This document shows, in pieces, positions 1 through 64,000 of a stretch of 64,000 nt of DNA (positions within the stretch are counted from its first letter, which is position 1; each line of letters starts with the position of its first letter). The DNA is from Haloplanus rubicundus (GTDB taxonomy: Archaea > Halobacteriota > Halobacteria > Halobacteriales > Haloferacaceae). The translations under genes were made by a program, and so were the position numbers. Location of the stretch: positions 806,001-870,000 of the forward strand of contig NZ_CP031148.1 in assembly GCF_003342675.1 (NCBI RefSeq). The letters are read 5' to 3'. The notes beneath the pieces are model-generated. The model had not been told where the DNA came from. It saw nothing but the letters and a program-made list of their open reading frames with translations, and searched no databases.

Positions 1-444
1 TCAAGTCCCGCCTTCCGAGACGGCGATCCCATCCCCGAGGAGTACGGCTACACGGAGCGCAACGTCAACCCGCCGCTGGAGATTTCGGACGCCCCGTCAG
101 ACGCCGAGTCGCTCGTCATCGTCGTCGACGACCCCGACGCGGTCGAACCCGCCGGGAAAATCTGGATTCACTGGCTGGTATGGAACGTCAACCCGACGCG
201 CAAGCGGATTCCGGAGGACTGGTCGACCGACACCGCCGCCGCCGTCGAGGGTGAGAACGACTACGGCGAGGTGGGCTACGGCGGTCCCAACCCACCGGAC
301 CGCGAACACACCTACCGCTTCCGGCTGTTCGCGCTCGACGACGAACTCGGCCTGTCGGCGGGCGCGTCGCTCGACGAACTGGAGCGGGCGATGGAGGGCC
401 ACGTCGTCGACGAAGCGCTCTACGAAGGGACGTACGCGCCCTGA
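1..444 (+). CDS. PEBP/YbhB-YbcL family protein, 3' part
   Basis: The frame is open from the first base, so the N-terminus lies outside the window; 147 codons are seen. The product matches the phosphatidylethanolamine-binding (YbhB/YbcL, Raf-kinase-inhibitor-like) family. Visible signatures are a D-D-P-D-A stretch (127-141), an I-H-W-L-V-W-N motif (about 163-186) and G-Y-G-G-P-N-P-P followed by H-x-Y-R-F (about 274-321), which line the anion-binding pocket in known members. It should be a small cytoplasmic protein. Its ligand in haloarchaea is not known. It converges on the archaemetzincin gene with only 3 bp between the two stop codons. Confidence 0.9.
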   Translation, partial: SSPAFRDGDPIPEEYGYTERNVNPPLEISDAPSDAESLVIVVDDPDAVEPAGKIWIHWLVWNVNPTRKRIPEDWSTDTAAAVEGENDYGEVGYGGPNPPDREHTYRFRLFALDDELGLSAGASLDELERAMEGHVVDEALYEGTYAP

Positions 445-447
445 GCG

Positions 448-969
448 TCAGAACAGCGTCCGGTTACAGGAGCCACACAGCGTCTCCTCTTTCTTGTCGA
501 CTTCGCGGACCGTCGGCGAGAAACTCATGACACAGCGCTCGTTGTCGCAGTGTTCGAGGCCGACGGTGTGGCCGATCTCGTGGACGATCTCCTTGCGCAC
601 GCGGTCGGCGAAGACTTCGGACTGTGGCTTGGAGGTGATGCCGCCGTCGGAGGAGGTCTGGAGGCGGTACGTCGAGACGACGGAGCCGTTGCCGTTGAGG
701 TAGGCGAGGCCGAAGACGTAGTTCCGGCGGCGGTAGTAGAGGTCCTCGCCGGTGATGCCGATGTTCTTCTCGCCGGAGCCGATGCGGCTCGCGAGTTCGA
801 TGAACTCCTCGGCCCGGTACTGGTTTCGGCTCCGGTCGAACGCGCCGTCGGGGATGGACTGGGCGTCGTGAACCGTCACCTCGCAGTCGTACACGGAGCG
901 GAGACCGGCAGAAGCCTCGCGTTTCACCTGTGCCGGAACGTCCCCGATCGGCACGATGTCGACGAGCAT
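448..969 (-). CDS. amzA: Archaemetzincin family zinc metalloprotease
   Basis: A 173-aa predicted cytoplasmic zinc peptidase. The C-terminal half has the archaemetzincin signature: H-E-I-G-H at residue 130, continuing T-V-G-L-E-H-C-x4-C-V-M, so three His zinc ligands and the family-specific Cys pair are present. A further C-G-S-C near the C-terminus completes the four-Cys second zinc site typical of archaemetzincins. The frame extends upstream, but the M-L-V-D-I-V start is chosen because a TATA-like box on this strand (1000-994) lies 28 bp before it, which fits a leaderless transcript. The physiological substrate of archaeal members is not established. Confidence 0.93.
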   Translation of the reverse strand: MLVDIVPIGDVPAQVKREASAGLRSVYDCEVTVHDAQSIPDGAFDRSRNQYRAEEFIELASRIGSGEKNIGITGEDLYYRRRNYVFGLAYLNGNGSVVSTYRLQTSSDGGITSKPQSEVFADRVRKEIVHEIGHTVGLEHCDNERCVMSFSPTVREVDKKEETLCGSCNRTLF

Positions 970-993
970 GAAAGGCGTTAAGCGCGGCCCCGC

Positions 994-1000
994 TATAAAT
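994..1000 (-). promoter_or_regulatory. TATA-like box of amzA
   Basis: On the minus strand this reads ATTTATA and is centred 28 bp upstream of the amzA ATG. That is the spacing expected of a leaderless haloarchaeal gene, where transcription starts at or near the start codon. It also decides between the chosen start and the longer open frame. Confidence 0.6.
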
Positions 1001-1008
1001 ATCCCGAC

Positions 1009-1431
1009 GTGTCCGCCCCGCGCACCGAACTCGCCGCCCGCCTCGCGACCTACGACCGCCTCGTCGAGGTGGGGATCGGCCGCCGGCCGGAGGTGGCGGC
1101 CGCCCTCGTCGACGCCGGCTGCGACGTGACGGCGACGGACGTGTTCGACGCCCCCGTTCCCGAGGGTGTCCGGTTGGTCCGCGACGACGTGGTCGAGCGG
1201 GCCAAGGCAACGGACGGTCACCCCGGCGACCCCCTCCCCGATCACTACCGCGTCGACGCCGTCTACGGCCTGAACCTCCCCGCCGAACTCCAGTCCCCCG
1301 CCCGCGACGTGGCCCGCGCCGCCGGCGCCGACTTCCTCTTTACCACCCTCGGCTTCGAGGAGCCCGTGATTCCGGTCGCCCGCGAGACGGTTGACACCGA
1401 GACGCTGTACGTCGCCGAGCGTCGTAGATAG
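1009..1431 (+). CDS. UPF0146 family protein
   Basis: A 140-aa protein of the archaeal UPF0146 family, with a GTG start. The N-terminal third (V-E-V-G-I-G-R-R-P followed by A-D-V/T-A-T-D-V type strands, residues about 19-45) has the glycine-rich first strand-loop of a Rossmann-like fold resembling SAM-dependent methyltransferases. The protein is much shorter than a true methyltransferase and no substrate is known. It is divergent from amzA across a 39-bp gap. The sequence TTAA near 979 could serve as its TATA element at about -29. Confidence 0.85.
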   Translation: MSAPRTELAARLATYDRLVEVGIGRRPEVAAALVDAGCDVTATDVFDAPVPEGVRLVRDDVVERAKATDGHPGDPLPDHYRVDAVYGLNLPAELQSPARDVARAAGADFLFTTLGFEEPVIPVARETVDTETLYVAERRR

Positions 1432-1439
1432 CGGGCAGG

Positions 1440-1875
1440 GTTACCGACGAGCGAACGCGAAAGCCGCTCGCGGCCATTCGTGTCAGTCCGTCGCACGATC
1501 ACGACCACGAACCCGGGCACCACCACGAACACGTCGACGAGGCCGTCGAGGGCCTTGAAGCCGCGGCGGGCGGCAGTCTGGACGACGTGGACCTCGATCC
1601 CTCGCTCCCCGAACTGATCATCGGCGACGCCTCGGTCGCCGACTGGGTTCGGATGACCGACGACATCACCAGAAATCGAAAATTTCTGGTTAGCAGTCAG
1701 AACGCGGTCGCGTTCTGACGACATCGACGAGGCCTGTGCCGCGCAGGCGCGCTATCTCGACGAACACCCGCTCGTCGACGCGACCGTCCACGGCTACGTC
1801 TACGAGGTCGAAAGCGGGACGCTCCGCCACCCCGGCGGTCGGATCGCCGAGGAGATTAGCACGCGCGTCGAGTAG
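1440..1875 (+). pseudogene. Beta-carbonic anhydrase-like remnant, truncated and interrupted
   Basis: The frame from 1440 encodes a His-rich segment (D-H-D-H-E-P-G-H-H-H-E-H) and then L-P-E-L-I-I-G-D-A-S-V-A-D-W-V-R-M-T-D-D-I. It hits a stop at 1716-1718. After 1717 a second frame continues D-D-I-D-E-A-C-A-A-Q-A-R-Y-L-D-E-H-P-L-V, then V-H-G-Y-V-Y-E-V-E-S-G-T-L, and stops at 1875. Joined, this looks like the C-terminal part of a haloarchaeal beta-carbonic anhydrase (E-H-P-x-V plus the V-x-G-x-x-Y-x-V-x-x-G-x-L end). The zinc-binding N-terminal half (CxDxR and HxxC motifs) is missing because UPF0146 ends immediately upstream. The break is caused by a 58-bp insertion (1668-1725). Family assignment rests on the C-terminal motif only. 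Confidence 0.6.
1668..1725. mobile_element. Small double-hairpin insertion with 9-bp target duplication
   Basis: GACGACATC occurs at 1659-1667 and again at 1717-1725, directly flanking 49 bp of different, locally AT-richer sequence. Removing one copy plus the 49 bp restores an uninterrupted reading frame. The inserted part is almost entirely two perfect hairpins: 9-bp arms at 1668-1676/1682-1690, and 11-bp arms at 1696-1706/1709-1719 with a 2-nt loop. The second hairpin reaches 3 bp into the repeat. There is no coding capacity. It behaves like a tiny non-autonomous transposable element; I do not recognise its family. Confidence 0.6.
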
Positions 1876-1914
1876 CATGGAAAGGCACTTGCCCCGACGC
1901 GCCCGCCACCGGAT

Positions 1915-2772
1915 ATGGACGTAGACGCGGTCGTTCTCGACATCGACGGGGTGCTCGTCGACGTGGCGAACTCCTACCGCCGCGCCATCGTCGAGTCCGT
2001 CGACCGGGTGTACGGGCGGACCGTCGACGACGCGGCGATTCAGGCGTTCAAGGACGCCGGCGGCTTCAACAACGACTGGGAACTCACCTACGCCGCGGCG
2101 CTGTTCGTCCTCGCCCGCGACGCGGGGTACGACGCCGACGTGACGGCCTTCACCGACGCCATCGCCGAGACAGGGGGTGGCCTCGACGCCGCGGAGGCCG
2201 TCGTCCGCGACGCGGGCTATCCGGCCGCCTTCGACCGCTGGGACCCCGAACGCCTCCGCGAGACCTTCCAGGCGCTCTACCTCGGCGCCGACCTGTACCG
2301 CGATCTGGAGGGCAGCGACCCGCCCTTCGAGACGCGGGGCTACATCAACGACGAACCCGTTCTCGTCGACGAGTCGACGATCACCGCCCTGACCGAGCGG
2401 TTCGCCGTCGGCGTGTTGACCGGGCGGCCGGCCGCGGAGGCGACCATCGCCCTCTCGCGGGTCGGCCTCTCCGTCCCCGACGCCCACCGGTTCACGATGG
2501 ACGACTGGGCGGAGGGGAAACCCCACCCCCGCGCCCTGCTGACGCTCGCCGACCGACTGGACGCGACGCGAGTGGCCTTCGCGGGCGACACGCTCGACGA
2601 CGTGCGGACGGCGGTCAACGCCGCCGCGGCCGACCCGGATCGGACCTACCACGGAATCGGCGTCCTCACCGGCGGCCTGACCGGCGAGGCGGGCCGCCGG
2701 GCGTTCGAGGACGCGGGCGCCGCGGCGGTGGTCGAGACGGTGAACGACCTCCCCGACCTGCTCGACCCGTGA
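1915..2772 (+). CDS. HAD superfamily (subfamily IA) hydrolase, TIGR01548-like
   Basis: A 285-aa phosphatase-like protein of the haloacid dehalogenase superfamily. Motif I is D-I-D-G-V-L near residue 9-14, with nucleophile and acid/base aspartates. Motif II (L-T-G-R-P) falls near 164-168. The motif III lysine is in the E-G-K-P-H-P segment. Motif IV is G-D-T-L-D-D near residue 224. The long helical cap between motifs I and II, and the overall length, match the haloarchaeal TIGR01548 group, whose substrate is undetermined. The stop codon overlaps the GTG of the next small gene by 2 bp, suggesting translational coupling. Confidence 0.85.
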
Positions 2773-2942
2773 CGCCCGACTGGTCCCGCTTCGGCGCCGT
2801 CGCGGCCGTCCTCGTCCTCGTCGTGGTGGTCGTCGTCGCCGTCACCTCGCCGCCCGACCCGTACACGCAGCTTCGGGGCATCATCCCGGGTGTCCTCGTC
2901 GCCCTCGTCGTCGCCTACCTCGTCGCCATCGGCGGCGAATAG
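2769..2942 (+). CDS. Small two-helix membrane protein
   Basis: A 57-aa open frame starting with GTG that overlaps the stop of the HAD gene (GTGA arrangement). The sequence has two hydrophobic stretches: an Ala/Val-rich helix at about residues 8-28 and a second at about 40-53, separated by a short polar P-P-D-P-Y-T-Q-L loop. Composition, codon use and tight coupling support a real small membrane protein. No known function; similar tiny two-helix proteins are common in haloarchaea. Confidence 0.65.
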
Positions 2943-2987
2943 GGCCAGTCCCAACACGCTTACTTCGGACGGGCCCACAGTCGGACC

Positions 2988-3656
2988 ATGCGAATCGCAC
3001 TGCTGGGCGGCACCGGCGACATCGGCGAGGGACTCGCCCTCCGGTGGGCCTACCACACCGACCACGAGGTGGTGATCGGCTCGCGCGACCCCGAGAAGGC
3101 CCGCGCGAAAGCCGAGGAGTACGAGACCGAACTGTCGAGTCGCGGCGTCGACCGCAAGATCAACGGCTTCGAGAACGCGATGGCGGCCGACCGGGCGCGG
3201 GTGGTCGTCCTCGCCGTCCCCGCGTACCACGCGACCGACACCGTCGAGTCCATCGTCGACTCCCTCGACGACGAGACGATCCTCGTCACGCCCGCGACGG
3301 GGATGAAACGCGACGACGACGGCTTCCACTACAACCGCCCCGGCGCGGGCAGCGTCACCCAACTCGTCGCGAACGCCGCGCCGGAGACGGTGCCCGTCGT
3401 CGGCGCGTTCCACAACCTCGCGGCCGGCCGCCTCGCCGATCTGGACACCGACCTCGGCATCGATACGCTCCTCGTCGCCGACGACCCCGACGCCAAGGAC
3501 ATCGTCTCCCTCCTCGCCGACGACATCGACGGCCTCCGGCCGCTGGACGCCGGTGGCCTCAACAACGCTGCCGAAGTCGAGTCGCTGACGCCGCTCCTGA
3601 TCAACGTCGCCATGCACAACGACGGCCTCCACGACCTGGGCGTTCGGTTCGAGTAG
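2988..3656 (+). CDS. npdG: NADPH-dependent F420 reductase (F420:NADP oxidoreductase)
   Basis: A 222-aa cytoplasmic oxidoreductase that transfers hydride between NADP(H) and coenzyme F420. The N-terminus M-R-I-A-L-L-G-G-T-G-D-I-G-E-G is the dinucleotide-binding glycine loop. The following I-G-S-R-D-P-E-K-A segment is the NADP-phosphate selecting loop of the Fno/NpdG family (TIGR01915). The middle (V-V-L-A-V-P-A-Y-H-A) and the C-terminal L-N-N-A-A-E-V-E-S-L-T-P-L-L-I-N-V motif also match. Length is that of archaeal Fno. Haloarchaea make F420, so the function is expected. Confidence 0.93.
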   Translation: MRIALLGGTGDIGEGLALRWAYHTDHEVVIGSRDPEKARAKAEEYETELSSRGVDRKINGFENAMAADRARVVVLAVPAYHATDTVESIVDSLDDETILVTPATGMKRDDDGFHYNRPGAGSVTQLVANAAPETVPVVGAFHNLAAGRLADLDTDLGIDTLLVADDPDAKDIVSLLADDIDGLRPLDAGGLNNAAEVESLTPLLINVAMHNDGLHDLGVRFE

Positions 3657-3772
3657 CGCGACCGCGTGCCCCCGTCCGTGGCGAGATTGACCCACACGGC
3701 GTGCGAGCCCGATTTCGCTCGCGTCGGCGATAAACCCATTAGCGACGTCCACGCATACCCCGTTACAGTGTC

Positions 3773-4603
3773 ATGAGTGGACCGATGGTTCCTCGGCTGG
3801 GTCTGGTGGACCGCCTCCGGCAACCCGAGTACGTCGGCGAGAACCGGTGTATTCCGTGTACGGTCGTGAACGTCCTGATCGCTCTCGTCCTCGCTGGGAC
3901 GGCGGCGCTCGTCGCGCCTCCCCTCGGCGTGGGGGTGCTCGTCGCCGCGCTGGCGGCGATTTACCTGCGTGGGTATCTGGTCCCGTACACCCCCACGCTC
4001 ACGAAGCGGTACTTCCCGGATCGGGTCCTGCGCTGGTTCGACAAGGACCCCACCTTCCGGGACGTGGAACGGCCGGAGGACGTCGAGGATATCGACGTCG
4101 AAACGCTGCTGTACGAGATGGGCGTCGTCACCGAGTGTGAGGACATCGACGACCTCTGCCTCGAACCGGCGTTCCAGCGGGCCTGGCGCGACGAAATCGA
4201 GTCCCTCCGGGCGAAGGATTCCCTGCGCGGGGACCTCCTCGACCTGCTCGGTCTCGACGACGAGCACGAGATCGAAGAGTACGGGGACGGTGCCCGCGTC
4301 GTGCGGGTCGACGGCCAGCACGTCGGTCAGTGGGAGTCGGACGCGGCACTCGTGGCCGACCTCGCGGCCGACGAGATTCTCGCACAGTGGGACGACGGCT
4401 GGGCGGACCTCCACGTCGTCAACCGGAGCGAGGTCCTCAGTTCGTTGCGGCTGTTCCTCGAACAGTGTCCGAACTGTGACGCTCCGGTGACGATCGACCA
4501 GGACCGAGCCAGGTCCTGCTGTCTCGCCATCGAAGTCGCCGTCATGACCTGTGAGGCCTGCGGCGCCCGAGTCTTCGAGTTCCAACTCGACGAAGAACTC
4601 TGA
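3773..4603 (+). CDS. Haloarchaeal membrane protein with C-terminal Cys-rich zinc-ribbon-like region
   Basis: A 276-aa protein of unknown function. Two adjacent hydrophobic segments (about residues 31-65) are followed by a long acidic cytoplasmic region. Near the C-terminus, C-P-N-C-D-A-P and later C-C...C-E-A-C-G-A-R-V-F-E-F look like a zinc ribbon. The N-terminus also holds a C-I-P-C pair just before the first helix. The arrangement suggests a membrane-tethered protein with a cytoplasmic metal- or nucleic-acid-binding tail. The start at 3773 could be replaced by the Met five codons downstream. Confidence 0.7.
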   Translation: MSGPMVPRLGLVDRLRQPEYVGENRCIPCTVVNVLIALVLAGTAALVAPPLGVGVLVAALAAIYLRGYLVPYTPTLTKRYFPDRVLRWFDKDPTFRDVERPEDVEDIDVETLLYEMGVVTECEDIDDLCLEPAFQRAWRDEIESLRAKDSLRGDLLDLLGLDDEHEIEEYGDGARVVRVDGQHVGQWESDAALVADLAADEILAQWDDGWADLHVVNRSEVLSSLRLFLEQCPNCDAPVTIDQDRARSCCLAIEVAVMTCEACGARVFEFQLDEEL

Positions 4604-4636
4604 CCGCGACGGCGTTCGTCCCGTTCGACGGGGCCA

Positions 4637-4939
4637 TCAGAACCGGTCTTCGAGTTCCGCCCGCAGGTCGTCGACCGTCGCGTCCTGCATCGCCAGCAGG
4701 ACGAGCAGGTGATAGACCAGGTCGGCCGACTCGGCCAGCAGTTCCTCGCCGTCGTCGTCCTTGGCCGCGAGGATCACTTCGGTCGCCTCCTCGCCGATCT
4801 TCTCCAGCACCGCGTTCTCGCCTTTCTCGTGGGTGAACAGCGAGGCGGTGTACGAGCCCTCGGGGAGTTCGTCCCGGCGGTCCTCGATGGTGGCAAAGAG
4901 GGCGTCGAGGACGGCGTCGGTCTCCGAGTCGTCGGTCAC
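4637..4939 (-). CDS. hisE: Phosphoribosyl-ATP diphosphatase
   Basis: A 100-aa HisE, second step of histidine biosynthesis (PRATP to PRAMP plus diphosphate). The MazG-like all-alpha fold is evident from E-K-I-G-E-E-A-T-E-V-I-L-A-A-K and the later E-S-A-D-L-V-Y-H-L-L-V-L-L, which supply the metal-binding Glu/Asp residues. GTG start; it overlaps the end of pdxT by 4 bp, so the two are one operon. Length is normal for a free-standing HisE. Confidence 0.93.
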   Translation of the reverse strand: MTDDSETDAVLDALFATIEDRRDELPEGSYTASLFTHEKGENAVLEKIGEEATEVILAAKDDDGEELLAESADLVYHLLVLLAMQDATVDDLRAELEDRF

Positions 4940-5553
4940 GCCTCGGCCCCCACGTCGGCGTCGGCGAGCAACGGGTCGAACAGCGCGAGGCGGTGGAGGC
5001 GGTCGTCGGCGGTGAGTTCCGGGTGGAAAGAGGTGGCGACGACCGATCCCTGAGCCACGGCGACGGGGCGGTCCTCCCACGTCGCCAGCACGTCCACGTC
5101 CGGTCCCACCTCGTCGACGACGGGGGCACGGATGAACACCGCGTGGAAGGGGTCGTCCAGCCCCTCGACGTCGAGACCGGCTTCGAAGCTGTCGACCTGC
5201 CGGCCGAAGGCGTTGCGGTCGACGCTCACGTCGAGCAGACCGAGCGTGTCGACCCGGTCGTCGCGGGCGTCGCGGGCGGCGACGATCAGCCCGGCACAGG
5301 TCGCCAAAATCGGCTTGCCGGCGGCGGCGTGGTCCCGAATTTCGTCGTCGATGCCCTCCAGACGGAGGAGCCGGGAGATGGTGGTCGACTCGCCCCCGGG
5401 GAGCGCGAGGGCGTCGCAGTCGGGGACGACGCCCGACTCGCGGATCTCGACCACTTCGACGGCGTGGTCCGTGGCGGCCGCTGCGCGTTCGATTGCGTCG
5501 ACGTGTTCGCTCACGTTGCCCTGCACGGCGACGACGCCGATCCGCCTGCTCAT
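4936..5553 (-). CDS. pdxT: Pyridoxal 5'-phosphate synthase, glutaminase subunit PdxT
   Basis: A 205-aa class I glutamine amidotransferase that supplies ammonia to PdxS for PLP synthesis. Visible motifs are V-A-V-Q-G-N-V-S-E-H at the N-terminus, L-P-G-G-E-S-T-T, the nucleophile in A-T-C-A-G-L-I, and the His-Glu pair in S-F-H-P-E-L. All catalytic residues are present. The partner pdxS is not in this window. The gene lies upstream of hisE in the same operon. Confidence 0.95.
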   Translation of the reverse strand: MSRRIGVVAVQGNVSEHVDAIERAAAATDHAVEVVEIRESGVVPDCDALALPGGESTTISRLLRLEGIDDEIRDHAAAGKPILATCAGLIVAARDARDDRVDTLGLLDVSVDRNAFGRQVDSFEAGLDVEGLDDPFHAVFIRAPVVDEVGPDVDVLATWEDRPVAVAQGSVVATSFHPELTADDRLHRLALFDPLLADADVGAEA

Positions 5554-5629
5554 ACCGAGCGTCGTAACTGCGTCCCGGCGGGTCGCCGTGATGGTTCCGC
5601 GACCCGCCAGGGCTGACTGACGACCATCG

Positions 5630-5791
5630 TTACAGCGAGACGACGTTCAGAATCTGGACGAGGACGCCGAAGAGGACGCCGAACGCCACGACGGTCTTCG
5701 GATCGATCCGGATGGCGTTGCGGTCCTCGGCGTCGAAGTAGCGAACGAGCCCCGCACTCGACATCAGGCCGCCGCTCTGACTCCCACTCAT
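5630..5791 (-). CDS. secG: Preprotein translocase subunit Sec61-beta (SecG)
   Basis: A 53-aa archaeal Sec61-beta. It has a short Ser/Gly-rich N-terminus ([18 protein letters not shown]), then [13 protein letters not shown], and one C-terminal transmembrane helix, the canonical layout. It associates with SecY and SecE in the cytoplasmic membrane. The longer open frame upstream is rejected because the family starts at this methionine. Confidence 0.92.
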
Positions 5792-5927
5792 GGCCGATAG
5801 TGGGTTCCTCGCTCGCCTAAACGTTTCGCTCCGCGCCGGTCGGCGCTCGACGCTAGCCCGTCGGTCCGCGATCCGCCTCGAATGGCAAACGCTTATGCGC
5901 GCCGCTCCGGAATCCGTTCGACGGACC

Positions 5928-6194
5928 ATGACCGTTCGACTGCTCGATTTCTACGCCGACTGGTGCGGCCCGTGTGACGCTCAGGAACCGATCCTGGAGG
6001 AACTGCTCGCGGACTACGAGGGCGTCGAGCTGACGAAAATCGACGTGGACCAGGACCAGGACACCGCCAACGAATACCAGGTCCAGTCCCTCCCGACGGT
6101 GGTCGTCGAGAACGACGACGGCATCGTCGACCGGTTCGTCGGGGTCACTCAGCGTCCCGACATCGAGGACGCGCTTCAGCGCGCAGGCGTGTGA
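5928..6194 (+). CDS. Thioredoxin
   Basis: An 88-aa cytoplasmic thioredoxin-fold protein with the active site W-C-G-P-C at residues about 13-17 and the cis-proline loop S-L-P-T-V-V. It is shorter than bacterial TrxA (about 105 aa) because the first strand and helix are reduced, as in other haloarchaeal mini-thioredoxins. The Met in T-M-T-V-R-L is taken as start; an upstream in-frame Met at 5895 is less likely, since a TATA-like CTTATG lies near 5891, about 35 bp before the chosen ATG. Divergent from secG. Confidence 0.88.
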
Positions 6195-6266
6195 GCGGGG
6201 GCTGACACCCGCGCCCCGCCCGCGAATCCCCACCGTTATGACGATCCGATCCTAACCCGGATTTAA

Positions 6267-6902
6267 ATGGGCATCCTCGAAGACAAATCTCGGGCGCGGC
6301 TGTTCTACAAGTACCTTTCGAAGGTGTACGACCAGGTCAACCCGTTCATCTGGAACGAGGAGATGCGCGCGGAGGCGCTGGAACTCCTCGATCTCGCCCC
6401 CGACGACCGGGTGCTCGACGTGGGCTGTGGCACCGGCTTCGGCACCGAGGGCCTCCTCCAGTACACCGACGACGTCCACGGTCTCGACCAGAGCATCCAC
6501 CAGATGGAGAAGGCGTTCACGAAGTTCGGCCGGACCGACGAGGTGAACTTCTACCGCGGCGACGCCGAACGCCTCCCGTTCAAGGACGACAGCTTCGACG
6601 CCGTCTGGTCCTCCGGCTCCATCGAATACTGGCCCAACCCGGTCGACGCGCTGGCGGAGTTTCGCCGGATCGTCGAGCCCGGCGGCCCGGTTCTCGTCGT
6701 CGGCCCCAACTACCCCAGCAGCTCCGTGTTCCAGCGGCTCGCGGACGCAATCATGCTCTTTTACGACGAAGCGGAGGCCGACCGCATGTTCGCCGAGGCC
6801 GGCTTCGACGACGTGAACCACGTCACGATGGGACCGGCGTACAACCCGGACATCGCCATCACGACGCTGGCGCGGGTTCCCGAGAACGATCGTAGCGAGT
6901 GA
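6267..6902 (+). CDS. Class I SAM-dependent methyltransferase (MPBQ/MSBQ-type)
   Basis: A 211-aa methyltransferase. Motif I is V-L-D-V-G-C-G-T-G-F-G (about residues 48-58), and the acidic residue of motif II is in H-G-L-D-Q-S. D-A-V-W-S-S-G-S-I-E-Y-W and the post-motif L-A-E-F-R-R-I-V-E-P-G-G-P-V follow. The S-I-E-Y-W-P-N-P element and overall length resemble plant-type MPBQ/MSBQ and menaquinone ring methyltransferases, so quinone methylation is a reasonable guess. No genetic link here confirms it. A TATA-like GTTATG near 6236 supports this start. Confidence 0.75.
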   Translation: MGILEDKSRARLFYKYLSKVYDQVNPFIWNEEMRAEALELLDLAPDDRVLDVGCGTGFGTEGLLQYTDDVHGLDQSIHQMEKAFTKFGRTDEVNFYRGDAERLPFKDDSFDAVWSSGSIEYWPNPVDALAEFRRIVEPGGPVLVVGPNYPSSSVFQRLADAIMLFYDEAEADRMFAEAGFDDVNHVTMGPAYNPDIAITTLARVPENDRSE

Positions 6903-6928
6903 AACTGTGCAATGACTTTCACTCACTG

Positions 6929-7363
6929 CTAGACCGTCGCCGTCAGCGTCACCAGTTGCCGCCCGTCGTAGCGAAGCGTGACCGTTACGCGAGCGCCGGC
7001 CACGACCTGCGGCTGGTTCGTCGATGCCAGCCGAACCGACGCGCGTTCCCCAACCTCCCACGTCGGATCGGCGGCGGCGTTGAACGGTCCGGTCGGTCCC
7101 GGCCGAAACCCTCGCGCCGAGAAGAACGGAACCGGCGGCTGGTGGCGCAGGGGGTCGCCGTCGACGCGGACGACCACGTCGAGGCGGCGCACGTCGACCG
7201 ACTCACCCGCCCGGTGGGTCAGGACGAGCCGATCCCCGTCGACCGCGAGGGTCGCGCCGGCGACGGTCGGCGCCGTGGGAAGTACCCCGAGGCCGACGGC
7301 CGCGACGGCCGTCCCGACGACGATGGCACAGACGACGCCGGTAGCGGCGGCACGGCCAGCCAT
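6929..7363 (-). CDS. Pilin-like single-helix exported protein
   Basis: A 144-aa protein with one N-terminal hydrophobic segment (about residues 8-30) after a short M-A-G-R-A-A-A start, then a beta-rich domain (V-D-V-R-R-L-D-V-V-V-R-V, V-T-V-T-L-R-Y-D). This resembles the archaeal type IV pilin N-terminal-domain families (DUF1628-like). The tripartite signal is not clear enough to be sure of prepilin peptidase processing. It starts 16 bp after the stop of the upstream secreted protein on the same strand, so the two are likely cotranscribed. Confidence 0.6.
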   Translation of the reverse strand: MAGRAAATGVVCAIVVGTAVAAVGLGVLPTAPTVAGATLAVDGDRLVLTHRAGESVDVRRLDVVVRVDGDPLRHQPPVPFFSARGFRPGPTGPFNAAADPTWEVGERASVRLASTNQPQVVAGARVTVTLRYDGRQLVTLTATV

Positions 7364-7379
7364 GGGGTCGGTGGCTTCC

Positions 7380-8753
7380 CTATCGGTGATAAACGTCCGC
7401 GTCGGCCGAGTCGGCGACGAGCGGCGGCGTCGGCGTCGGCGTCGCGTTGTCGTCGGCCCGCGGTTCCCTGTCCACCCGCGGTGGGGCGCCGGGTTCGACG
7501 ACGGCCTCGGCGGATTCGCCCTGCGCCTCGACGGTGACGGTGTAGCGGCGGTACGGCGAGAGCGTCCACAGGACGCCGTCGTCGCCGGTGGTGCCGAGCC
7601 GCGTCGCGTCGCCCGTCTCGATGGCCAGCGAGACGGTCGCGTCGATCGGATCGCCGGTCACCGAGTCGACGACGCGGACCTGTGCCGGCCCGCCGGGATA
7701 CGTCTGGTTCACCACGAGGCGCACCCCGTCGCCGGTCCCCTCGGCCCGCTGGTCCGCGACCATCGACGCGAGCGGGCGGCGCTGGTGTTCGGCGTAGACG
7801 ACCCGTGCGTCGCTGTCGACGAACGCCGTCAGGTCGCCGCGGCTGTGTCCGATGCGGACCGGGTAGGTCTCGCCGCCGCCGAACACCTGCGTCTGCTCGC
7901 GCGTCGTGTTCCAGATGACGGGGTAGCTCGCCGCGACGATGTCGAGTGCCACTTCGAGTTCGATAGCGTCGCCGGCGCCGTTCCGGAGGTCGCCGCGGTA
8001 CGCCTCCCGGAGATACGTGTCGTCGAGGACGGTCGAGACGGTGACGCTCCGTGGGCCGGTCGCCAGGTAGAACCGGTGGGGGTCGGCCTCGCCACGGAGG
8101 ACGGCCGCGGCGTGCGCTCGCACCGGCCCCCTGAACGCCGAGAGCTGGTTGCCGATGGAGGCCAGCCGACCGCGGTCGACGTCGAAGCCGCGGGTGTCGG
8201 CGGCTAGCTCCTCGATGCGGTTCCGTCGGTCGTTGAGTTCCTCCGCGGCGATGCTCACGCGGACGAGGGTGACGAGCAGTTCGCGGGCGCTCGCCTCGCC
8301 GCGGCCGTACGCCGCCACGGCGGTCGTCTGTCGCTCGTCGAGGTCGTCGACGCGCGCTTCGAGGTCCTGCAGCGCCGTTTCGAGGCGCTCCCGACGCTCG
8401 GCGGTCGTGTTCGCGGACTCGACGCGCTCGACCATCGCGCGTGTCTGGAGGTGATCGGTCGTCGCGTTCGCCGACAGGCCCAGCGCCGGCCCGAGGTCGA
8501 CGTACTGCTGTTCGATGCCCCAGCGCTCGACCGACCTGGGCGGGACGTCGAGGACGTTGATCTGCTGGAGGGACGCGTCGCCGGTTTGCGCGACGTGAGT
8601 GGAGGGTTCGAGCGCCGGCGCCGTGCCGGTACCGCCGAGCGGTGCGGTACCGGCGGCCCCGTTCGTCGGCGATCCGGCGAGGCCGCCGGTCGCTCCCACC
8701 ACGGCGGAGCAGAGGAGGAGGAGGGCAACCGCGATGACAGGGAGGGCTCTCAT
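7380..8753 (-). CDS. Secreted haloarchaeal protein with coiled coil and beta domain (DUF7096-like)
   Basis: A 457-aa protein. Residues 1-25 form a Sec signal peptide (M-R-A-L-P-V-I-A-V-A-L-L-L-L). A predicted coiled coil spans roughly residues 100-200 (many E-R-R-E-R-L-E-T-A-L / L-D-E-R-Q heptads), then a beta-rich region and an all-beta carboxypeptidase-regulatory-like segment near the C-terminus (A-T-V-S-L-A-I-E-T). It ends in a Thr/Pro-rich tail without a membrane anchor. The start is set by the signal peptide and by a TATA-like TTTTAGTAG about 30 bp upstream. The function is unknown. It is divergently transcribed from a membrane-anchored winged-helix protein, so a regulator/target relation is possible. 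Confidence 0.65.
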   Translation of the reverse strand: MRALPVIAVALLLLCSAVVGATGGLAGSPTNGAAGTAPLGGTGTAPALEPSTHVAQTGDASLQQINVLDVPPRSVERWGIEQQYVDLGPALGLSANATTDHLQTRAMVERVESANTTAERRERLETALQDLEARVDDLDERQTTAVAAYGRGEASARELLVTLVRVSIAAEELNDRRNRIEELAADTRGFDVDRGRLASIGNQLSAFRGPVRAHAAAVLRGEADPHRFYLATGPRSVTVSTVLDDTYLREAYRGDLRNGAGDAIELEVALDIVAASYPVIWNTTREQTQVFGGGETYPVRIGHSRGDLTAFVDSDARVVYAEHQRRPLASMVADQRAEGTGDGVRLVVNQTYPGGPAQVRVVDSVTGDPIDATVSLAIETGDATRLGTTGDDGVLWTLSPYRRYTVTVEAQGESAEAVVEPGAPPRVDREPRADDNATPTPTPPLVADSADADVYHR

Positions 8754-8882
8754 CGGGCGACGGTACACTCGCTGGCTACTAAAACCCCGCCTTCCGGTAC
8801 GTGTCTGACGCCCGCTACCCCCACGACAGCGCCTCTCCCCCGATGGAAAGCGTTTTCCCGTCACATCGAGACGCACGAACTA

Positions 8883-10037
8883 ATGCGGATTGCCGTGCCC
8901 CTCCTCGCCCTCCTCGTCCTCTGTGCCGGGACGGTCCCCGCGGTGGCACTCGAAGACGGCGGGACGGCCCCCGCTTCCGTCGCCGACGGTCCGTCGATCG
9001 GCGCCGACCGGCCGGTACTCGTGGGTCCGTCCCTCGCCCGCATCGACGACCCCGAGGTCACCGAACTCTACATCGCCCCAGATCCCGACGGCAACGCGCG
9101 CTGGACCGTCTCCGTCCGGTACAACCTCTCGACGTCGTCGGATCGCGCCGCCTTCGCCGACTACGGCCGCGAGTTCGAGGCCGCGGAGACCGACGTCGGC
9201 CTCGACGCCGAGTTCTTTCGGACGCTCGCGGCGGCCGCCGGCCGCGAGACCGGTCGCGAGATGGCGGTTCGGAACGTGAGTCGAACGGCGACCGTTCGGA
9301 ACGGCACCGGCACCCTCAGCCTCTCCTTCACCTGGACGAACTTCGTGACCGACACCGACGCCGGCTTCGTGATCCGGGACGCGGTGTTGATGCCCGACAA
9401 CCGCACCTGGCTCGCATCCATCGGCCCGTCCCAGCGGCTGGTCGTGGAGACGCCCGAGGGCTACCAGGTGACGGACACGCGGTTCGGCCTCGACAACGGA
9501 TCGGTCGTCATCGACGGCCCGCACACCTTCAGGGAGCCGCTCTCCATCTCGTATCAGGAGACTGCAGTCGAACCCGAGCCAGAACCGAACGCCGGCCCGC
9601 CGTGGTCGCTGATCGGCGGCGCCTTGGTCGTCGGTCTGGCTCTCGTCGCCGCCATCGTGTACTCCCGCCGCCGCGACTCGGCGGACGAGGCGCCGTCGGA
9701 CGCCCCGGACGAACCGACCGACGCCGGAGCGGTGGAGGCGCCGCCGGACGCGATCGATGCGGGCGGCGAGACCGGGGGGGCTGTCGACGACGCGGCTGAA
9801 GACGACGACGAAGCCGGAGACGTCGTCGACCCCGCCCTCCTCTCGGACGAAGAGCGCGTCGAACACCTCCTCGACCAGAACGGCGGGCGGATGAAGCAGG
9901 CCCGCATCGTCCGGGAGACCGGCTGGTCCGACGCCAAGGTGTCACAACTGCTCTCGACGATGGCCGACGAGGGACGGATCGAAAAGCTCCGTCTCGGCCG
10001 GGAGAACCTCATTTCCCTGCCGGACGAGGAGCCGTAG
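8883..10037 (+). CDS. Membrane-anchored winged-helix regulator with extracellular domain (DUF7345-like)
   Basis: A 384-aa protein. It has a signal peptide (residues 1-20), an extracellular beta-rich domain (about 25-235), one transmembrane helix (P-W-S-L-I-G-G-A-L-V-V-G-L-A-L-V-A-A-I-V, about 240-260), a long acidic cytoplasmic linker (about 265-320) and a C-terminal winged helix. The last has L-L-D-Q-N-G-G-R-M-K-Q and W-S-D-A-K-V-S-Q-L-L-S-T-M as a recognition-helix-like stretch. This is the layout of a one-component transmembrane regulator: an outside sensor and an inside DNA-binding domain. ATG is preceded by TA-rich promoter-like sequence near 8850. Target and signal are unknown. Confidence 0.7.
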   Translation: MRIAVPLLALLVLCAGTVPAVALEDGGTAPASVADGPSIGADRPVLVGPSLARIDDPEVTELYIAPDPDGNARWTVSVRYNLSTSSDRAAFADYGREFEAAETDVGLDAEFFRTLAAAAGRETGREMAVRNVSRTATVRNGTGTLSLSFTWTNFVTDTDAGFVIRDAVLMPDNRTWLASIGPSQRLVVETPEGYQVTDTRFGLDNGSVVIDGPHTFREPLSISYQETAVEPEPEPNAGPPWSLIGGALVVGLALVAAIVYSRRRDSADEAPSDAPDEPTDAGAVEAPPDAIDAGGETGGAVDDAAEDDDEAGDVVDPALLSDEERVEHLLDQNGGRMKQARIVRETGWSDAKVSQLLSTMADEGRIEKLRLGRENLISLPDEEP

Positions 10038-10055
10038 GCCGCCCACCGGACGTGG

Positions 10056-10246
10056 ATGACTCCCTCCCGGATCGCCATCGGATCGTTCGCCGCCGGCATC
10101 GCGGTGCCCGTCACCACCCGCCTGTGGGCGACGACAGCGCTCCCGTACGGCGACGCGTGTTCTTCGGTGGACTGATCCTCGCCAGCTTGGCGTGGTTCCT
10201 CGGGGCGTTCTACGGCTACCGGGCGGTCCGTGACGAGGGTCCCTGA
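10056..10246 (+). pseudogene. Possible two-helix membrane protein split by a frameshift
   Basis: The ATG at 10056 opens a frame reading T-P-S-R-I-A-I-G-S-F-A-A-G-I-A-V-P-V-T-T-R-L-W, a plausible first helix, that ends at TGA 10173-10175. A different frame then reads V-F-F-G-G-L-I-L-A-S-L-A-W-F-L-G-A-F-Y-G-Y-R, a convincing second helix, ending at 10246. The two halves would make a small two-helix protein after a one-base change near 10145-10165. The continuous GTG-started frame at 10052 instead has an Arg/His-rich, out-of-frame-looking N-terminus. It could be a real frameshift, a sequencing error, or only the second helix being translated. Confidence 0.4.
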
Positions 10247-10310
10247 CGACCGTCGCCCCGCTCCCGTCGCTTCGGAAAACGTTTACTCCCCGCACGGGAA
10301 GAACTCGCGC

Positions 10311-11102
10311 ATGAAGATTCTCGTGACCGTCAAGGAGGTCGCCGAAGTCGCCGACGACTTCGAAATTGAGGGGCTCTCGATCCCGGAGACGTACCTCGAG
10401 TACGACCTCAACGAGTGGGACGACTACGCCGTCGAGGCCGCGGTCCGCATCGCGGAGGACCGCGACGAGGACGTGGAGGTCGTCGCCGTCACGATCGGCC
10501 CGGAGCGAAGCGAGGAGACGGTCCGCATGGCCCTGGCGAAAGGCGTCGACCGCGCGGTCCGCGTCTGGGACGACGCGCTCGCCGAGGCTGACGTCCTCGA
10601 CCCGACGACGACCGCCCGGGTTCTCGCCGCCGTCGCCGAGGCGGAGGACCCCGACCTCGTGCTCTCGGGCGTCCAGGCCGCGGACACCGGCTTCGGCGCC
10701 ACCGGCGTCGCCCTCGCGGACCTGCTCGATATGGGGTGGGCCGCCGTGGTGAACGACCTGGAGTTGACGGACGGCGAGGCCTCGGTTCGCCGCGAACTCG
10801 AAGGCGGCGTCGAGGAACTGACCACGGTCGATCTGCCCGCCGTGCTGACGATCCAGACCGGGATCAACGAGCCGCGCTACGCCAGCCTCCGCGGGATTCG
10901 ACGGGCCCAGCGCAAGGAACTCGCCGTCCACACGCTCGCCGACCTCGACCTCGACCCGGGGCTCGTCGACGACGACCTGACACTCGCGGGGATGTCGAAA
11001 CCCGAGAGCGAGTCCGATGCCACGGTCTTCGAGGGATCGGCCGAGGAGACGGCGGCCGAACTCGAGACGGTCCTGCGGGACGCGGGGGTGGGCGCGGAAT
11101 GA
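10311..11102 (+). CDS. etfB: Electron transfer flavoprotein subunit beta
   Basis: A 263-aa EtfB (FixA-type). N-terminal M-K-I-L-V-T-V-K-E-V, the D-L-N-E-W-D-D-Y-A-V-E-A-A segment, the V-L-S-G-V-Q-A-A-D-T-G-F-G nucleotide-binding loop and the I-N-E-P-R-Y-A-S-L-R-G-I family signature are all present. With EtfA it forms the FAD-containing electron carrier that accepts electrons from acyl-CoA and related dehydrogenases and passes them to a membrane quinone reductase. A TATA-like GTTTACT lies 28 bp upstream. The stop overlaps the ATG of etfA. Confidence 0.95.
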   Translation: MKILVTVKEVAEVADDFEIEGLSIPETYLEYDLNEWDDYAVEAAVRIAEDRDEDVEVVAVTIGPERSEETVRMALAKGVDRAVRVWDDALAEADVLDPTTTARVLAAVAEAEDPDLVLSGVQAADTGFGATGVALADLLDMGWAAVVNDLELTDGEASVRRELEGGVEELTTVDLPAVLTIQTGINEPRYASLRGIRRAQRKELAVHTLADLDLDPGLVDDDLTLAGMSKPESESDATVFEGSAEETAAELETVLRDAGVGAE

Positions 11103-12052
11103 GCGACGTCCTCGTCGTCGCCGACCACCGCCGGGGCGAACTCCGGCCGGTGAGCTACGAACTCCTGACCGTGGGTCGCGAACTGGCCGACGCGATGGGT
11201 GGTGACCTCCGTGCCGCCGTCGTCGGCGGCGACGTGGAGCGGTTCGCCGAGAAACTCGACTGCGAGGGCGTCGACGCCGTCCACACCGTCGCCGGGGGCG
11301 AGGAGTTCAACCACGACGTGACGGCCGCCGCGGTGACGGCGCTCGCCGACGCGTTCGACCCTGCGGCCGTCGTGATGCCGAACAGCGTCAACGGGCTGGA
11401 CTACGCCCCCGCCGTCGCGACGCGCCTGTCGCTCCCGCTGGTCACCGACGCCGTCGCCCTCGACTACGAGGACGGCCTGACGGTCACCCGCGAGATGTAC
11501 GGGTCGAAGGTGGAGACGGTGATCGACGTGACGAGCGAGCCAGTCGCGCTGACGATCCGCGGCGGTGAGTGGCCGGCCGCCGAGGGGGTCGGCGACGCCG
11601 CCGTCGAGCCGTTCGACGTCGACGTCGACGAGTCGTCGATCCGCTCGACGGTGCGGGGGTTCGAAGAGGTCGGCGCCGGCGACGTGGACATCAGCGAGGC
11701 GGAGTTCGTCGTCTCCGTCGGCCGCGGCATCGAGGAGGAGGAGAACCTCGACCTGATCGAGGAGCTAGCCGAGGCGCTGGACGCGACGCTGGCGGCGTCG
11801 CGTCCCATCGTCGACAACGGCTGGCTGCCGAAGAACCGGCAGGTCGGCCAGTCGGGGAAGGTCGTCACGCCGAAAGTGTATCTCGCCATCGGCATCTCGG
11901 GGGCGGTCCAGCACGTTGCGGGGATGAAAGGCGCCGACACGATCATCGCGATCAACACCGACCCGGACGCGCCGATCTTCGACATCGCGGACTACGGCAT
12001 CGTCGACGACCTGTTCGACGTGGTGCCCGAACTGATCGAGCGGTTCGACTAG
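11099..12052 (+). CDS. etfA: Electron transfer flavoprotein subunit alpha
   Basis: A 317-aa EtfA. The C-terminal FAD-binding domain is clear: S-R-P-I-V-D-N-G-W-L-P-K-N-R-Q-V-G-Q-S-G near residue 240-260, then I-A-I-G-I-S-G-A-V-Q-H, and A-I-N-T-D-P-D-A-P-I-F followed by A-D-Y-G-I-V-D-D-L. The N-terminal domain pairs with EtfB. The ATG overlaps the etfB stop (ATGA), the usual sign of translational coupling of the two subunits. No ETF-quinone reductase gene adjoins. Confidence 0.95.
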   Translation: MSDVLVVADHRRGELRPVSYELLTVGRELADAMGGDLRAAVVGGDVERFAEKLDCEGVDAVHTVAGGEEFNHDVTAAAVTALADAFDPAAVVMPNSVNGLDYAPAVATRLSLPLVTDAVALDYEDGLTVTREMYGSKVETVIDVTSEPVALTIRGGEWPAAEGVGDAAVEPFDVDVDESSIRSTVRGFEEVGAGDVDISEAEFVVSVGRGIEEEENLDLIEELAEALDATLAASRPIVDNGWLPKNRQVGQSGKVVTPKVYLAIGISGAVQHVAGMKGADTIIAINTDPDAPIFDIADYGIVDDLFDVVPELIERFD

Positions 12053-12146
12053 GCGCGGTCGGACGTCGCCGCACACCCGGTCACGGGATCGGGTCGAATG
12101 CTCCGATAGCGTCACGTACTTGCCGCGCCCGTCCCTTGAGCGGACG

Positions 12147-12989
12147 ATGGAGTATCTGGATCGCCGTGTCGGGCTGGTGAACGACCGGTTGGAGTCGCTC
12201 ATCGAGGCGGTCGAACCGCCGGAACTCGCGGCGGAGCTCGACCACGTCGCGCTCTCGGGCGGCAAGCGGGTCCGGCCGGCGGTGACGGTGCTCACCTGCG
12301 AGGCCGTCGGCGGTACGCCGGGGGACGCCGTCGACTTCGCCGTGGGGATCGAACTCGTCCACAACGCGTCGCTGGTGATCGACGATATCATCGATCGCTC
12401 CGAGGTGCGGCGCGGGACCCCGAGCGCGTGGGCGGAGTTCGGCTACGGTCCGGCGATCATCGCCAGCGACGGCCTGCTCGGCGAAGCCTTCGCCCTCTTT
12501 TCGGAGAACGAACGCGCCATGCGCATCGTCGCAGAGGCGATGGTGGAACTCGGCGAGGGCGAGGCGACGGAACTGGTCGCCCGTCCCGAGAACGAGGCGG
12601 AGTACATGGAACTCGCCCGGCGGAAGACGGGCGTCCTCTTCCGGGCGGCGGCGGAACTCGGCGCGGTGGCCGGGGGCGCCGACGCCTTCACCGTCGAGTC
12701 GCTCGGCGACTACGCCGAACGCGTCGGCGTCGCCTTCCAGATCCGCGACGACGTATTGGACGCCACCGCGGACGCGGCGGCGCTCGGCAAGCCGACCGGA
12801 CAGGACGCCGAGATGGACCGCCCCTCGCTGGTGCAGGTGACGAACCTCTCGCCGGAGGCGGCGAACGAGCGCGCCCAGCGCGAGTCGGACCGCGCGCTCG
12901 CGGCGCTGTCGACGGCCGAGACGGAGGAGGTCGACGCCGTCGAGTATCTCCAGGACCTCGCGGAGTTCGTCGTGGTCCGGGAGCGCTAG
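12147..12989 (+). CDS. idsA: Trans-polyprenyl diphosphate synthase (GGPP-type)
   Basis: A 280-aa prenyltransferase that extends allylic diphosphates with IPP, supplying archaeal lipid or quinone side chains. S-G-G-K-R-V-R-P binds IPP (residues 37-44). The first aspartate-rich motif is D-D-I-I-D at residues 79-83 followed by R-R-G-T-P-S, and the second is R-D-D-V-L-D in the C-terminal half. It is shorter than typical GGPP synthases (about 340 aa), so chain length cannot be called. A TATA-like TACTTG 30 bp upstream favours this start over an in-frame TTG at 12120. The stop is shared tail-to-tail with the next gene in one CTAG. Confidence 0.85.
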   Translation: MEYLDRRVGLVNDRLESLIEAVEPPELAAELDHVALSGGKRVRPAVTVLTCEAVGGTPGDAVDFAVGIELVHNASLVIDDIIDRSEVRRGTPSAWAEFGYGPAIIASDGLLGEAFALFSENERAMRIVAEAMVELGEGEATELVARPENEAEYMELARRKTGVLFRAAAELGAVAGGADAFTVESLGDYAERVGVAFQIRDDVLDATADAAALGKPTGQDAEMDRPSLVQVTNLSPEAANERAQRESDRALAALSTAETEEVDAVEYLQDLAEFVVVRER

Positions 12990-14107
12990 ACTTCCGCAGG
13001 GTCGACGCCCGTCGGGTACCGGGCCTCGGCGAGTGCGAAGGTGAGCGTGCTCAGGACGCCGAGTAGCGTCCCGACGGTGAGCGCCACCGCGAGGTCGGTG
13101 AGGGTGAGCGTCGTCACCCCGGACACGGCCGGGAGGAGGAAGCCCGAGACGGCGTAGAGGACGATGGCGATGGCGACGACGTAGAAGGGAGCGTTCAGGT
13201 AGCGCCACTTGAACCGGTCGGCCAGACACTCGTCGGTGACCTGTCCCAAGCTACTCGTGATGCCGGCGGCGGCGAACCACCGGATGGCACCGTGGACGAG
13301 CGCCGCGAGCACCGTCACGGCCGAGGGCGACTCGCCGAGGCCGGCCTCGACGGTCCGGAGGGTCTGGACGCCCTCGGCGCCACCGACGATCAACAGCGCC
13401 GCGGCGACGACGTACGTGATGATCGTCACCCGGCCGGCGTAGAGGAAGTTCCGCACGCGGTCGGCGGCCTCGTCGACCGTCGATTCGAGGCCAAGGCCCC
13501 GGAACAGCGTGTAGAGGCCGAGCAGCGCGGAGATGAGCCCGAGGACGGCCGCGCCGGGCACGTCGAAGAAGGTGGCGATGGTGACGAAGGGGTAGATGAG
13601 CAACAGGATGCCGAGCGGCACCAGGAGGGTGCCCCGCGTTTCGGGGTCGGCGAGCACCTGCTTCATCGTGTAGTACATCGACTCCAGATTCTGGGCCTGC
13701 CGGACGACCACCCGGCGGACGCTGTCGATGGGCACCCGCGACCGGATCACGGGGAGCACCGACTCGTCTTGGGCACCGTCGGTGATGACGATGGCGCGGA
13801 CGGGTTCGCCGGTCGAGAGTCCGGCGAGCACCGTATCGACCTCGTTGCCGACTTTCCGGGTCGCTCGCACCTCGCTGCCCTGCAGGCCGGTGACGGCGGC
13901 GACTTCGACCTCCTCGGACTCGCTCGCGCGCAGGTCGTCGAGGACGTGCAACCCCTGGAACATGACGTTCACGTCGGAGTCCTCGGGGTCCGCGGTGGCG
14001 AGGGCGACGGCGGCGTCTCGAACGGCGTCACGGCCGACGACCGGCGTCTCGATGCCGGTCTTGCGGCCGAGGTCGTCGTCGAGGTCGACACAGAGCACCA
14101 GGAGCAC
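12986..14107 (-). CDS. DUF373 family membrane protein
   Basis: A 373-aa protein of the archaeal DUF373 family. The N-terminal cytoplasmic domain (L-C-V-D-L-D-D-D-L-G-R-K-T, then V-G-R-D-A-V-R-D-A-A) carries the conserved Asp cluster of the family. It is followed by about seven hydrophobic helices from residue 160 onward (L-V-P-L-G-I-L-L-L-I-Y-P-F and others). The function is unknown. It lies 48 bp from, and in the same direction as, the DUF2070 gene, an association typical of archaea that suggests a joint membrane role. Confidence 0.88.
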   Translation of the reverse strand: MLLVLCVDLDDDLGRKTGIETPVVGRDAVRDAAVALATADPEDSDVNVMFQGLHVLDDLRASESEEVEVAAVTGLQGSEVRATRKVGNEVDTVLAGLSTGEPVRAIVITDGAQDESVLPVIRSRVPIDSVRRVVVRQAQNLESMYYTMKQVLADPETRGTLLVPLGILLLIYPFVTIATFFDVPGAAVLGLISALLGLYTLFRGLGLESTVDEAADRVRNFLYAGRVTIITYVVAAALLIVGGAEGVQTLRTVEAGLGESPSAVTVLAALVHGAIRWFAAAGITSSLGQVTDECLADRFKWRYLNAPFYVVAIAIVLYAVSGFLLPAVSGVTTLTLTDLAVALTVGTLLGVLSTLTFALAEARYPTGVDPAEV

Positions 14108-14155
14108 GGTCGACGATATGCCGTCCGCGTATTTCTGTTTTCGGGCCTGTGGCCC

Positions 14156-16063
14156 CTACGTCAGGAAGAAGATCAGGATGCTGACCGCCATGGCGACGAG
14201 GATGATGACGGCGGCGAGCGCCCCACCCATCGAGACGACGGCGTTGGCGTGGCTGGCGAGCGTCTCCGTGCGGTCGTTGCCGAACACCGTCACCGTCGCG
14301 CGCTCGGTCGCCAGCCCCGCCTCGACCGGTTCGAGGTCGTCGACCGCGGCGTCGACCAGTCGTTCGATGGTCGCCACGAACGCGCCGTGGTCGATGGCGG
14401 CGCCGATCTGGTTGTCCGCCTCGACGGTGTTGACGATGTGCGTGTCGGTCGTCATCACCTCGGCGGCGTCGATGGGACCACGGGCGGTCACCGCGTCGAC
14501 GACTCGATTCCGCAGGCCGGGTACCATGTTGTTGCCGTCGACGAGGACGTACGCCGTGTGCTGCCCGCCGACTTCGACGACGGCAACCCGGATTCCGAGG
14601 GGACCGATGCCGTCGATGGCGTCCCAGTCGGTGCGCTCCCACGCGACGCCGAGGTGGACCCGCCCGGTCGGCGCCTCGCGCAACCGGCCGCCAGCCTGTT
14701 TCGCGGCGGTGATCATGTCGAACGCGCGCTGGCTGCCGGGGGTGACGTGACCCAGGTCATCGCCCTGCAGGCCGTTGTTGGAGTTGTGGGCGTCGACGAG
14801 GAGCACGTCGTCGAGGCCGGCGGTTCGGGCCTCGGCCGCCGCCGAGAGGCCGACGCCGTACTCCACGTCGTCGGCGAATCCGGGGGCGTACGTGGCGACG
14901 AGGAGGGCGTCGTCGCCGAAGGCCTGTCCGAGCATCGACGCCTCGCCGGCCCCCGTGCGGACGCTCCGGGTCGCCTCCGATGTGTAGGTGAGGTTCGCCT
15001 GCGCGGCGTCGATGGCGTCGAGAATCGCATCCACCTCGCGCTCGGTGACGAGGTTGAAGTCGTGGCCGGCGGTGGCGTGGGGCGGGAAGACGAGGCCGTC
15101 GGTGTGTTCCGCGACGCGGACGGGGAAGTTCCCGCCGCCGATTTCTCCCATGGGGCCGGGGTGGATCATCGGCAGGACGAACCGCGCCTTCTGCGTGCCG
15201 TCCAGCCGCCGGAAGGCGAGGACGGTGACGGGGACGATGGCCTCCTCGCCGAGTTTCTCGAAGAAGTCCTCCAGTTCCCGCGACCCCTCGGCGACGTGGC
15301 CGACGAAGCCACGGATGAAATCGAGGACGGAGACGCCGAGGCTGCGCTGCCAGGGGCGGTCGATCACCCGGATGAAGACGTAGACGGCGCCGGCGTAGAG
15401 CACGCACGTGATCGCGAGCAGTTGGAAGTGGTGGGCGTCGATGACCCAGAGTTCCGGCGGGGCCTCCGAGGCCCGCGAGAGGTAGGGCATCAGGTAGGCG
15501 TCGACGAGGGGGCCGCCGAGTTCCAGAAACCGGACGGTGCCGCTGTAGACGAACAGGAAGACGGCCGAGACGAGGGTCTGGAGGCTGGCTGGCACCGCGG
15601 CGATGAGGAGCGACGACTGCGAGACGGCCATGACGACCAGCAGGCGGAACGCGAAGATGGAGGCGAGCGCGATGACCAGGGCGTCGTAGACGAACGTCTG
15701 GCCGAGCGGCGTGACCAGGGAGACGATGCCGGCGCCGATGACGATGGCGACGAGGATGAGCTCACAGAGCAGGGCGAGCAGCGACGACCGGTTCGGGGTG
15801 AGCTTCCCGCCGACGAAGCGGTCGACGCCGGTCGTCCCGACCGACGCGATGACCGTCGGAAGCCCGATGAAGAAGATGCCCTGCCAGGCGTCCCGGCCGA
15901 GGATGAGCAGGTTCCGCCACGTCGGATCGCTGACGCCGGAGTCGAAGGCGGCGATGCCGGCCATCGCCGCGATGGCGAGGGCGAACCCCAGACTGGCGTA
16001 CCAGCTCGGCGCGGTGAAGATGTACCGCGACAGGCCCGCGAGGTCGGACTGGGTCGCCGTCAT
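14156..16063 (-). CDS. DUF2070 family membrane protein
   Basis: A 635-aa protein. About seven transmembrane helices occupy residues 20-245, followed by a large soluble domain (about 270-600) and a final C-terminal helix. The soluble part has conserved His/Asp/Asn stretches: M-I-H-P-G-P-M-G-E-I-G-G-G-N, P-H-A-T-A-G-H-D-F-N, and V-D-A-H-N-S-N-N-G-L. The orthologous group has been described as related to neutral ceramidase-type lipid hydrolases, so a membrane lipid hydrolase is possible but unproven. A TATA-like ATTTACC lies about 30 bp upstream of the ATG. It is cotranscribed with the DUF373 gene. Confidence 0.87.
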   Translation of the reverse strand: MTATQSDLAGLSRYIFTAPSWYASLGFALAIAAMAGIAAFDSGVSDPTWRNLLILGRDAWQGIFFIGLPTVIASVGTTGVDRFVGGKLTPNRSSLLALLCELILVAIVIGAGIVSLVTPLGQTFVYDALVIALASIFAFRLLVVMAVSQSSLLIAAVPASLQTLVSAVFLFVYSGTVRFLELGGPLVDAYLMPYLSRASEAPPELWVIDAHHFQLLAITCVLYAGAVYVFIRVIDRPWQRSLGVSVLDFIRGFVGHVAEGSRELEDFFEKLGEEAIVPVTVLAFRRLDGTQKARFVLPMIHPGPMGEIGGGNFPVRVAEHTDGLVFPPHATAGHDFNLVTEREVDAILDAIDAAQANLTYTSEATRSVRTGAGEASMLGQAFGDDALLVATYAPGFADDVEYGVGLSAAAEARTAGLDDVLLVDAHNSNNGLQGDDLGHVTPGSQRAFDMITAAKQAGGRLREAPTGRVHLGVAWERTDWDAIDGIGPLGIRVAVVEVGGQHTAYVLVDGNNMVPGLRNRVVDAVTARGPIDAAEVMTTDTHIVNTVEADNQIGAAIDHGAFVATIERLVDAAVDDLEPVEAGLATERATVTVFGNDRTETLASHANAVVSMGGALAAVIILVAMAVSILIFFLT

Positions 16064-16150
16064 TCAGTCGCTCCGACGAGGCGGGGCGTGGTAAATCCCT
16101 CCCTTCACCGTGATCGGTCGGCCGGGCGTCGTCCGCCCGTCCGGCGATCC

Positions 16151-16208
16151 CGGGCTCGTCCGGCTTATTGTAACTGTTTGCCGGTGGTTCGCCGAGACGG
16201 TCCGGTGA
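16151..16208. repeat. 58-bp intergenic element, copy 1
   Basis: An ungapped alignment to 48011-48068 gives 46 of 58 identical bases by eye, with two fully identical blocks: CCGGTGGTTCGCCGA (16181-16195) and TCCGGTGA (16201-16208). Within each copy CCGGTGG and CCGGTGA are spaced exactly 21 bp. The copy sits 20 bp past the guaA stop and 88 bp before the DUF2070 start, both on the minus strand. It could be a regulator-binding site or a 3'-end element. Confidence 0.55.
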
Positions 16209-16227
16209 AGACGTACAATAGCCCGTA

Positions 16228-16776
16228 TCAGCGACAGCGCTCGATGAAGTTCGCGAACAGTTCCTCGCCCTCCTCGGTGTGGGCCACTTCGGGGTGCCAC
16301 TGGACGCCGTAGAGGTCCCGGTCCGCGTCGCTCATCGCCTCGATGTCGCAGACGTCGCTCGTCGCGGTGTGAGTGAAGCCGGTGGGGAGTTCGACTACCT
16401 CGTCGGCGTGGCTCGCCCACACCCGCGTCTCGGGGGCGAGCGACCCGACGACCGGGTCGTCCGCGTCGACGATGCGCACCGTCACGTCGGCGTAGCCGCC
16501 GTAGTCGCCGGCGTCGACGGCGCCGTCGAGTTGGGTGGCCATGATCTGCATGCCGAGGCAGATGCCGAGGACGGGCACGTCCATCTCGAGGTACTCCGCA
16601 CAGCGGCCGATCCGGTCCATGTCGGGGCCGCCCGAGAGGACGAGGCCGTCCACGTCGAGGTCCTCGGGCGGCGTCGTGTTGTCGACGATGTCGGTGTCCA
16701 CGCCCGCGTCGCGGAGCGCCCGGTGCTCCAGGTGCGTGAACTGACCGTGGTTGTCGACGACGACGATTCGAGTCAT
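16228..16776 (-). CDS. guaA: GMP synthase (glutamine-hydrolysing), subunit A
   Basis: A 182-aa archaeal glutamine amidotransferase subunit that feeds ammonia to the separate GuaB-type synthetase subunit for XMP to GMP. N-terminus I-V-V-V-D-N-H-G-Q-F, G-G-P-D at about residue 49-52, nucleophile elbow G-I-C-L-G-M-Q near 72-78, and Q-W-H-P-E-V near 162 give a complete Cys-His-Glu triad. The TATA-like CTTTTAC at 16807-16801 is 28 bp upstream. The synthetase subunit is not in the window. Confidence 0.95.
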   Translation of the reverse strand: MTRIVVVDNHGQFTHLEHRALRDAGVDTDIVDNTTPPEDLDVDGLVLSGGPDMDRIGRCAEYLEMDVPVLGICLGMQIMATQLDGAVDAGDYGGYADVTVRIVDADDPVVGSLAPETRVWASHADEVVELPTGFTHTATSDVCDIEAMSDADRDLYGVQWHPEVAHTEEGEELFANFIERCR

Positions 16777-16800
16777 TACGCCGTCGTAATCCAGTAGCGC

Positions 16801-16807
16801 GTAAAAG
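16801..16807 (-). promoter_or_regulatory. TATA-like box of guaA
   Basis: The minus strand reads CTTTTAC, centred 28 bp before the guaA start codon. This is consistent with a leaderless promoter. Confidence 0.5.
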
Positions 16808-16822
16808 GGAATCGGAAGTGCG

Positions 16823-17443
16823 TCAGCGCTCGTCGCGGCCGTCGCGCTCCGCCGCGGTCCGGAAACCGAGTTCCGCCTGCTCCTTGCTCCGGCGCTCCTC
16901 GCGGGTGGCGATGGCTTCCGCGTCCGGATTCACGTCGTCGTCGATCCGCGCCCACCCCGCGTGGACCTTCGCGTGACACCAGCGACAGAGGGCGACGGTG
17001 ATCTCGTGGGCCGGATCGTCGCCGTCTCTCTCCCCGCCGCCGTACGACAGGTGGTGTTCCTCCAGCAGGGGACGGGCGTTCTCGTGGGCTATCCGTACCT
17101 CGTCGAGTCCGCAGCGCCGACACTCGTGGCCGTCGGTCGTCGAGCGGTAGTGGGGGCAGTCCGACCAGTCGGCGTCGCCGGCGACGACGCAGTCGTAGTC
17201 GTCGGCGCGGCGGGCGGCCACGAACGCGGGGTCGTCGCCGGCCGCCGGCCGGCTGTCGTCGGCCTCCGGCCGACTGCCCGAGGGACTGTGTCCCTCGCTG
17301 CTCGGGGGACGTCGTCCCCCGCTGTCGCCGGCGCGTTCGAGGGCGAACCGGCACCGACCGTCGCCGGTGAGGTGGTCACAGCGGCCCGCGTGGGCGTAGG
17401 GGTCGTCTACGCCGACGGGCGTGCCCGTGGGCGTCCGCTCCAT
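16823..17443 (-). CDS. HNH-nuclease-like zinc protein with hairpin-rich linker
   Basis: A 206-aa protein. The N-terminal part has C-D-H-L-T-G-D-G-R-C-R-F and later C-V-V-A-G-D-A-D-W-S-D-C-P-H-Y. The C-terminal half is HNH-like: C-R-R-C-G-L-D-E-V, then L-L-E-E-H-H-L-S-Y, then V-A-L-C-R-W-C-H-A-K-V-H, giving a beta-beta-alpha metal fold with two CxxC pairs and candidate catalytic His. DNA cleavage is not certain, since many such haloarchaeal proteins are uncharacterised. The central linker (about residues 40-72, Pro/Ser/Asp/Arg) is encoded by three consecutive perfect hairpins (17258-17321). A TATA-like TTCATAG lies about 27 bp upstream. Confidence 0.75.
   Translation of the reverse strand: MERTPTGTPVGVDDPYAHAGRCDHLTGDGRCRFALERAGDSGGRRPPSSEGHSPSGSRPEADDSRPAAGDDPAFVAARRADDYDCVVAGDADWSDCPHYRSTTDGHECRRCGLDEVRIAHENARPLLEEHHLSYGGGERDGDDPAHEITVALCRWCHAKVHAGWARIDDDVNPDAEAIATREERRSKEQAELGFRTAAERDGRDER
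17258..17321. repeat. Three consecutive short perfect hairpins inside the HNH-like gene
   Basis: Inverted repeats with 3-nt loops occur back to back: 7-bp arms at 17258-17264/17268-17274, 8-bp arms at 17279-17286/17290-17297, and 8-bp arms at 17303-17310/17314-17321. Each has a different arm sequence. They encode the low-complexity linker between the two cysteine-rich halves of the protein. Confidence 0.65.
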
Positions 17444-17478
17444 GGCCGTCGGTGGGCGCTCCCACCCTATGAACCTGT

Positions 17479-18633
17479 TTACGGCTCGTACCCCGCGTAC
17501 TCCATCAACTGCGCGAACACGTCCGAATCCATCGCGGACTCGTAGACGATGCCGCCGACCATCCCGCCGGGGTAGGAGTCCCCGTTCATCGCGTGGCTCA
17601 CCTTGTGACAGTGCATGAGGTAGATGCCGGGGTCGGCGTCCGCCTCGAACTCGACCGTCTTGCGCTCCGCGGGCGCCAGGTCGAGGATGTCCTCCTCGTA
17701 CTGGGCCACGTCCGGAATCTTCGAGCCGTCCTTCTCGACCACCCGGAACCGGTGGTTGTGGGTGTGGATCGGGTGGTTCATGTAGCCGTTGTTGGCGAAG
17801 TGGATGCGGACGGTGTCGCCCTGCGAGACGAGGACCGGTGAACCGTCCTCCGGGTGGAGGGTTCGCGGCGCCGCCCGACCGTTGATGGTGAACACGTCGG
17901 GGCGGCGGTCACGGGGGCTGTAGCTCACGTCCTCGCCCGCCATCTGCCGGTTGAGCCGGGAGTCCCAGTCCTTGACGGTCATGAACAGTTCCTGATCGGC
18001 CGGCTCGTACCCCTCCGGATCGACGCGGAAGACGCCGTACATCCCCATGTCGATGTGGCGGTGGGTCTGGTAGTGACAGTGATAGAGGTGGGTGCCGGGC
18101 ACGTTCGCCGGAATCTCGTAGGTGTGTTTCTCGCCGGGCATCACCGTGATGCCCGTCGTCGTCGGGACGCCGTCGTTCTCCCACGTCTTGCGGACGCCGT
18201 GGAAGTGGACGGTGTGGGGCATGTCGGCCTCGGTGTTGTCGAGGGTCACCTCGACGTCCTCGCCCTCCGTCGTCCGGATGATGGGACCGGGAACGCTCGG
18301 CGCGCGGTCGTCGGCCTGCCACGCCCAGACCCGCGGCAACTCGACGGGACCGCCCATCGAACTGCCGGGGTGGACCGGAAGCGACGACGTGACCGCCCGC
18401 AGCGTCACCTGATTGCCCTGTTCGGTCACGTCGACGACTTCCGGTTTGGCCGCCTTCGGGAGCGACGCGGACGCGGACGACCCCTGGGCCGCCGTCTCCG
18501 CCGCCGCCTTCGAGGGGTTCGTGTTCGTCGGGGCCGCACAGCCCGCGAGTCCGAACACCCCCGCCGTACCGGTCGCCTTCATGAACTGCCGACGCGAGAG
18601 ATTCGTCCCGGGAGCGCCAACTTGGTTCGTCAT
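17479..18633 (-). CDS. Tat-exported two-domain multicopper oxidase
   Basis: A 384-aa exported copper enzyme. The N-terminus has a Tat motif (S-R-R-Q-F-M-K) and a lipobox-like L-A-G-C, so a lipid-anchored extracellular protein is likely. Cupredoxin domain 1 holds H-T-V-H-F-H-G and Y-H-C-H-Y-Q-T-H-R-H-I-D-M-G-M. Domain 2 holds N-H-P-I-H-T-H-N-H and M-H-C-H-K-V-S-H with a Met-rich end. Both type 1 and bridging copper ligands are visible, as in two-domain laccase or nitrite-reductase-like oxidases; the substrate is open. The start is chosen because GTATAC at 18656-18663 is 27 bp upstream. Confidence 0.88.
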   Translation of the reverse strand: MTNQVGAPGTNLSRRQFMKATGTAGVFGLAGCAAPTNTNPSKAAAETAAQGSSASASLPKAAKPEVVDVTEQGNQVTLRAVTSSLPVHPGSSMGGPVELPRVWAWQADDRAPSVPGPIIRTTEGEDVEVTLDNTEADMPHTVHFHGVRKTWENDGVPTTTGITVMPGEKHTYEIPANVPGTHLYHCHYQTHRHIDMGMYGVFRVDPEGYEPADQELFMTVKDWDSRLNRQMAGEDVSYSPRDRRPDVFTINGRAAPRTLHPEDGSPVLVSQGDTVRIHFANNGYMNHPIHTHNHRFRVVEKDGSKIPDVAQYEEDILDLAPAERKTVEFEADADPGIYLMHCHKVSHAMNGDSYPGGMVGGIVYESAMDSDVFAQLMEYAGYEP

Positions 18634-18655
18634 TACAGGAGGTCGTTGATTCGGG

Positions 18656-18663
18656 GTATACAA
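18656..18663 (-). promoter_or_regulatory. TATA-like box of the multicopper oxidase gene
   Basis: The minus strand reads TTGTATAC, centred 27 bp before the chosen ATG. This fits a leaderless promoter and excludes the longer open frame. Confidence 0.5.
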
Positions 18664-18746
18664 GCCTCACTCGACGGTTCTCCGTAGCTGGCAACGCCGT
18701 GACGAAACCCCGAATCCGTTCGGGTATTATAAGTATCCGTCCGCGG

Positions 18747-18923
18747 TCAGCGTCGCTTCCGCTCCGAGTCGTCGTCCACGTCGCGACGGGCGGCGCGTTC
18801 GGCGGCCGAGCGATCCATCACCTCGCGGTCGTCGTGTTCGGCGCGGACGAGCGCGTAGAGCAGGAGGGGCCCGACCACGGCGAAGAGGAGGACGACGAGG
18901 ACGAGTGCACCCCCGTCGGCCAT
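18747..18923 (-). CDS. Small one-helix membrane protein
   Basis: A 58-aa frame whose ATG directly abuts the stop of the upstream zinc-ribbon gene. The N-terminal half is one hydrophobic helix (G-A-L-V-L-V-V-L-L-F-A-V-V-G-P-L-L-L-Y, residues about 5-25). The rest is highly charged (E-H-D-D-R-E-V-M-D-R, ending in R-K-R-R). Translational coupling and the natural helix-plus-charged-tail pattern support it. No function is known. Confidence 0.65.
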   Translation of the reverse strand: MADGGALVLVVLLFAVVGPLLLYALVRAEHDDREVMDRSAAERAARRDVDDDSERKRR

Positions 18924-19133
18924 CTATCCGAGAAACACGTCGACGATGTCGCTTCCCCGTCCGCCCGTGTCGCGGTACAGTTCCGAGTAGCCGCAGTTCG
19001 TACACGACACGACCTCGAAGGCGTTCGTCTGGATGTCGAACATCTTGCTGAGGCCGCCACCGGTGGTCGAAATCGTCCCTACGTCGGTCTCGGTGTGACC
19101 ACACTTCGGGCAGCCGCGGTCGTCGGTGTCCAT
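18924..19133 (-). CDS. Zinc-ribbon nucleic-acid-binding-like protein
   Basis: A 69-aa protein with two CxxC knuckles: C-P-K-C-G near residue 8 and C-T-N-C-G-Y near residue 47. These form a zinc ribbon of the small archaeal type often annotated as nucleic-acid-binding. Between them, G-G-G-L-S-K-M-F-D-I-Q is typical of this haloarchaeal family. ATG is chosen by the TATA-like AGTATTTGC about 27-30 bp upstream. It is followed without a gap by a small membrane protein gene. Confidence 0.8.
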   Translation of the reverse strand: MDTDDRGCPKCGHTETDVGTISTTGGGLSKMFDIQTNAFEVVSCTNCGYSELYRDTGGRGSDIVDVFLG

Positions 19134-19162
19134 GGGTACGGGTCGTCGTCGACGATGCAAAT

Positions 19163-19186
19163 ACTGGCGGTGGGTCAAACGCCAGT
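19163..19186. promoter_or_regulatory. Inverted repeat next to the zinc-ribbon promoter
   Basis: Perfect 7-bp arms ACTGGCG (19163-19169) and CGCCAGT (19180-19186) are separated by 10 bp. The repeat overlaps the upstream edge of the TATA-like box of the 19133-18924 gene, a position suited to an operator. A second small hairpin with 6-bp arms (19188-19193/19199-19204) follows. Confidence 0.35.
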
Positions 19187-19214
19187 TTGTGAGAGTCACT
19201 CACACGGTCGGCCG

Positions 19215-20171
19215 TCAGGAATTGTTGTCGTAGACGACTTCGGCCGTGGTGGCGGCGCTCGACGCCAGATCCAGCAGGTCGTCGGCCACGTCTTCGAAGG
19301 CGTCGGCGCGACCGGGCAGGTCCGACACCCGCTCGTCGAGGCGGTCCTCCACGTCGCTCAGGAGTTCGTACGCCCGGTCGGCCGTGTCGGCCGCCTCCTC
19401 CTCCCGGTCGTCGTCGGCGTCGTCGCGCGCCTCGTCGATCAGCGTGAGGCCCTCGCGGATGTCGGCGGCGTCGTCGCCGAGGGCTTCGAGAATCTCCGTC
19501 TCGTCGCTCAGCTGTGTCACCTTCGTCTCGTACTCGTCGGCGTCGACGGCGTCGGTGACGGACGCGTTCTCGGGGGCCATCTCCTCCTCGATGGTCGTCA
19601 TCGGTTCGCTCACCTCCTCGGCGGCCGTCTCGACCGACTCGATGTCCGCCTCGGCGTCGGAGAGATCGCGCTCGTCGAGGTGGGTGTACGCCTCCGTGAG
19701 CGCGTCGTGGCCGTCGATGAGCCACGACTGGGCGTCGGTCGCCAGCGTGAGGAAGCGCTGCATCGAATCGAGCGACGCGATGGTCGCCCGCTGTTCGTCG
19801 GTCGTCGCGTCGGCCTCCGCGGCGGCGATGGCTCGCTGCACCCGGTCGAGACGGAGGAGGACGTCCCGCGCCCGGAACTCCTCCGTCTCGGCCGTCACCG
19901 ACAGGAGGTCGTCGGTGACGCCGCCGGTGTAGACGTAGACGGACTCCGTGAGACGGTCCTGGGCGTTGTCGATGTGCTGGGCCGCCTCCGGCGACGCCTC
20001 GGGTTCGGGCGTCGCCGTCGGCTCCGGCGTTTCGGTGGGTGTCGGTTCCGGCGTCTCGGTGGGGGTCGGTTCCGGCGTCTCGGTGGAGGTTGCCGTCGGC
20101 TGACTTCGCTGGCCGCCGAAGCAGCCGGCCACGAACGGGGTCAGGGCGACGAGGAACGCGCGTCGATCCAT
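19215..20171 (-). CDS. Lipoprotein with Thr/Pro/Glu repeat and helical domain
   Basis: A 318-aa exported protein. The signal peptide ends in the lipobox-like F-V-A-G-C (residue 17), so it is a predicted lipoprotein. Residues about 24-60 form a P-T-E-T-P-E-P-T repeat stalk encoded by 24-bp units. The remainder is all-helical and very acidic (E-A-D-A-T-T-D-E-Q-R and similar), likely a helical bundle on the cell surface. No enzymatic motif is seen. Not homologous to any family I can name. Confidence 0.7.
   Translation of the reverse strand: MDRRAFLVALTPFVAGCFGGQRSQPTATSTETPEPTPTETPEPTPTETPEPTATPEPEASPEAAQHIDNAQDRLTESVYVYTGGVTDDLLSVTAETEEFRARDVLLRLDRVQRAIAAAEADATTDEQRATIASLDSMQRFLTLATDAQSWLIDGHDALTEAYTHLDERDLSDAEADIESVETAAEEVSEPMTTIEEEMAPENASVTDAVDADEYETKVTQLSDETEILEALGDDAADIREGLTLIDEARDDADDDREEEAADTADRAYELLSDVEDRLDERVSDLPGRADAFEDVADDLLDLASSAATTAEVVYDNNS
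20017..20088. repeat. Three tandem 24-bp units encoding the TETPEPTP stalk
   Basis: Units 20017-20040, 20041-20064 and 20065-20088 are near-identical 24-mers inside the lipoprotein gene. Each encodes eight residues of the Thr/Pro/Glu stalk. Confidence 0.85.
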
Positions 20172-20329
20172 ACGCGACGCCTACGCGCGGATCCGGTAAA
20201 GCGTATCGATACTGTCAGACGCACGTTAGACGCTACGCGGCCGAAATTCGGTGTTCGAGCCACGCTGTGCGACGCGCGTCAGACACGTATCAGATTCCGA
20301 TAAAAATCTATAGGTCGTCACCGACACAC

Positions 20330-20335
20330 GGAGGA
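20330..20335 (+). promoter_or_regulatory. Shine-Dalgarno site of the 20341 gene
   Basis: GGAGGA lies 5 nt before the ATG at 20341. An upstream AT-rich stretch with TAAAAATCTATA (20301-20312) would be the TATA region. This gene therefore has a leader, unlike most neighbours. Confidence 0.5.
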
Positions 20336-20340
20336 AAACG

Positions 20341-21069
20341 ATGACCCTCCTCGGTACGTCCGGCGCTGCCCGCTCACGAGCGGCCGTGCTCGTGGTCACG
20401 CTGTTCGTCGCTATCGCCGCGTGGAACGCTACGCTCAACACACTCCTCGCCCGGTCGGGGCTGGCGTCGGCCATGCAGGTTGCCTACGACACGACGTTGC
20501 CCCTCACGGCGCTCGGCGCGGTCGGGGGGCTCACCGCGGCCACCGTCGCCGTCGTCGTGACGCTCGCGGCGCTGGCGCGGACGTTCGCGCCCGAGTCCGA
20601 CGCGCTCGGGACGAGTGAGACGGTCGGCCGGACGGCGCTCGCCTACGCCCGCGCCGTCGTCGTCGCCGTCGGCGGCGTCGTCGCCGCGGCCGTCGGCCTC
20701 GCGCTTCTCGTCGTCCCCGGACTGCTCGTCCTCGTCCACCTGCCGCTGGTATTCGTCGCCGTCGCGGCCGACGGGGAACCCATCGGCCGGGCCGTCGAAC
20801 GGACCTGGACGCGCGCCCGCGGTTCCCGCGGCCGCGTCGCCGCCGTCGGCCTCGCCGTCGTCGCCGTCCCCCTCTCGCTCGCGGTTATCGCCACCCTCAC
20901 CGCCCTCCTGCCGCCGCTCGTCGAACTCGCGCTCGGCGTCCTCGTCACGGCCGTCGCCTGTGCGGCCGGCGTCGCCGCGTTCGTCGCCCTCGCCGGCTCG
21001 ATGGACGGATCGAACGGCGGCTCTTCCCGGACCGACCGGGTGTCCCCGACCACCTCCCGACAGCTCTGA
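20341..21069 (+). CDS. Multi-helix membrane protein, unknown function
   Basis: A 242-aa very hydrophobic protein with about five to six helices (for example A-A-V-L-V-V-T-L-F-V-A-I-A-A-W at 13-27, A-L-L-V-V-P-G-L-L-V-L-V-H-L near 120-135, V-A-A-V-G-L-A-V-V-A-V near 165). The G-L-L-V-L-V-H-L-P-L-V-F-V-A-V-A-A-D-G and A-V-E-R-T-W-T segments resemble the DUF7544/YciC-type membrane domain of haloarchaea (poorly defined function). The start is backed by a strong ribosome-binding site. Confidence 0.6.
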   Translation: MTLLGTSGAARSRAAVLVVTLFVAIAAWNATLNTLLARSGLASAMQVAYDTTLPLTALGAVGGLTAATVAVVVTLAALARTFAPESDALGTSETVGRTALAYARAVVVAVGGVVAAAVGLALLVVPGLLVLVHLPLVFVAVAADGEPIGRAVERTWTRARGSRGRVAAVGLAVVAVPLSLAVIATLTALLPPLVELALGVLVTAVACAAGVAAFVALAGSMDGSNGGSSRTDRVSPTTSRQL

Positions 21070-21086
21070 CCTCCCCCGACTTCCGG

Positions 21087-21452
21087 ATGCCACGAATCGT
21101 TCACGACGGCGGCGGTGGCGACGACGCCGATGCCCGCGTCCTCGCCACGGACGTGACCGTCGCCGACTCGTTTCTCGCCAGGGCCCGCGGGCTCATGTTC
21201 CGCCGCTCCTTCCCCGACGGCTCGGCGCTCGTCTTTCCCTTCGACGGCGCCGCCCCCCGAACCCTCCACATGGTCTGTGTGCCCTTCGACATCGACGCCG
21301 TCTGGCTCCGCGGCGGGCGGGTCGAACGCGTCGCCCGTCTGTCCGCGTGGACGGGGCTCGGACGCGCCGCCGCCGACGTCGTGATCGAACTCCCCGCCGG
21401 CGCCGCCGACGGCGTTCGTGCGGGGGACACCGTCCGAGTCGAAGACGGATGA
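21087..21452 (+). CDS. DUF192 domain protein
   Basis: A 121-aa DUF192 protein. The family core is clear: L-A-R-A-R-G-L-M-F-R-R-S near residue 32-43, then the H-M-V-C-V-P-F-D-I-D-A-V-W-L segment and the C-terminal A-A-D-V-V-I-E-L-P-A-G. It is a small beta-barrel-like domain of unknown role, usually found as a single-domain protein in archaea. No signal peptide is seen, unlike many bacterial members. It follows the membrane protein gene by 17 bp. Confidence 0.88.
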   Translation: MPRIVHDGGGGDDADARVLATDVTVADSFLARARGLMFRRSFPDGSALVFPFDGAAPRTLHMVCVPFDIDAVWLRGGRVERVARLSAWTGLGRAAADVVIELPAGAADGVRAGDTVRVEDG

Positions 21453-21494
21453 CCGGGTACGGAGATTTATAGCCTCCCGCGTCCCGATGACGGT

Positions 21495-21833
21495 ATGGAC
21501 ATCCGTTCGTACGACGAGACCGAGATGACCGAAGCGGTACCGGACGTGTTCCTCTCCCAACTGGCCGCGGGCGAGAAGACGAGCGTCCAGGGCTACGTCA
21601 TCGACCCCGGCGCCGAGGTGCCCGAACACAGCCACCCCCACGAACAGGCGGGGTACGCCTGGCGCGGTGAAGCCGTCTTCATCGTCGACGGCGAGGAACA
21701 CGTCGTCTCCGCCGGTGACTCCTACGTCATCCCCGGCGGCGACCCCCACCGGGTCGAGAACCGCGGCGACGAACCGTTCGAGGGCGTCGACATCTTCAGT
21801 CCGCCGCGGACGGATCCCGACTGGCAGGAGTAG
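21495..21833 (+). CDS. Cupin domain protein
   Basis: A 112-aa single-domain cupin. Motif 1 is V-P-E-H-S-H-P-H-E-Q-A-G-Y near residues 39-52. Motif 2 is P-G-G-D-P-H-R-V-E-N near 78-87. They supply the usual three His and one Glu metal site. The substrate cannot be read from sequence. Its TAG stop abuts the lysS stop on the other strand (TAGCTA). Confidence 0.87.
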   Translation: MDIRSYDETEMTEAVPDVFLSQLAAGEKTSVQGYVIDPGAEVPEHSHPHEQAGYAWRGEAVFIVDGEEHVVSAGDSYVIPGGDPHRVENRGDEPFEGVDIFSPPRTDPDWQE

Positions 21834-23441
21834 CTACCCCTCGCGGCGGAGTCGTTTCACCACGAACGACTCGTCGAGTTCGCCGAGGAACTCCCCAAGC
21901 CGCGGCCCTTCCGTGTCGTCGAAGAAGAGCCGGTAGCCCGCGGCGAAGAAGTCGCCCACCTCGACGCCGTGATCGCGCGGAATCTCGTACATCTGTCCCT
22001 GAATCTCCTCGCCGTCGTGGCCCTCGGCCACGAAGTCCGCTAGTGCTTCGAGTGCCGCGAGGGTGTCGTCGTCGAAGTCGGTGTCGGGGAGGTCGGCCTG
22101 CAGGCGGTAGTCGTACGCGTTGTTCGTGCGCTCGGCCCACGTGCGTGCGCGTTCGACGCGTTCGAGGGCGGCCTCGACAGCCCACTCCGGCGTGTCGTCG
22201 TTGAAAAAGCCCTGGTTGCGCGCCATCCGCACCCGGAGGGAACGGTCGTCGGTCATGCCGAGGACCGCGGCGAAGGTGTACGGGAGACGGACCCGCTCCT
22301 CGCGCACCTCGTCGACGAGGAAGGGGTACGCCCGGTCGGCGATTGGGCCGAGGTCCGCGTCCGCCTCCTCGCCGAAGTAGACGCGCTCGAAGCGGTCGAA
22401 CTCGTCGACCAGCAGGTCGATGCGCTCCACGTCGAAGTCCTTCGCTCGCTTGGGGTTGCGGACGAAGAAGTAGCGCAACACCTCGGGTTCCAGCAGGGCG
22501 AGCACCTCGTCGACGGTGACGACGTTGCCCGACGAGGACGAGAGCGGTTCGCCGTTGAGCGTGAACCACTCGTAGGTCATCGGGACGGGTGGCTCGATGT
22601 CCAGCACCCGACGGGCGATGTCCTCGCCGCTCGGCCACGAGCCCTCCGCGTGGTCCTTTCCGAAGGGTTCGAAGTCGACGCCGAGGACCTTCCACTGGGC
22701 CGGCCACTCGAAGCGCCACGGGAGTTTCCCCTCCCGGAAGGTGGCGGTTCCCTCGTGGCCGCAGCCGTCGATATGGTCGCCGCCGGCGTCGAGGCCGGAG
22801 CATCGGTACGCGACCGTTCCCGCCTCCAGATTCACGCCCCGCACGTCCTGTGTCAGCTTTCCACACGCCGAACACTGGGGCATGAAGGGGACGTAGTCCT
22901 CGTCGACGCCGTCCTGATACTCCGCGAGCACCTCGCGGGCGAGGTCACGTTTTTCCAGCACTTCGCGCGTGACGGCCTCGAACGCCCCGGACTCGTAGTA
23001 GTCGGTGTTCGAGACGAGGTCGACTTCGACGCCGACGGCCTCGGCGCTCCGGGCCAGTAGGTCGGTGAAGTGGGCGCCGTAGGAGTCGTGGTCGCCGAAG
23101 GGGTCGGGGATGTCGGTGTAGGGAACGCCGAGGTTGCGCCCGAGGGCACCGGCGTCCACGTCGCCGAGGCCGACGAGGGTCCAGTCCGCGTCGGCGAGGG
23201 TCCGGGGGACGCTCCGGAGGGCGTCGCGGTCGTCGCTCGTGAACACCTGCCGGACCTCGTGGCCGCGTTCGCGAAGGACGCTCGCGACGAAGTAGCCGCG
23301 CATGATCTCGTTGAAGTGGCCGAGGTGGGGGACGCCGGAGGGGGAGACCCCGCCCTTGATCACGATGGGATCGTCGGGGTTCCGGGCCTCGATCTCGTCC
23401 GCGATGTCGTCGGCCCAGAACGCGTTGTGACCGTCGCTCAT
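21834..23441 (-). CDS. lysS: Lysine--tRNA ligase, class I
   Basis: A 535-aa archaeal class I LysRS. The HIGH-type motif is P-H-L-G-H-F-N-E-I near residue 35-43. The KMSKS-equivalent is L-S-S-S-S-G-N near residue 300, where the usual Lys is replaced by Ser. A zinc-knuckle-like set of Cys (C-S-A-C-G-K, C-S-G, C-G-H) lies in the middle of the protein. The C-terminal helical anticodon-binding cage follows. The start M-S-D-G-H-N-A-F-W is conventional. It overlaps pyrH by 4 bp, so the two are transcribed together. Confidence 0.95.
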   Translation of the reverse strand: MSDGHNAFWADDIADEIEARNPDDPIVIKGGVSPSGVPHLGHFNEIMRGYFVASVLRERGHEVRQVFTSDDRDALRSVPRTLADADWTLVGLGDVDAGALGRNLGVPYTDIPDPFGDHDSYGAHFTDLLARSAEAVGVEVDLVSNTDYYESGAFEAVTREVLEKRDLAREVLAEYQDGVDEDYVPFMPQCSACGKLTQDVRGVNLEAGTVAYRCSGLDAGGDHIDGCGHEGTATFREGKLPWRFEWPAQWKVLGVDFEPFGKDHAEGSWPSGEDIARRVLDIEPPVPMTYEWFTLNGEPLSSSSGNVVTVDEVLALLEPEVLRYFFVRNPKRAKDFDVERIDLLVDEFDRFERVYFGEEADADLGPIADRAYPFLVDEVREERVRLPYTFAAVLGMTDDRSLRVRMARNQGFFNDDTPEWAVEAALERVERARTWAERTNNAYDYRLQADLPDTDFDDDTLAALEALADFVAEGHDGEEIQGQMYEIPRDHGVEVGDFFAAGYRLFFDDTEGPRLGEFLGELDESFVVKRLRREG

Positions 23442-24148
23442 GCCCACCGCTCCGGGTCGCGGCTCCCCTCCGGAACCACGTCGGTTCCGGAGTGGTCGCC
23501 GTGGAGGACGGCCGATGGAATCCGTTCGGGGTCGGTGCCATCGAGGACGACCGTCCGCATCTTCGAGCGCTCGATGAGTTTCGCCGCCAGGAGGTCGACC
23601 GGCGCCGACGCGCCGGCGCCGCGGCTCATCGGGGCGACGAGGTCGACGAGTTCCGTCCCGGTGAGTCGGGCGTGCTGTTCGGCGTCGGGGTCCGCGTCGG
23701 GGTCGGCGCTGAACACCCCGTCGACGCTCGTGGCGTAGACCAGCAGGTCGGCGTCGACGTACTCCGCGAGCGCCGCGGCGACGGCGTCGGTCGTCTGCCC
23801 GGGCATGACGCCGCCCATGACGGCCACGTCGCCGCGGCGGAGGGCCTCGCCCGCACCTTCGTACTCGTGGGCGGGTGCCGGCGCGGCGCGGTCGCCGAGC
23901 GCCGCGATCAGCAGGCGCGCGTTGATCCGCGTCACGTCGATGCCGATCTGGTCCAGCTGTACCTCGTTGGCGCCGAGGCGGCGCGCCGCCCCGATGTAGT
24001 CGCGGGCGACGCCGCCGCCGCCGACCACCGCGCCGACCTCGCAGTCCGCCTCGACGAGACGCTCGACCGCCGCCGCGTGGCCCGCGACGCGGTCGGCGTC
24101 GAGGTCCGGGGCGAGGACGCTCCCGCCGATGGAGATGACCACTCGCAT
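23438..24148 (-). CDS. pyrH: UMP kinase (archaeal type)
   Basis: A 236-aa amino-acid-kinase-fold UMP kinase, phosphorylating UMP to UDP. N-terminal V-I-S-I-G-G-S-V-L, V-V-G-G-G-G-V-A-R-D-Y, D-Q-I-G-I-D-V-T-R-I-N-A and D-V-A-V-M-G-G-V-M-P-G are the family signatures. It is cytoplasmic and normally hexameric. It is the first gene of the pyrH-lysS operon, with the ATG of lysS overlapping its stop by 4 bp. Confidence 0.95.
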   Translation of the reverse strand: MRVVISIGGSVLAPDLDADRVAGHAAAVERLVEADCEVGAVVGGGGVARDYIGAARRLGANEVQLDQIGIDVTRINARLLIAALGDRAAPAPAHEYEGAGEALRRGDVAVMGGVMPGQTTDAVAAALAEYVDADLLVYATSVDGVFSADPDADPDAEQHARLTGTELVDLVAPMSRGAGASAPVDLLAAKLIERSKMRTVVLDGTDPERIPSAVLHGDHSGTDVVPEGSRDPERWA

Positions 24149-24266
24149 TGGCCACGCGTTGCCGCGATGCCGGCTTAAGGGTTGTCAAGCGGGTATCGTG
24201 CGGTGTGTCCGCGTGCCCCGTCCCACGTCGAGACACAGTTAAGGGTCCGCGTCCGCTTTCTCGCCT

Positions 24267-25040
24267 ATGAAGACGCTCAACCTCGTCGGCCCCGGTGCCG
24301 TGGACCTGGCCGACCGACTCGTCCCCCGACTCGACGGTCGGGTCGCAACCGTCGAACGGCTCCCCGAGACGGCCGCCCGAGACACCGACGCCGGTGCCGC
24401 CTACGGCCTCTCCACTGACGGCTCGTGGATCGGCGCGGGCGACGGCGAGACGCTTCCGGACCTGCTCGACTCGCTCGTCCCCGACTTCGACTACGCGCTC
24501 ACGGTCGGCTTCGACGACGCCCGCCTCCCGACGGTCGCCATCGGCGACGCCGAGGACGACCCACTCGTGACGCTCCCCGACGCCGAGGCGGACCTCGACC
24601 CCGTCCTCGATGCCGCCGCCCACGTCGACCCCCGCGTCACCCTCGAATCGCTCGTCGAGCGGGCGAAAGCGTCGCCGCTCGCGGAACGCTCGGGCGCCAT
24701 CGCGACGTTCACCGGCCGCGTTCGCGTGAAAGACTCCGACGACGACACCCGAACCACGCAGTTGGAGTTCGAGAAGTACGAGGGCGTCGCCGCCGACCGG
24801 ATGCGGACCATCCGCGAGGAACTCGAAGCCCGCGACGGCGTCTTCGAGGTGCTGATGCACCACCGCACCGGCGTCCTCCGCGAGGGAGAGGACATCGTGT
24901 TCGTCGTCGTCCTCGCCGGCCACCGCGAGGAGGCGTTCCGAACCGTCGAGGACGGCATCAACCGCCTCAAAGACGAGGTGCCCATCTTCAAGAAGGAGTC
25001 GACCGAAGAGGAGGAATTCTGGATTCACGAGCGGGCCTGA
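24267..25040 (+). CDS. moaE: Molybdopterin synthase large subunit MoaE with MobB-like N-terminal domain
   Basis: A 257-aa fusion as found in haloarchaea. Residues 1 to about 115 form an N-terminal MobB-like domain (L-N-L-V-G-P-G-A-V-D start, but without a P-loop lysine). The C-terminal part is MoaE: A-T-F-T-G-R-V-R near residue 152, the F-E-V-L-M-H-H-R-T-G-V-L segment with conserved His-Arg, and the V-P-I-F-K-K-E-S-T-E-E-E-E-F-W-I end with the two active-site lysines. It inserts dithiolene sulfur into precursor Z with MoaD. Other cofactor genes (yqeC, mobA) lie 5-7 kb away. Confidence 0.92.
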   Translation: MKTLNLVGPGAVDLADRLVPRLDGRVATVERLPETAARDTDAGAAYGLSTDGSWIGAGDGETLPDLLDSLVPDFDYALTVGFDDARLPTVAIGDAEDDPLVTLPDAEADLDPVLDAAAHVDPRVTLESLVERAKASPLAERSGAIATFTGRVRVKDSDDDTRTTQLEFEKYEGVAADRMRTIREELEARDGVFEVLMHHRTGVLREGEDIVFVVVLAGHREEAFRTVEDGINRLKDEVPIFKKESTEEEEFWIHERA

Positions 25041-25106
25041 CGCCGGAAAACCGGCTTTTCGAATCGACTCTATTTCGAGATATTTATTCTGAAACAAATT
25101 CTCAAA

Positions 25107-25162
25107 AGACATCATAAAATGTCTCACGGCTTCGTGAAAGGTCCTGAAGAATTCACGAAACC
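25107..25162 (+). promoter_or_regulatory. AT-rich leader with inverted repeats upstream of the DUF7123-like gene
   Basis: The 212-bp gap is much richer in A+T than its surroundings. It contains AGACAT/ATGTCT (25107-25112/25119-25124) and an 8-bp inverted repeat TTCGTGAA/TTCACGAA (25131-25138/25152-25159). The latter extends by GG/CC across one mismatch to 25128-25162. A TATA-like CTTTATAA follows at about 25205. The arms could be an operator or an RNA hairpin in a long leader. Confidence 0.45.
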
Positions 25163-25252
25163 CGATAAATCGATAAAACTGACCGAACTGCTCCGAACGT
25201 TCCTTCCTTTATAACATCCTCCGGGGTATACGATGGATCGAGGCGACAACAA

Positions 25253-25507
25253 ATGAGCGCAACCGCAGATCCCTCCACCGAGACCGACGACAGCGCGTCC
25301 AAAGAGGACCGTCTGAAGGAGTACCTGCTCTCGAAGGCGCAGGACGGTGAACTCTACTTCAAGAGCAAGTTCATCGCGGACGAAGTCGGTCTCTCGCCCA
25401 AAGAGATCGGCGCCCTGATGGTCAAGCTCCGCGACTCCGCGACGGAACTGTCCGTCGAGAAGTGGTCGTACACGAGTGCGACCACGTGGCGAATCGAACC
25501 CGCGTAG
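25253..25507 (+). CDS. DUF7123-like small winged-helix-type protein
   Basis: An 84-aa protein. A polar, acidic N-terminus is followed by one helix-turn-helix-like domain: K-S-K-F-I-A-D-E-V-G-L-S-P-K-E-I-G-A-L-M looks like helices 2 and 3 of a winged helix, and W-S-Y-T-S-A-T-T-W-R-I the wing and last strand. This matches the small haloarchaeal DUF7123 family, of unknown function, plausibly DNA-binding. It has an unusually long AT-rich upstream region with inverted repeats, so it may be regulated. Confidence 0.8.
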   Translation: MSATADPSTETDDSASKEDRLKEYLLSKAQDGELYFKSKFIADEVGLSPKEIGALMVKLRDSATELSVEKWSYTSATTWRIEPA

Positions 25508-25582
25508 GCCCCGCCTCGGTCCCCGCAGCGCACCTGGGCCTCACGTGGCGTGTCACACGACACTCCCCCCTTACTTCACGGG

Positions 25583-25589
25583 TTTTATA
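25583..25589 (+). promoter_or_regulatory. TATA-like box of the site-2 protease gene
   Basis: TTTTATA centred 29 bp before the ATG at 25615. This fits a leaderless start and fixes the N-terminus used here. Confidence 0.55.
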
Positions 25590-25614
25590 CGACCGAGCGA
25601 CGTATCCAGCATCG

Positions 25615-26742
25615 ATGGACGCAGTCGATGGGCCGCCGTCTGACGCCCTGGAACCCGTGTTCTACGTCCGCGACACCGACACCGACGGGGACCGGATTCG
25701 CTACTACGGCGAACCGCTCGTCCCCCGTAGCTCGCTGGCCGACGAACTTAGCGAGCCGTTCCGTCGCGCCGGCTACCGCGTCGACCTCGAAGCCGGACGC
25801 GAACCGTACGAGACGGTCGTCGTCGCGACGCCCGCGGACGGCCGCATCGACGGCGTTCCGTGGACCAACCTCGCCCTGTTCGTCGCGACAGTCCTCTCGA
25901 CGCTGCTCGTCGGGGCCGTCGCGTGGTACTACATCCCGCCGGGCGACATCGCCGCCAACCCCCTACTCGCCCTGCGGGCGTGGCCGTTCACCGCCGCCGT
26001 CCTCGGGGTGCTCACGGCCCACGAACTCGGCCACTACCTCGCCGGCCGCTACCACCGGGTGGACGTCTCCCTCCCCTACCTCATCCCCTTCGTCGTCCCC
26101 TTCGGGACGCTCGGGGCGATCATCCGCATGCGCGGCCGGATGCCCGACCGCAAGACCCTGTTCGACATCGGCGTCGCCGGGCCGCTTTCCGGCCTCGTGG
26201 CCACCGTCGTGGTGACCGCCATCGGCCTCTCGCTCGATCCGATGACGATCCCGCCGGACGTCCTCGACTCCTCGGCGCAGGTCATCGTCTTCAACAACCC
26301 GCCGCTTCTCGACCTGATCGCGACGGCGCTCGGCCAGCCGACCAGCTACGCCGACCCGACGAAGACCGTCCACCCCGTCATCATCGGCGGCTGGGTGGGG
26401 ATGTTCTTCACCGTCCTCAACCTGCTCCCGGTCGGCCAACTCGACGGCGGGCACATGGTCCGGGCGATGCTCGGCCGACGCCAGGAGACGGTCGCGTCGC
26501 TCGTCCCCCTCGCGCTCTTCGGCCTCGCGGCCTACCTCTACTTCGTCCGCAACCTCTCGTTCAACGAGTCGGTCGGTCTCTGGGCCTTCTGGGGCCTGTT
26601 CGCCACCGTCATCGCCTACAACGGTCCCGCCCACCCGGCGGACGAGACGCCGCTCGGCTGGAAGCGTCAGCTCGTTGGCCTCCTCACCTTCGCGCTCGGC
26701 GCGCTCTGTTTCCTGCTCGTCCCCATCCAACTGCTCGGCTAG
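25615..26742 (+). CDS. Site-2 protease family intramembrane metalloprotease
   Basis: A 375-aa M50-type protease. A cytoplasmic N-terminal domain (about 80 residues) precedes six or so helices. The zinc site H-E-L-G-H is at about residue 141-145, the third ligand is in L-D-G-G-H near 277-281, and the family G-x-x-x-N/S-x-x-P spacing is present. It should cleave membrane-anchored regulators within the membrane. Its stop and that of thiL on the other strand are shared in one CTAG. Confidence 0.92.
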   Translation: MDAVDGPPSDALEPVFYVRDTDTDGDRIRYYGEPLVPRSSLADELSEPFRRAGYRVDLEAGREPYETVVVATPADGRIDGVPWTNLALFVATVLSTLLVGAVAWYYIPPGDIAANPLLALRAWPFTAAVLGVLTAHELGHYLAGRYHRVDVSLPYLIPFVVPFGTLGAIIRMRGRMPDRKTLFDIGVAGPLSGLVATVVVTAIGLSLDPMTIPPDVLDSSAQVIVFNNPPLLDLIATALGQPTSYADPTKTVHPVIIGGWVGMFFTVLNLLPVGQLDGGHMVRAMLGRRQETVASLVPLALFGLAAYLYFVRNLSFNESVGLWAFWGLFATVIAYNGPAHPADETPLGWKRQLVGLLTFALGALCFLLVPIQLLG

Positions 26743-27608
26743 TGGCTGTAGCCACGGTCCGGGAGCGGGTCGCCGTCGGCGAGGACGCCACCTTTCGTCA
26801 CCCGTCCGATCCGAGTGATCGGGGTGTCGAGCCACTCACGGTTCGCCTCGACGACAGCCCGCGGCCCCGTGAAGACGAGTTCGAAGTCCTCACCGAAAAA
26901 CGTCGAGAGCTCGCGGCGTTCGGCCTCCCCGTCGGCGACGGCGTCGACGGCCCGGTCGACCGGGAGTCGGTCCCACTCGACGTCGAACCCGCAGTCGCTC
27001 GCCGCGGCGAGCTGGTGGAGCGAGCGCGCGAGGCCGTCCGAGGAGTCCATCATCGCGCTGGCGACGCCGGCCAGTTGCCGCCCGGCCGCGACCCGTGGCT
27101 CGAACCGGAAGAGTTCGTTGCCCCGGTCGACGTTCCCCCGCTCGAACTCGCGGATCGCCGCGCCCGTCCGCCCGAGCGTCCCCGTCACGTAGACGGCGTC
27201 GCCGGGCTCCGCGCCGTGGCGGAAGACCGGGTCGTCGGTCCGGCCGACGACCGCCCCGGCGACCGTGAACTCGTCGTGGCTGTCGAGGTCGCCGCCCACG
27301 TACGCGGCGTCGACCAGTTCGCAGACGTCGCTCGCGCCGTCGACGAACGCCTCGATCTCCGCGGGATCGAACGCCGGCGCGCCGTAGGCGGCGACGGCGG
27401 CCGTCGCCGCCCCGCCCATCGCCGCCACGTCCGACAGCGACGCGCCGACCGTTCGCCACCCCGCCGTGTAGCGGGTCGTGCCCTCGGGGAAGTCCGTCCG
27501 CTCGTGGAGCATGTCGGTCGTGATCACCAGTCCGTCGATCACCGCGGCGTCGTCGCCGGCCGCGTCGATCCGCCCGGCGAGCAGTCCCAACGCGCTCCGT
27601 TCGTCCAT
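26739..27608 (-). CDS. thiL: Thiamine-monophosphate kinase
   Basis: A 289-aa ThiL (TMP to TPP, ATP-dependent), PurM-like fold. D-D-A-A-V-I-D-G-L-V-I-T-T-D-M-L near residue 18-34, T-A-G-W-R-T-V-G-A-S-L-S-D-V-A-A-M-G-G, the V-G-G-D-L-D-S metal site, and M-D-S-S-D-G-L are all in order. It is short for the family, lacking the first few residues of bacterial ThiL. The start M-D-E-R is preferred over in-frame upstream starts. Convergent with the site-2 protease gene. Confidence 0.92.
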   Translation of the reverse strand: MDERSALGLLAGRIDAAGDDAAVIDGLVITTDMLHERTDFPEGTTRYTAGWRTVGASLSDVAAMGGAATAAVAAYGAPAFDPAEIEAFVDGASDVCELVDAAYVGGDLDSHDEFTVAGAVVGRTDDPVFRHGAEPGDAVYVTGTLGRTGAAIREFERGNVDRGNELFRFEPRVAAGRQLAGVASAMMDSSDGLARSLHQLAAASDCGFDVEWDRLPVDRAVDAVADGEAERRELSTFFGEDFELVFTGPRAVVEANREWLDTPITRIGRVTKGGVLADGDPLPDRGYSH

Positions 27609-27685
27609 AGCCGGCGTTCGCGGCCGAGGGTAAAAAGACACGCCGATCCGGTGGGTTAATGCGTCGCCTCCCCCACCTCGAACGC

Positions 27686-28729
27686 ATGGCCGGCGGACGA
27701 ATTCGAGCGACGATACTCGGGTTCGCCGGCGCACTCGCCGTCTTCGCCGTCCTGTTTTCGGTCGCCGGCGTCGACGACTTGCTCTCGACGCTCGCGGGCG
27801 CCGACCGACGACTGGTGGCGCTCGTCCTCCTCGCCACGCTCGGTTGGCTGGCGGCGTGGGGGTTCTCCCTCCGGGTCGTCCTCGACGTTCTCGGCGTCTC
27901 GCTGTCCGTCCCGCAGGCCTTCCTCGTGTTCACCGGCGCGATGTTCGCGAACAACGTCACGCCGTTCGGGCAGGCGGGCGGCGAGCCGATCACCGCCCTG
28001 CTCATCTCGCGCGTGGCCGACACGGAGTACGAGAAGGGATTGGCCGCCATCGCCAGCGTCGACACGCTGAACTTCGTCCCCTCCATCACCATCGCCCTCG
28101 TCGGTGTGGGCTACTTCGTCACCGAAGTCGCGCTCGGCACGAACCGCCGCCTCGAACTCGCCTTGGCCGCGGTGGGGGTCCTCGCCGTCGGCGTCCCCGC
28201 GCTCGTCTACCTCGGCTGGCAACGCCGATACCAGCTCGAATCGCGGGTCGTCGGCGTCCTCACGCCGATCATCCGGCGGGTCGCGCGTCGGCTCCCCCGC
28301 GTGCCCGTCCCGACCGTCGGCGGCATCGAGCGCCGGATCAACGGCTTCTTCCGCGCCATCGAGCGGGTCGCGACCAACCCCCGTGGCCTCGCGCTCGCGC
28401 TCGCGCTCTCCGCAGTCGGCTGGTTCTGCCAGATGCTCGGGCTCTGGCTCGCCTTTCAGGCCATCGGCAACCCCATCCCGCTCTCCGTCGCGCTCTTCGT
28501 CGTCCCCATCGGCGCCATCGCGGGCGTGACGCCTCTGCCCGGCGGGGCGGGTGGCATCGAGAGCGTCCTCGTCGTCCTCCTCGTCGCCGCGCCGCTCCCC
28601 GGCGTCACCGAAGCCGTCGCCCTCGCCGCCGTCGTCGTCTTCCGCGGCGCCGTCTACTGGACGCCGACGGTGCTCGGCGGCCTCGTGACCGGCATCGTCG
28701 GGCTCCGGTCGCGGGGGTCGCGCACCTAA
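27686..28729 (+). CDS. Lysylphosphatidylglycerol synthase TM-region-like (UPF0104) protein
   Basis: A 347-aa integral membrane protein with about eight helices. The signatures N-N-V-T-P-F-G-Q-A-G-G-E-P and P-L-P-G-G-A-G-G-I-E-S match the UPF0104/LPG_synthase_TM (AglD-like) family. Known members act in lipid or glycan transfer at the membrane (AglD is the dolichol-hexose S-layer glycosylation protein), but the substrate here cannot be assigned. The second in-frame Met (27686) is chosen since TTAATG lies about 30 bp before it; 27659 is the alternative. Confidence 0.85.
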   Translation: MAGGRIRATILGFAGALAVFAVLFSVAGVDDLLSTLAGADRRLVALVLLATLGWLAAWGFSLRVVLDVLGVSLSVPQAFLVFTGAMFANNVTPFGQAGGEPITALLISRVADTEYEKGLAAIASVDTLNFVPSITIALVGVGYFVTEVALGTNRRLELALAAVGVLAVGVPALVYLGWQRRYQLESRVVGVLTPIIRRVARRLPRVPVPTVGGIERRINGFFRAIERVATNPRGLALALALSAVGWFCQMLGLWLAFQAIGNPIPLSVALFVVPIGAIAGVTPLPGGAGGIESVLVVLLVAAPLPGVTEAVALAAVVVFRGAVYWTPTVLGGLVTGIVGLRSRGSRT

Positions 28730-28738
28730 TACGATGGG

Positions 28739-28745
28739 TTTAAAC
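28739..28745 (+). promoter_or_regulatory. TATA-like box of rps19e
   Basis: TTTAAAC centred 28 bp upstream of the ATG at 28770. This supports the ribosomal protein start used here. Confidence 0.55.
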
Positions 28746-28769
28746 GCCGTCCGCGGGAATCCTGCGCCA

Positions 28770-29225
28770 ATGGTAACCCTCTACGACGTGCCGGCGGACG
28801 CGCTCATCGATGCGCTCGCCGACCGACTCGAGGACCGCATCGAGGCCCCCGACTGGATCAACTACGCCAAGACCGGCGTCAGCAAGGAGCTCCCGCCCCA
28901 GCAGGACGACTTCTGGGCGACCCGTGCGGCCAGCCTCCTGCGGAAAGTCGCCGTCGACGGCCCCGTCGGCGTCGACCGCCTCTCGACGGCCTACGGCGAT
29001 CACAACCAGGGCTCGACGCGCTACCGCGTCGCCGCCGCGCACGCCGACGCCGGCAGCAAGAAGATCATCCGGACCGCGCTCCAGCAACTCGAAGACGAGG
29101 GCCTCGTCTCCACCGCACAGGGCGAGGGCCGCGTCGCCACGCCCGCCGGTCAGAGCCTCCTCGACGAGGTGGCCGCCGAGGTGCTCGAGGACCTCGACCG
29201 CCCCGAACTCGAGAAGTACGCGTAG
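28770..29225 (+). CDS. rps19e: 30S ribosomal protein S19e
   Basis: A 151-aa archaeal/eukaryotic-type S19e. T-L-Y-D-V-P-A-D start, W-A-T-R-A-A-S-L-L-R-K-V near residue 50-60, Y-G-D-H-N-Q-G-S-T-R-Y-R, and the A-L-Q-Q-L-E-D-E-G-L-V winged-helix region all match. It is located in the 40S/30S head in known ribosomes. The next gene encodes PDCD5, the conserved archaeal arrangement. Confidence 0.97.
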   Translation: MVTLYDVPADALIDALADRLEDRIEAPDWINYAKTGVSKELPPQQDDFWATRAASLLRKVAVDGPVGVDRLSTAYGDHNQGSTRYRVAAAHADAGSKKIIRTALQQLEDEGLVSTAQGEGRVATPAGQSLLDEVAAEVLEDLDRPELEKYA

Positions 29226-29305
29226 CTCCGCCCGTCGCACCCCGGTCGTGACCGACCGGTGGCACCTCCGAAATCGTTTTCACCGTTTCGACGAAATTCA
29301 TACCC

Positions 29306-29659
29306 ATGAGTGGGAACCCCGACGACGAACGAATCGAGGAGCTTCGACAACAGAAGATGCAGGAACTGAAAGAACAGGCCCAGGAAGGTGGCGGCGAGCG
29401 TGCGGAGGCCCAGCAGGCCGCCCAACAGCAGGCCGAGGCCCAGAAGCAGGCGCTCCTGAAACAGAACCTCACCGACGGCGCCCGCCAGCGACTCAACGCC
29501 GTCCAGATGTCGAAACCCGAGGTGGCCGAGCAGGTCGAACAGCAGATCGTCGCGCTCGCCCGCAGCGGCCGTATTCAGGACCGCATCGACGAGGACCAGA
29601 TGCGCAAGCTGCTAAAGGAGCTCACCCCCGACAACAGCTTCGACATCCGTCGGCGATAA
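29306..29659 (+). CDS. PDCD5 family DNA-binding protein
   Basis: A 117-aa PDCD5/Mth1615-type protein. It has an N-terminal charged helix rich in Gln and Glu ([10 protein letters not shown]), then a three-helix core with [17 protein letters not shown] near residue 55-72, and [14 protein letters not shown] near the end. Known archaeal members bind nucleic acid. Downstream of rps19e, as in most archaea. Confidence 0.93.
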
Positions 29660-29732
29660 CGACCACCCCGGGACGGTCCCGTTCTCGCCGTGCCGTCGAT
29701 ACGCCGAAGTGACTGCGCGCGAAAGCCGCGCT

Positions 29733-30464
29733 ATGGACCTCATCGAGGCGCTGTCGGCCGACACCGACCTCGTCTGTGTCGTCGGCGCCGGCGGCAAGAA
29801 GACGACGCTGTACACGCTCGCGAACCAGTTGGACCGCGCCGTCGTCACCGCGACGGTTCGCATCCCCATCTTCGACGAGCAGGTCGCCGCGGTGCGTGTC
29901 ACCCGCGACCCCGTGGGGGCGCTCCGCGACGCGGCCGCCGACGCGTGGCCGCTCGGTCTCGTCCCCGAACGGGAGCGCGACGACCGCTATCTCGGCTACG
30001 ACCGCGAGACGGTCACGGCCATCCGCGCGACGCCCGGTCACGGGCCGGTGCTGGTGAAAGCCGACGGCGCCCGCACTCGCCTCCTGAAGGCCCCCGACGA
30101 GCGCGAACCGCAGATCCCCGCGACGGCCGACACCGTCATCCCCGTCGCCAGCGCCCAGGTCGTCGGCAAACCGCTCTCGGACGCCCACGTCCACCGCCCG
30201 GAGCGCGTCGCCGACCTGACCGGCCTCGACCTCGGCGACCCAATCGGCCCCGAGGACGTGGGCACCGTCCTCGCACATCGGCTGGGCGGGCGCAAGCGCG
30301 TCCCGCCGAGCGCGACGGTCGTCCCGCTGATCAACATGGTCGACGACGACGAGTTGGCCGAGACGGGCCGGGAGATCGCCGCGGCCGTCCACGACCGCGC
30401 CGACGTGCCGCGCGTGGTGCTCGCGCGGATGCTCGACGCCGAGGTGGTGGACGTGATCGAGTAG
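29733..30464 (+). CDS. yqeC: YqeC-like selenium/molybdenum cofactor protein
   Basis: A 243-aa protein with the P-loop-like start V-C-V-V-G-A-G-G-K-K-T-T (residues about 14-25) and the V-L-V-K-A-D-G-A-R-T-R motif, as in the YqeC family. In bacteria YqeC goes with maturation of molybdenum hydroxylases and selenium-containing cofactors. The convergent neighbour mobA and nearby moaE support a role in molybdenum-enzyme maturation. In-frame upstream Met residues exist; M-D-L-I-E is chosen as start. Confidence 0.85.
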   Translation: MDLIEALSADTDLVCVVGAGGKKTTLYTLANQLDRAVVTATVRIPIFDEQVAAVRVTRDPVGALRDAAADAWPLGLVPERERDDRYLGYDRETVTAIRATPGHGPVLVKADGARTRLLKAPDEREPQIPATADTVIPVASAQVVGKPLSDAHVHRPERVADLTGLDLGDPIGPEDVGTVLAHRLGGRKRVPPSATVVPLINMVDDDELAETGREIAAAVHDRADVPRVVLARMLDAEVVDVIE

Positions 30465-30482
30465 CCGGCGTCCGTCGCCCTC

Positions 30483-30810
30483 ACGAACGCTCCTCCACCC
30501 GTCGCGTTCGGAACCGTTCGCGGCCCGATCGCACGTGGGTGTGCGATCGGTCCGGCAGTGGCTTACGAACGCTCCTCTACCCGTCGCGTTCGGAACCGTT
30601 CGCGGCCCGATCGCACGTGGGTGTGCGAGCGGCCCGGCAGTGGCTTACGAACGCTCCTCTACCCGTCGCGTTCGGAACCGTTCGCGGCCCGATCGCACGT
30701 GGGTGTGCGATCGGTCCGGCAGTGGCTTACGAACGCTCCTCCACCCGTCGCGTTCGGAGCCGGTTTCGGACCACTCGCCCGTTGGCGGGCGAGCGGTCCT
30801 TCGATGGGCT
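30483..30810. repeat. 82-bp tandem repeat, four units, over the 3' end of mobA
   Basis: The same block starts at 30483, 30565, 30647 and 30729, and its first bases recur at 30811 inside mobA; every interval is 82 bp. Units 1-3 are almost identical; unit 4 is diverged. On the minus strand each boundary encodes ...E-E-R-S followed by a stop, i.e. the last residues of MobA. Each unit also carries a hairpin: units 1-3 have GATCGCAC/GTGCGATC arms with a GTGGGT loop (unit 2 with one mismatch). Unit 4 has different arms, CTCGCCCG/CGGGCGAG (30774-30793), flanked by GGACC/GGTCC. The 344-bp gap holds nothing else. Confidence 0.9.
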
Positions 30811-31432
30811 ACGAACGCTCCTCCAACCGCCGCGCCGCGTCCTCGAAGTCCGCCCGTGTGTTGCAGTTCTCGAAGGTGTGGGGGACGCCGTGGTCGCGCA
30901 CTTCGTCGGCGTCGACGACGACGAAATCGAGCTCGAACAGCGGCGCGACGATACGTTCTTCACCCTCCGCCAGCGCCGCCTCGCAGGCGTCGGCCATCGC
31001 CGCGGCGCGGTAGACGGCGTGGGTAGTCTCGAACCACTGCTCCGGCCGGGGGACCGCGGCGTCGTGACCCGCCGCGCGCTCGAACAGGTAGTCGACGAAG
31101 CCCGGATCGACGAACGGCATGTCGCAGGCGACGACGAAGGCGTACTCGCTCTCGACGGCGCGGAGCCCCGTCGCCATCCCCGCCATCGGCCCCTCGTCGG
31201 GGTAGTCGTCCTCCGCGAAGGAGACGGGAACGGCGGCGCCGTCGAGGGCCTCGGCTATCGCCGCGCGCTGGGCGGCGCGGCAGTTGATCACGACGGCGTC
31301 GACGGCCGGCGCCACGCGGTCGACCACCCGCCGGATCATCGGTGCCCCCGCGAGGTCGGCCACTGCCTTGTCCTCGTCGCCGAACCGCGTCGACCGGCCG
31401 CCGGCGAGCACGACGGCAGTACGCTCGGACAT
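30809..31432 (-). CDS. mobA: Molybdenum cofactor guanylyltransferase MobA-type
   Basis: A 207-aa nucleotidyltransferase that attaches GMP (or CMP) to molybdopterin. The N-terminal V-V-L-A-G-G-R-S-T-R-F-G signature binds the nucleotide, and D-K-A-V-A-D-L-A-G follows. F-V-V-A-C-D-M-P-F-V-D near residue 97 is the metal site, and the C-terminal N-C-N-T-R-A-D matches MobA. The last residues (R-R-L-E-E-R-S) are copied in the downstream 82-bp repeats. Promoter sequence is also duplicated. Convergent with yqeC. Confidence 0.9.
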   Translation of the reverse strand: MSERTAVVLAGGRSTRFGDEDKAVADLAGAPMIRRVVDRVAPAVDAVVINCRAAQRAAIAEALDGAAVPVSFAEDDYPDEGPMAGMATGLRAVESEYAFVVACDMPFVDPGFVDYLFERAAGHDAAVPRPEQWFETTHAVYRAAAMADACEAALAEGEERIVAPLFELDFVVVDADEVRDHGVPHTFENCNTRADFEDAARRLEERS

Positions 31433-31449
31433 GACCCCAGCTACAGCAT

Positions 31450-31498
31450 CCACCTTTTTACTTCGTCGGGTGACGCCCACCTTTTTACTTCGTCGGGT
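31450..31498 (-). repeat. 27-bp duplication of the mobA promoter region
   Basis: CCACCTTTTTACTTCGTCGGGT occurs at 31450-31471 and again at 31477-31498, offset 27 bp. Read on the minus strand each copy contains AGTAAAAAGG, TATA-like. The proximal copy is centred about 27 bp upstream of the mobA ATG at the right place for a leaderless promoter. A hairpin GGTCGCGC/GCGCGACC (31496-31514) and one with arms 31545-31551/31565-31571 follow toward truA. Confidence 0.7.
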
Positions 31499-31606
31499 CG
31501 CGCTTCGCGCGACCGCTCCTCGCAAAAAGCTGGACCAAAAACCGCCGCGACTCGCTCGCCGCTCGTCGCGGTCGCTCGTGCTGGACCGTTCCGCACCGCC
31601 CCAAAG

Positions 31607-32413
31607 TCACTCGATCCCGTTACACAGATCGTCGGTAACGCGGGCGGCGGTCAGCGCCTCGACACGCCGCTCCCCGAAGACGTCGCGCGCGCTCTCGACG
31701 GCCGCGGGGTCGGGGTCGAACGCGAGTCTGGGGTAGGTCACGTCCGCGAGGACGAGCGGCGTCGCCGGGGCCGTCGGGACGCCCGCCGGCCCGTCCAGCG
31801 GCTCCGGGGCGAGGACGCGCTCCACCCGTTCGAGGCTGCTCTCACCGCTTCCCACGGCCCGCACCAGTCCGACGATGCGGCGGACCATGTGCCGGGCGAA
31901 GCCGTCCGCCGCGACGGTCAGGACGAGGAAGTCGCCGTCGCGGGCGCAGTCGGTTTCGAGGGTCCGGACCGTCCCCTCGTCGTCGGTCGTGAGGTTGTGG
32001 AAATCACCCTCGCCGGCCAGTCGGTCGAGCGCCGCACGCACCCGGGCGTCGTCGAGGGTCGGCCCGTACAGATGATAGCGGTAGGTCCGCCGCGTCGCGT
32101 CGTGGGTCGCGTGGAAGTCGTCGGGGGCGTCGGCGGACGCCCACGCTCGGACCGTCCCCGGCAGCTCGGCGTTGAACGCCGCGGGCGTGAGCCAGTCCGG
32201 CGCCTCGAAGGCGACGGTCTGGGCCAGCGCCGAGACGGCCGCGTCGGTGCGGCCGGCGGCGGCGTAGCCGGGTGGTACGTCGTCGCCGTCCAACACCCCG
32301 AGGGCACGCAGGGCGTCGAGCAGCGCGTCCTCGACGGTCGGCACGTCGGGCTGGCGCTGGAAGCCCGAGTAGGGGCGGCCGTCGTAGGCGACGCGGAAGG
32401 CGAGGGTCGGCAT
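31607..32413 (-). CDS. truA: tRNA pseudouridine synthase A
   Basis: A 268-aa TruA that modifies positions 38-40 in the tRNA anticodon stem. F-R-V-A-Y-D-G-R-P-Y-S-G-F-Q-R-Q near the start and the catalytic Asp in A-G-R-T-D-A-A-V (residue about 51) are intact. A-R-H-M-V-R-R-I-V-G near 170 is the second conserved block. Normal length. The gap to mobA (about 170 bp) carries hairpins and a duplicated promoter. Confidence 0.95.
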   Translation of the reverse strand: MPTLAFRVAYDGRPYSGFQRQPDVPTVEDALLDALRALGVLDGDDVPPGYAAAGRTDAAVSALAQTVAFEAPDWLTPAAFNAELPGTVRAWASADAPDDFHATHDATRRTYRYHLYGPTLDDARVRAALDRLAGEGDFHNLTTDDEGTVRTLETDCARDGDFLVLTVAADGFARHMVRRIVGLVRAVGSGESSLERVERVLAPEPLDGPAGVPTAPATPLVLADVTYPRLAFDPDPAAVESARDVFGERRVEALTAARVTDDLCNGIE

Positions 32414-32477
32414 CGACGGGACTCGGATCGCACGGTAGTTAAGCGACACGTCGGCCGGGACGGCTATCGCCGCACCG

Positions 32478-33470
32478 TCACCAGTCCAGCGAGCCGCCGC
32501 TCTGGTACTCCGTCACCTGCGTCTCGAAGAAGTTTTTCTCCTTGTTCAGGTCGACCTGTTCGGACATCCACGGGAAGGGATTCTCCGTTTCGTACTGGGT
32601 GGGGAGGTCCAACTGTCCGAGCCGCCGGTCCGCGACGTGTTCGACGTACTCCGCGAACTGGTCGGCGCTCATTCCCAGCACGTCGTCCGGGCACGCCTCG
32701 TGGGCGTAGAGCTGTTCGAGTTCGACGGCGTCGGTCACCAGATCGATCACCTCCGCCTCGAACGCCTCGGTCCAGACGCCGGGGTTCTCGGCGCGGATCT
32801 GATCGATCAGGTCGACGCCGAACCCGACGTGGAGCGACTCGTCGCGCATGATGTACTCGAACTGTTGGCCGATGCCGACCATCTTGTTCCGCCGTTTCAG
32901 CCCGAGCATCATGGCGAAGCCGGCGTAGAAGAAGATACCCTCCATGATGACGTAGAACCCCACGAGATCCCGGAGGAACTCGCGCATGTCCGCGTCCGTC
33001 TCGATGGTGAACCCGTCCCGGTCGACGGTGCGGGTCAGATCGACGACGAACGCGTCCTTCTCCGCGATGGACGGAATCCGATCGTACATCCCGTACAGGT
33101 ACTCGGGGTCGAACCCCAGGGAGTCACAGCAGTAGATGAAGGTGTCCGTGTGGATCGCCTCCTCGTACGCCTGTCGGAGGAGATACTGGCGGCACTCGGG
33201 TGCAGTCACGTACTCGTAGAGCGCGAGGACGACGTTGTTGGCGGTCAGCGACTCGGCGGTGGAGAAGAAGCCGAGGTTCCACTCGACGAGTTGGCGTTCC
33301 CCGTCGGTGAGCGCGTCGCCGTTCCACTGTTGCACGTCGTCCTGCATCGGAATCTCGGCCGGCACCCAGTTGTTCGCGACGCCGGCCTCGTAGTACTCGC
33401 GTGCCCAGTCGTAGTCGATGGGCAAGATTTTGTTCGGGTCGTGTTGATCGTCGGCGTTGACTAGTGGCAT
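32478..33470 (-). CDS. nrdB: Ribonucleoside-diphosphate reductase small subunit, class Ic-like
   Basis: A 330-aa R2 protein. The six metal ligands are in order: E73 (S-T-A-E-S-L), E104 and H107 (E-E-A-I-H), E177 (V-I-M-E-G-I), E211 and H214 (D-E-S-L-H). The position of the radical tyrosine is F111 and the first ligand is Glu instead of Asp. Every spacing equals that of the Chlamydia class Ic R2, which uses a Mn/Fe cofactor. C-terminal N-F-F-E and the final W for R1 contact are typical. It follows nrdA by 28 bp. A class Ic cofactor is inference from residues. Confidence 0.93.
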   Translation of the reverse strand: MPLVNADDQHDPNKILPIDYDWAREYYEAGVANNWVPAEIPMQDDVQQWNGDALTDGERQLVEWNLGFFSTAESLTANNVVLALYEYVTAPECRQYLLRQAYEEAIHTDTFIYCCDSLGFDPEYLYGMYDRIPSIAEKDAFVVDLTRTVDRDGFTIETDADMREFLRDLVGFYVIMEGIFFYAGFAMMLGLKRRNKMVGIGQQFEYIMRDESLHVGFGVDLIDQIRAENPGVWTEAFEAEVIDLVTDAVELEQLYAHEACPDDVLGMSADQFAEYVEHVADRRLGQLDLPTQYETENPFPWMSEQVDLNKEKNFFETQVTEYQSGGSLDW

Positions 33471-33498
33471 GGATGTGTGTGTGTTCGTCGGTGATCCG

Positions 33499-35910
33499 TT
33501 ACTGACAGGCGTCGCAGGTGGGGTCCTCGACGCGGCACAGGTCGTCTCGATCGCCTCCGTCGGTCGCCGCCTCTCGATGCTGGGTCTTGCCGTACTCCGC
33601 CATGTCGAGGGTCGATTTCTCGACCTGTGATGCGCCGAGCGTCCGCAGGTAGTAGGTCGTCTTCAGGCCGAGTTTCCACGCGGTCCGGTAGACGTCGTCG
33701 AGGAGCGATCCGTCCGTACTCGGGAAGAACACGTTGTGCGAGACCGACTGGTCGATCCACGTTCCCCGTGCCGCAGTCAGGCGAAGCTGGTGTCGGGGGT
33801 CGATTTCGAACGCGCTCCGGTGTCGCTCCCGAATCTCCTCGGGGATGGCGTCGATGGCCTGAATCGAGCCGTCGTGGTACTTGATGCGGTCGACCATCTC
33901 GTCGTCCCAGAGGTCGCGCTCCCGAAGGTCGTCGACGAGGTGGTCGTTGATGACAGTGAAGTCGCCGCTCATGTTCGACTTGACGTAGAGGTTCGAGTAC
34001 AGCGGCTCGATGGAGGGTGTCGTCCCGTTGATGGTCGAGATGGTCGCCGTCGGCGCGATGGCCATCGTGTTCGAGTTCCGCATCCCGTGTTCGTCGACGT
34101 GTTCGCGGACGACGAACCAGTCGAGCGTCTCCTCGCGGTCGGTCGGAATCTCGACGCCGCGCTCCGCCTCCAGCAGGTCGACGGTGTCCTGTGGGAGGAG
34201 GCCGCGGTCCCACTTCGATCCCTCGTAGGATGGGTAGGCGCCGCGTTCCTTCGCGAGTTTCGAGGAGTGCAGGATGGCGTGATACGAGACGAACTCCTGC
34301 CAGCGGTTCGCGAGTTCGACGGCCCGCTCGCTCGCCATCGGTACGTCCACCTCGATGAGCGCTTCGTGGAAGCCCATCGTCCCGAGACCGACCGGTCGGT
34401 GGCACAGGTTGGAGGCTTCCGCCTCGTCGGTGGGGTAGAAACACAGGTCGACGACGTTGTCGAGCATCCGCATCGCCGTCTCGACCGTGTCGGCGAGATA
34501 CTCGCGGTCGAGTTCCCCGTCGACGACGTGGGTCGCGAGGTTCACGCTCCCGAGGTTACAGACCGCGTGCTCGTCCTGACTGGTGTTGAGCGTGATCTCG
34601 GTACAGAGGTTCGAGGAGTGAACGACGCCCTCGTGATCCTGTGGCGAGCGGACGTTACACGGGTCCTTGAACGTGATCCAGGGATGGCCGGTCTCGAACA
34701 GACGGGTGAGCGTCTTGCGCCAGAGGTCCGCGGCGTCCACCCGCTCGTACTGGCGGAGTTCGCCCGCGTCTGCCCGCCGTTCGTACTCGCGGTACGTCTC
34801 CTCGAACTCCTGGCCGTAGGTTTCGTGCAGTTCCGGCACCTCGTCGGGCGAGAAGAGCGTCCACTCGCCGCCCTCGCGGACGCGTTTCACGAACAGGTCC
34901 GGTATCCACGCCGCGGTGTTCATATCGGGCGTGCGCCGCCGCTCGTCGCCGGTGTTGCGCTTCAGGTCGAGGAACTCGGGGAAGTCGAGATGCCAAGGTT
35001 CGAGATAGCCACAGGCGGCCCCGCGTCGCTTCCCCGACCGGTTGATCGCGGCGGTCACGTCGTTGGAGATGCGGAGGAAGGGGACGGTGCCGGTCGACTC
35101 GACGCCCGTCGAGGAGATGAGCGACCCCGCGGCGCGGACGTTCGTCCAGTCGTTGCCCAGTCCGCCGCTCCACTTCGAGAGCTGTGCGTGGGACTTGTAG
35201 GCCTCGAAGATCCCTTCGAGGTCGTCGGGGATCGTCGTCAGATAACAGGAGGAGAGCTGTGGATGCGTGGTGCCGCTGTGAAACAGCGTCGGCGACGACG
35301 GCGTGAACTCGAGTTTCGACAGGACCTCGTAGAACTCCGTGGCGCGGGCCTGCGGATCGTCCTCGTCGAGCGCGAGACCCATCGCGACGCGCATCCAGAA
35401 GGCCTGTGGAAGTTCGAGGCGTTCGTCGTCGGCTGTCTTGAGGAAATAGCGCTGATAGAGCGTATCGAGCGCCATGTACTCGAAGCGTTCGTCCCGGTCG
35501 GGGACGAGCGACTTCGCGAGCGCATCGAGGTCGAACCGCTCGACCAGTCGCTCGTCGAGAATGTCGCGTTCGACGCCGCGTCGGACGTTCTCGACGAACG
35601 TCTCACGGTAGGCGCAGTCGAGGTCGAAGCCGTCGAGGTCCTCGCCGATGACCTCGCGGTAGTACCGCTGGCGGAACACGCCCGCGGCGATCCGTTTGTA
35701 CGCGGGGTCACGCTCGATGCGGGCGGTCAGGACCTGGATAACGGCGTCGTACAGTTCCTCCTCGGTGGCGCCGCTGTAGAGGGATCGCTCGGCCTCGTCG
35801 ACCAGTTCATCGACGGTGGCGTCGTCCAGTCTCGCCCCGTCGTCGGGGCGCGCTCGATGCAGTACGGATCGGATGGTATCACGGATCGTCGTCGATTCGG
35901 GATGACTCAT
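33499..35910 (-). CDS. nrdA: Ribonucleoside-diphosphate reductase large subunit
   Basis: An 803-aa R1 catalytic subunit. An N-terminal helical region resembles a degenerate ATP-cone (residues about 1-95). The core has S-S-C-Y-L-T-T near residue 218, the radical-site segment N-L-C-T-E-I near 430, C-N-L-G-S-V-N-L near 445, and S-M-S-G-type N-T-M-A-I-A-P-T-A-T-I-S. The C-terminal tail ends with C-R-V-E-D-P-T-C-D-A-C, the redox-active Cys pair. With NrdB it makes deoxyribonucleotides. The start overlaps nrdR by 32 bp. Confidence 0.95.
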   Translation of the reverse strand: MSHPESTTIRDTIRSVLHRARPDDGARLDDATVDELVDEAERSLYSGATEEELYDAVIQVLTARIERDPAYKRIAAGVFRQRYYREVIGEDLDGFDLDCAYRETFVENVRRGVERDILDERLVERFDLDALAKSLVPDRDERFEYMALDTLYQRYFLKTADDERLELPQAFWMRVAMGLALDEDDPQARATEFYEVLSKLEFTPSSPTLFHSGTTHPQLSSCYLTTIPDDLEGIFEAYKSHAQLSKWSGGLGNDWTNVRAAGSLISSTGVESTGTVPFLRISNDVTAAINRSGKRRGAACGYLEPWHLDFPEFLDLKRNTGDERRRTPDMNTAAWIPDLFVKRVREGGEWTLFSPDEVPELHETYGQEFEETYREYERRADAGELRQYERVDAADLWRKTLTRLFETGHPWITFKDPCNVRSPQDHEGVVHSSNLCTEITLNTSQDEHAVCNLGSVNLATHVVDGELDREYLADTVETAMRMLDNVVDLCFYPTDEAEASNLCHRPVGLGTMGFHEALIEVDVPMASERAVELANRWQEFVSYHAILHSSKLAKERGAYPSYEGSKWDRGLLPQDTVDLLEAERGVEIPTDREETLDWFVVREHVDEHGMRNSNTMAIAPTATISTINGTTPSIEPLYSNLYVKSNMSGDFTVINDHLVDDLRERDLWDDEMVDRIKYHDGSIQAIDAIPEEIRERHRSAFEIDPRHQLRLTAARGTWIDQSVSHNVFFPSTDGSLLDDVYRTAWKLGLKTTYYLRTLGASQVEKSTLDMAEYGKTQHREAATDGGDRDDLCRVEDPTCDACQ

Positions 35911-36403
35911 GGTTCGATTGGGTCGCGGTGGACTCGCCGTCTGATGGTCCCCCGTTCCGGTCGAGGACGGCGTCGAGTTCGCGCAGGAACTCCTCGGGGT
36001 CGGAGAAGGCTTCGTAGACGGAGACGAACCGGATGTAGGCGACCTTGTCGACCGCGCGCAGTTCCTCGGAGACGAGGTCGCCCACGAGCGTCGTCGAGAC
36101 GATTCGGGTCTCGCGCTCCCGGAGGGCGTCCTCGACGCGGTCGACGAGTGCCGTGACGGTGCCGTCGTCGACCGGCCGCTTCTCGACCGCCCGCTCGATC
36201 CCCGCGCGCAGTTTGTCTCGGTCGTAGGGTTCGATGCTCCCGTCCCGCTTTTTCACCTGCAGCGTCTCCCACTCGGGCCGTTCGTACGTGGTGAACCGAA
36301 ACGAACAGCGCTGGCACTCCCGCCGTCGCCGAACCGTCATCGAATCGGTCGCACCGGTATCGACGACGTTGGTCCGGCCGTGGCCGCAGTCGGGGCAGTC
36401 CAT
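35879..36403 (-). CDS. nrdR: Transcriptional repressor NrdR
   Basis: A 174-aa NrdR with zinc ribbon C-P-D-C-G-H-G (residues 3-9) and C-Q-R-C-S-F-R-F-T-T-Y-E near 31-42. An ATP-cone follows (V-K-K-R-D-G-S-I-E-P-Y-D-R-D-K-L), and the C-terminus is unusually long and acidic. NrdR represses ribonucleotide reductase genes according to (d)ATP binding. The conventional M-D-C-P-D-C start is chosen; a GTG at 36412 would add three residues. It is the first gene of the nrdR-nrdA-nrdB operon and overlaps nrdA by 32 bp, so it probably autoregulates. Confidence 0.93.
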   Translation of the reverse strand: MDCPDCGHGRTNVVDTGATDSMTVRRRRECQRCSFRFTTYERPEWETLQVKKRDGSIEPYDRDKLRAGIERAVEKRPVDDGTVTALVDRVEDALRERETRIVSTTLVGDLVSEELRAVDKVAYIRFVSVYEAFSDPEEFLRELDAVLDRNGGPSDGESTATQSNHESSRIDDDP

Positions 36404-36522
36404 AGTTGTCACTGTTCGAACCTCCAGACGCTTAACCCCACATGTAGGGGGTGACGATGTCCGACCGCAATATCTGGTGACCGATGGACGCTACTTAAAT
36501 CTTACCAACGAATTTTAGATAG

Positions 36523-36538
36523 AACAAGTATAGTTGTT
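36523..36538. promoter_or_regulatory. 16-bp AT-rich palindrome upstream of nrdR
   Basis: AACAAGTATAGTTGTT is a 16-bp near-palindrome (two mismatches) in the AT-rich 210-bp gap between hisS and nrdR. Its length, AT-rich centre and place upstream of nrdR recall NrdR boxes, but it does not match the bacterial consensus closely and lies about 120 bp from the start codon. Confidence 0.3.
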
Positions 36539-36613
36539 TTGAGGCCGAGACCGATGGCCGGTGAAGGTGTGCACCGCGAGGAGGTCGATCAGGTCGCTAC
36601 GCCGTCACGGAAG

Positions 36614-37912
36614 TCACGCGAAGTCGTCGTACGTCGGCCGCTCCAGGTCGCCGGGGAACTCGTCGACCGGTGCGGTGGTCTGGTCGCCACTCGTCATCTC
36701 CTTGACCGTCACCTCGCCGTTTGCCAGGTCGCGCTCGCCGACGATGACGACCGTCTCGGCGTTGACGCCGTCGGCGTAGGACATCTGGGCGCCGAAACTC
36801 CGCCCCGCGAGGTCCGTCTCGACGACGTGGCCCCGCTCACGCAGGTCACGCGCCACCCGTGCCGCCGTGGATCGGGTGTCGCCCACCGAGAGGACGTAGT
36901 AGTCCGTCGACAGCGCCTCCTCGGGCCAGACACCCGCCCGCTGGAGGAGGAGCGAGAGCGTGGCGTGGCCGGGCGCGACGCCCACCGCCGGCGTCGGCTG
37001 GCCGCCGTAGCTCTCGATCAGGTCGTCGTAGCGCCCGCCGCCGAAGACGGCGCGGGACACCTCGCCCTGCGTGTCGAAACACTCGAAGACGGTGCCGGTG
37101 TAGTAGTCCAGCCCCCGCGCCGTCTCCAGCGAGACGGTGCAGTGGTCGCGGACGCCGAAGTCGTCGGCGGCGTCGAGGACGTTCTGGAGGTTCCTCACCG
37201 CGTCGGCCACCTCGTCGATGCCCGCGAAGTCGGTCAGTTCGCTCAGATCGTCGGTCGCCAGCAGGTCGTCGAACTGCTGGGCCTGATCGTAGGAGAGGCC
37301 GGCTTCGTGGAGCAAATCGTAATACTCCGCGGGTTCGATCTTCGCGGACTTGTCGACGGCGCGGATCGCTTCTCTCACACTCACGTCGGCGTCGAACGCC
37401 CGCAGGAGCCCCCCGAGGATGTCCCGATGGGAGACGCGGAACTCGAAGTCGGTACGTTCGAGGCCGAGCGTCGTCAGCGCGTCCGCCGCGTACGCGAGGA
37501 TTTCGGCGTCCGCCTCGGGTTCGGCGGAGCCGAAGACGTCGACGTTGGTCTGGTAGAACTCGCGAAAGCGCCCCTGCTGGACCTGTTCGTACCGCCAGAA
37601 CGGCCGCGTCGACATCCACTTGATCGGCTTCTGGAGCTCCTGACCCTTCGCCACCACCATCCGCGCCACCGTCGGCGTCAGTTCCGGGGTGAGCGCGACG
37701 TGTCGGCCGCCCTTGTCCTCGAAGGCGTACAGTTCCTCGACGATTTCGTCGCCGCTCTTGTCCGTATAGAGGTCGACGGCCTCCAGCGCCGGGGTGCCGA
37801 TTTCGCGGAACCCGTACCGTCGAGCCGTCTCCTCCAGCGCGTCGGCGACGGCCCGCCGAGCCGCCATCTCCTCGGGGTAGAAGTCGCGGAACCCCTTGAG
37901 TCGGTCGTACAT
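36614..37912 (-). CDS. hisS: Histidine--tRNA ligase
   Basis: A 432-aa class II HisRS. The N-terminus L-K-G-F-R-D-F-Y-P-E-E, motif 2 (F-W-R-Y-E-Q-V-Q-Q-G-R-F-R-E-F-Y-Q), the HisA motif A-R-G-L-D-Y-Y-T-G near residue 258-266, and motif 3 (G-V-A-P-G-H-A near 305) are all in place. The anticodon-binding domain follows. The start M-Y-D-R-L-K-G-F is conventional; the longer frame upstream is rejected. Confidence 0.96.
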   Translation of the reverse strand: MYDRLKGFRDFYPEEMAARRAVADALEETARRYGFREIGTPALEAVDLYTDKSGDEIVEELYAFEDKGGRHVALTPELTPTVARMVVAKGQELQKPIKWMSTRPFWRYEQVQQGRFREFYQTNVDVFGSAEPEADAEILAYAADALTTLGLERTDFEFRVSHRDILGGLLRAFDADVSVREAIRAVDKSAKIEPAEYYDLLHEAGLSYDQAQQFDDLLATDDLSELTDFAGIDEVADAVRNLQNVLDAADDFGVRDHCTVSLETARGLDYYTGTVFECFDTQGEVSRAVFGGGRYDDLIESYGGQPTPAVGVAPGHATLSLLLQRAGVWPEEALSTDYYVLSVGDTRSTAARVARDLRERGHVVETDLAGRSFGAQMSYADGVNAETVVIVGERDLANGEVTVKEMTSGDQTTAPVDEFPGDLERPTYDDFA

Positions 37913-38015
37913 GACGCGTCGTCGGCGCCCGCCGCGCTTGAAACCTGTCCTTTCGGAAGCGGAAGCCCTTGCTCCCACGCGGAGGTTGAGACGCCCCGCC
38001 GTCGACCGACCGATC

Positions 38016-38972
38016 ATGTCGCTCGTCTCCGCGTTCACCTCCGCTATTCTCCCCATCGTCTCGGTGATGGGGCTGGGCTACCTCCTCGCCTCGGTCCTCG
38101 ACGTCGAGGTCGATCCGCTCAACTCCGTCGCCCTCTATCTCTTCCTCCCCGCCCTCATCTTCTACAGCATCGTCACGACGACGCTCTCCGGCGCGACGGT
38201 CGCCCGCATCTTCGCCGGCGTCGGCCTCTTCGTCGTCGGCACGATGGGCGTCACCGAACTCGTCGATCGGCTGCTCGGCGTACCCGAACCCTACCGGAGC
38301 GCGGACGTCCTCGCCGGATCACTCCCCAACGCCGGCTTCTACGGCATCCCGCTCGCCGAGTTCGCCTTCGGCGCCGTCGGCCGCACGACGGCGGTTATCT
38401 ACATCACTGCGCAGGCGTTTCTGATGTACACCCTCGGCGTCTACGTCGCCTCCCGCGGCGGCGGCGAGGCGGGCATCGGCGCGATCAAGGAAATCTTTCG
38501 CCTCCCGCTGGTCTACGCCATCGCCGCCGCGGGCGTCGTCCGCGCCCTCGGCGTCGCGCCCCCCACCGACGGCACGTTCATGACGACGACCAGCCTCGTC
38601 GGCGACGCCTCCATCCCCCTGATGCTCGTCATCGTCGGCATCCAGCTTTCCGGCCTCGAATACGGAAGCGTCAGCCGGGTGATCCGCCCGTCGCTCGTCA
38701 AACTCGTCCTCGCGCCGGTCGTCGGTCTCGGCGTCGCCGTCGCCCTCGGCGCGTTCGGCGACCCCGCCGTCGCCCGGGTGTTCGTCCTGCTCTGTGCGAC
38801 GCCCGTCGCGCTCATCCCCCTCGCGCTCACCCTCTCGTACAGCGACGTGCAAGCGCGCGACGGACTGTCGGCGTCGGAGTATCTCACCATGACCATCTTC
38901 GTCACGACCGTCGCGAGCGTCCCCGTGTTGACCGTCCTGATCACGATCCTGCGGAGCGGCGCCGTCTTCTGA
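38016..38972 (+). CDS. AEC family transporter (auxin efflux carrier-like)
   Basis: A 318-aa membrane protein with ten or so helices. I-L-P-I-V-S-V-M-G-L-G-Y and L-Y-L-F-L-P-A-L-I-F at the N-terminus, and G-S-L-P-N-A-G-F-Y-G-I-P-L in the first half, match the AEC/PIN-type carrier family. V-G-I-Q-L-S-G and the later P-V-A-L-I-P-L complete it. Substrates in this family are mostly small carboxylates; none can be assigned here. Divergent from hisS over about 100 bp. Confidence 0.88.
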   Translation: MSLVSAFTSAILPIVSVMGLGYLLASVLDVEVDPLNSVALYLFLPALIFYSIVTTTLSGATVARIFAGVGLFVVGTMGVTELVDRLLGVPEPYRSADVLAGSLPNAGFYGIPLAEFAFGAVGRTTAVIYITAQAFLMYTLGVYVASRGGGEAGIGAIKEIFRLPLVYAIAAAGVVRALGVAPPTDGTFMTTTSLVGDASIPLMLVIVGIQLSGLEYGSVSRVIRPSLVKLVLAPVVGLGVAVALGAFGDPAVARVFVLLCATPVALIPLALTLSYSDVQARDGLSASEYLTMTIFVTTVASVPVLTVLITILRSGAVF

Positions 38973-39012
38973 CCCCTGAACGCTTTTGCCCGTTCGCTCG
39001 GTCGTCCCTCCC

Positions 39013-39765
39013 ATGTCGACAGCCACCGTTCGCGGGGCGATCAGGGGTATGGGGCATCGAGCCAATCCGGCCTTCGCCGTCGGCGCCGTCGCCGTTCCGG
39101 CCGTCGCGCTCGCCTACGCGCTCACCGTCGCGCCCGTCGTCCACCACATCTACGTCCACGTGATGGCCGGCGTCCTGTGGACGGGTATCGACCTCTTCAT
39201 GGCCCTCGTCCTCGGTCCCGTCCTCGGCGGCCTGTCCGTCGAGGCCCGCGCGAGCGTCTTCGAGCGCTTCACGCCGAAGATGACCTTCCTCATGCCGTCG
39301 CTCGCCCTCGTCACCATCGTCGGCGGCGTCACGCTCGCCGATCGCCTCGGCGTTTTCCCCCACGCAGGGCCGTGGATCGCCCTCCTGACGCTCGCGACGA
39401 CCGTCCCCGCGCTCCTCCTGATCGGCTGGCAGTTCGACGCCTTCGACGATCCGCGGTGGCTCGCCGCCTTCGCCGTGGCCCTCCTCGGCGGCGGCGCCTA
39501 CCTCGCCGTCACCGCCGACGCCTTCGGCATGACCTCGCCCACGGTCATCCTCGCGCTCGCTATCGTCACCGTCCTCTCCGTCCTCGGCTTCGGCGTCCTG
39601 CTCCCCGGCGAGGTACGCATCTACCGTCAGCTGGCGTCGGGGAATCCCGACCCGGACGTGATCAGCCGAATCGGGATGCGCAACGCCCGCCTGAGTGGCC
39701 TGCAGGGCCTCTTTCAACTGGCCATCGTCGTGGTGATGGTCTACCTGCGGTGGCCGGCGGCGTGA
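39013..39765 (+). CDS. Multi-helix membrane protein (DUF2269/CopD-like)
   Basis: A 250-aa membrane protein with about six helices. H-H-I-Y-V-H-V-M-A-G-V-L-W-T-G near residue 43-57 has conserved His residues typical of CopD/DUF2269-type membrane proteins. G-F-G-V-L-L-P-G-E-V-R-I-Y-R and R-N-A-R-L-S-G-L-Q-G occur near the C-terminus. No clear cofactor site is proven. Function not assigned. Confidence 0.65.
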   Translation: MSTATVRGAIRGMGHRANPAFAVGAVAVPAVALAYALTVAPVVHHIYVHVMAGVLWTGIDLFMALVLGPVLGGLSVEARASVFERFTPKMTFLMPSLALVTIVGGVTLADRLGVFPHAGPWIALLTLATTVPALLLIGWQFDAFDDPRWLAAFAVALLGGGAYLAVTADAFGMTSPTVILALAIVTVLSVLGFGVLLPGEVRIYRQLASGNPDPDVISRIGMRNARLSGLQGLFQLAIVVVMVYLRWPAA

Positions 39766-39772
39766 GGCGGCC

Positions 39773-40231
39773 TCAGGTGAGCGCCGACCGTCCCGCGCCT
39801 AGGACGAACAGTACGCCGACACCGATCAAAATGAGTGGCTTGTTGGACCGCTTTCGTTCGAGATACCCCTGCTCCGGGGAGCCGGTCGGGACGTACACCG
39901 TCACCGCGGTGCCCGGTTCGTACCCCGCCAGTTCGGCTCTGGCGGCGCGTTCGGTGTCGAAGTCCCGCGCGAGCGGTCCCGGATAGACCTTCGACGAGGT
40001 GTAGTTCTCCCCCCGATAGGTGTAGTCGAACGTCGCCCGTGGGGTGTAGGAGACGCCGTCGTTCGAGTGTGTCTCGATGGTCGTGGACGTGATCGTGCCC
40101 TCGACCGTCGCCGCCGAGTCCAGTGCCGTCGACTGCGTGGTGTAGCTGTACGCGCCGAAGCCGACCGACGCGAGACCGAGCACCAGCGTGAGGGCGATGC
40201 CGAGTCGCCCGGAGGGCCCGCTGATCTGCAT
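39773..40231 (-). CDS. DUF3592 domain protein
   Basis: A 152-aa protein with two transmembrane helices, one near the start (G-I-A-L-T-L-V-L-G-L-A-S-V-G-F-G) and one at the end (L-I-L-I-G-V-G-V-L-F-V-L-G). They flank an extracellular beta domain with the Y-T-P-R-A-T-F-D-Y-T-Y-R-G-E-N-Y-T motif and V-T-V-Y-V-P-T-G-S-P-E-Q-G-Y-L typical of DUF3592. Unknown function. It is convergent with the previous gene and divergent from pgi. Confidence 0.85.
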   Translation of the reverse strand: MQISGPSGRLGIALTLVLGLASVGFGAYSYTTQSTALDSAATVEGTITSTTIETHSNDGVSYTPRATFDYTYRGENYTSSKVYPGPLARDFDTERAARAELAGYEPGTAVTVYVPTGSPEQGYLERKRSNKPLILIGVGVLFVLGAGRSALT

Positions 40232-40345
40232 ACGCGACCCGACCCGCGGCGTCCCCGTTAAACCCCGGGCACTGCTTCGCGCCCGGAAGCCGCCCCCCGC
40301 GACGAACGGGAAACCGTTTTGCCGGCGCGCATCCCCGCTCTCCCC

Positions 40346-41632
40346 ATGTACGTCGACCTCGGCAACGCGCTCGACGCCGAACCACGCCTGACCCGTGAGG
40401 CGCTCGACCGACTCGACGAGCGCGTCGCCGACGCCCACGACCGCATCGCCCGCGGCCGCGAGCACGCCGACCACGGCTACGCGGCCCTGAACCTCCCCGA
40501 CACCGTCGATCCGGACGCGATTCGGGCTTCCGTCGCCGACTTCGACGACCCCGCGGCCGTCCTGACCGTCGGCATCGGCGGGAGCGCCCTCGGCGCCGCG
40601 ACGCTCGCCGAGGCGCTGGGCGCCGACTTGGCTCACTACATCCTCGACAACGTCGACCCCGCGCACGTCCGCTCGCTCCTCGATTCCCTCCCGCTCGCCG
40701 ACACCGTGGTCCACGTCGTCTCCCGGTCTGGCACCACCGCGGAGACGCTGGCGAACTTCCTCGTCGTCCGCGAGGCCATGGATCGGGCCGGCGTCGACTG
40801 GACCGACCGCACGCTGGTCACGACGGGCGAAGACGGCAACCTCCGGCGCCTCGCCGACCGCCACGACCTGCCCGCCCTCGACGTGCCCGCGGGCGTCCCC
40901 GGCCGGTTCTCGGCGCTGTCGACCGTCGCCCTCCCCGTCGCCGCGCTCGGGGGGGCCGACCTCGACGAACTGTTGGCCGGCGCCCGCGCCGAGGCCGACC
41001 GGCTATCTGGGTCGCTGTTCGACGCCCCTGCCTACGCCTACGGCGCCGCCTGCTACGCGCTCGAACGTCGCGGTGCCGGCGTCAACGCCGTGATGCCCTA
41101 CGCCGAATCCCTGGAGTTCTTCGCGGAGTGGTTCGCACAGCTGTGGGCCGAGAGTCTGGGCAAGGACGCCGTCGGGCAGACCCCCGCCCGTGCCCTCGGC
41201 GCGACGGATCAACACTCCCAGCTCCAGCTGTACCGCGCCGGCCCCCGGGACAAGCTCGTCACGCTCGTCCGGCCGCGCGAGCGCCCCGACGTGCCCATTC
41301 CGGAGACGGACCTCGACGGGCTCTCGTATCTGGGCGGCGGGAGCCTCGCCGCCCTGCTGGACGCGGAGTTCGAGGCGACGGAGGCCAGTCTCGCCGCCGC
41401 GCGCTGCCCGAATATCCGGATCGAGGTGGATCGGATCGACGAGCGCGGCGTCGGCGAACTGCTCTACGGGATGGAGGCGGCCTGCGTGTGCTACGGCGAA
41501 CTCGCCGGCGTCGAGACGTTCACCCAGCCGGCGGTGGAGTGGGGGAAACGCGCCGCCCGCGGCCTCCTCGGCGGCGGCGACTTCCCGGAGGCCGAGGCGG
41601 TCGGCGAGAAGCGACGGCTGCTCGTGGAGTAG
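40346..41632 (+). CDS. pgi: Glucose-6-phosphate isomerase
   Basis: A 428-aa phosphoglucose isomerase of the bacterial/eukaryal type (not the cupin PGI of some Euryarchaeota). V-G-I-G-G-S-A-L-G-A near residue 79 binds the phosphate. V-S-R-S-G-T-T-A-E-T-L-A near 127 and H-S-Q-L-Q-L-Y near 290 carry active-site residues. Interconverts glucose-6-phosphate and fructose-6-phosphate in gluconeogenesis and glycolysis. Normal length for the haloarchaeal form. Confidence 0.95.
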   Translation: MYVDLGNALDAEPRLTREALDRLDERVADAHDRIARGREHADHGYAALNLPDTVDPDAIRASVADFDDPAAVLTVGIGGSALGAATLAEALGADLAHYILDNVDPAHVRSLLDSLPLADTVVHVVSRSGTTAETLANFLVVREAMDRAGVDWTDRTLVTTGEDGNLRRLADRHDLPALDVPAGVPGRFSALSTVALPVAALGGADLDELLAGARAEADRLSGSLFDAPAYAYGAACYALERRGAGVNAVMPYAESLEFFAEWFAQLWAESLGKDAVGQTPARALGATDQHSQLQLYRAGPRDKLVTLVRPRERPDVPIPETDLDGLSYLGGGSLAALLDAEFEATEASLAAARCPNIRIEVDRIDERGVGELLYGMEAACVCYGELAGVETFTQPAVEWGKRAARGLLGGGDFPEAEAVGEKRRLLVE

Positions 41633-41681
41633 CCGGTCACCGATCCGACTGATTCTTACTTCCGGGGCGACTCTTCCCTCC

Positions 41682-42620
41682 ATGGTCAGCGACATCCTCG
41701 CCCCCGCGGCGATGCTCCACCTGCTCGGCGGGCTGGTGCTCGCGACGCTCGTCCATCAGGACGCGTCGCTCCGGGGCCACCACCGGCCGCTCGCCCTCGC
41801 CGCCGGCACGCTCGTTCTCGGCGTCCTCGGCGCCGTCGGCTACTACGCCGTCCGGGAGCGGATCGGCGAGCTGCCGGCCGACGCGACCCGGGTCCGGGCG
41901 CCCATCGGGGCGCGTACCCGCGACCTGTTCAAGGGCGTCCTCCTGATCGTCGGCGCCTTCCTCTGTGCGACGGCCGTCGTCGGCCTCGGCGCGAACGCCC
42001 TCGTCGCCGCGGGCGTCGTCGTTCGCGACACCCTCGAATTTCGGGTCGTCGCCGCCGTCCTCCAGTTTCTCGGCTTCGGCGTCGGCGTCGGCGGCTACCT
42101 CCTCGTCACCCGCGACTGGGACCTCGTCGAGGTTCGCGTCCCGACGCTCCGGACCGTCGGCCTGATCGCCGTCGGCGTCGTCGCCCTCGTCCTCGCCCAG
42201 ATCGCCATCGCCCGCCTGCTGACCGTCCTCGGCATCTCGGTCGCCCAGAACCAGGTCGTCGTCACCGGCCAGCAGGACCCCCGCTACTTCCTCTATATGA
42301 TCCCCGTCGCCATCCTGCTGGTCGGTCCCTTCGAGGAACTCGTCTTCCGCGGTGGCGTCCAGGGCATCCTCCGGCGGACGTGGGGCCCCTCGGTCGCCAT
42401 CGTCGTCGCGAGCGTCCTCTTCGGTCTCGTTCACTGGATCGCGCTCACCGGCGGTGGCGGCTCGCGAATCCCCTACGTCACCGTGGCCGCGACGCTCGGT
42501 CTCGTCCTCGGCTACCTCTACGAGCGGAGCCGGAACCTCGTCGTTCCGGCCGTCGTTCACGGTCTCTACAACACCGTGCTGTTCGGCGCGCAGTATCTGT
42601 CGGCGACGGGGATGGGCTGA
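41682..42620 (+). CDS. CPBP family intramembrane metalloprotease
   Basis: A 312-aa membrane protein with about eight helices. The CPBP (ABI/CAAX protease-like) motifs are P-F-E-E-L-V-F-R-G-G near residue 210-219, with E-E and R, then L-V-H-W near 245 and the second-site V-V-H-G-L-Y-N near 292. These give the expected Glu/His zinc or catalytic set. The substrate is unknown. The last codons are included in a 40-bp tandem repeat. Confidence 0.88.
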   Translation: MVSDILAPAAMLHLLGGLVLATLVHQDASLRGHHRPLALAAGTLVLGVLGAVGYYAVRERIGELPADATRVRAPIGARTRDLFKGVLLIVGAFLCATAVVGLGANALVAAGVVVRDTLEFRVVAAVLQFLGFGVGVGGYLLVTRDWDLVEVRVPTLRTVGLIAVGVVALVLAQIAIARLLTVLGISVAQNQVVVTGQQDPRYFLYMIPVAILLVGPFEELVFRGGVQGILRRTWGPSVAIVVASVLFGLVHWIALTGGGGSRIPYVTVAATLGLVLGYLYERSRNLVVPAVVHGLYNTVLFGAQYLSATGMG

Positions 42621-42698
42621 CCCCTCGCCGAAGCGCATCCGGACGACGGGGATGGGCCGACCCCTCGCCGAAGCGCATCCGGACGACGGGGATGGGTC
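42604..42698. repeat. 40-bp tandem repeat over the CPBP stop codon
   Basis: The block starting CGACGGGGATGGG begins at 42604, 42644 and 42684 with an exact 40-bp period. The first two units are nearly identical over the full length; the third is cut off after about 15 bp. Unit 1 contains the final A-T-G-M-G codons and TGA of the CPBP gene. In units 2 and 3 the TGA is CGA. Confidence 0.85.
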
Positions 42699-42714
42699 GA
42701 CGCGGGACGGAACC

Positions 42715-43683
42715 CTACCGTCCCTGAATCCCTAGCTCGTCGAACTGCGACTGCACCAACTCCTCCACCGCCTCCCAGTCGACCGGGGGTTCGTGCTCGT
42801 CGAGCGCCGCCTCGAAGCGGTCGAGCGAGTCGGCGACTGCGGCGCGTTTCGACTCGAACTCCTCGATGTCCGCCGCGGCGGCGTCGAGGCGCTCCGAACA
42901 CGTCTCGTGGCGCGTCTCTAAGGCGTCGAGGCGGTCCCGGAGCGCCGACAGGTCGTCGTCGTAGTGCCCGTCCTGTCGCTCCAGCCAGGTTTCGAGTTCC
43001 GCCATGTCGGCGCGGAGTTCGTCGAAGACGAGCGCCATCATCCGCTGGAGGTGGTAGGCGGAGAGCCACGCGTCGAACGGCTCGAACCCGTCGGAATCGT
43101 CCGATTCGAGTCGGTCGAGGAGTCCCTCCGTGTTGTCGAGATACCGCTCGAACCCGCCGATTTCGTCGCCGAAGTCGTCGATGCGCGTCGCGGGGTCGTC
43201 GAGCCACGTCTCGAACGCGTCGAGCCCCTCCTCGACGTGGTGGTGGCTGTGGGCGACTTCGTGGACGACCCGCCCGGCTCGGCGCAGTTGCGCGGCCGCC
43301 TCGAACGCCGCGGCGGGCGAGTCCGGCCGCTCCGGCGTGGCGTCCAGTCGGTCGGCGGTCGTCGAGAGCGCCGACCGCATCGCGTCGATCTGCGACTCGT
43401 ACTCCTCGATCCGCGCGCGGACCTGATTGGTCTCGCGCTCGGCCGGCCGGATCGAGTCCAGAAGTGCCTCGAACCGCGACTCGGCGTCGTCCACGTCCGC
43501 GGCCGTCGACCGGTAGTGGTCCCGACACGCGCGGTGCCAGTCCGCGAAGGCGTCGGCCGTGATTCGGCCGTCGTCGGCACGGTCCTCGATGGCCGTCAGC
43601 ACCCTGTCCACGTCGGTCTCCGTTCGTTCCTCGGCCCGCCTGCGGACGGTCGAGAGGTCGAACGCCCGTCGGTCGTCGCTCAT
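42715..43683 (-). CDS. Coiled-coil protein of unknown function
   Basis: A 322-aa acidic, almost wholly helical protein with long coiled-coil stretches (R-A-R-I-E-E-Y-E-S-Q-I-D-A-M-R, L-R-D-R-L-D-A-L-E-T-R-H-E-T). No signal peptide, no membrane helix and no catalytic motif are visible. The A-H-S-H-H-H-V-E-E-G segment near residue 150 is the only His-rich patch. Could be structural or a scaffold. The start M-S-D-D-R-R-A is preferred over upstream in-frame Met codons. Confidence 0.65.
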   Translation of the reverse strand: MSDDRRAFDLSTVRRRAEERTETDVDRVLTAIEDRADDGRITADAFADWHRACRDHYRSTAADVDDAESRFEALLDSIRPAERETNQVRARIEEYESQIDAMRSALSTTADRLDATPERPDSPAAAFEAAAQLRRAGRVVHEVAHSHHHVEEGLDAFETWLDDPATRIDDFGDEIGGFERYLDNTEGLLDRLESDDSDGFEPFDAWLSAYHLQRMMALVFDELRADMAELETWLERQDGHYDDDLSALRDRLDALETRHETCSERLDAAAADIEEFESKRAAVADSLDRFEAALDEHEPPVDWEAVEELVQSQFDELGIQGR

Positions 43684-43780
43684 CACCGGGCGTTCGACGG
43701 GCTGACGTTTAGTGGGTTCGACCCCGCTCGACGGCGCCCGCATCGAAGACACCATTAGCCCTCCCGCCGACGGGTCGGAC

Positions 43781-44347
43781 ATGAGCCCGAACGAGGGCGG
43801 CGACGCCGGCAGTCACCCCAACGCCGCACAGGAGGTCATCGCCGTCGACGCCGACGACCAGGAGCAGGGCACCGTCAACCGCCTCGACGCCCACACGGGC
43901 GACGGGGTTCGCCACCGCGCGTTCACCGCGCTCGTCTTCGACGGCGAGGGGCGGATCCTGCTCGGCCAGCGGGCGCCGAACAAACGACTCTGGGACACCC
44001 ACTGGGACGGGACCGTCGCCTCCCACCCCCGACCGGGACAGACCCAGAAGGAGGCCTGTCGCCAGCGCCTGGTCGACGAACTCGGCGTCACGTCCGACCA
44101 GTACAGCGACCTCCGCGTCACGGACAAGTTCGAGTACAAACGCTACTACGAGAACGCGGGACTGGAGTGGGAGGTGTGTGCCGTCCTGAAGGTGACACTC
44201 GACGACGCGACGCTCGACCCCAACCCGGAGGAGATCGCCGGCCGGCTCTGGGTCCACTACGACCACCTCCACGAGAACCCGCAGTCGTACCGGCAGCTCC
44301 GCCTCTGCCCGTGGTTCGAAATCGCGATGCGCCGCGACTTCGACTGA
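43781..44347 (+). CDS. idi: Isopentenyl-diphosphate isomerase type 1-like (Nudix)
   Basis: A 188-aa Nudix-fold IDI-1. A-L-V-F-D-G-E-G-R-I-L-L-G-Q-R-A near residue 52, W-D-T-H-W-D-G near 75, E-A-C-R-Q-R-L-V-D-E-L-G (Nudix-like box) and L-E-W-E-V-C-A-V with the catalytic Glu are present. The catalytic Cys of bacterial IDI (S-V-C-G-H-P) is Ala here (T-V-A-S-H-P). It should interconvert IPP and DMAPP for isoprenoid lipids, but the lost Cys needs an explanation. The JAMM gene follows 2 bp after its stop. Confidence 0.88.
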   Translation: MSPNEGGDAGSHPNAAQEVIAVDADDQEQGTVNRLDAHTGDGVRHRAFTALVFDGEGRILLGQRAPNKRLWDTHWDGTVASHPRPGQTQKEACRQRLVDELGVTSDQYSDLRVTDKFEYKRYYENAGLEWEVCAVLKVTLDDATLDPNPEEIAGRLWVHYDHLHENPQSYRQLRLCPWFEIAMRRDFD

Positions 44348-44349
44348 TC

Positions 44350-44787
44350 GTGGCCGCCGCCGACTCCGACGACGCCCTCGTCCTCGCCCCCGGCGTCCGG
44401 GACGCTCTCCTCGACCACGCCCGCGAGGGGGCCGACCGCGACCCGCCGGCCGAAATCTGTGGCGTCCTCGCCGGCGAGCGCGGCCCCCCGGACCGCGTGA
44501 CGGCGACCCGGCGCGTCCCGAACGTCGCCGCCCACCCGCGCACCGAGTACGAACTCGACCCCGCGGCGACGATGGCGGCCATCGACCGGGTCGAGGACCG
44601 CGGCGACGACGCCATCGGCTTCTATCACTCCCACCCCGAGAGCGAGGCCGTTCCCAGTGCCACGGACCGGGCGCGGGCGACGTGGTCCGGCTACGTCTAC
44701 TGCATCGTCTCGCCGCCCGATTCGATCCGTGCCTACCGCTACGTCGACGACGGATTCGTCGAACTCCCCGTCGAGAGTTCCGAGTAA
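44350..44787 (+). CDS. JAMM/MPN+ metalloprotease, HvJAMM1-like desampylase
   Basis: A 145-aa JAB1/MPN/Mov34 protein. The zinc motif is complete: E35 (A-E-I-C-G-V), then H93-S-H95 followed by seven residues, S103, two residues, D106. Spacing is nearly that of Haloferax HvJAMM1, which removes ubiquitin-like SAMP modifiers from proteins. GTG start, 2 bp after idi. Its last 49 bp overlap the convergent AIR-synthase-like gene. Confidence 0.9.
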   Translation: MAAADSDDALVLAPGVRDALLDHAREGADRDPPAEICGVLAGERGPPDRVTATRRVPNVAAHPRTEYELDPAATMAAIDRVEDRGDDAIGFYHSHPESEAVPSATDRARATWSGYVYCIVSPPDSIRAYRYVDDGFVELPVESSE

Positions 44788-45770
44788 GCCGCCCACGACG
44801 CGTCCACCGACGGCGCCGTGATCTCTTCGCCGTCGACGTGGACGCCCTCGCCGTCGGTCACGCGCCCGACGCGCGCCGCGGGCGTACCTCGGTCGGAGAG
44901 CGCCGCGAGCACCGTCTCGGTTCCCTCGGGATCGACCGTCAGGACGAGCGACCCCGACGCCGTGGCGGTCCAGGGGTCGATATCGAGGGCGGCACAGGTT
45001 TCCGCGACGCCCGGCCGGATCGGCACCCGGTCGCGCTCGATTTCGAACCGGACGCCCGCGCCGGTCGCCATCTCGACGAACGCGCCGTGGAGGCCGCCCT
45101 CGGTGGCGTCGTGCATCGCCGTCACCGGTCCCGCCGCGGCCACAGTCATCGCGTCGCGGACGCAACTCGCCTCGTCGAGGCGGGCCTGCGCCGTCCGCAG
45201 GGTGTCCGGATCGAGGTCGATCCGATCGGGAAAGAGCGTCGTCAACAACCCGGTCGTCTCGACGGCCGGGCCGTTCGTCACCACCAGGTCGTCGCCGGGG
45301 CGGGCGCCGTCGGGGCGGATCACGTCCTCCCGATTCCCGACGGCGAGCGCCGTCGCCCCGCCCACCCACGGGAACGAACAGCCCTCGTACCGGGCGGTGT
45401 GGCCGGTGACGACGCTCACGCCGAGGTCGGCCGCCTCGGCGTGCATCCCCTCCCACACCGCCGCGAACTCGTCGTCGGCCATCCCGGGCGGGAGCGAGAA
45501 GGAGACGGCGAGGTGGGAGGGGGAGAGACCGCTGACGGCCACGTCCGCGAGCACCACGTCGAGGGCGAACCGGCCGGCGCGTTCGAAGCCGAGTGGGGGC
45601 AGGATCGAGACGGGATCGGTCGCGATGGCGACGGCGCGGCCGCCGATATCGAGGCAGCCGAAGTCGACGCCCGGCGTCGGGCCGAGGCGCACGTCGTCGC
45701 GGTCGGCGCCCAGCCGCGGGCGGACGTGCGTCTCGAAGAACTCGCGGTCGATCTTGCCGAGATCGGGCAT
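44739..45770 (-). CDS. AIR synthase-related (HypE/PurM-like) protein
   Basis: A 343-aa PurM/HypE-fold ATP-binding protein. G-P-T-P-G-V-D-F near residue 29, A-T-D-P-V-S, L-A-D-V-A-V-S-G near 75, H-D-A-T-E-G-G-L near 215 match the archaeal AIR-synthase-related group. The HypE C-terminal Cys is absent, so it is not hydrogenase maturation protein HypE. Substrate unknown. Its 3' end overlaps the JAMM gene by 49 bp. Confidence 0.87.
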   Translation of the reverse strand: MPDLGKIDREFFETHVRPRLGADRDDVRLGPTPGVDFGCLDIGGRAVAIATDPVSILPPLGFERAGRFALDVVLADVAVSGLSPSHLAVSFSLPPGMADDEFAAVWEGMHAEAADLGVSVVTGHTARYEGCSFPWVGGATALAVGNREDVIRPDGARPGDDLVVTNGPAVETTGLLTTLFPDRIDLDPDTLRTAQARLDEASCVRDAMTVAAAGPVTAMHDATEGGLHGAFVEMATGAGVRFEIERDRVPIRPGVAETCAALDIDPWTATASGSLVLTVDPEGTETVLAALSDRGTPAARVGRVTDGEGVHVDGEEITAPSVDASWAAYSELSTGSSTNPSST

Positions 45771-45806
45771 ACCGTCGCTCGCTCCCGACAGAGTAAAGGC
45801 GTAGCG

Positions 45807-47042
45807 TTAGTCGGCCGTGAGGTCGGCGTGTCGGTCGGCCAGCACGACGGCGACGACGCCGACGGCGACGCCACAGCCGACGACGCCGAGGAGCGTCCCC
45901 CGGACCGCGGCCTCGAAGCCGTAGCGGGGGGTCGCGAGCGCGACGGCGCCGCCCATGGCGACGGGCGTGAGCGTGCTGCCGAGTCGGCCGGCGGACTCGC
46001 CGAGGCTGACCAGCGACCCCCGGAGGTCGTCGGGCGCGAGCGTCGAGATGGTGCTTCGATAGAGTGTCAGGACGACGCCGAAGCCCGCCCCGACGACGAC
46101 GGCGCCGACGCCGGCGACGGGGAGCGACGGCGCGAGCGCGACGCCCGCGAGGCCGAGTCCCGAGGCGGCCGTGCCCGCGAGGAGCGGCACGCGCCGCGTC
46201 TCGAAGGCGGCCGTGAGCCGTCCGACCTGCGTGCCACCGATCGAACTCGCCACGCTGGCGACGCCGACGAGCGCGCCCGCCGCGCCGGGCGAGCCGTCCA
46301 GAAACCGGACGACGACGATCGAGTTGTACGTCAGGAAGCCGAACCAGAGCACCGAGGGGACGGTCCGGCCGAGGAGGACGAGCCCCAGCCGCGGCCGGCG
46401 GAGCGCGGCCCCAAGCCGGCGAACGTTCCGGGCGGAGTCCCCGCCGTTCGTCGCCGTCGCCGGCTCCTCGAAGTAGACGTGGACGACGGCGGCCGCCGGC
46501 AAGCCGAGCGCGAAGAGTGTGAAGGGGTACTGCCACGCGAGCGCGACGAGCAGGCCCGCGAGGACGGGCACGAGGGCGAGCGAGAGGCCGACGGTGGTGA
46601 AGCGAACGCCCTGTGCCGTCGCCTCCCGGTCGCCGGTGAAGAGGTCGCCCGTGGCGGCGATGAGGACGGGCGCGATGCCCGTGAAGCCGATACCCTGCAG
46701 GAGTCGGAGTGCGAGGACCGTCCGGAAGTCGGCCGTGAACGCGAGCGCAGCACCGGCCGCGCCGAACGTCGCCAGCCCTGCGGTGAGGACGGGCTTGCGC
46801 CCGTAGCGATCCGACACCAGCCCCACGAGCGGGATGGCGACGATGGCCGGCGCGGTGAACGCCGCCATCACGAGGCCGATACGCGCCTCGCTCACGCCGT
46901 AGACGCCGACGAGCGAGTCGAGCAGCGGCGAGACGAGCGACGCGCCCATCGGGGAGACGACGCTGCCGAGGAGGATCACCCGAAATCGCGGGTCGGCCAC
47001 CACGTCCGCGTCGTCGCCGACGAGTCTCGTTGCGAGGCCCAC
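45807..47042 (-). CDS. Major facilitator superfamily transporter
   Basis: A 411-aa protein with twelve predicted helices. The MFS A-motif between helices 2 and 3 reads G-L-V-S-D-R-Y-G-R-K-P. The related cytoplasmic loop in the second half is V-G-R-L-T-A-A-F. L-R-L-L-Q-G-I-G is in helix 4. It is most like multidrug- or sugar-efflux members (DHA-type), but no substrate can be called. Cotranscribed with no obvious partner. Confidence 0.9.
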   Translation of the reverse strand: MGLATRLVGDDADVVADPRFRVILLGSVVSPMGASLVSPLLDSLVGVYGVSEARIGLVMAAFTAPAIVAIPLVGLVSDRYGRKPVLTAGLATFGAAGAALAFTADFRTVLALRLLQGIGFTGIAPVLIAATGDLFTGDREATAQGVRFTTVGLSLALVPVLAGLLVALAWQYPFTLFALGLPAAAVVHVYFEEPATATNGGDSARNVRRLGAALRRPRLGLVLLGRTVPSVLWFGFLTYNSIVVVRFLDGSPGAAGALVGVASVASSIGGTQVGRLTAAFETRRVPLLAGTAASGLGLAGVALAPSLPVAGVGAVVVGAGFGVVLTLYRSTISTLAPDDLRGSLVSLGESAGRLGSTLTPVAMGGAVALATPRYGFEAAVRGTLLGVVGCGVAVGVVAVVLADRHADLTAD

Positions 47043-47080
47043 GTCCCCCGCAAACGGCGGCCGGATTTGAGGCTTCCCTT

Positions 47081-47977
47081 CTACGGCGTCGACCCGCGCG
47101 CGAACCCCTCTCGCAGGCCCTCGACGACGCGGTCCGGCCGCTCGTGGTGTATCCAGTGGGTCGCGTCGTCGACGAGGACGGCCCGCCCGTTACGGCAGTA
47201 CGCGACGCTCTCCCGCGCCATCTCGGTCCGGAGGAAGTCGTCGCCCGTCCCCCACAGCACGAGCGTCGGCGGCTCGACCGGATCGGTGCGCTCCGGGAGC
47301 GGGTGGCGCGCGGCCGCCCGGTACCAGTTCACCATCGCCGTGGCCGCGCCCGGCTTCCCCCACGCCGCCCGGTAGCGCTCGAAGTCCGCGGCGTCGAACG
47401 TCCCCGGCCGACTCGACGCGCGCATCGTCCGCTCGAAGAGCCGCCAGTTGCCGGCGCGAGCGACGAATTCGGGCAGGCGGGGCACCTGAAAGAACCCCAT
47501 ATACCAGCTCCGCCGGCGCTGGTCCCACGACCGGCGGAGCGTCCGGGTCATGACCGTCGGATGCGGGACGTTCACGGCCGTCAGCGTCTCGACCCGCTCC
47601 GGTTCGTCGAGCGCCAGCCACCACGCCACGGCGGCGCCCCAGTCGTGGCCGACGACGTGCGCGGCGTCCTCGCCGACCGCGTCGATCAACCCCGCGATGT
47701 CGGCCGCGAGCGTCGGTAGGCGGTAGGCGGCGACGCCCGACGGCTTTTCGCTCTCGTTGTAGCCGCGCTGATCCGGGACGAGCACGCGATAGCCCGCGTC
47801 GGCGAGGCGGCGCGCGACGGGGAGCCAGCCGTACCAGAACTCGGGGAAGCCGTGGAGGCAGACGACCGGCGGGCCGTCTTCGGGACCGAGGCTGACGACG
47901 TGCAGACGGACGCCGTTCGTCTCGACGACGGTCGACGCGCCTTCGGACGGACGGGGGCGGGCGGGGTCGGTGGACAC
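47081..47977 (-). CDS. Alpha/beta hydrolase (epoxide hydrolase-like)
   Basis: A 298-aa alpha/beta hydrolase. H-G-F-P-E-F-W-Y-G-W is the oxyanion-hole segment near residue 38. The nucleophile elbow is G-H-D-W-G-A-A-V near 105, i.e. Asp as in epoxide hydrolases and haloalkane dehalogenases. The acid is in G-T-G-D-D-F and the His in D-A-T-H-W. GTG start V-S-T-D is preferred: a TATA-like CTATTTT on this strand is centred 27 bp upstream. Confidence 0.9.
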   Translation of the reverse strand: MSTDPARPRPSEGASTVVETNGVRLHVVSLGPEDGPPVVCLHGFPEFWYGWLPVARRLADAGYRVLVPDQRGYNESEKPSGVAAYRLPTLAADIAGLIDAVGEDAAHVVGHDWGAAVAWWLALDEPERVETLTAVNVPHPTVMTRTLRRSWDQRRRSWYMGFFQVPRLPEFVARAGNWRLFERTMRASSRPGTFDAADFERYRAAWGKPGAATAMVNWYRAAARHPLPERTDPVEPPTLVLWGTGDDFLRTEMARESVAYCRNGRAVLVDDATHWIHHERPDRVVEGLREGFARGSTP

Positions 47978-48001
47978 GTCCGGAGGTACGGCCGCGATCA
48001 C

Positions 48002-48007
48002 AAAATA
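48002..48007 (-). promoter_or_regulatory. TATA-like box of the alpha/beta hydrolase gene
   Basis: The minus strand reads TATTTT, centred about 27 bp before the GTG at 47977. It supports a leaderless start and sits next to the 58-bp element copy 2. Confidence 0.5.
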
Positions 48008-48010
48008 GGC

Positions 48011-48068
48011 CGGCGTCGTACGGATTGCTGTACCTGTGTCCCGGTGGTTCGCCGACCCGTTCCGGTGA
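48011..48068. repeat. 58-bp intergenic element, copy 2
   Basis: Ungapped match to 16151-16208 (46/58 by eye), with identical CCGGTGGTTCGCCGA (48041-48055) and TCCGGTGA (48061-48068), and the same 21-bp spacing of CCGGTG units. It lies 31 bp past the psiE stop and 34 bp before the hydrolase start, both minus strand. The gap context is the same as for copy 1. Confidence 0.55.
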
Positions 48069-48098
48069 CCCACCGGTACCGACTAACAGCAACTCGTC

Positions 48099-48590
48099 TC
48101 AGCTCATGAGTTTCTGCCCGTGGCCCCGTTCGACGAGGAGCAGTCCGACCAGTCCGAGGATGAGGGTGGTGTACGCCAATGCGGCCAACAGGGCGTCCTG
48201 TGTGGTCGCGTACTCGCCGGTCCGGAAGATGATCGTCTTTCGCACCATCGCGATGACGCCGGTGTAGATGACTAGCCGGACGATCCGTCGCGTCTCGCTC
48301 TCTTCGGTGTACGCGATGACCGTCTCGTACACCTCGACGATGATGAGCAGGAGGAGGCCGGTGTCGATGAAGCCGATGACGACGAGCGGGTCGGTGATCC
48401 GACCGCTCTGGACTGCTCCCACGATCTGGATGATGAGGTCGACGACGCCGATGGCGAACAGGAGCGCGAACACCGCGGCGGCGACGAGTTCGGCCGCGTG
48501 GATGAACCGGTTGGTCACGTTGGCGACGCGACCCGGCGACGGTCTGTCGCGCCCCTCGGGCTCGGCTGGTGCCTCTCCGTCGTCGGTCAT
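48099..48590 (-). CDS. psiE: PsiE-like (phosphate-starvation-inducible) membrane protein
   Basis: A 163-aa protein with four predicted helices. L-L-L-L-I-I-V-E-V-Y-E-T-V-I-A-Y near residue 85 and R-L-V-I-Y-T-G-V-I-A-M-V-R-K-T-I-I-F near 110 match the PsiE family, small membrane proteins named for phosphate starvation in E. coli. Function is not established. An 18-bp interrupted palindrome CACGTA-N6-TACGTG (48620-48637) overlaps its promoter region. Confidence 0.85.
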   Translation of the reverse strand: MTDDGEAPAEPEGRDRPSPGRVANVTNRFIHAAELVAAAVFALLFAIGVVDLIIQIVGAVQSGRITDPLVVIGFIDTGLLLLIIVEVYETVIAYTEESETRRIVRLVIYTGVIAMVRKTIIFRTGEYATTQDALLAALAYTTLILGLVGLLLVERGHGQKLMS

Positions 48591-48619
48591 CCGATATCGT
48601 CTCCGTATCGGTCCCGTGC

Positions 48620-48637
48620 CACGTAACGACGTACGTG
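48620..48637. promoter_or_regulatory. Palindrome upstream of psiE
   Basis: CACGTA (48620-48625) and TACGTG (48632-48637) are inverted arms with a 6-bp spacer, 30-47 bp before the psiE ATG. This is a suitable place for a repressor site. No known consensus is matched. Confidence 0.3.
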
Positions 48638-48771
48638 ATCCCACAGTAAAAATCGGGGGGCGTCCAGCCGCTCGGCGTCCCACCGGAAGAGTCTCCGGAC
48701 GTATTGTGGGCTGTCCGTCGGTGGACGCCCCGGAGTCGTGCGATTGGCGACCCCGGGCCCAAACGCTACTA

Positions 48772-48783
48772 TAGCGTACGCTA
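48772..48783. promoter_or_regulatory. Perfect palindrome TAGCGTACGCTA upstream of the MaoC gene
   Basis: A 12-bp perfect palindrome directly downstream of the TATA-like CTATAG (about 48768-48773) and 19 bp before the ATG at 48802. It would overlap the transcription start region and could be an operator. Confidence 0.35.
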
Positions 48784-48801
48784 CTACCACCCGTCACCAC
48801 G

Positions 48802-49380
48802 ATGACCGACGACACCACGGCGAATTCGGACGACAGCCCGGAGCGACGACTGGTCAGCGGCTGGCAGGGGCGCTTTTTCGAGGATTTCGCCGTCGGCGAC
48901 ATCTACAAGCACCCCTACGGCCGGACGGTCACCGAGACGGACAACGTCTGGTTCACGAACCTGACGATGAACGTCAATCCGATGCACTTCAACGAGGCGT
49001 ACGCCGCCGGGACGGAGTTCGGCGAGCGTCTCGTCGACGGTACGTTCGTCATCGCGCTCGCCGTCGGGATGAGCGTCGTCGATATCTCCGCGAACGCGAC
49101 GGCCAACCTCGGCTACGACGACGTACGCCACCACGCGCCGGTGTTCCACGGCGACACCATCTTCGCCGAGAGCGAGGTGCTCGACAAACGCGAGAGCGAC
49201 TCCCGCGACCACGTCGGCATCGTCACCACCGAACTGCGCGCGTACAACCAGGACGATGAACTCGTCCTCTCGCTGGAGCGGACGCCGATGGTGCTGAAGC
49301 GGGCGGCCGCCGAGCCGTCGGCCGCCGCGCCCACGGGGTGGCCGGCGGGCGTGGGGACCCAGCCGGCCGATCTCGACTAG
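48802..49380 (+). CDS. MaoC family dehydratase
   Basis: A 192-aa single hot-dog protein. G-R-F-F-E-D-F-A-V-G-D near residue 24, and the hydratase-like N-P-M-H-F-N-E-A-Y-A near 59 with conserved Asn/His, are the MaoC features; G-T-F-V-I-A-L-A-V-G and F-H-G-D-T-I-F-A-E-S follow. Members hydrate enoyl-CoA-type substrates. No CoA-pathway gene adjoins, so the substrate is open. A TATA-like box and a perfect palindrome precede it. Confidence 0.88.
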   Translation: MTDDTTANSDDSPERRLVSGWQGRFFEDFAVGDIYKHPYGRTVTETDNVWFTNLTMNVNPMHFNEAYAAGTEFGERLVDGTFVIALAVGMSVVDISANATANLGYDDVRHHAPVFHGDTIFAESEVLDKRESDSRDHVGIVTTELRAYNQDDELVLSLERTPMVLKRAAAEPSAAAPTGWPAGVGTQPADLD

Positions 49381-49508
49381 GCCGTGGGGCCGTCCCGTTC
49401 GTGTGCGTCGCCGTCGCCGGTCGGCCGAAAGTATAGGTGCGTCGGGGCGTTAGAGGCACCAACTCGCCGCCGGCCAGCCGTCCTGACGCCGTCGGCTCGA
49501 CTCAATCC

Positions 49509-50486
49509 ATGACGGACGCAGGGACCCCGCAACCGGAATCCGACGACATCGAGGCGACGGACGGCCACGCCCCGCTGTCGGTGTCGGCGGCCGCGACGCT
49601 CACCGACCGCATCATCGAGAACGTCGAGGAGGTGATCGTCGGCCAACACGACGCCGTCGAGCACATCCTCGTCGCGATGCTCGCCCGCGGCCACCTCCTC
49701 CTCGAAGACGTGCCCGGCGTCGGCAAGACGGTGCTGGGCCGGGCCGTCGCCACCTCCGTCGACTGCTCGTTCAAGCGCGTCCAGTTCACGCCCGACCTCC
49801 TCCCCTCGGACGTGACGGGCGTCAACGTGTTCAACCAGAAGACCCGGGAGTTCGAGTTCCGTTCCGGCCCCCTCTTCGCGAACGTCGTCCTCGGCGACGA
49901 GATCAACCGTGCGCCGCCGAAGACCCAGGCCGCCCTGCTAGAGGCGATGGCCGAAGAGCAGGTGACCGTCGACGGCGAGACGCGTGCCCTCCCGAACCCC
50001 TTCACCGTCATCGCGACGCAGAACGACGTGGAGCCCGGCCGCACCTACGATCTGCCGATGGCGGAGATCGACCGCTTCATGAAGAAACTCCGCCTCGGCT
50101 ACCCGAGCGAGGACGAGGAGACGGCGCTGCTCCAGCGGGTGGCGGGCGAACACCCCATCGACTCGCTGGAGCCGGTCGCGACTCTCGACGACCTGCGCGG
50201 CGCCCGCGCGACGGTGGCGAACGTCACGCTGAGCGAACCCGTCCGCCGATACGTCTCGCGGCTGGCGGCCCACACTCGCGAGAACGCGGCCCTCGGCGTC
50301 AGCCCGCGGGGCGCCATCGCCCTCGTCCGCGCCGGGCAGGCGCGGGCCGTCCTCGACGGCCGCGACTACGTGATTCCCGACGACGTCCAGACCGAGGCAC
50401 CGAGCGTCTGGAGCCACCGCATCGACGCGGACCGCGCCGGCTCGGTCGTCGTCGAGGCCGCGCTGGGGGCGGTCCCGGTCGAGTGA
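49509..50486 (+). CDS. MoxR family AAA+ ATPase
   Basis: A 325-aa MoxR ATPase. Walker A is D-V-P-G-V-G-K-T near residue 71. Walker B is V-V-L-G-D-E-I-N-R-A near 124, followed by P-P-K-T-Q-A-A-L-L-E-A-M. Sensor 1 (A-T-Q-N-D) and the C-terminal sensor 2 Arg region are seen. It acts as a chaperone-like ATPase with DUF58/VWA partners. The DUF58 gene begins 1 bp after its stop: a conserved MoxR-DUF58-transglutaminase operon. Confidence 0.95.
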   Translation: MTDAGTPQPESDDIEATDGHAPLSVSAAATLTDRIIENVEEVIVGQHDAVEHILVAMLARGHLLLEDVPGVGKTVLGRAVATSVDCSFKRVQFTPDLLPSDVTGVNVFNQKTREFEFRSGPLFANVVLGDEINRAPPKTQAALLEAMAEEQVTVDGETRALPNPFTVIATQNDVEPGRTYDLPMAEIDRFMKKLRLGYPSEDEETALLQRVAGEHPIDSLEPVATLDDLRGARATVANVTLSEPVRRYVSRLAAHTRENAALGVSPRGAIALVRAGQARAVLDGRDYVIPDDVQTEAPSVWSHRIDADRAGSVVVEAALGAVPVE

Positions 50487-50487
50487 G

Positions 50488-51549
50488 ATGCGCGGGATTC
50501 GACCGACGCGACGCGGTCTCGCCGCCGTCGCCGTCGCGGCCGTCGCCGTCGCCATGAGCCACACCTTCGGGCCGCGGTCGCTCGATGCCGTCGTCTTGCC
50601 CGTCGCCGTCGCCGTCGTCGCCGCGGGCGTCCAACTCGCCGTTCTCGATTCGCCGCAGGTCCACCGCACCACGCCGCCCCCCGGCGACCCCGGATCGACG
50701 GGCACCGTCTCGCTCGCCCTGACGGCCGAGACGCCCACCACCGCCACGGTCGAGGACCGCCTCCCGCCGGGTCTCGACGGCGACGCGCGGGGGACCGTCC
50801 TCGTCGGCGGCGACCCCCTCACTTACGCGGTGACCTACCGGGACCGTGGGGTCCACGAACTTGGCCCGGCGGTCGTCCACGCGCGGGACGTCCTCGGCCT
50901 CGCGCGGCGCACCTTCGTGACCGAGGGCCGAGCGTCGGTGCTCGTCTACCCCCGCGTCTACCACCCCTCGACGCCCGTCGCCGAACGGTTGCGGGCGCTG
51001 TCGACCCCCGCCGCCGCCGCCGAACGCGGTGCCTTCGACCACCTCCGTGAGTACACTCGGAGCGACTCGCTTCGCGACGTCCACTGGAAGTCGAGCGCGA
51101 AGCGCGACGACCTCGTCGTCCAGGAGTTCGTCGACGACGGCGACGTGCCGACGGTGACGGTGGCAGCGAGCGCCGACTCGGGGCACGCCGACCGGATGGC
51201 CGAGGCGGCCGCCACCGTCGGCTACGCCCTCCTCGCCGAGGGGGCGTCCGTCGCCCTCGTCACGCCTACCGGCCGGGTGACGCTGACGCCGGGTGAGACC
51301 GACCGCCTGCTCACCCACCTCGCCCGCGTCGGCGCCGGTCACGTGACCGACCGCGACGCCGACGTCGTCGTCCACGCGGGTGTCCCGGACGAGGAGCGCT
51401 CGGCTGGCGACGCCCGGACGACGCTCCGTATCGACGGTGAGACGCTGGCGTTCGATCCCGGGCGGCGTCGGTCGCTGGGGTTGGACGGTGACGACGAGAG
51501 CGACGGTCACGCCCGCGCGGCCGACGCCACGCTGGAGGTGGTCGCGTGA
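50488..51549 (+). CDS. DUF58 family protein
   Basis: A 353-aa membrane protein. Two N-terminal helices (residues about 10-50) are followed by a beta-rich extracellular or periplasmic-like region and the DUF58 core G-A-F-D-H-L-R-E-Y near residue 183, then D-V-H-W-K-S-S-A-K-R-D-D-L near 199. A VWA-like fold ends the protein. Partner of MoxR. The stop overlaps the next start by 4 bp. Confidence 0.93.
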   Translation: MRGIRPTRRGLAAVAVAAVAVAMSHTFGPRSLDAVVLPVAVAVVAAGVQLAVLDSPQVHRTTPPPGDPGSTGTVSLALTAETPTTATVEDRLPPGLDGDARGTVLVGGDPLTYAVTYRDRGVHELGPAVVHARDVLGLARRTFVTEGRASVLVYPRVYHPSTPVAERLRALSTPAAAAERGAFDHLREYTRSDSLRDVHWKSSAKRDDLVVQEFVDDGDVPTVTVAASADSGHADRMAEAAATVGYALLAEGASVALVTPTGRVTLTPGETDRLLTHLARVGAGHVTDRDADVVVHAGVPDEERSAGDARTTLRIDGETLAFDPGRRRSLGLDGDDESDGHARAADATLEVVA

Positions 51550-53729
51550 GCGCCGACACCGAGCGGTCCCGCCTCTTGCCGGTCACCCTCACCGCGGAGT
51601 TCCGACTCGTCACGTTCGCCGCTCTCGCCGCCCTCACCGTCTCCTACGGTCGGGTCCTCTATCACGTGACGGACGTGGTCGGCGGCGCGCGACTCATGCT
51701 GGCGGTGCTTCTCGGATCGGCGACGCTCGCCGTCGTCGTCGGTCGGGTGCTCCGGGTGCGGACGGCGGTGTTTCTGACGCTCCTGCTCCTCGGCGGCGGC
51801 GTGACGGTCTATTTCCTCTCGGTGCCCGCGAGCCAGCGGGCGCTCATCTCACCGCCTCGACTGCTCTCCGATACGGTCGCCCTGCTCACCGGGCTGTCGG
51901 TGCTTCGGCTGACGCAGGCGAACGTCTGGGCGCTGTCGATTGCGCCCGCCCCCGTCTTCCTCTCGTGGTATCTGGCGGTCCGCCGGCGCTACGTCGGGAG
52001 CGTCGTCGTCGGCGGCGCGGCGCTCGGGTTCCTCGTTCTGACCGGCGACGCCGGGACGTACACGACGCTCGCGGGGGTCGTCGGCGCCGCCGGCGTCGTC
52101 GGCTTCGGGACGCTCGACCGCTACGGGGGAACGGGCGCGCAGGTGGACACGCTCGTCATCCTCCTCGTGGCGATGGTGGTGGTCGCGGCGACGCTCTCCA
52201 TCGCGCCGACGACGCGGACGGGACCGGTCCTGCCGGACCGCACCTCGCCGACCGGCGTGGCGAGTTTCGTCGACTCCGGCGACAACGTTCGGGTCGTCGG
52301 CACCATCCGCCTCTCGCCGCAGGTGCAGTTCACGGTCCAGAGTCCCACGGAGTCGTACTGGACGACGGCGACGTACGACCGCTACACCGGCTCGGGGTGG
52401 GTGCGCTCCGGCGACACCGACCCGTACGTCGGGCGGTTACGCGGCCCACCGGGCGGCGGGCGGGCACTCGGGCAGACCGTCACCGCCGAGACGGAACTCG
52501 GGGCGATGCCGGCGGCGTGGCGTCCGGTCCGGGTCGAGGGACTCCTGGCCAACCGCATCCGCGTCACGTCCCAGGGGAGCGTCCGCCCGACGACGACCCT
52601 CGACCCCGGCGAGTCGTACACGGTGACGAGTCGCGTCGTCGACGCCCCGCCGGAGGAACTCCGGTCCGCCGGCACCGACTACCCGGAGGGGGTCGTCGAG
52701 CGGTACACGCAACTCCCCGCGTCGACGCCGGACCGGGTCGGGGCACGGGCGGCGAACGTGACGGCCGCCGCGGACGCCGAGACGCCGTACGAGAAGGCGC
52801 TCGCTATCGAGGCGCATCTGGAGTCGAGCAAGCGCTACTCGCTGACCGTCGAGCGACCCGAAGGCGACGTGGCCGATGCCTTCCTCTTCGAGATGGACGC
52901 CGGCTACTGCACCTACTTCGCGACGACGATGGTGACGATGCTCCGCGCCGAGGGCGTCCCCGCACGGTTCGTCACCGGCTACACGCCCGGCGAACGCGTC
53001 GACGGCGAGTTCGTCGTCCGCGGTCTCGACTCCCACGCGTGGGTGCAGGTGTACGTCCCCGACGAGGGCTGGGTCCGCTTCGATCCGACGCCCGCCAGTC
53101 CCCGGGAGTCCGCGGAGCGCGCCCGCCTCTCCGAGGCCCGACAGAGCGGCGAACCCGGCGTCGACACCGAGAACTCCGGGTCGTCGACGCCGACGCCGAC
53201 GCCGACCGGCGGCGACGGGACGGCCGTCACCGACACGGCACAGGCGCCCACGGGGAACGTGTCGTTCGGCACCGGCGATTCGGGCGCCGTCGGCGGCACG
53301 GTCCCGCAGCGGACGACGATCGACGACGGGTACGAACTCCCGTCGACCGAGACGCTCGCGTTCTGGGGTATCGTCCTCGTCGGCGTCGGGGCCGCCGTCC
53401 GTCGCACCGGCGCCGGCGGCCGCGTGGTTCGGGCGGTGTGGCTCCGCCGGCGTGGGCCGCGACGGGACCCCGACGCCGACGCCGTGCGGGCGTTCGAGCG
53501 TCTCGTCTACCTGCTCGAACGGCAGGAGCGCCCGCGCCGCCCCGGCGAGACGCCGCGGGCGTTCGTCCGGAGCGTGACCGACGACGGCCGCGCGGCCCGC
53601 GTCCTCGCCACGTACGAACGCGCCCGGTACGGCGACGGGGTGGATCGGGTGGCCGCCGACGACGCGGCCGACGCCGTCGGCGAACTGGTTCGGGAACGGA
53701 CCCTGCCGACGCGGCCGTTCGTCGGGTGA
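51546..53729 (+). CDS. Membrane transglutaminase-like protein (DUF3488/DUF4129-type)
   Basis: A 727-aa protein. About seven helices in residues 15-225 (DUF3488-like) are followed by an external transglutaminase-like domain. Its Cys is in A-G-Y-C-T-Y-F-A-T-T near residue 456, its His in S-H-A-W-V-Q near 497, and its Asp in W-V-R-F-D-P-T-P near 511. A Ser/Thr/Pro linker leads to a late helix (about 605-620) and a cytoplasmic DUF4129-like end. A full Cys-His-Asp triad is present. Completes the MoxR-DUF58 operon. Confidence 0.92.
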   Translation: MSADTERSRLLPVTLTAEFRLVTFAALAALTVSYGRVLYHVTDVVGGARLMLAVLLGSATLAVVVGRVLRVRTAVFLTLLLLGGGVTVYFLSVPASQRALISPPRLLSDTVALLTGLSVLRLTQANVWALSIAPAPVFLSWYLAVRRRYVGSVVVGGAALGFLVLTGDAGTYTTLAGVVGAAGVVGFGTLDRYGGTGAQVDTLVILLVAMVVVAATLSIAPTTRTGPVLPDRTSPTGVASFVDSGDNVRVVGTIRLSPQVQFTVQSPTESYWTTATYDRYTGSGWVRSGDTDPYVGRLRGPPGGGRALGQTVTAETELGAMPAAWRPVRVEGLLANRIRVTSQGSVRPTTTLDPGESYTVTSRVVDAPPEELRSAGTDYPEGVVERYTQLPASTPDRVGARAANVTAAADAETPYEKALAIEAHLESSKRYSLTVERPEGDVADAFLFEMDAGYCTYFATTMVTMLRAEGVPARFVTGYTPGERVDGEFVVRGLDSHAWVQVYVPDEGWVRFDPTPASPRESAERARLSEARQSGEPGVDTENSGSSTPTPTPTGGDGTAVTDTAQAPTGNVSFGTGDSGAVGGTVPQRTTIDDGYELPSTETLAFWGIVLVGVGAAVRRTGAGGRVVRAVWLRRRGPRRDPDADAVRAFERLVYLLERQERPRRPGETPRAFVRSVTDDGRAARVLATYERARYGDGVDRVAADDAADAVGELVRERTLPTRPFVG

Positions 53730-53841
53730 GACGGACCGTCGCCACTGTTCACCGACCGTCGCCGACGACTGCCCTGGCGACCGCCAGTACTGACCGACGA
53801 CGATCCGTCCGAACCGCACCCCGCCCGGCATCCCGACACTG

Positions 53842-53848
53842 TTTAATA
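53842..53848 (+). promoter_or_regulatory. TATA-like box of sui1
   Basis: TTTAATA centred 30 bp before the ATG at 53875. It separates this housekeeping gene from the upstream transglutaminase operon. Confidence 0.5.
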
Positions 53849-53862
53849 GCCCCATCCAGTAG

Positions 53863-54168
<306 letters not shown>

Positions 54169-54178
54169 TCTAGCCACC

Positions 54179-54199
54179 CGCTCGTCGAGCGATTTTTTT
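54179..54199 (+). terminator. Hairpin plus T-run after sui1
   Basis: CGCTCG and CGAGCG (54179-54184/54186-54191) form a short stem, and seven T follow at 54193-54199. It is 10 bp past the sui1 stop and touches the rhodanese stop codon on the other strand. It would work as a poly-T terminator for sui1. Confidence 0.6.
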
Positions 54200-54551
54200 A
54201 GAACGGCGACTCCGGAGCCTCGCCGTCGTCTTCGGCTTCGGCTTCGAGGTCGCCACCCCACGCGTCCAGTCCGCCAGCCATGCTCTCGACGCGTGCGTCC
54301 TTCGTCCCCTCGTAGGAGCCGATGAGTCGGGCGGCTTGGACGCTCGCCTTGCCGTGCGGACAGACGGTGACGATGTGGTCGGCGTCGGCGAACTCCTCGA
54401 CGCGATTCGGCAGTTCGCCGAACGGCACGTTCTCGCTGCCGGGGATGTGCCCGCGGGCGAACTCGCCCGGCGACCGGATGTCGACGATGCGTGGGCGGTC
54501 CTCGTCGTCCAGCAGCGCTTCGACCTCCTCGACCGAAATTTCGCCGTCCAT
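54198..54551 (-). CDS. Rhodanese domain protein
   Basis: A 117-aa single rhodanese domain. R-I-V-D-I-R-S-P-G-E-F-A-R-G-H-I-P-G-S near residue 21-39 and the active-site Cys loop V-C-P-H-G-K-A-S near 64-71 are present, with the Cys nucleophile intact. Sulfur transfer from thiosulfate or persulfides is expected, but the acceptor is unknown. The start is chosen as M-D-G-E-I, about 25 bp downstream of a TATA-like CTTATT. Confidence 0.9.
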   Translation of the reverse strand: MDGEISVEEVEALLDDEDRPRIVDIRSPGEFARGHIPGSENVPFGELPNRVEEFADADHIVTVCPHGKASVQAARLIGSYEGTKDARVESMAGGLDAWGGDLEAEAEDDGEAPESPF

Positions 54552-54914
54552 ACCCGTCCAAGGGGCGTCGGGTGAATAAGCGTCCGGGTCTCGCCCTTGG
54601 AGGTGGCCCGACGCCTCCGAAAGGATCGTTGGCGGCGACGCCCCGATTACGTGCCGGCCGCGGTGATGAGACGGACCGTCGGCGGCGACGAGAGTGCTCC
54701 CGCCGTCGCGTCGGTCCCCTGCGTCGACATTGGGGATTCGTGCCCTCGTATTTCCCTTTGTATTAATCTCTTTACCCGGTCCCAATCCGTAACTGAACTC
54801 CGTTCGATTGGCCGGCTTCGACGTTCAATCAGCCGTTGATCGGATTCGTTGGCGTTCGAAACCGGTCGACTGCGCCCGGACGAGTCCCGTCGGCGTCCGG
54901 ACCGACGCGGCCAA
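54552..54914. other. 363-bp gap without a gene
   Basis: No convincing gene, tRNA or mobile element is seen between the rhodanese start and the DUF547 stop. The first 64 bp hold two interleaved inverted repeats: CCAAGGG/CCCTTGG (54558-54564/54594-54600) and GGCGTCGGG/CCCGACGCC (54564-54572/54607-54615). The rhodanese promoter lies between their left arms and right arms. The rest has an AT-rich patch (about 54745-54775) but no structure I can name. Confidence 0.6.
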
Positions 54915-55652
54915 TCAGTCCACGAACTTCCCGGGCGCCTTCGACCAGTCCCACGCCCGGTACCGGAGCGACGGCGTCGCGTCCTCGGGGACCACCCCGT
55001 GGGTCCGGAGGAGCCGCCTGATCCCCGTCCCGCCACCGAAGTCGCCGCGGAACCACAGGCACACCCGCGGGACGCGGACGACGTCCCGGTCGGCGTCGTA
55101 GGTGACGGTGGCGTCGAGATACGTCCGGGTCGACAGGTCAAGCTGGTCGTCGACGGACGCGGGGTCGTACGCCCTGATCGCCGGACAGCTCTCGGCCCCG
55201 CAGTTCAACGCGAAATGTATTCTGGGGTCACAGGCCGGGAGCCGGTAGCGGCGCTCGAACGACGTGACGAGGAGTTTCGGGAGATAGCCCAGTCCGTACT
55301 TCGAACGGCCGCCGCGGAGCACTCCGTTCTCGATGCGGTCGAGCGAGAGCCGGGCTCCGGCGACCGTGAGCGCCGGTCGGCCGAAGAACCTGACGAACCG
55401 CAGCGGGCTCTCGTATCGCTCCGGCTGTTCGTCGAGGAGCAACTGAGTGCCCGCGTTGTAACAGTTCAGCCAGAACGCGAGGGCGGTCGCTCGATCCGTC
55501 CGCACCCGCCGCAGGTCGTCGTCGTCGAGGGCCGCGAGCGCCGCGAGATACCGCTCCGTCGGCTCCCCCCGCTTGCAGGCGAGGAGTAGCCCCCGTGCGA
55601 GTGCCGTCGGCGAGTCGTCGCCAACGTCCGTCCCCACCCCGGCCGCATCCAT
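54915..55652 (-). CDS. DUF547 domain protein
   Basis: A 245-aa protein with the DUF547 core: A-F-W-L-N-C-Y-N-A near residue 61, L-D-R-I-E-N-G-V-L-R near 100, I-H-F-A-L-N-C-G-A-E-S-C-P near 145, and F-R-G-D-F-G near 206. These give the conserved Asn/His/Cys residues of this transglutaminase-like family of unknown function. No signal peptide is obvious from the chosen Met. Divergent from the radical SAM gene. Confidence 0.88.
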   Translation of the reverse strand: MDAAGVGTDVGDDSPTALARGLLLACKRGEPTERYLAALAALDDDDLRRVRTDRATALAFWLNCYNAGTQLLLDEQPERYESPLRFVRFFGRPALTVAGARLSLDRIENGVLRGGRSKYGLGYLPKLLVTSFERRYRLPACDPRIHFALNCGAESCPAIRAYDPASVDDQLDLSTRTYLDATVTYDADRDVVRVPRVCLWFRGDFGGGTGIRRLLRTHGVVPEDATPSLRYRAWDWSKAPGKFVD

Positions 55653-55768
55653 GGCTCCCGCTCCGCGCCGGCCGGGAAAAAGCGTTTGGCGCTTCGGCAC
55701 GCGGCCCGTCCATCGGCGGTCGCGCACAGCCACGACACCCTTTTGCGTGTGGTGTGCTCACACCGAAC

Positions 55769-57175
55769 GTGTCATCCGACGAACTCGCCACGACGACGAG
55801 TCTCTGTCCCGACTGTCTGGAGCCCGTGCCGGGACGATACGAACGGCGAGCGGAGGGGGTCTTCCTCACGCGCGAGTGCCCCGATCACGGGAGCGTCAGC
55901 CGTCAGGTCTGGGGATCGTTCGACCACTGGGAGTGGGCCGCGGAGTTCGGCCCCGACCCGGAACACGACGGCGGCGACCTGACCGTCGATCCCGACCACG
56001 CCTGCCTCGCAGTCGTCGAGGTGACCGACGACTGCAACCTCTCGTGTTCGTTCTGCTTCGCGAGTTCCGGCCCCGGCGGCGAGGGCCGGTCGACGGCCGA
56101 AATCGACGCCCTCCTCGACACCGTGGTCGAGGCGGGCGGTCGTCCCATCCAGTTCTCCGGCGGCGAGCCGACGGTCCGTGACGACCTCCCCGAACTCGTC
56201 ACCCGCGCCCGGGACCGGGGCATCGACCACGTCGAGGTCAACACCAACGGGACTCGGCTGGCGACCGAGGACGGCTACGCGCGGACGCTCGCCGACGCCG
56301 GCGTGACCGCGATCTACCTCCAGTTCGACGGCCTGACCGTCGACACTTACGAGCGCATCCGCGGGGTCGACCTCGTCGACGAGAAGCGGGACGCCATCGA
56401 CGCCTGCCGGGCGGCCGACCTCCCTGTGGTCCTCGTCCCGACCGTCGTCCCCGGCGTCAACGACGACGAAATGGGCGATATCGTCCGGTTCGCGCTCGAC
56501 AACCGCGACGTGATCCGCTCGGTCAACTTCCAGCCGGTGGCCCACTTCGGCCGCTACGACCAGCACGAGGGGCGGTACGCCATCGACGACGCCACGCGAC
56601 AGCTAGCCGAGCAGATCGAATCGCTCGACCCCCGCGACATGCTCCCCGCGCCCTGCTGTTCGGCGTACTGTCAGATCGGGACCGCGTTCGTGCCACGGGA
56701 GGCCGACGTTGGCGAGGATAGCGACGACGGCCGTGGAGCCGACGGCGACGACTTCCCCTTCGTCCCCCTCACCCAGTTCGTCGACGACCGCCTGTGGGAC
56801 ACCCTCTCCGGCCTGGTCGACGAGGGCGACTACATGGAACTGCTCGCCGGGACGGCGGCCGGACAGAAGTGGGCCTGCAAGACAGCCAGCTGCTGTGGCG
56901 TCGACGCGGGCGGCGTCGCCGACCTGTTCGACGAGGTGGTGGCCGTCTCCTTCACCGGCTTCATGGACGCCGACGCCGCGGACGTGAACCGCCTGAGCAA
57001 CTGCTGTATCTCCGTGCCGACGACGGACGGCGACCTCGTCCCTTTCTGTGGCTACAACATGACGACGACGGACGGCGACTACGCGCTCCGGAACCGCAAC
57101 GGCTGGGGCGGCCGCGAGACGGTCGACGGCGGTCGAGCCACGGAGCCGACCACGGACGGCGGGGCGTCCCGATGA
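55769..57175 (+). CDS. Radical SAM protein, Tes/MJ0619-like (tetraether-synthase family)
   Basis: A 468-aa radical SAM enzyme. Its N-terminus has a rubredoxin-like knuckle, C13-P-D-C16 and C37-P-D-H40, then the radical SAM C-x3-C-x2-C at C89, C93, C96. Q-F-S-G-G-E-P-T follows near residue 129. The C-terminal half adds C-C-S-A-Y-C, C-K-T-A-S-C-C, and N-C-C-I-S-V...F-C-G-Y-N, candidate ligands for further Fe-S clusters. This order matches the family of MJ0619, which includes the GDGT/macrocycle synthase Tes. GTG start. The methyltransferase start overlaps its end. Confidence 0.8.
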   Translation: MSSDELATTTSLCPDCLEPVPGRYERRAEGVFLTRECPDHGSVSRQVWGSFDHWEWAAEFGPDPEHDGGDLTVDPDHACLAVVEVTDDCNLSCSFCFASSGPGGEGRSTAEIDALLDTVVEAGGRPIQFSGGEPTVRDDLPELVTRARDRGIDHVEVNTNGTRLATEDGYARTLADAGVTAIYLQFDGLTVDTYERIRGVDLVDEKRDAIDACRAADLPVVLVPTVVPGVNDDEMGDIVRFALDNRDVIRSVNFQPVAHFGRYDQHEGRYAIDDATRQLAEQIESLDPRDMLPAPCCSAYCQIGTAFVPREADVGEDSDDGRGADGDDFPFVPLTQFVDDRLWDTLSGLVDEGDYMELLAGTAAGQKWACKTASCCGVDAGGVADLFDEVVAVSFTGFMDADAADVNRLSNCCISVPTTDGDLVPFCGYNMTTTDGDYALRNRNGWGGRETVDGGRATEPTTDGGASR

Positions 57176-57885
57176 AGGGCCTCCTCGACGCCGCGCTCGC
57201 CGACCCGTGGCGGACGCTCGACACCCTGCTCGACGGACCGCTCCACCCGGGCGGACGGGCGGCCACCGAGCGACTGCTCGACCGCGCCGACGTGGGCACC
57301 GACACCCGGCTGCTGGAGGTGGGCTGTGGCGCCGGCGACGCCCTCTCGCTGGCGCGGGACCGCGGCGCCGACGCCGTGGGCCTCGACCCCGATCCGGCCA
57401 GCGATGCCGCCGCGAGTCGAACGATCCGCGGCGGCGCGACGGCGCTTCCCGTCCGCGACGACGCCGTCGACGTCGTCCTCGCCGAGTGTGTCCTCTGTCT
57501 GACCGACCTGCCGGCGGCGCTCGCCGAATGCCGGCGAGTCCTCCGTCCGGGCGGGCGACTCGCCGTCTCCGACGTGGTCATCGAGGGCGACGGGCCTGCG
57601 ATCCCCGACCGGGTCGCGGCGGCGCTCTGTCTCACCGGGGCGCGGAGCCGGGGCGACCTGACCGCGGCGCTCGACGAAGCGGGGTTCGCCGTCCGGGCGA
57701 CCCACGACCACCACGACGAACTGGTGGCGATGCGCGACCGAGTGCAGGAACGCGTCGACTACGACGCGCTGCTCGGGTTGCTGGGCGAGCGCGGGGAGCG
57801 GATTCGAACCGCCGTCGAGGACGTCGAGGCCGCCGTGGACGACGGGCGTATCGGTTACGTCTCCGTCGTCGCCCGCGCCGAGTAG
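57172..57885 (+). CDS. Class I SAM-dependent methyltransferase
   Basis: A 237-aa methyltransferase with motif I L-L-E-V-G-C-G-A-G-D-A near residue 46 and the acidic V-G-L-D-P-D near 69. V-V-L-A-E-C-V-L-C-L near 100 and the post-motif R-V-L-R-P-G-G-R-L near 120 follow. It starts inside the stop of the radical SAM gene (ATGA), so they are probably translated together. It may act on the same substrate. Substrate unknown. Confidence 0.8.
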   Translation: MKGLLDAALADPWRTLDTLLDGPLHPGGRAATERLLDRADVGTDTRLLEVGCGAGDALSLARDRGADAVGLDPDPASDAAASRTIRGGATALPVRDDAVDVVLAECVLCLTDLPAALAECRRVLRPGGRLAVSDVVIEGDGPAIPDRVAAALCLTGARSRGDLTAALDEAGFAVRATHDHHDELVAMRDRVQERVDYDALLGLLGERGERIRTAVEDVEAAVDDGRIGYVSVVARAE

Positions 57886-57948
57886 GTCGTCAGCGTCCCG
57901 TCCCGTCCCGTTCGGAACTGTATTGCGTCCGCGTCACCGAGGGGACGC

Positions 57949-58440
57949 ATGCCCGACGCCCAGGAGTTCTCGCTGCCCAACGTCGGCCCCGGTCCCGATC
58001 CGTTCACGTTCAACGCGCTCCCCGACGACGTGGCCTTCGTCGTCCTCCTCTTCCAGCGCGATTACTACTGTACCAACTGCCGGAGCCAGGTGCAGACCGT
58101 GGCCGAGCGGATCGACGACTTCCGTGCCCGCGACGCGACGCCCGTCTCGATCCTCCCCGAACCGGTCGACCGGGCCGCGGAGTGGCAGGACCGGTACGAC
58201 CTCCCCTACCCGCTCCTGGCCGATCCGGACGCCGAGGTGTCGGACGCGTACGATCAGCCCGTGCGGTTCGGCCTGCTCGGGCGGTTCAGCGACTTCCTCG
58301 GGCGGATGCCCGAGGTGGTGATCCTCGACAGACGGGCCGACCCGCCGTCGATAGCCTACGTCCACCAGGGGCGGTCGACGTTCGACCGCCCCTCGGTCGA
58401 CGACCTGCTCGCGGAACTAGACGCGCTTCAGGAGGCGTGA
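57949..58440 (+). CDS. Peroxiredoxin-like (AhpC/TSA superfamily) protein
   Basis: A 163-aa thioredoxin-fold protein of the redoxin superfamily. F-V-V-L-L-F-Q-R-D-Y-Y-C-T-N-C-R-S has a C-T-N-C pair at the usual peroxidatic region near residue 41-44. Y-P-L-L-A-D-P-D near 83 and the I-L-D-R-R strand near 123 fit peroxiredoxin order. The first Cys takes the place of the peroxidatic Cys. It is the third gene after the Tes-like protein, with 63 bp between. Confidence 0.8.
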   Translation: MPDAQEFSLPNVGPGPDPFTFNALPDDVAFVVLLFQRDYYCTNCRSQVQTVAERIDDFRARDATPVSILPEPVDRAAEWQDRYDLPYPLLADPDAEVSDAYDQPVRFGLLGRFSDFLGRMPEVVILDRRADPPSIAYVHQGRSTFDRPSVDDLLAELDALQEA

Positions 58441-58449
58441 CGGTTACGA

Positions 58450-58641
58450 TTACTTATTGCAGGGACAGCACTTCGACTCGACGCGCTCGCGCACCGTCCC
58501 CGCGATGAACCCGCTCGCACCGCCGAAGCCGGCGCCGATGCCTGCCCCGACCGGCCCGAGTGGACTGCCGATGGCCGCGCCGACGGCCGCGCCCGCCGCC
58601 GCCCCGTTTTTCGCGTGGTTTCGTTTCTTGCGTGGGAACAT
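58450..58641 (-). CDS. Small glycine-zipper membrane protein
   Basis: A 63-aa protein. K-N-G-A-A-A-G-A-A-V-G-A-A-I-G-S-P-L-G-P-V-G is a Gly/Ala zipper at about residues 11-32, followed by G-I-G-A-G-F-G-G-A-S-G-F. The C-terminus is C-C-P-C, which may bind metal or a lipid. Such proteins insert in membranes or assemble. A TATA-like CTTTTG is 27 bp upstream. Unknown role. Confidence 0.65.
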   Translation of the reverse strand: MFPRKKRNHAKNGAAAGAAVGAAIGSPLGPVGAGIGAGFGGASGFIAGTVRERVESKCCPCNK

Positions 58642-58834
58642 CGAACGGGGTTACGGTTTGGTCGACAAAAGCCTGCCCCCGCCGGCGAGTCGACTCCCGG
58701 CTCCCCGGTTGCGAGGGCCGACGAACTCGGTCGTGATACTCGCGCCCTCGAACGCTGGACGTCCCCGCGTCATCGTTCCTACGATCTGATAATCGGGCGC
58801 GGGATTTGTTCGCCTCCACCGTGACCGGGCGGAT

Positions 58835-60499
58835 ATGGACGCGATACTGGACCGCTACCGACGAGCCCTCTGGGGGACGATGGAGTATCTCGGCGTGACG
58901 GAATCGGTCGAACGGAAGTTCGTCGCTGGCGTGTTGATTCAGTTCGCCGTCGCGGTGCTGCTCGCCCTCCTGCCGTTCGCGCTGACCGGCGTGGTTCGGG
59001 CCGTCGTGACCGCGGCGCTGCTCGGCGGTGCCGCCGTGGCCCTCGGTAACTCCCTGTTGATCGCCCGTCGGGACTTCGTGACGCCGATCCGGGAGCTGGA
59101 GGCGGCGGCGACGACCATCGCCGCCGGGGAACTCGACGCCGCCGAGGTCACCGTCGCGGACCAGGCCGACGAAATCGGGAGCCTCGTCCGTGCGTTCGAC
59201 GAGATGCGCGCCTCGCTGGAGACGGTGTCCGCGCAGGCGGACGCGCTCGCCGCGGGGGCGTTCGACGCCCCCGTCCTCGACGAGGCGGTGCCCGGTTCGT
59301 TCGGCGACGACCTCGACCGGATGACGGACAACCTCCGCGAGAACACCCGGGAACTGGAGGCGCTGACCGAGCGCCTCGAACGCACCGCCGACGACTACGG
59401 CGACGTGATGGCCGCCGCCGCCGAGAAGGACCTCTCGGTCCGGATGGACCCCGACGACGAGAGTCCGGCGATGGCCGCCATCGCCCGCTCGTTCAACGAG
59501 ATGCTCGACGACTTGGAGGGGACGGTCGGCGAGGTGTCCGCCTTCGCCGACACCGTCTCGGAGCGTACCGTCGACGCCGCCACCGATCTGGACGCGGTGG
59601 CGCGGGCGAGCGAGGAGACGAGCGACGCCACCGCCGACATCGCCGCCGACGCCGAGACCCAGCGGGACCAGCTCCAGCGGATCGTCGCCGAGATGAGCGA
59701 CCTCTCGGCCACCGTCGAGGAGATCGCGGCCTCCGCCGACAGCGTCGCCGAGGTGGCCGGCCGCACCGCCGACCGGAGTGACGAGGGCCAGCGAGCGGCC
59801 GTCGAGGCAGTCGAGAAGATGGACGCCATCGAATCGCGGGCGACCGAGACGATGGCCCAACTCCGCGAACTCGACGACCGGATGGACCGCATGGGCGACA
59901 TCGTCGCCACCATCTCCGACATCGCCGAGCGGACGAACCTCCTCGCGCTCAACGCCTCCATCGAGGCGGCCCACTCCGGTGAGGGGGCCGACGGCTTCGC
60001 CGTCGTCGCCGACGAGGTAAAGAGCCTCGCGGAGGAGGCGGGGGCCGAAGCGACGGACGTCCAGGAGATCATCGAGAGCGTACAGGCCCAGACCGAGACG
60101 GCCGTCGAGGGGATGTCCCGAACGACCGAGGAGGTGTCCGACGCGGTGGAGACGGTGGAGGCCACCATCGACTCGCTCGATCAGATCGCCGAACTCGCTC
60201 ACGAGACGAACGAGGGGGTCCGAGAGATCACGGACGCGACCGACCAGCAGGCCGCCTCGACCGAGGAAACCGTCGCGACCATCGAGCACATCGAGGAGAC
60301 GAGTCGGGAGACGGCCGAGGCGGCCACCGACCTCGCGGACGCCGCGACGACGCAGGCCGACTCGCTGGACGCGACGGCCACGAACGTCCACGAGTTGGCC
60401 GACCAGGCCGAGACGCTCATCGACCTGCTCGACGAGTTCACGCTCGAAACGGCGCCCGAGGCGGCGGCGTCCGACACCCGGGCCGCCCGGGCCGACTGA
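58835..60499 (+). CDS. Methyl-accepting chemotaxis transducer without an extracellular sensor
   Basis: A 554-aa halobacterial transducer. Two closely spaced helices near residues 28-80 leave only a few residues outside. A HAMP domain follows (F-V-T-P-I-R-E-L-E-A-A-A and later). The signalling hairpin tip A-E-R-T-N-L-L-A-L-N-A-S-I-E-A-A is near residue 363-380. Methylation-type Glu/Gln runs flank it. The short sensor region suggests it senses something in the membrane or cytoplasm, or pairs with another protein. Confidence 0.92.
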   Translation: MDAILDRYRRALWGTMEYLGVTESVERKFVAGVLIQFAVAVLLALLPFALTGVVRAVVTAALLGGAAVALGNSLLIARRDFVTPIRELEAAATTIAAGELDAAEVTVADQADEIGSLVRAFDEMRASLETVSAQADALAAGAFDAPVLDEAVPGSFGDDLDRMTDNLRENTRELEALTERLERTADDYGDVMAAAAEKDLSVRMDPDDESPAMAAIARSFNEMLDDLEGTVGEVSAFADTVSERTVDAATDLDAVARASEETSDATADIAADAETQRDQLQRIVAEMSDLSATVEEIAASADSVAEVAGRTADRSDEGQRAAVEAVEKMDAIESRATETMAQLRELDDRMDRMGDIVATISDIAERTNLLALNASIEAAHSGEGADGFAVVADEVKSLAEEAGAEATDVQEIIESVQAQTETAVEGMSRTTEEVSDAVETVEATIDSLDQIAELAHETNEGVREITDATDQQAASTEETVATIEHIEETSRETAEAATDLADAATTQADSLDATATNVHELADQAETLIDLLDEFTLETAPEAAASDTRAARAD

Positions 60500-60573
60500 T
60501 CGGCCGACCCTCGCCACGGCCACTCGACCGGCGACGTACCGGCCGCTCATAGGGGTTCTCGTAACTGTCCAGA

Positions 60574-60603
60574 GAGTCTCGCCGGTCCGTCCCGGCGAGA
60601 CTC
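60574..60603. terminator. Perfect 12-bp hairpin between convergent genes
   Basis: GAGTCTCGCCGG (60574-60585) and CCGGCGAGACTC (60592-60603) with a 6-nt loop, 75 bp after the transducer stop and 25 bp past the stop of the convergent 60628 gene. It is symmetric, so it could end transcription from either side. No T-run follows. Confidence 0.5.
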
Positions 60604-60627
60604 GCTGCTGACTTCCGGGACTCCCTC

Positions 60628-61248
60628 TCAGTCGGCGACGGCGGCGAGGTTCGCAGCGAGGCCGCTGAACAGCAGAAGTACCGTCACGGCGAGGTTCGCC
60701 GTCTCGCTGCCGAACACGACCGGCACCTGCCCGATGTCCGCCGCGAAGCCGTTGAGGACGCCGCCGCCGATCAGCGTCACGCCGACCAGGGCGAGCACGA
60801 TGCTGCCGATCCGGCCGAACCGCCCCGCGCCGTCGCTCGCGGACAGTTCCGCAGCCACCGCCTCCCGGACCGTCCCGCGCACGCCGTCGTTGACGTACTC
60901 CTGCAGCGTCGCCTCCGTCTCGTCGAGTTCGGCCGCCCGTTCGTCGAGTTCGCGTTCGCGCTCCGCGATGGCCGTCTCCCGGTCGTCGAGTTCGGCCTCC
61001 CGGTCCGCGATTCGGTTCTCACGGCTGTCGAGTTCGGCTTTCCGCTCGTCGAGTTCCTTGCGCTCCCGTCGGAGCTCTTTCGCCTGGTCGTCGAGTTCGG
61101 TTTCCCGCTCGTCGAGTTCGTCGGCGAAGTCGGACAGCCCCCGCTCCCGCTGATCCAGCGCCCGCCGCTCCTCCCGTAACGCCTCCTCGTCCGGGGGGTC
61201 GGTCACCTCGGCCTCGGTGAACGGGTCCTCGTCGTCGTCGTCGCTCAT
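60628..61248 (-). CDS. Coiled-coil membrane-anchored protein
   Basis: A 206-aa protein. The N-terminal two thirds is a very regular charged coiled coil (E-L-D-E-R-E-T-E-L-D-D-Q, E-R-K-E-L-D-E-R-K). It is followed by two helices near the C-terminus (I-G-S-I-V-L-A-L-V-G-V-T-L, A-V-T-V-L-L-L-F-S-G). It has no signal peptide, so the coil should be cytoplasmic. Unknown role; the adjacent transducer gene points inwards. Confidence 0.7.
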   Translation of the reverse strand: MSDDDDEDPFTEAEVTDPPDEEALREERRALDQRERGLSDFADELDERETELDDQAKELRRERKELDERKAELDSRENRIADREAELDDRETAIAERERELDERAAELDETEATLQEYVNDGVRGTVREAVAAELSASDGAGRFGRIGSIVLALVGVTLIGGGVLNGFAADIGQVPVVFGSETANLAVTVLLLFSGLAANLAAVAD

Positions 61249-61303
61249 GGTAGGCATTCTCTCCCGCGCGGGTATATATTGGCTGGTTGTCGGGACGTGT
61301 CGA

Positions 61304-61732
61304 TCACTCCGTTTCCTCGGGCGGCGTCTCCGCGACCGGTTCGCACTCGAAGTCGATGATCTTCCGGTGGGTCACGGTGCAGGTGTACCCGCCCCCGACG
61401 CCGCTGCCGGGAATCTTCGATAGCACCCAGTCGCGCCAGCGCCACGTACAGGACGTCCCCGGTGGGCTCGACCAGACGAGTCGTCTGCTCTCGCGCGGCG
61501 TTGGCTCGCACCCGTCCGGACAGTCTCCCGCCGCCCGCCGGAACGCCGCCAACAGAACGTTCACGTCCTCGATGGCCATCGCGTTCGCCCGCCGGTAGGC
61601 CGCGCCGCGGGTGGCGTCGGTCGCGCTGGCCGTCGACTGGCGGTCGAACTGTTGGTCGTCGGGGCAGCCGCGCCAGACGCGCGGAAAGACGTTCAACAGC
61701 GCTTCCTGGATCTCCCCTTCGGTAATTCCCAT
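61304..61732 (-). CDS. Haloarchaeal protein of unknown function
   Basis: A 142-aa protein. Cys residues occur as W-R-G-C-P-D-D-Q, D-C-P-D-G-C-E-P and T-S-C-T-W-R-W, with a possible metal site. T-C-T-V-T-H-R-K-I-I-D-F-E-C is near the end. The chosen ATG has a good ribosome-binding site AGGAGG (61746-61741) 8 nt upstream; an in-frame Met at 61798 is the alternative. It is divergent from the pilus ATPase gene and may belong to the same locus. Confidence 0.6.
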   Translation of the reverse strand: MGITEGEIQEALLNVFPRVWRGCPDDQQFDRQSTASATDATRGAAYRRANAMAIEDVNVLLAAFRRAAGDCPDGCEPTPRESRRLVWSSPPGTSCTWRWRDWVLSKIPGSGVGGGYTCTVTHRKIIDFECEPVAETPPEETE

Positions 61733-61844
61733 GCGTGTGCCTCCTCGTGTCCGCACCGAGCCGGATAGTAGGTCACGTGGCATCTTAGCAATGCACACGT
61801 TTCTCCGACCCGGAGAGCGTTCCCGGCCGCGCTCGCCCCCCGAG

Positions 61845-61851
61845 TATTATA
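61845..61851 (+). promoter_or_regulatory. TATA-like box of the pilus/secretion ATPase gene
   Basis: TATTATA centred 28 bp before the ATG at 61876, supporting a leaderless start there. The near-symmetric AT patch may also serve the divergent 61304-61732 gene, whose leader would be about 90 nt. Confidence 0.55.
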
Positions 61852-61875
61852 GGTGATAGCGCGGCACCAACGGCT

Positions 61876-64000
61876 ATGTCGCTCCCGGGGGGAGACGAAG
61901 CCGAGATGAGTGACGGACCGACGCTCTCGGTCGGCGGCAGTGACTCGCGGACCGACGACGGCCCCGTTCCGACGCCTCGGGCGCCGGGCGACGCCGACGC
62001 GTGGTACGCGCCCGGCGTGGTCGCCCAGTACGAGGTGTCGCCGGGCGTCGTGGCGACGATTCGGGACACCGAGACCGACGAGTTCGCCTACTCGATCCGT
62101 GAACCCGGGCTCGGGCCGCGGGACTGCGAGGCGATGGATCGCATCCGCGACCACTTCCAGGTCGTCAACCGTCGCCGACCGCTGACGCGGGAGGGGACGG
62201 CCGAACGCGCCGCCGCGGGCTTCGAGCCGAAGTACCGCCGGGCGCTCGACCGCCTGATCGACGCCTCGCCCGCCGCGTGGCGCCGTCTCACCTACCACGC
62301 GCTCTGTGAGCTTCGCCTGCTGGGGGCGCCGACGCCGCTCGCGCTCGACGACCGGATCGAGGTGGTCGACGTGGGCCGCGACGACGACCGGGTGGTCGTC
62401 CACACCGAGAACTACGCGCCCGCCCGCACCGACTTCGACGCCGACGCGCGCTTCGTCGACCGCGTGGCCGGCGAGCGCCTCCGACGCTACACCGTCGATT
62501 TCGCGGGTTTCGACGTCGACGTGGTGATCTATCGGGAACACCTGCTGGGGAGCGACCAGTTCTCGACGAAGTACGCCGTCCTCGAACCGGACCTGCTCCC
62601 CGGCGACGAGCAACTCATCGAGGAGTGCAAGGAGCGGGTCTGGGAGGCCAACGTCGAGGACGTGGTGGAGGACCGACACGCCTTCGTCCGCGAGCGTGCT
62701 CGGGGCTTTCTCTCCCGACGCCTCACCGCCCGCAACACCCGCGCGTGGGTCGCGGCGACGAAGTACCGCCTGCTGACCGCGCTCGCGGAGTACGGCCTCG
62801 CGGTCCCGCCGGTCGACAGCCGCTACGCCACCGACCGCCTCGACGACCTGGTCTACTACGTCCTCCGGGACTACGTGGGCCACGGCGTCCTCACGATTCC
62901 GATCCGTGACTCGCATCTGGAGGACGTGGAGGCCAACCGCGTCGACGAACGCGTGAAGGTGATCCCGCGGGCCGACGAACTCCCCGTCGGCCGCGTCCCC
63001 ACGAACCTCGCGTTCGACGACGAGACGGCCTTCGTCAACGTCGTCACCCAACTCGCCGCGAGCGACGGGACGGAACTCAGCGCGAGTCGGCCGAGCGCGA
63101 AGGTGAACCTCGACCCGCCGGGCGTCGCGGAGACCATCCGCTGTGCCGTTGCCCTCCCCGTCATCTCCGAGGACGGACCCCACGTCTCCATCCGCAAGCA
63201 GGCCGCCGACGCCATGACGCCCGTCGACCTGATCGACCGCGACGCCATCTCGACGGAGCTCGTCACCCTGCTCTGGATGCTGTACGAGCGCCACGGCGTC
63301 GTCCTCTTCTCCGGGCCGACGGGGGTGGGGAAGACGACGCTCATGAACGCCCACATGCCCTTCGTCCCCTACGACGACCGCCCCGTCTCCATCGACGAGG
63401 GGAGCCGCGAAGTGCGACTCCCCCACGAGACGGGCATCTCCCTGACGACGCGGGACCACGAGAACGAGTACAAGCGCGTGACGATGGCGCGGCTGATGAC
63501 CGAGACGAATTATTTGAACCCCGACGTGGAGGTCATCGCGGAGATCAACACGCCCGCCTCCTTCGAGACGTTCGGCGAGACGCTCAACACCGGCCACGGT
63601 GTCATCGGCACCACCCACGCCGAGAACGTGGAGACGCTCATCAACCGCGTCGTCGAACAGGGACTCCCGACCTACCTCCTGCGGGAGATCGACCTCGTGG
63701 TCTTCCCCCACCACGTCGACGGCGACCGGTACGTCGCGGAGGCGGTCGAACTCCTGAGCGAGTCCGAGTACGAGGCCCTCGACCCCGGCACGCTCCCCTC
63801 GGGGAGCGTCGAGAAGGGCGGTCGGACCCTCTACTGGAACGTCGTCGCCCGCCGCGACACCGACGGAGCGTTCAGCCTCGACTACGCCCACCCCCACCTC
63901 GACGACGGCCACCGCGCCCTCGGTTTCCGGCTCTTTCACCGCCTCGCCGACGCCACCGACCGCGACGTCGAGGTCGTCGAGGAGGAGTTCCACCGGAAAC
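61876..64000 (+). CDS. Type II/IV secretion (archaeal pilus) ATPase, VirB11/PilB-like, 5' part
   Basis: 708 codons are open to the last base; the C-terminus lies outside. A long N-terminal region (about 450 residues) precedes the ATPase core: Walker A G-P-T-G-V-G-K-T at residue 480, a V-I-A-E-I-N Walker B-like segment near 553, and the His box N-T-G-H-G-V-I-G-T-T-H-A-E near 573. This is the FlaI/PilB/VirB11 family that powers type IV pili in archaea, usually followed by a TadC-like membrane protein. The N-terminus is set by the TATA-like box. Confidence 0.92.
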   Translation, partial: MSLPGGDEAEMSDGPTLSVGGSDSRTDDGPVPTPRAPGDADAWYAPGVVAQYEVSPGVVATIRDTETDEFAYSIREPGLGPRDCEAMDRIRDHFQVVNRRRPLTREGTAERAAAGFEPKYRRALDRLIDASPAAWRRLTYHALCELRLLGAPTPLALDDRIEVVDVGRDDDRVVVHTENYAPARTDFDADARFVDRVAGERLRRYTVDFAGFDVDVVIYREHLLGSDQFSTKYAVLEPDLLPGDEQLIEECKERVWEANVEDVVEDRHAFVRERARGFLSRRLTARNTRAWVAATKYRLLTALAEYGLAVPPVDSRYATDRLDDLVYYVLRDYVGHGVLTIPIRDSHLEDVEANRVDERVKVIPRADELPVGRVPTNLAFDDETAFVNVVTQLAASDGTELSASRPSAKVNLDPPGVAETIRCAVALPVISEDGPHVSIRKQAADAMTPVDLIDRDAISTELVTLLWMLYERHGVVLFSGPTGVGKTTLMNAHMPFVPYDDRPVSIDEGSREVRLPHETGISLTTRDHENEYKRVTMARLMTETNYLNPDVEVIAEINTPASFETFGETLNTGHGVIGTTHAENVETLINRVVEQGLPTYLLREIDLVVFPHHVDGDRYVAEAVELLSESEYEALDPGTLPSGSVEKGGRTLYWNVVARRDTDGAFSLDYAHPHLDDGHRALGFRLFHRLADATDRDVEVVEEEFHRK

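Follow-up and report, generated by a model that had tools for sequence, protein, structure and literature searches.

IS630-type MITEs, haloarchaeal MITEs and small mobile repeats (PMC3119063), as well as minisatellites linked to MITEs (PMC4596501), are kinds of repeat that are already known. Duplication of the TA target is the rule for transposons of the IS630/Tc1/mariner group (PMC2170065), and the small mobile repeats (SMRs) of Haloquadratum walsbyi were described without target duplication and with ends unrelated to known transposons (PMC3119063). Here we analysed a stretch of 64,000 nucleotides of Haloplanus rubicundus, referred to as the window, which carries a tandem array between the genes mobA and yqeC. 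What appeared to be a regulatory hairpin array was traced to a transposon history: the array units are very probably decayed, locally multiplied copies of an IS630-type MITE that inserted at the mobA end. The array is ordinary in kind; the interesting part is the class-wide MITE family, which is very widespread among haloarchaea and rewrites gene 3' ends and stop codons. No description of this 84-bp family was found in the part of the literature that was covered, and the family is thus only possibly new.

Results

The features of the locus, in window coordinates, are:

29733-30464, plus strand: yqeC, convergent with mobA (TIGR03172, PF19842)
30483-30834, no strand assigned: tandem array of period 82 (80-bp element plus one TA), 4.3 copies (TRF)
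30504-30572, plus strand: unit 1, yqeC-proximal, probable degenerate MITE core (model R1, 42.6 bits, E 5e-9)
30586-30654, plus strand: unit 2, probable degenerate MITE core with a half-way stem change (model R1, 35.3 bits, E 5e-7)
30668-30736, plus strand: unit 3, probable degenerate MITE core (model R1, 42.6 bits, E 5e-9)
30750-30818, plus strand: unit 4, mobA-proximal, the most derived (model R1, 18.7 bits, E 0.018)
30809-31432, minus strand: mobA-like molybdenum cofactor guanylyltransferase (Pfam PF12804; best NCBIfam match TIGR02665, below cut-off)

The initial annotation, made from the sequence alone, had described an array of 82-bp period between two convergent genes, and both points were confirmed. 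TRF delimited the array at 30483-30834 with 4.3 head-to-tail copies, 90% matches, zero indels and a score of 536; yqeC ends at 30464 on the plus strand and mobA at 30809 on the minus strand. The period is the longest among the tandem arrays that TRF found in the window, and the second strongest array of the window is a 40-bp repeat at 42604-42701 (2.5 copies, 96%). Pairwise, units 1-3 differ at 1-3 of 84 bases. Unit 4, to which a completely different stem had been attributed, in fact aligns with unit 1 without gaps at 20/84 differences (76% identity in register), and its decayed ends are common to units 1-3. A coding role of the array was dismissed by argument, because 82 is not divisible by three and any frame shifts from unit to unit; open frames across the array are ordinary for GC-rich DNA.

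Alignment of the mobA end to the element showed that the last codons of the gene (GAG GAG CGT TCG TAG) overlap a decayed element terminus. Every unit contains (G/A)GAGGAGCGTTCGTA, the same as the mobA end, and 15 bp are common to the gene end and the units. The earlier claim that the units copy the last codons of mobA is right as to the shared sequence and wrong as to its source, which is at least partly the terminus of the element; the GAGGAG part may instead be mobA's own. Just upstream of mobA (window 31446-31500) the short direct repeat CACCTTTTTACTTCGTCGGGT occurs twice, and a similar pair is located upstream of mobA in genome G008 (L018).

A dispersed 84-bp element

When the family was searched with the array, two sister genomes proved to contain places similar to one unit, with 73-76% identity over some 60-80 bp. 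These places are copies of a palindrome, TATAGTAGCG...CGCTACTATA, with a length of 84 bp, and such dispersed copies in sister genomes have about 73-75% identity to the unit along some 80 bp. With one of the sister copies as the query, the element was found in 10 of the 12 genus genomes, and in the window's own genome this search detected about a dozen dispersed copies and three of the array units, the latter with E 4e-5. Matches to the array outside the genus (L115, L117-L120) were short GC-rich similarities without the ends of the element and were rejected as family members.

The covariance model R1 was built from 33 aligned dispersed copies, none of them from the window. The element ends in terminal inverted repeats of 14 bp; further inwards come a conserved 7x7 internal loop and an inner stem of 15 bp with covarying pairs, and at 84 bp the element is too short to encode a transposase. 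R1 matched all 12 Haloplanus genomes, two of them weakly or rarely, and 124 out of 292 Halobacteria genomes, representing 37 of the 77 genera sampled, with the best matches at full length. Plasmid records with the element include those of Haloferax mediterranei, Haloarcula hispanica and Natrialba magadii; among phage records no match to the element was found. Identical copies are present in some genomes (in G007, eight of the 20 fetched copies have one and the same sequence), and the family has therefore probably moved recently. The array units belong to the same family, with R1 matching them at positions 8-77 only and their outer 7 bases decayed. As neither the terminal repeats nor the TA ends are intact, the units are a relic and not an active member.

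Elsewhere in the window, a second, internally deleted copy of 46 bp was detected at 6888-6933 (model R1, E 0.0058), at the 3' end of a methyltransferase-like ORF (6267-6902) and facing a convergent minus-strand ORF. The terminus of this copy seems to provide the ORF with its final residues and its stop codon (GAT CGT AGC GAG TGA, DRSE and stop). A weak R1 match at 16157-16229 (17.9 bits, E 0.03), in the gap between two minus-strand ORFs, may be an old copy or a chance similarity. In G007, two copies in opposite orientation (L216 and L226) occupy nearly the same target, GGAGCGGAACTAC/AGCAG, as though each had landed in a separate copy of some other repeat.

Target site and relation to IS630 transposons

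For 40 copies with flanks, close relatives included, the target was rebuilt by removal of the element and one TA. The rebuilt target was CTAG for 29 of the 40, compared with 2.5% of the NTAN sites in the window and the fetched loci (P ~6e-38, an exact value not to be pressed, as the 40 copies include close relatives). Queries of joined flanks uncovered empty sites with a single TA in sister species: the flanks of L154 are 94% identical to G009 across the junction, those of L130 are 91% identical to G001, and there were further examples. Ragged junction alignments, e.g. L153, L156 and L222, were excluded from this evidence. The net insertion is 82 bp, that is 80 bp plus the duplicated TA, and the array period is likewise 82.

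IS630 transposons of ~1.06 kb with DDE_3 transposases, found in G007, G004 and G249, have ends that match the element at 20-22 of 28 bases. The match is seen at both ends, and beyond the first 8 bp it was equalled or bettered by 25-45 in 100000 shuffles. Three other IS630 groups in G007 were discarded as parents, their ends matching at 11-15/28 only. By these sequence features the 84-bp family is classified as an IS630-type MITE, which would be mobilised in trans by an IS630-family transposase. A search of G000 and G008 for DDE_3 gave no hits; G008 harbours identical element copies and yet no DDE_3 (IS630) transposase was found there, and the mover may have been lost from it. Because identical copies occur in a genome without a detectable DDE_3 transposase, it is conceivable that something other than an ordinary IS630 transposase recognises the class-wide hairpin, with its constant length of 84 bp, conserved loop and covarying stems, as folded DNA and moves the element, and that the mobA array is a structure-driven amplification; we consider this quite improbable.

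The mobA-yqeC junction in relatives

The junction was compared among the eleven genus genomes with a full mobA match. The ends of mobA and yqeC are -1 to 9 bp apart in seven of them, and a larger spacer is present in four. In G009, the closest relative by mobA identity, a 72-bp spacer aligns with units 1-3 as a single decayed unit (score 47, shuffles reaching at most 30); with unit 4 the spacer gave no significant alignment. The element is also present at mobA of G004, where excision of 82 bp yields a longer mobA end as read from the sequence (RRLEEEP and stop), and in G005 an element copy (54 bits) supplies the last residues of mobA. In a different family, Natrinema salsiterrestre carries the element at the mobA 3' end (L036, 3122-3196), where it encodes the C-terminus YSSR and the stop codon. 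The copies in G004, G005 and Natrinema are independent of one another, and the mobA end seems to be a repeated target, having been hit in no fewer than three Haloplanus lineages as well as in Natrinema.

Folding of the units

A hairpin had been proposed for each unit, and separate folding agreed with this, all four units being on average more stable than their shuffles as RNA (z of -2.0 to -3.5 for units 1-3 and -6.0 for unit 4, the strongest hairpin of the array at -51.9 kcal/mol). Compared with unit 1, the stem of unit 4 has C-G in place of A-T at two pairs, a mismatch that is repaired and a pair that is broken, the latter being a G-U on the mobA strand. Unit 2 represents a half-way state, with one of the changed pairs altered on a single side. 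The extra flanking pairs thought to be special to unit 4 (GCGTTCG/CGAACGC) are available in all four units and form the inner part of the terminal inverted repeats of the element. Survival of the pairing through sequence change was, on the other hand, corroborated: with unit 1 assumed as the starting point, 3000 trials in which about as many substitutions were placed at random in the same region never produced a fold as stable as that of unit 4, and random bases at the same positions as the changes in unit 4 reached its stability in 5/3000 trials. Given unit 1 as the start, pairing in the array is kept or improved beyond chance.

In the dispersed copies 91.6% of the cells in the two helices are paired. 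Matched double changes were found in 40 cells compared with 15 in shuffles (0 of 500 shuffles reached 40), and the covariation signal was lost on sliding the partner. The number of pairs with changes on both sides, 6, is not above the 6.0 of shuffles, so that few events may lie behind the matched double changes.

Both strands of the array were scanned for signals of termination, and neither T-runs longer than 3, nor a T-rich window, nor a terminator-like site was present. Promoter and terminator scans found nothing, and Rfam yielded no match above the gathering score, with two sub-threshold matches only.

Discussion

The unit had been interpreted as a duplicated mobA 3' end with its own terminator, an interpretation that we replace by that of a decayed MITE which very probably landed at the mobA end. 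Since the units are decayed copies of a dispersed palindromic element, the hairpin derives from the element and not from mobA. The intact element, which spans 80 bp, or 84 bp with the duplicated TA on either side, and adds 82 bp to its target, would be moved in trans by an IS630-family (Tc1/mariner-like) transposase with a preference for CTAG targets. Insertion at the mobA/yqeC junction would have taken place in an ancestor common to the closest sister species, before the split of G000 and G009, whereupon the element terminus would have become part of the mobA C-terminus and stop region and the element would have decayed. Later, and in the window's lineage only, the decayed copy would have been amplified into a tandem array, either through unequal recombination or through slippage during replication, with four units in an 82-bp register as the outcome. 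The hairpin is the palindrome of the element itself. Copying most likely came after decay, because the same decayed ends recur in all units and hardly any differences separate units 1-3; decay first and multiplication after, in this lineage only, is the probable order. The pattern of intact copies joined via a shared TA was absent, in its exact form, from 391 genomes of the class, and no other tandem array of the element was found. Tandem growth is therefore not a habit of the 84-bp family, and the growth step of the array is one that we infer for this locus as a one-off.

Counterpoints to the MITE origin are that unit 4 by itself reaches only E 0.018 with R1, that the IS630 ends are similar to those of the element, not identical, and that DDE_3 gave no hit in G000 and G008. 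The period equal to the net insertion and the units with one TA-sized joint would also suit an array that arose through repeated jumps of the element into its own terminal TA instead of through tandem duplication. However, the shared-TA junction of intact copies that such a process implies is the one missing from the 391 genomes, and near-identical units 1-3 with the same decayed ends are unlike independent insertions, which makes this course of events highly improbable. The 15 bp common to the mobA end and the units could, in turn, be taken to mean that the array is a local duplication of the mobA end that resembles the dispersed element by chance. The probability of this is practically nil: the independently built R1 model recognises units at E 5e-9, a result that refutes it, homologous copies occur at the same gene end in sister species, and the period of 82 equals the net insertion of the element.

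Several causes might have preserved the stem of the decayed MITE, and selection on RNA, selection on the element before its decay and arm-templated repair all fit its persistence. Arm-templated repair of imperfect palindromes is established in bacteria. If one arm was copied onto the other in replication or repair, the stem would persist by this route and not by functional selection, and the arm changes matched on both sides in dispersed copies (40 cells vs 15) point this way, though no host function is known for the element. Unit 2, however, is a half-way state and not a copied arm, selection linked to transposition would yield an equal pattern in dispersed copies, and the pairs with two-sided changes do not exceed shuffles; arm-templated repair is a candidate with somewhat less than an even chance. 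Of the explanations for the kept pairing the least supported is the terminator, which the initial annotation had suggested as one possibility beside RNA stability. The hairpins would then be kept for their action as RNA, ending the mobA and yqeC transcripts or stabilising their 3' ends, and the array would have grown since more hairpins work better. Convergent genes are a plausible site for such a signal, the strongest hairpin is that of unit 4 adjoining mobA, with pairing improved beyond random divergence, and partial termination in vivo by a haloarchaeal hairpin without a T stretch lends further support, as one such hairpin terminated 59% of transcripts in Haloferax volcanii (PMC7237163). 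Against this stand the absence of a T-rich stretch or terminator-like site on both strands, the broken pair in unit 2, the same hairpin in dispersed copies elsewhere, and the seven of eleven genus genomes where mobA and yqeC abut or overlap without a hairpin. Conservation of the hairpin at this junction in relatives, put forward as a test of its role, largely fails, as most sister species lack it, and we regard a function as RNA as unlikely. A part of the hairpin as substrate of repeat growth, also suggested before, is possible. Whatever the cause, the 84-bp family offers a natural test of how palindromes retain pairing while their sequence drifts.

Comparison with known systems

The element resembles MITEs of the IS630/Tc1/mariner group (mechanism as for ISY100, PMC2170065) in being short and non-coding, in its terminal inverted repeats and TA duplication, in ends like those of autonomous IS630 transposons of the same genus and class, and in its many dispersed copies. 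In contrast to these, its ends are only ~75% like the IS630 ends found, no DDE_3 transposase was detected in some genomes with identical element copies, and the copies in the window are decayed and in tandem. With SMR-A and SMR-B of H. walsbyi (PMC3119063) it shares the haloarchaeal host, a length in the range of 80-110 bp, prominent inverted repeats, tens of copies per genome and a mover that is unclear in some genomes; the TA duplication and the IS630-like ends set it apart from the SMRs as described. BrickBuilt, a MITE of Porphyromonas gingivalis that contains a minisatellite (PMC4596501), likewise ties tandem repeats to a MITE, but its 23-bp repeat is internal to the MITE and is met with throughout the genome, whereas here the whole element is the 82-bp unit and one locus only is concerned. 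Finally, the Rickettsia palindromic elements (reviewed in PMC10969869) are also palindromic mobile DNA that adds coding sequence to host genes, although the haloarchaeal element gives its hosts only a few C-terminal residues and a stop codon.
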